Of a DNA stretch of 10,445 nucleotides, positions 1 to 10,445 are shown in pieces. The notes under the pieces are model-generated. The model was not told the DNA's origin, ran no database searches, and worked only from the letters and a program-made list of their open reading frames with translations. Each line of letters starts with the position of its first letter. Position 1 is the first letter of the stretch. The stretch spans positions 1 to 10,445 of the forward strand of contig JAFLJU010000474.1 of assembly GCA_022712835.1 (NCBI GenBank), read 5' to 3'. The position numbers were made by a program, and so were the translations under genes. The DNA is from Desulfobacteraceae bacterium (GTDB taxonomy: Bacteria; Desulfobacterota; Desulfobacteria; Desulfobacterales; Desulfobacteraceae).

Positions 1-725
1 CCGGGGGAGCCCTCCATGAAATTATCCGGGTTTTCCATGAATCGTTTATAAAGGGTATAGTGCTGGGTGTTGTGATAGGAGATGGGTTCAATTCTTTCCG
101 GGTCAAAGGTATAAATCAAGGCATCCGGGCAGGCCATGAGGAAGGGGGAATGGGTGGCGATGATGAACTGGGCATGACCCTGTTTGTTTATGTTGATCAG
201 CAAATTTAACAGATCAATCAAAGAGGCAGGGGACAGGGCGGTTTCCGGTTCATCCAGGAAATATAGCCCTTTTCTGGTATATCGTGACTTAAAGTAGGAC
301 ATGAGAGACTGGCCGTGGGATTGGGTAATCAGGGATTTTCCGCCAAAATAGTCTAGCATGGCCGGATCATTGAGGGCCCATTCTTCAAGGTTTTTCGCAA
401 AATGGGAAAAAATCTGGGAGCCAAAGTATGATCCGGGAACCGGACCCTTCGTCCATCCAAGGGAGATATGTTTATACAGGTCCTGCTCATGAGGGTTTTC
501 TTCCACCCTTAAATTGAATTCATTCTGCCAGATGTGAACCCCGCATCGATTGGCAAGGGCTTTGAGCAGAGTGGATTTGCCGGTACCGTTTTCGCCGATG
601 AAAAGGGTGATGCCTTTGTTGAACCTCATTTCTTTTGTGCGGTGCAATATTTTCAGGTTAAAAGGATAGGCATCCCGAACGGGGAATTTTTCCGAATGGA
701 TATTGACCTGTTTCAGATAAATCAA
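1..725 (-). CDS. COG3910-like AAA/ABC-type ATPase, partial (C-terminus beyond left edge)
   Basis: This is a soluble P-loop ATPase of the single-domain 'predicted ATPase' type; 241 residues are visible and the frame is open to the window edge, so the C-terminus is missing. Visible motifs are Walker A GENGTGKS at residues 44-51, an ABC-like signature SHGQS at 136-140, Walker B with catalytic glutamate LYFLDEPE at 154-161, and a switch histidine in ATHSP at 190-194. I chose the TTG at 725-723 as start. It overlaps the stop of the upstream gene (TTGA), has AAGGA five bases ahead, and restores the conserved N-terminal stretch FPVRDAYPFNL before Walker A. An ATG at 629 would delete that stretch. 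It is probably translationally coupled to the 98-residue Cys-rich protein. The cellular role is unknown; members resemble the head domains of SMC/RecF-like and toxin-type ATPases, but no partner is visible here. Confidence 0.85.
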   Translation of the reverse strand, partial: MIYLKQVNIHSEKFPVRDAYPFNLKILHRTKEMRFNKGITLFIGENGTGKSTLLKALANRCGVHIWQNEFNLRVEENPHEQDLYKHISLGWTKGPVPGSYFGSQIFSHFAKNLEEWALNDPAMLDYFGGKSLITQSHGQSLMSYFKSRYTRKGLYFLDEPETALSPASLIDLLNLLININKQGHAQFIIATHSPFLMACPDALIYTFDPERIEPISYHNTQHYTLYKRFMENPDNFMEGSP

Positions 726-1018
726 TCAGATCCTTCTTTATTCTGCTTGGCCTGTTTAATAAGATCCAGCAGGGAGAAAATTTTAGGCGCGGCTTTGTCC
801 TGAAATACCCGTTTAAATTCGTCTTGGGTTAACTGGGCCGCAAGACTGGCCTGTACATCAAAATGATGGCACCAGCAGTCAAGGGTTTTAAAGCAGGGAA
901 GCCCCTTGTTTTCAGACCGGCAATAGGGGTAATTGATTTCATGGCCAAGTCTCGGGCACCGGATGGTAAACTCATCATCCGGTGGTTCCGGTAAAGAAAT
1001 GGTTTTGTCCTGATCCAT
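722..1018 (-). CDS. Small cysteine-rich conserved hypothetical protein
   Basis: A 98-residue protein with five cysteines clustered in residues 21-50: C21 (in CPRLGH), C33 (in YCR), C42 (in LPC), C48 and C50 (in LDCWC). The spacing suggests metal or iron-sulfur binding but fits no standard ferredoxin or zinc-finger pattern I can name. The C-terminal third is charged and probably helical, and there is no signal peptide or membrane segment. The start is supported by AAGGAG about seven bases before the ATG. Its stop overlaps the TTG start of the ATPase, so the two are co-transcribed and likely translationally coupled. I recognise the CPRLGH...C...LPC.KTLDCW pattern only as that of uncharacterised proteins of deltaproteobacterial type. 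No function is assigned. Confidence 0.75.
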   Translation of the reverse strand: MDQDKTISLPEPPDDEFTIRCPRLGHEINYPYCRSENKGLPCFKTLDCWCHHFDVQASLAAQLTQDEFKRVFQDKAAPKIFSLLDLIKQAKQNKEGSD

Positions 1019-1105
1019 GGATGTCTCCTTATTCTCTGGTGAAATTAAGGGCTAAACATAAGGGAATACCAGAACAGATTCAGTAAATTAAGAAATGTGA
1101 GCAGA

Positions 1106-1133
1106 TTGAGCGAGGTGCGTGCTAATTTATTTT
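1106..1133 (+). promoter_or_regulatory. Possible sigma70 promoter for the glycosyltransferase
   Basis: TTGAGC at 1106-1111 and TATTTT at 1128-1133 are separated by 16 bases, in the gap between divergent genes. The match to consensus is moderate and the leader to the GTG start would be about 150 bases. The call rests on sequence resemblance only. Confidence 0.25.
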
Positions 1134-1143
1134 TTATGAAAAT

Positions 1144-1204
1144 ACCGGGTTCAAGTCAAGCACAAAAATAAGATTAAGGGGTCATGGCCTCCATTGAACC
1201 CGGT
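1144..1204. repeat. 11-bp perfect inverted repeat with 39-base spacer
   Basis: ACCGGGTTCAA at 1144-1154 is repeated as its reverse complement TTGAACCCGGT at 1194-1204, upstream of the glycosyltransferase. The spacer is long for a terminator and no T-run follows. It could be an operator, a leader-RNA stem or a small relic repeat; nothing in the sequence decides between these. Confidence 0.4.
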
Positions 1205-1288
1205 TCCAGGGGCCACCGCCACATTGGCCCGGTTGACCCGATCTGCAAAACAGAGTAGATTCAAAAATTTTGATAAGGATGGACAATA

Positions 1289-2380
1289 GTGAAAATTCTC
1301 TTTCTTGAACCCTTTTTTGGGGGATCCCATAAAGATTTTGCCTTGGGATTTGCTGCCCATTCATCCCATGATGTGGACCTTGTTACCCTGCCGGACTGTT
1401 TCTGGAAGTGGAGAATGCAGGGTGCCTCCCTTTATTTTATCAACCAAATCAAAAATCTGGCCCAATATGACCTGATTTTTACCACGGATATGATGAATTT
1501 AACGGATTTTATGGCTCTGGCTGGCCGAAACCTTCCGCCCATTGTCATGTATTTCCATGAAAATCAGCTTTCCTATCCCCTGGGATTCCACGGTAAAAAA
1601 GAGTCTCACCTGGGATTTGCCAATATTATTTCTGCCGTTGCCGCGGATGGACTCCTTTTTAATTCAACATATCATTTTAGCGCTTTTTTGGGGGAAGCCA
1701 GGCACTTGATCAAACAGATGCCCGATACCAGACCTGAGTGGATGCTTTCGGAACTTGAGCAAAATGCCCAGGTTCTTTATCCGGGGTGCAGGTTTGATGC
1801 AATCCCTTTTACCCTGGACAAAAACACCCTGGACAAGCCCTTGATCATCTGGAACCACCGGTGGGATTATGACAAAAAGCCGGAAGTGTTTTTCAAGGTT
1901 CTTTCTGAATTGAAAAAAAAGGGGGTTGGTTTTTACCTGGCCCTTCTGGGGGAGCAATACGATATTATCCCCGAGGTGTTTGTGACGGCCAAGGAGATGT
2001 TTAAGGAAGAGATCCTGGTATACGGCTATGTCTCATCACGGGAAAAATATTTATCCTGGCTTTCAAAGGGAAGCGTGGTGGTCAGTACGGCCATCCAGGA
2101 AAATTTTGGTATATCTGTTGTGGAGGCAGTCCGCCACGGGTGCTTCCCTTTGCTGCCCAACCGGTTGTCCTATCCAGAAATCATGCCGGAAAAATTCCAT
2201 GAACAGGTTCTTTTTAGGTCCACATCAGATCTGGTGCAGAAACTTGCAAATTTTTTGCAGGACCCGGATCGGTTTTTTCCCATGCGTCAAAGTTTGTCCG
2301 ATTATGCCATCCGATTTTCATGGGAAATCCTATCAAAACAGTATGATATGATATTGGAAAAATATAAAAATGGTTCTTGA
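1289..2380 (+). CDS. DUF3524-type GT-B glycosyltransferase, tRNA-queuosine mannosyltransferase (QTMAN/GTDC1) family
   Basis: A 363-residue cytosolic glycosyltransferase. The N-terminus has the family signature LEPFFGGSHKDF at residues 6-17, with further conserved blocks YFHENQLSYP at 88-97 and IIWNHRWDYDKKPE at 186-199. The C-terminal donor half ends with the GT-B E-x7-E type motif ENFGISVVEA at 271-280 followed by PLLPNRLSYPE. The animal family member GTDC1/QTMAN mannosylates queuosine in tRNA-Asp, and bacterial members are inferred to act on tRNA queuosine or a related acceptor. The start is GTG at 1289, with AAGGA nine bases upstream and the Rossmann strand KILFLEP immediately after it. 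It is separated from the redox operon by 256 bases containing a separate promoter, so it is probably not functionally linked to it. The family call is firm; the acceptor is inferred. Confidence 0.85.
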   Translation: MKILFLEPFFGGSHKDFALGFAAHSSHDVDLVTLPDCFWKWRMQGASLYFINQIKNLAQYDLIFTTDMMNLTDFMALAGRNLPPIVMYFHENQLSYPLGFHGKKESHLGFANIISAVAADGLLFNSTYHFSAFLGEARHLIKQMPDTRPEWMLSELEQNAQVLYPGCRFDAIPFTLDKNTLDKPLIIWNHRWDYDKKPEVFFKVLSELKKKGVGFYLALLGEQYDIIPEVFVTAKEMFKEEILVYGYVSSREKYLSWLSKGSVVVSTAIQENFGISVVEAVRHGCFPLLPNRLSYPEIMPEKFHEQVLFRSTSDLVQKLANFLQDPDRFFPMRQSLSDYAIRFSWEILSKQYDMILEKYKNGS

Positions 2381-2422
2381 CTAAAGTTTTTTTTGTCTTT
2401 ACAGTGAAGTCTTTTCTTAGGA

Positions 2423-2451
2423 TTGGGAAAAGTGCTGATTTTTTGTATAAT
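2423..2451 (+). promoter_or_regulatory. Sigma70-type promoter of the hdr operon
   Basis: TTGGGA at 2423-2428, a 17-base spacer and a perfect TATAAT at 2446-2451 lie between the glycosyltransferase and the first redox gene. Initiation near 2458 would give an untranslated leader of about 180 bases before the ATG at 2637. It is the best promoter-like match I found in the window; no activator or operator site could be recognised. Confidence 0.5.
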
Positions 2452-2516
2452 GTACGGCAGGGTCGTCGGAACAAATTTAAGAAATTCAACAAATTCTAAG
2501 ATAGTTGACAGCAACA

Positions 2517-2557
2517 GATGATCTTTTTTGGAAGAAACTCTTTCATTTAGGATCATC
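2517..2557 (+). promoter_or_regulatory. Hairpin in the leader of the hdr operon
   Basis: GATGATCTT (2517-2525) can pair with AGGATCATC (2549-2557), giving nine pairs with one G-U and a 23-base loop. It lies inside the inferred untranslated leader, about 80 bases before the first start codon. No T-run follows directly, so it is not a simple terminator. It may be an RNA-level control element or a chance structure. Confidence 0.3.
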
Positions 2558-2636
2558 AGGTATATGGTATTGTTTTTGGTTATGCCAAAAGAATGCTTTG
2601 GATTTGATTTTTATCACAAATTTGGAAGAATAAAAT

Positions 2637-3794
2637 ATGCAGCTTTCGGAAATGCAGATTGATTATTGTATGGAGTGCGGGGTTTGTACAGGATCTTGTC
2701 CCGTTGCCATGGCGCTGGATGGGTTTTCCCCCAGGCAGATGATCAAGCGCGCCATGAAGGAACCAGAAGGGGAAATACTTTCCAGTCCTGATTTATGGGC
2801 CTGTTTAAGTTGTTCCCGGTGCTCGGACAGATGTCCGGTTGAAATTGATTTTCCGGCCTTTATCCGCGGTCTTCGCCAAAAGGCCCGGCTTCAGGAAAAC
2901 CTGCCGAAGTTAAGCCACCACGGGATGTTTCATACCATCACCAGTCTCCAGGCCGCCCAGATTGAACAGGAGCGGGCCAAACCTGCGGGGGCCCGGGTCA
3001 AACCGAAACAGGACAGAATCGGGTGGGCCAAGGCGGCGGGTAAAATTTCAGATACCGGGGATTACTTTTATTTTACCGGATGCATCGCCTTTTATGATGT
3101 GGCCTTTGAATACCTTGATCTTAAAATGCTCACCAGTGCTGAAAATAATTTGAAGTTATTGAATAAAATGGGCATTGACCCGGTTATCAGCAATGACGAA
3201 TGCTGCTGTGGCCATGATGCCTTTTGGTGCGGGGATGAAAAAACTTTTGAAACATTGGCCCAAAAAAATATCGAAACCATTGAAAAAAGTGGTGCCAAGA
3301 CCGTTATTTTTGGATGCCCGGAAGGGTATTCCATGTTCAAGGAGGCCTATACCGAACGGTTTGGGCCGTTACCCTTTGAGGTTTGCCATATCACCCAGTT
3401 TCTGGCGGAGCGACTGCCAAAAACAGATCTGACCTTTAAGGCCGGCAGCGTTGATCGGGTCACTTTCCAGGATCCCTGTCGCTTAGGCAGACGACAGGGT
3501 ATCTATGAGGCACCCCGGCAATTGATCCAAATGGTTTCAGGCTGTGATCTTGCTGAAATGGAACATAACCGGGAAAACGCCGTTTGTTGCGGTACCACCG
3601 CCTGGATGCAATGTTCCTCCTGTTCAAAGGAGATGCAGATTCAACGGCTTAAAGAGGCAGAGGCAGTGGGAGCTAAGGCAATTATTACCGCCTGTCCCAA
3701 ATGTCAGATCCATTTGACCTGTGCCAAGAAAAACACAGACCATGATCTTGCGATCATTGACCTTGTTTCATTTCTTGCAGATAACCTTGTTTAA
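2637..3794 (+). CDS. HdrD-like (HdrC-HdrB fusion) iron-sulfur protein with CCG domains
   Basis: A 385-residue soluble iron-sulfur protein. Residues 1-80 are an HdrC-type ferredoxin domain with two [4Fe-4S] motifs, C11/C14/C17/C21 and C56/C59/C62/C66. Residues about 140-385 are an HdrB-type part with two CCG domains. The second is complete: C281, C317-C318, C353 and C356, with extra cysteines C326 and C329. The first has C149, C189-C191 and C227, but reads CPEG at 227-230 where CPxC is usual, so its last ligand is lost. In the Hdr family CCG domains bind noncubane clusters that reduce disulfides or pass electrons. The lost ligand suggests that only one site is a true noncubane cluster. GGAAG lies eight bases before the ATG. 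As first gene of the operon and just upstream of a large HdrA, it fits the place of BamD in class II benzoyl-CoA reductase clusters. HdrD of methanogens is membrane-associated through HdrE; no HdrE-like gene is seen here. Confidence 0.9.
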   Translation: MQLSEMQIDYCMECGVCTGSCPVAMALDGFSPRQMIKRAMKEPEGEILSSPDLWACLSCSRCSDRCPVEIDFPAFIRGLRQKARLQENLPKLSHHGMFHTITSLQAAQIEQERAKPAGARVKPKQDRIGWAKAAGKISDTGDYFYFTGCIAFYDVAFEYLDLKMLTSAENNLKLLNKMGIDPVISNDECCCGHDAFWCGDEKTFETLAQKNIETIEKSGAKTVIFGCPEGYSMFKEAYTERFGPLPFEVCHITQFLAERLPKTDLTFKAGSVDRVTFQDPCRLGRRQGIYEAPRQLIQMVSGCDLAEMEHNRENAVCCGTTAWMQCSSCSKEMQIQRLKEAEAVGAKAIITACPKCQIHLTCAKKNTDHDLAIIDLVSFLADNLV

Positions 3795-3853
3795 GAGATG
3801 ATCTATTTTTAAGTTGAAACAAGGGACACTATAAAAATTTTGGAGTAATTATA

Positions 3854-6800
3854 ATGGCAAACAATAAAACACCCCACGGTTCGGTGATGGTGGTTGGCTC
3901 TGGGATTTCCGGTATGCAGGCCGCCCTTGATCTGGCCGATTCGGGCTACCTGGTTCACCTCATTGAAAAAGAAACCGCCATTGGCGGGGTCATGGCCCAG
4001 CTGGACAAGACCTTTCCAACCAATGATTGTGCCATGTGAGTGATCTCACCTAAACTGGTCGAGGTCGGCCGGCACTTAAACATAAAGCTCCACACCCTTT
4101 CAACCGTCCAGAACATTGCAGGGGAAGCGGGTGATTTTACCGTATCCATACGACAGGAACCCCGATTTGTGGACATGGACAAATGTATTGCCTGTGGGGA
4201 ATGCACCAAAAAATGTCCGGCAAAAACCCCGGATATATTTGATGAGGGACTCGCCAAACGAAAAGCCATTTACGTCTCCTATCCCCAGGCAGTGCCCTTA
4301 AAATATGCCATTGACCCTGGCAAATGCCTTAAATTAACCAAAGACAAATGTGGCACCTGCGCCAAGGTTTGTCCCACCGGGGCCATTAATTATGAAGCTG
4401 TGGCAGAAGACATCACCCTGAATGTGGGGTCTGTGATCATGGCAGCCGGGTTCAAGCCCTTTGATCCTTCCGGGCTTGATAATTATCAGTATGCCAATTT
4501 TCCCAATGTAATCACCAGTATTGAATATGAGCGGCTGTTGTCTGCCGGAGGGCCTACCCTAGGCCACATCGAGTGTTACCCGGACAAGCATGCGCCCAAA
4601 AAAATTGCCTGGCTCCAATGTGTGGGATCCCGGGACCAAAATAAATGCGACAATGCCTATTGTTCCTCTGTTTGCTGCATGTATGCGGTTAAAGAAGCCA
4701 TGATGACAAAGGATCATATTGACGGCCAGTTCCAAGCCTCTATTTTTCTCATGGACATGAGAACCTTTGGAAAAGATTTTGAAAGATACTATGAGCGTGC
4801 CAAGGACGAAGGCGTTCGGTTTGTCCGGTCCAGAATTCATTCCATCACCGAGGATGAAGATCAAAAACTTGTCTGCACCTATGTGAGTGAAGATGGGAAA
4901 AATATCACGGAAGTCTTTGATATGGTGGTATTGTCCGTGGGAATGGAAACCCCCAAGGACCTGGCCCAGGCTGTTCGGGACATGGGCATTGAGCTCAATG
5001 CGCATAATCTGGTGGAGACCACAAGCTTTCAGCCGGTCAGCACTTCCCGAAAAGGGATTTATGTGTGTGGTGCCCTCCAGGAACCCAAGGATATTCCCCT
5101 GGCCGTCATGGAAGCATCTGCAGCCGCTTGCGATGCCGGTATCAGTCTTTCACCCTCCCGGGGGACTCTGACAAAGACCCGCACCTACCCCATAGAGATG
5201 GATGTCGTGGGTGAGCAAGCTCGTATCGGGGTATTTGTCTGCAATTGCGGCACCAATATCGGCGGGATTGTGGATGTGCCTGATGTGGCCGCCTACGCTA
5301 AAACCCTTCCCAACGTGGCCTATGTGGAAGAGAATATGTTCACCTGTTCCCAGGATACCCAGGACAAGCTCAAGGCGGTGATCCTGGAAAAGAAGCTGAA
5401 CCGCATTGTTATTGCGGCCTGTACCCCCCGTACCCATGAGCCTTTATTCCAGGAAACCCTCAAGGATGCCGGCTTAAATAAATATCTCATTGAAATGGCC
5501 AATATTCGAAATCAGTGTTCCTGGGTTCATTCCAAGGAACCGGCCCTGGCCACAAAGAAAGCCCGGGATCTGGTTCGTATTGCCGTGGCAAAATCAGCTC
5601 TCATGCGGCCTCTTTCCCAGCCCACCGTAAGTGTGGTGCAAAAAGGTCTGGTCATCGGCGGTGGAATCACAGGGATTTCCTGTGCCCTGGGGCTTGCCAA
5701 CCAGGGGTTTCCCACGGCTCTCGTGGAAAAAGAAGATAGGCTGGGGGGCAATGCCCTTTATCTGAACCAGACCTGGAAGGGCGAATCCATTGAAAAGAAT
5801 CTGGCCGCTCTGGTCACGCAAGTAGAAGAACACCCCTTGGTGGATGTTTACACAAAGGCCCAGGTCACCGGGACATCCGGGTTTATCGGGAATTTTAAAA
5901 CCGTTGTTACCGCAGCTTCCAAGGAGTTGGTCATTGACCACGGGGCGGTGATCATGACCACTGGTGCAAAGGAGAGTCGCCCCAGTGAATACCTGTATGG
6001 GGAGGATGAACGGGTGGTTACCCACCTGGAACTGGATGCGGCGTTCAAGAATAATGATCCCCGGGTGGCAACCTGTCAATCTGCCCTGTTTATTCAGTGT
6101 GTGGGATCCCGTGACAAGGACCGGCCCTATTGTTCCAAGGTGTGCTGCACCCATTCGGTGAAATCTGCCCTTAAACTCAAGGAAACAAATCCCGACATGG
6201 ATGTTTATGTGATCTACCGGGATATCCGAACCTATGGCCAGCGGGAATTACTTTATAAAGCGGCAAGGGATAAAGGGGTTATTTTTATCCGGTATAGTCT
6301 TGACAATAAACCCGTGGTGGAACAACGAGGGGATTCCCTGGTTGTCCTGACCCGGGACCATATTTTAGGACTGCCCCTGGAAATTACAGCTGATCTTTTG
6401 GTGCTGGCATCTGCCATTGAGCCCCGGGAAAATTCTGCCCTGGCACAAATGTTCAAACTCACCCTTAATGGTGACAATTTCTTCATGGAAGCCCATGCCA
6501 AGCTTCGGCCAGTGGATTTTGCCACCGACGGCATGTTCCTGGCGGGCATGGCCCATTATCCAAAGCCTGTGGAAGAAAGCATTGCCCAGGCAAAGGCGGC
6601 GGTCTCAAGGGCCACCGTGGTATTGTCCAAGGAGCGTGTGGTGGTGGACGGGGTGGTTTCCTTTGTGAATGAGGCCCTGTGCCGGGGGTGTGGTGCCTGT
6701 GAAGAGACCTGTGCCTTTGGCGCCATTGAAATCTATGAAGCGGATAACGGGGTGAAGCTTGCCCGGGTACAGCAGGCGTTGTGCAAGGGCTGTGCGGCTT

Positions 6801-6886
6801 GTTCCTCTGCATGTCCCACCGGTGCTGCCGGTGTTTTCCACTATGACAATGAAGTGCTGGCGATGGTTGAAGCCGCCCTTAATTAA
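3854..6886 (+). CDS. hdrA: Double HdrA flavin/iron-sulfur selenoprotein (HdrA-HdrA fusion, BamE-like), Sec62
   Basis: Read through the TGA at 4037-4039, this gene gives 1010 residues. Module 1 has a Rossmann FAD motif VVGSGISG (13-20), the cluster motif TNDCAM-Sec62, a ferredoxin pair (C111/C114/C117/C121 and C158/C166/C169/C173), the CVGSRD block near 256 and an FAD-closing YVCGA near 404. Module 2 begins about 457 with GVFVCNCG (C463, C465) and contains C498, C523 and C555. It continues with a second FAD motif GGGITG near 602, CVGSRD near 749, and C-terminal 2x[4Fe-4S] motifs (C943/C946/C949/C953 and C977/C980/C983/C987). HdrA is the flavin-based bifurcating subunit of Hdr complexes. Conserved sequence on both sides of the TGA, and Cys at this place in ordinary HdrA, show recoding rather than a broken gene. 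GGAG lies eight bases before the ATG. It is followed after 35 bases by the MvhD-like gene, its expected partner. Automated callers would split it into a 61-residue fragment and a 948-residue ORF starting at GTG 4040. Confidence 0.93.
4037..4078 (+). promoter_or_regulatory. Sec codon TGA and SECIS-like hairpin in the first hdrA
   Basis: After the TGA (4037-4039), CTGGTC (4055-4060) pairs with GGCCGG (4067-4072), including G-U pairs, around the loop GAGGTC (4061-4066). TAA at 4051-4053 with TTA at 4076-4078 can extend the stem below an internal loop. The loop GG begins 24 bases after the TGA. Bacterial SECIS elements lie inside the coding region just after UGA and carry GG or GU in the apical loop, bound by SelB. 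This was found by eye and not scored. Confidence 0.7.
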
Positions 6887-6921
6887 ACGATAAGGCCGCA
6901 TTAAATAATAAGGAAATACCC

Positions 6922-7341
6922 ATGAACGACCTATTTGAACCCCAGATTATTACCTTTGCCTGCAATTGGTGCTCCTATTCGGCGGCTGATCTTGCCGGGG
7001 TGAGCCGGTTTCAATACCCCACCAATATGAGAATTATCCGGGTGATGTGCTCCGGGGGAATCAATCCCAATTATATTCTTAAGGCTTTTGAAAAGGGGGC
7101 GGACGGGGTGTTGGTCTCGGGCTGACACATCGGTGACTGCCATTACCTGGACGGTAATGTAAAAGCTGCCAAAACCTTTGAGATGACGGAAAAATTTTTG
7201 GACTTGCTGGGGATAGATCCAGCACGTATGAAACTTGCCTGGATTTCGTCTGCCGAAGGCAATAAATTTGCCCAGGTGGCCAATGAGTTTACCCAAAAGA
7301 TAAAAGAGTTAGGCCCTGCTGATATTAAACAGGTGGCCTAA
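6922..7341 (+). CDS. mvhD: MvhD/VhuD/BamF-like [2Fe-2S] selenoprotein, Sec68
   Basis: Reading through the TGA at 7123-7125 gives 139 residues, normal for a stand-alone MvhD domain. The conserved core is present: CNWCSY at 14-19, MCSGGINP at 42-49, and Sec68 in the motif SG-Sec-HIGDCHY where most family members have GCHPGDCHY. C73 is the partner cysteine. MvhD carries a [2Fe-2S] cluster and passes electrons between HdrA and a hydrogenase, formate dehydrogenase or NADH module. The sequence after the TGA is family-typical ([11 protein letters not shown], then a helical tail with [11 protein letters not shown]), so the stop is recoded. AAGGAA lies six bases before the ATG. Selenocysteine in this family is known from methanococcal VhuD and from the BamF proteins. 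Position 45 is Gly where Arg is usual (CSGRVDP). Confidence 0.93.
7123..7159 (+). promoter_or_regulatory. Sec codon TGA and SECIS-like hairpin in the mvhD-like gene
   Basis: CATTACC (7141-7147) and GGTAATG (7153-7159) form seven perfect pairs around the loop TGGAC. The loop GG starts 24 bases after the TGA, the same distance as in the first hdrA. This is the cleanest of the three candidate SECIS hairpins. Confidence 0.75.
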
Positions 7342-7344
7342 TAG

Positions 7345-7410
7345 TATTGATAGAAAATATTGATAGAAAATAATGCATAGAAGATAATGATAGATGATAT
7401 TGATAGAAAA
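7345..7410. repeat. Short direct repeats (TATTGATAGAAAA) between mvhD-like and second hdrA
   Basis: The 13-mer TATTGATAGAAAA occurs exactly at 7345-7357, 7358-7370 and 7398-7410, with degraded GATAG/GATAA units between. It fills most of the 121-base spacer before the GTG start at 7463. It is too short and lacks unique spacers, so it is not CRISPR. It resembles a slipped-strand simple repeat. Confidence 0.7.
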
Positions 7411-7462
7411 AATGCAAAAACAAACGAGTGAAGATGATATAGCGAAAACAGGAGGAAAGATT

Positions 7463-9001
7463 GTGACAACGGATATACTTGTCCTTGGTGGCGGCATTGC
7501 CGGGATCCAGAGTTCATTGGATCTTGCGGAAATGGGATTCAAGGTTCACCTGGTGGAAAGCCTGCCCTCCATTGGCGGGAAAATGGCCCAACTGGACAAA
7601 ACCTTTCCCACCAATGATTGTGCCATCTGAATTCTCTCGCCTAAAATGCTGGATGTCGGTCGACATCCCAATATTGAGTTGATGGCTTATAGCGATCTTG
7701 TGAAGGTTGAGGGAACGGTGGGTGATTTTACGGCCACCATCCGGAAAAAAGCACGGTTTGTGGAAGAGGACAAATGCACCGGGTGCGGTGCCTGTGCCGA
7801 AGTCTGTCCCACAACGGTGTCTGATCTTTACAATGAGGGGCATGCGGAGAGAAAGGCGGTTTATTCCTGGTTTGCCCAGGGGATTCCCTCCACCCATGTG
7901 CTGGACCCGGATCATTGCCGGGTGCTGACCGGGAAGCGATGCGGGATCTGCCAGAAAAAATGTGAAGCCAATGCCATTAATTTTGATCAGACGGAAAAAA
8001 TTATCGATCTTGCTGTTGGGGCCATTGTATTGGCAACGGGTTATGATATTTTTGATCCGGTTAAAATGCCGGAATACAGATATGCAGAACTTGACAATGT
8101 GATCACCGCCATGGAGTTTGAACGGTTTTTGTCTGCTTCCGGCCCCACGGAAGGCCATATTGATAGGCCCTCGGCCAGGAAGGTGGAAGACAAAATTTCT
8201 CAATTGTCCAAACAGCTTAAAAAATCTAAGAAAGCCCTGGATCGGTTTGAAGCAAAACACGGCCAGGCAAGCGGCGATTTTTACGCAAGCTTTACGGCCA
8301 AGACCCTTCCTGCCGGAGAGGATCTGGCAAAAGATGCCGATAAATGGGCCGCCAAATATGAAGTCCATCTTGAGATTTATGGCCCCTTGCAGGCCTTAAA
8401 ACTTAAGGCCAAGGGGTTTACCACCGCAAAAAAGATTGCTTTTATCCAATGCGTGGGGTCCAGGGATTTGCGGTTTTATCCTTTTTGTTCAGGATTTTGC
8501 TGCATGCATTCCATCAAGGAAGCCATCATTGCCCATGAACATGACAATGATACCCATTCTGTGATTTTCGGCATGGATATCCGGGCGGTAGGCAAGGGGT
8601 TTGAGGAATATAAAATCCGAGGGGGCAACAATTCAAATATTGAGTACAAACGCTCCCGGGTGGCCGAGATTACAAGAGGGGAAAATAACAACCCCGTCCT
8701 GATCTATGAGGATACCAGCGTTCAAAAGGTGATAAAGCAACCCTTTGATCTGGTGGTTCTGGCAACGGCCTGTGCTCCTGTGAAAAATACCCAAATGGTG
8801 GCAGATATATTGGACATTGAGCTGGACCGGTTTGGATTTTTCAAAACAGATCCTAGTGAGCCTTTGGATACCACAAAGGAAGGCATCTTTGTGTGCGGGT
8901 GTTCCCACAGCCCCATGGATATCCCGGAATCGGTTGCCCAGGCAAGTTCTGCCGCGGCAAGGGCGGTTCAGGCGGTTATGAAACATAAAAAGGCATCTTA
9001 A
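7463..9001 (+). CDS. hdrA: HdrA-like FAD/iron-sulfur selenoprotein with inserted charged segment, Sec56
   Basis: This gene gives 512 residues when read through the TGA at 7628-7630. It is a paralogue of module 1 of the upstream double HdrA: FAD motif LGGGIAG near 6-12, TNDCAI-Sec56, then ILSPK and DVGRHPNI. Ferredoxin motifs are C105/C108/C111/C115 and C152/C160/C163/C167; the last reads CEA instead of the usual CP. CVGSRD lies near 330 and an FAD-closing FVCGCSHSP near 477. Between GHI (about 232) and KKIAFIQC it has about 80 extra residues, rich in Lys, Glu and Asp and likely helical, absent from the upstream copy. I chose GTG 7463 because a full AGGAGG lies seven bases ahead and the Rossmann strand follows at once; ATGs at 7394 and 7412 would translate the repeat spacer. 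It lacks the second HdrA module, which follows as a separate gene. That pair recalls QmoA/QmoB in layout, but the TNDCAI-Sec motif is of the HdrA type. Confidence 0.92.
7628..7668 (+). promoter_or_regulatory. Sec codon TGA and SECIS-like hairpin in the second hdrA
   Basis: GGATGT (7651-7656) pairs perfectly with ACATCC (7663-7668) around the loop CGGTCG, in which the outer C-G may also pair. The loop GG starts 28 bases after the TGA. The GGTC in the loop resembles known bacterial SECIS loops such as that of E. coli fdhF. Confidence 0.7.
8174..8425 (+). other. Insertion within the second hdrA (coiled-coil-like segment)
   Basis: Residues about 238-321 of the 512-residue HdrA. The first half has a heptad-like, Lys/Leu-rich pattern ([19 protein letters not shown]) suggesting a helical hairpin or coiled coil; the second half is mixed. 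The paralogous place in the upstream HdrA has only nine residues (ECYPDKHAP). It may be a docking surface for a partner subunit; that is inference. Confidence 0.7.
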
Positions 9002-9020
9002 GGTTAGGTCTGCCCAGCAT

Positions 9021-9095
9021 GGATACAAATAGTATGGATACAAAAAGGTGGATACAAATAGGGTGGATACAAATAGGGTGGATTATGATGGGTAT
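9021..9095. repeat. Tandem ~15-bp repeats (GGATACAAATAGGGT) between the two split hdrA genes
   Basis: Units start at 9021, 9036, 9050 and 9065, the last two (9050-9064 and 9065-9079) being identical. A degraded unit begins at 9080, with further GGAT starts at 9096 and 9121. The array occupies most of the 126-base spacer before the ATG at 9128. It contains stops in the frame shared by the flanking genes. The function is unknown; it could affect spacing, mRNA stability or recombination. Confidence 0.8.
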
Positions 9096-9127
9096 GGATT
9101 ATTATAGATAAAGATAAGTTGGATACT

Positions 9128-10445
9128 ATGTTAAATAAAAAGAGCGTAAAATGTGTCGAAGAACCCAGGATAGGGGTGTTTGTTTGTGACTGCGGTTCCA
9201 ACATCGCAGGACACCTGGATTGCCCTGATGTGACTGAGTTTGTAAAGTCGCTTCCCCATGTGGTTTTTGCCAAGGAAAATCTTTATACCTGTTCGGAAGC
9301 GGGAATTGGTGAGATCAAAAAAGCCATCATAGAAGAACGGTTGAACCGGGTGGTGGTAGCGTCCTGCTCTCCTCGAACCCATCATCCGTTGTTTGCAAGC
9401 TCCTGTGCCGAAGCCGGGTTGAATCCTTATTTGTTTGAAATGGTCAATATTCGGGATCAGTGTTCCTGGGTTCACATGGGCAACCGGGAAAATGCCACCC
9501 AAAAGGCCAAAAACCTGATCCGCATGGGAGTCGCCAAGGCCGCAGGACTTGCGCCCCTGGATGAAATTACCTCTTCTTTGACCCGGAAAATTTTGGTGGT
9601 TGGCGGCGGGATTGCAGGACTGTCTGCTGCCCAGGCATTGTCTGATATGGAGCTTGAGATCTTCCTGGTTGAAAAAACAGGTCAAATGGGCGGGCTTTTA
9701 AACCAGGTGCATGGGATGGAAACCGGCGGAACAGCGAAGGCACGTCTGGATACCATTATCAATGATGTCAACTCGCGTGCCAACATCACCTGTTATACTA
9801 AGGCCAAGTTAGCGGAAACAAGCGGATATATCGGAAATTTTGAGGTTAAAATAGATACGCCTGATGGGTTTGTGACCCAAAAAGTGGGGGCCATTGTGGT
9901 GGCCACCGGTGCGGTTCCCCTGATTCCAAAGGGAATCTTTGGGTATAAAGAATCCAATGGTGATGCTTTGGGCAATGCATTGCCTGTCATCTCTCTTATG
10001 GAGTTGGAAACCCAATTAAAGAAAGAGGGAAAAGGCGAGCTTGACGATACCCACGGTATCCCCAAACGAATGGTCTTTATCCAGTGTGCCGGTGCCAGGA
10101 CAAAAGGAAAAGAATATTGTTCACGGATCTGCTGCATGGTTGCAGTTAAAAATGCCATGCTCATCAAGGACAAATATCCCCTTATGGACGTGCGGGTGCT
10201 GTATCGGGACATGCAGATGTATGGTACCCAAAAGGAACAGATGCTCTGGGATGCCCGGGGCAAAGGGATTCGCTTTGATGTGTATGACCCGGAAAATCCG
10301 CCCCAGGTGACCCAAGGTCGGGTGGATTTTTTCCAGACGGTTACCGGTAAGACGGTTCAGTTGGAAACGGATCTTGTGGTGTTGTCAACCCCCCTGATTC
10401 CCCGAAGCTCTGCCGGAGAACTGGCCAATTTACTTCGGGTGCCAA
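9128..10445 (+). CDS. hdrA: HdrA-like flavoprotein, second-module type, partial (C-terminus beyond right edge)
   Basis: At least 439 residues, open to the right edge. It starts directly with the HdrA N-terminal cluster region: GVFVCDCGSNI (C20, C22), C55, C80 in SCSPRTHHPLF, and C112 in RDQCSWVH. An FAD motif VVGGGIAG follows near 158-165, and a CAGAR block near 320-324 replaces the usual CVGSR. Further on are YCSRICC (331-336) and LYRDMQMYG, and no in-frame TGA is seen. It matches module 2 of the double HdrA encoded upstream, so with the preceding gene it forms a split version of that protein. The C-terminal ferredoxin pair expected from the paralogue would lie beyond the window. The Shine-Dalgarno is weak (only GGAT nearby), unlike the preceding gene. 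It shares the frame of the preceding gene but is separated by several stops, so it is a separate protein, not a readthrough product. It may bind the preceding HdrA as a heterodimer, as QmoA/QmoB-type proteins do; this is inferred. Confidence 0.88.
   Translation, partial: MLNKKSVKCVEEPRIGVFVCDCGSNIAGHLDCPDVTEFVKSLPHVVFAKENLYTCSEAGIGEIKKAIIEERLNRVVVASCSPRTHHPLFASSCAEAGLNPYLFEMVNIRDQCSWVHMGNRENATQKAKNLIRMGVAKAAGLAPLDEITSSLTRKILVVGGGIAGLSAAQALSDMELEIFLVEKTGQMGGLLNQVHGMETGGTAKARLDTIINDVNSRANITCYTKAKLAETSGYIGNFEVKIDTPDGFVTQKVGAIVVATGAVPLIPKGIFGYKESNGDALGNALPVISLMELETQLKKEGKGELDDTHGIPKRMVFIQCAGARTKGKEYCSRICCMVAVKNAMLIKDKYPLMDVRVLYRDMQMYGTQKEQMLWDARGKGIRFDVYDPENPPQVTQGRVDFFQTVTGKTVQLETDLVVLSTPLIPRSSAGELANLLRVP

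Follow-up and report, generated by a model that had tools for sequence, protein, structure and literature searches.

A probable formate dehydrogenase-linked Hdr operon in Desulfobacteraceae encoding two HdrA pairs with selenocysteine at a candidate trans-subunit cluster ligand

Five consecutive genes (g1-g5) on the + strand of a 10,445-nt stretch of DNA (the window; Desulfobacteraceae bacterium, GCA_022712835.1, JAFLJU010000474.1) probably encode most of a formate dehydrogenase-linked Hdr complex that contains two HdrA pseudo-heterodimers and is probably bifurcating. As proposed in an earlier sequence-only reading, this is an Hdr-type electron-transfer operon, with HdrD-like, HdrA and MvhD genes recognized by Pfam and alignment, and three of its five genes contain an in-frame TGA, each of them invariant among the same-clade loci in which the site is present. 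The operon is truncated at the window end, and relatives including Desulfobacula toluolica Tol2 carry three further genes, g6-g8. The features of the window are the following.

2637..3794, + strand: g1, HdrD-like protein of 385 aa without Sec, made up of an HdrC-like 2[4Fe-4S] ferredoxin and two CCG domains (Pfam CCG 87.9 bits, Fer4_8).
3854..6886, + strand: g2, fused double (type II) HdrA, 1010 aa (HdrA alignment).
4037..4039, + strand: in-frame TGA of g2, codon 62, predicted Sec62, aligned with Cys197 of 5ODC HdrA (15 of 15 same-clade loci).
4040..4084, + strand: g2 segment with the putative SECIS hairpin CUGGUCG-AGGU-CGGCCGG (stem in 15 of 15).
6922..7341, + strand: g3, MvhD (FlpD family), 139 aa, predicted Sec68 (Pfam FlpD 186 bits).
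7123..7125, + strand: in-frame TGA of g3, codon 68, aligned with Cys67 of 5ODC MvhD (19 of 19 same-clade loci).
7126..7170, + strand: g3 segment with the putative SECIS hairpin AUUACC-UGGAC-GGUAAU (kept in 19 of 19).
7463..9001, + strand (longest ORF from 7394): g4, first unit of a split HdrA pair, ~512 aa from GTG 7463 (HdrA alignment; AGGAGG before the GTG).
7628..7630, + strand: in-frame TGA of g4 (codon 79, counted along the long ORF), at the aligned position of Cys197 in 5ODC HdrA (18 of 18 same-clade loci).
7631..7675, + strand: g4 segment with the putative SECIS hairpin GGAUGUC-GGUC-GACAUCC (kept in 18 of 18).
9128..10445, + strand (putative ATG at 9128): g5, second half of that split pair, with an N-terminal cluster domain and an FAD domain, cut at the window end.

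When TGA is read through, g2, g3 and g4 are each open and contain exactly one in-frame stop; g1 and the part of g5 within the window contain no in-frame TGA. Counting only matches of at least 64% identity, both for the TGA and for hairpin retention, the site-holding same-clade sequences had TGA in 52 of 52 cases (15 for g2, 19 for g3, where L017 and L018 belong to one genome, and 18 for g4). Synonymous identity among the same-clade loci was 0.58-0.60 across whole genes and reached 0.87 (g2), 0.85 (g3) and 0.72 (g4) in the 12 codons 3' of the TGA, ranking 4th of 998, 4th of 127 and 81st of 522 codon windows, respectively, the g4 rank being weak by itself. Each of the three TGAs is followed in the window by a hairpin with a 7-bp stem and a G-bearing loop, and a stem of at least 6 bp is retained at this place in all site-holding same-clade relatives for all three genes. 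A scan of 1993 codons found such a hairpin at 319 of them in the window, of which 34 retain it in all (at least 10) relatives; these 34 are the three TGA neighbourhoods, g1 codons 1-8 and g4 codon 23. The low-identity rows in the comparison of folds are paralogues: those of L005, L011 and L017 under g2 show the paralogous g4 site (48% identity), and others include L018 under g4 and the window, L006 and L018 under g6. Plain folding energy after the TGA was unexceptional (ranks 222 of 993 for g2, 49 of 122 for g3 and 173 of 518 for g4), and the lowest-energy fold of the window's g2 segment is a different hairpin from that of most relatives. Since Rfam gave zero matches in the window at E values up to 1, the support for SECIS elements relies on our own hairpin test.

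The decoding machinery was also searched for. A tRNA-Sec scored above the cut-off in 12 of 12 relative genomes (7 of them same-clade) and in 5 of 14 controls. For SelB, 10 of 11 same-clade genomes and 2 of 14 controls had a match above the cut-off. The CxxU motif of selenoprotein HdrA is found in both g2 and g4 (equivalents of C194/U197, with putative downstream SECIS hairpins). It is extremely improbable that the TGAs are genuine stops of genes that are decaying or encode short proteins: although the g2 orthologue of Tol2 (P0011) is recorded as a 915-aa protein starting after the TGA, this reading is opposed by the invariant TGA in all 52 sequences without any other in-frame stop in the window's genes, by the conserved hairpins, and by the tRNA-Sec and SelB of the relatives. 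Gene decay in particular was ruled out by the conservation of TGA, hairpin and synonymous sites. These sequence comparisons confirm that the three in-frame TGAs are not chance occurrences and support them well as Sec codons.

Among the three HdrA genes, only g2 encodes two thioredoxin-reductase-type FAD domains in one chain, as in type II HdrA. Its first unit (g2N, residues ~1-440) contains an inserted ferredoxin and Sec62, and its second (g2C, ~454-1010) an N-terminal cluster domain and a C-terminal ferredoxin. The products of g4 and g5 are separate chains of one unit each, g4 carrying an insertion of ~80 aa and g5, when full-length as in L004 and L010, being ~560 aa long with a C-terminal 2[4Fe-4S] domain. 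Translation of g4 probably starts at GTG 7463, which is preceded by AGGAGG in the window and in most relatives looked at, and Sec would then be residue 56 of 512. In an alignment of the four units to 5ODC HdrA, the N-domain cysteines 11, 13, 46, 71 and 103 occur only in g2C and g5, as does the C-terminal ferredoxin (that of g5 being seen in relatives), and the inserted ferredoxin occurs only in g2N and g4, with 8 of 8 Cys in both. The FAD-domain cluster cysteines 386/399/403/404 and K409, which together with E356 characterize HdrA, are present in all four units, and E356 is present in three, with Asp in its place in g2C. In the predicted structure of g2 both halves match HdrA in fold, with pLDDT <50 in the loop 48-58 near Sec62; all NCBIfam HdrA models score below their curated cut-offs against g2, g4 and the cut g5.

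Cys197 of HdrA has been described as a trans-subunit ligand of the N-terminal [4Fe-4S] cluster (PMC9012536), and we assume that this published residue (from the "M. wolfeii" structure) shares its numbering with 5ODC, where residue 197 is Cys. Both HdrA selenocysteines align with this residue, so that they would occupy the trans-subunit ligand position, in agreement with the earlier assignment of HdrA Sec to a cluster ligand. By the same alignment, g4 and g5 form one split HdrA pair with a two-unit design like that of the fused g2. Two independent extra HdrAs were considered and rejected, because g4 and g5 have between them the same domains as g2. The "second Sec HdrA" and the "unfused HdrA module" of the sequence-only reading are thus both present as genes, but they are the halves of a single pair equivalent to g2. 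In a tree of first units, the g4 units of Desulfobacula, G022 and Desulfomonile formed one clade (26 rows, SH-aLRT 100) apart from the g2 units (54 rows, SH-aLRT 99), so the two-pair design either predates those groups or moved as a block; this tree was built in quick mode without bootstrap from alignment fragments, midpoint-rooted, with 35 of 113 inner branches open and with loci L081-L103, L114 and L116 left out.

The other two of the five genes supply HdrA partners. With its CCG and Fer4 domains, g1 resembles an HdrBC/HdrD partner: all 8 Cys of its ferredoxin are conserved in 20 of 20 relatives, and Cys 281, 317, 318, 353 and 356 of CCG domain 2 in 22 of 22 (the Desulfomonile group and L121 included). 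In CCG domain 1 the second Cys of the closing CxxC is absent by sequence, and this first site is therefore incomplete. The g3 product is an MvhD partner by its FlpD domain; against NCBIfam VhuD it scores 142 bits, below the cut-off of 215. As had been anticipated, its Sec68 occupies a conserved Cys and is a putative cluster ligand.

The order of these genes is conserved elsewhere, being kept, to the extent of each contig, in 19 of the 86 family genomes searched. The idea of a five-gene system had to be given up, because g6-g8 follow in the same-order relatives, where the full operon comprises eight genes with six Sec codons: hdrD-like, fused hdrA pair (U), mvhD (U), split hdrA pair (U in the first half), mvhD (UU), fdhB-like and fdhA (U). 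The last three encode a second, double-Sec MvhD, an FdhB-like protein and a formate dehydrogenase with Sec. Wherever the contig of a same-order locus extends past g7 (16 of 16 loci), fdhA comes next, and the relatives' fdhA with its in-frame TGA scores 876 bits against TIGR01591 (cut-off 666). The first g6 Sec site is TGA in 18 of 18 same-clade loci; the C of L018 was not counted, since the L018 contig ends in g3 and its match is g3 itself, and L114 and L116, the same contigs as L011 and L009, were omitted from counts. No fdhA was found after g7 in the six Desulfomonile-group loci reaching g7, nor at L137 and L141, which indicates that the HdrA part can exist without it. Simpler relatives (HRM2 and L143-L146) have hdrA2x(U)-mvhD-fdhB-fdhA(U), and neither mvhA nor mvhG is among the eight conserved genes.

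Because the operon of the relatives ends with MvhD(UU)-FdhB-FdhA(U), formate is the likely electron donor or product. The same ending weighs against a link to BamDEF, the electron-input module of class II benzoyl-CoA reductase, which has HdrD-, HdrA- and Sec MvhD-like subunits. Assignment of the present system to that module would account for the similar subunit types, and BamE is among the D. multivorans genes reported in print, in the part available, to have a UGA Sec codon; nevertheless, with fdhBA closing the operon in same-order relatives, it is very improbable.

For the favoured formate dehydrogenase-linked complex, we propose that the eight gene products most likely form one soluble cytoplasmic assembly, in which electrons would be exchanged along selenium formate dehydrogenase, FdhB, the double-Sec MvhD and the ferredoxin domain at the C terminus of g5. 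Both HdrA pairs would be built-in heterodimers, one half having the N-terminal cluster domain but no Cys197, and the other lacking the N-terminal domain but supplying the Cys197-equivalent, here Sec. Electrons would be split (or merged) at FAD, one branch leading through the Sec-ligated N-terminal cluster and the inserted ferredoxin domain to ferredoxin, and the other through the 386/399/403/404 cluster towards the HdrD-like protein and, by way of MvhD g3, the second HdrA pair. The path of the electrons and the parts played by Cys197, K409 and E356 are taken from the available parts of published work on relatives; the single complex, its direction, bifurcation, the acceptor and any benefit of Se are inferred here.

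Two other ways of working were weighed. The genes might encode a plain electron wire, in which formate electrons reach the HdrD-like protein via the FADs and clusters of HdrA and ferredoxin is not reduced. Such a wire would fit the HdrD-like output subunit with its incomplete first CCG site, the Asp replacing E356 in g2C, and the statement, in the part of PMC12054007 available, that type II HdrA has no biochemistry to date; yet it is made unlikely by the retention of K409 and of all four cluster Cys of the FAD domain in every unit, of E356 in three of them, and of the complete set of eight Cys in both inserted ferredoxin domains. The complex could also run in reverse, as confurcating formate synthesis that draws on CO2, ferredoxin and a thiol/HdrD donor and would serve syntrophy or the Wood-Ljungdahl pathway. 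It would be the complex favoured here in the other direction and thus overlaps with it; Hdr-Fdh has been called reversible, and Desulfobacula-related MAGs are described as having the full Wood-Ljungdahl set (both in published texts seen in part), but the sequence contains nothing that fixes direction, and we hold the reverse mode to be a minority possibility.

More tentatively, the favoured complex may be a two-stage bacterial formate bifurcator, with two HdrA pseudo-heterodimers in series, Se on each trans-ligand of the ferredoxin-branch cluster and Sec-bearing MvhD proteins joining them, so that formate electrons would be used twice to give ferredoxin of lower potential than one bifurcation provides. 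The second unit would be exchangeable in such a design, which we consider speculative: most relatives seen have a fused type II HdrA at this place, whereas L139 and L140 have one of the HdrL/GltD (NAD(P)H) type. In either form, the one HdrA residue through which two units are linked by a shared cluster, on the proposed ferredoxin branch, would be Sec in both pairs, and the operon may offer a natural test for tuning of the low-potential arm of flavin-based bifurcation by Se ligation. A 2018 publication, in the excerpt available, described the role that Hdr-linked formate dehydrogenases play in sulfate reducers as unknown, and the cultured hosts D. toluolica Tol2 and Desulfospira joergensenii make the operon approachable. 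Since, in the Tol2 record at least, the g2 protein P0011 is annotated only from after the UGA, this architecture is easily missed.

Hdr-linked formate dehydrogenases are already published for Tol2 (PMC5736913) and D. autotrophicum, and reports of deltaproteobacterial HdrA and MvhD with Sec date back to 2006-2009 (PMC1794560, PMC2702500), so the description of this operon as an "undescribed variant" was too strong; what stands is that a doubled HdrA with Sec at both trans-ligands was not found described in the available portions of the literature searched. Tol2 (G065) has all eight genes in identical order with the same six Sec codons. Its published complex is named HdrBCA-MvhD-FdhBA (PMC5736913; locus tags RS06275-RS06300), which may match the eight-gene stretch, and the accessible text of that paper mentions neither a second HdrA pair nor an MvhD with two Sec nor a Sec HdrA. 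Desulfobacterium autotrophicum HRM2 (G067) likewise has a Sec double HdrA, Sec MvhD, FdhB-like protein and Sec FdhA in adjacent genes, and its hdrA/hdrL-mvhD-fdhBA loci and several Sec Hdr and MvhD proteins have been reported (PMC2702500, as far as available); unlike the window, however, it has no g4 orthologue (best match 6.4e-83, 53% over 234 residues), and a single MvhD stands between HdrA and FdhB.

Further afield, in fused or tandem HdrAs of ANME and Moorella the N-domain and Cys197 are complementary (PMC9012536, in part), a rule that holds in g2 and in g4/g5 alike, with Cys197 replaced here by Sec. The order of the g2 halves is opposite to that of ANME HdrA3/4, the Cys197 (Sec) half and not the N-domain half coming first. 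The Syntrophobacter glpC-hdrA-frhD-frhG-frhA selenoprotein operons (PMC1794560, in the section available) also bring together several Sec Hdr/MvhD-type genes and clustered hdrA-hdrA, but they are hydrogenase-linked with a Sec GlpC, whereas here the eight genes include no hydrogenase and g1 lacks Sec. In archaea, type II HdrA-Molybdop-FdhB-MvhD clusters, some of which also include an extra type I HdrA and HdrD, have been proposed to perform two successive bifurcations (PMC12054007, in part). They share the fused double HdrA, HdrD, a further HdrA, MvhD, FdhB and a molybdopterin protein; by comparison, in our relatives the molybdopterin protein scores above the cut-off of the formate dehydrogenase model and contains Sec, the second HdrA is a split pair, the hosts are bacteria, and there are six Sec codons per operon. 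The formate-linked kind of Hdr is thus already known, and the present operon elaborates on an enzyme type described earlier in methanogens and in a small number of sulfate reducers.

Three of the five consecutive window genes contain an in-frame TGA, as the sequence-only reading had stated. The genes for the fused double HdrA (g2), MvhD (g3) and the first unit of a split HdrA pair (g4) have exactly one each:

2637–3794, + strand: g1, HdrD-like; open without any TGA read-through
3854–6886, + strand: g2, fused double HdrA; open if TGA is selenocysteine (Sec, U), its single in-frame stop being that TGA
6922–7341, + strand: g3, MvhD; likewise open if its single in-frame stop, a TGA, is Sec
7394–9001 (ORF), + strand: g4, first HdrA unit of the pair; likewise open if its single in-frame stop, a TGA, is Sec
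9128 to the cut at 10445, + strand: g5, second unit of the pair; needs no TGA read-through

The TGA was kept in every same-clade locus holding the site, namely 15/15 for g2, 19/19 for g3 (including L017 and L018, two contigs from one genome) and 18/18 for g4. Synonymous identity in the 12 codons 3' of the TGA reached 0.87 in g2 (rank 4/998) and 0.85 in g3 (rank 4/127) compared with 0.58 gene-wide in both, and 0.72 compared with 0.60 in g4 (rank 81/522). Just 3' of each of the three TGAs lies a hairpin whose loop contains G, and all same-clade relatives holding the site keep it. Of the 1993 g1–g4 codons tested, such a hairpin occurs at 319 in the window, and at 34 of these every relative (at least 10) shares it; the 34 are g2 59–66, g3 65–72 and g4 77–85, plus g1 1–8 and g4 23. 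Folding energy alone after the three TGAs was not unusual, the window's own lowest-energy g2 fold was another hairpin, and an Rfam search of the window gave no match.

tRNA-Sec scored above the family cut-off in 12/12 relative genomes searched (seven same-clade, three Desulfomonile-type and two others) versus 5/14 controls, and SelB in 10/11 same-clade genomes versus 2/14 controls, the eleventh (G088) holding a C-terminal piece of SelB. The best 42 database matches of g2 are all 871–955 aa long, as expected if annotation begins after the UGA. P0011, a 915-aa Tol2 protein named HdlA2 and the only one of the 42 inspected in full, starts after the UGA.

The start of g4 is probably GTG 7463; AGGAGG precedes it in the window and in 5/6 relatives compared; the exception, L010, has a different start. 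In g4, a variable, charged insertion (8180–8430) separates the ferredoxin insert from the FAD-domain cluster. It is missing from g2 and from the reference structure 5ODC; its length is about 80 aa within the Desulfobacula clade, with a shorter version in L016 and L022 and a longer one in L121. AT-rich short tandem repeats (13-bp TATTGATAGAAAA; 15-bp TGGATACAAATAGGG) occupy much of the g3–g4 (7345–7440) and g4–g5 (9020–9083) gaps; the former differs in sequence in 5/5 relatives compared, and the latter has related GATACAG repeats in L001. Just upstream of the operon, on the same strand, lies a tRNA-queuosine mannosyltransferase-like gene (QTMAN_N, 1289–2380), which the ORF ahead of the operon in L004 and L010 resembles by eye.

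The proposed five-gene operon was found in the same order elsewhere, in 19/86 family genomes searched as far as contigs reach (g4 identity 68–87%), but five genes are not its full extent: judged from these relatives, in which g5 is followed by g6, g7 and g8, the operon extends past the window end. There, g6 is a second MvhD with two TGAs, at CTWU and GGU (18/18 in the clade); g7 is FdhB-like (4Fe-4S, about 267 aa), with no match to curated FdhB models; and g8, which has one TGA, is a formate dehydrogenase alpha chain (TIGR01591, 876 bits versus a cut-off of 666), found in 16/16 same-order loci whose contig extends beyond g7. All eight genes occur in G065 (D. toluolica Tol2 by protein name), and one further genome, G022 (g4 identity 56%), has the order g2-g3-g1-g4-g5-g6-g7-g8.

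In a quick tree with SH-aLRT support, a single clade (26 rows, support 100) unites the g4-type first units of Desulfobacula, G022 and Desulfomonile, and the g2-type units (54 rows, 99) fall outside it. Desulfomonile-group loci are ordered g2-g3-g1-g4-g5-g6-g7 with Cys in g2, and fdhA followed g7 in 0/6 of those reaching g7; it is also missing at L137 and L141. In the Desulfomonile group (L016, L020, L022, L024, L025) the g6 sites are Cys/Sec, and L016 has an HdrB-like gene upstream of g2. Two loci carry, in place of g2, an HdrL-type protein whose insertion resembles GltD (Fer4_20 + Pyr_redox_2) and which adjoins g4(U)-g5-g6(UU)-g7-g8(U):

L139 1437–5858 and L140 1421–5842: HdrL-type HdrA with GltD-like insert and Sec

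Since this HdrA stands beside the split pair, double-Sec MvhD and fdhBA, the first HdrA unit of the operon seems exchangeable. L142 reads g2(U)-g4(U)-g5-g6(UU)-g7-g8(U), with no g3 between. L143–L146 and Desulfobacterium autotrophicum HRM2 show a simple form (one fused HdrA, one MvhD, FdhB-like, FdhA), whose MvhD has two Sec in L143–L146 and one in HRM2. Two-TGA MvhD matches occurred in at least 12 genomes of a 395-genome phylum sample.

The operon product is likely an Fdh-linked Hdr complex, an estimate that overlaps with the odds of its rivals and has direction, true bifurcation and acceptor outside it. In the most economical reading, formate dehydrogenase would be coupled via FdhB and MvhD to the HdrA FAD sites, from which one branch would lead to ferredoxin and the other to the HdrD-like outlet. 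As guesses, Se on the trans-ligand (HdrA Cys197 equivalent in 5ODC numbering; Sec in g2 and g4) might tune potential or rate, or form a C194–U197 redox switch.

The suggestion of an undescribed variant is overstated. In the sections available of the respective sources, the Hdr-associated Fdh of Tol2 is named (PMC5736913), a survey lists it in both Tol2 and HRM2 and calls its role unknown, a 2009 paper reports Sec forms of both HdrA and MvhD from HRM2, some of whose hdr loci include fdh genes (PMC2702500), and a 2006 paper reports multi-Sec hdr operons from Deltaproteobacteria (PMC1794560). The partly accessible open-licence literature yielded no description of two HdrA pairs that each have Sec as trans-ligand, nor of this operon's double-Sec MvhD; a 2026 review, as excerpted, gives the HdrA motif as CxxU and mentions some archaeal FrhD/VhuD with more than one Sec. 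The boldest reading, two FAD stages acting in series, is rather unlikely; an analogous two-stage proposal is in print, in the portion available, for archaeal type II HdrA clusters that include a further HdrA plus HdrD (PMC12054007).
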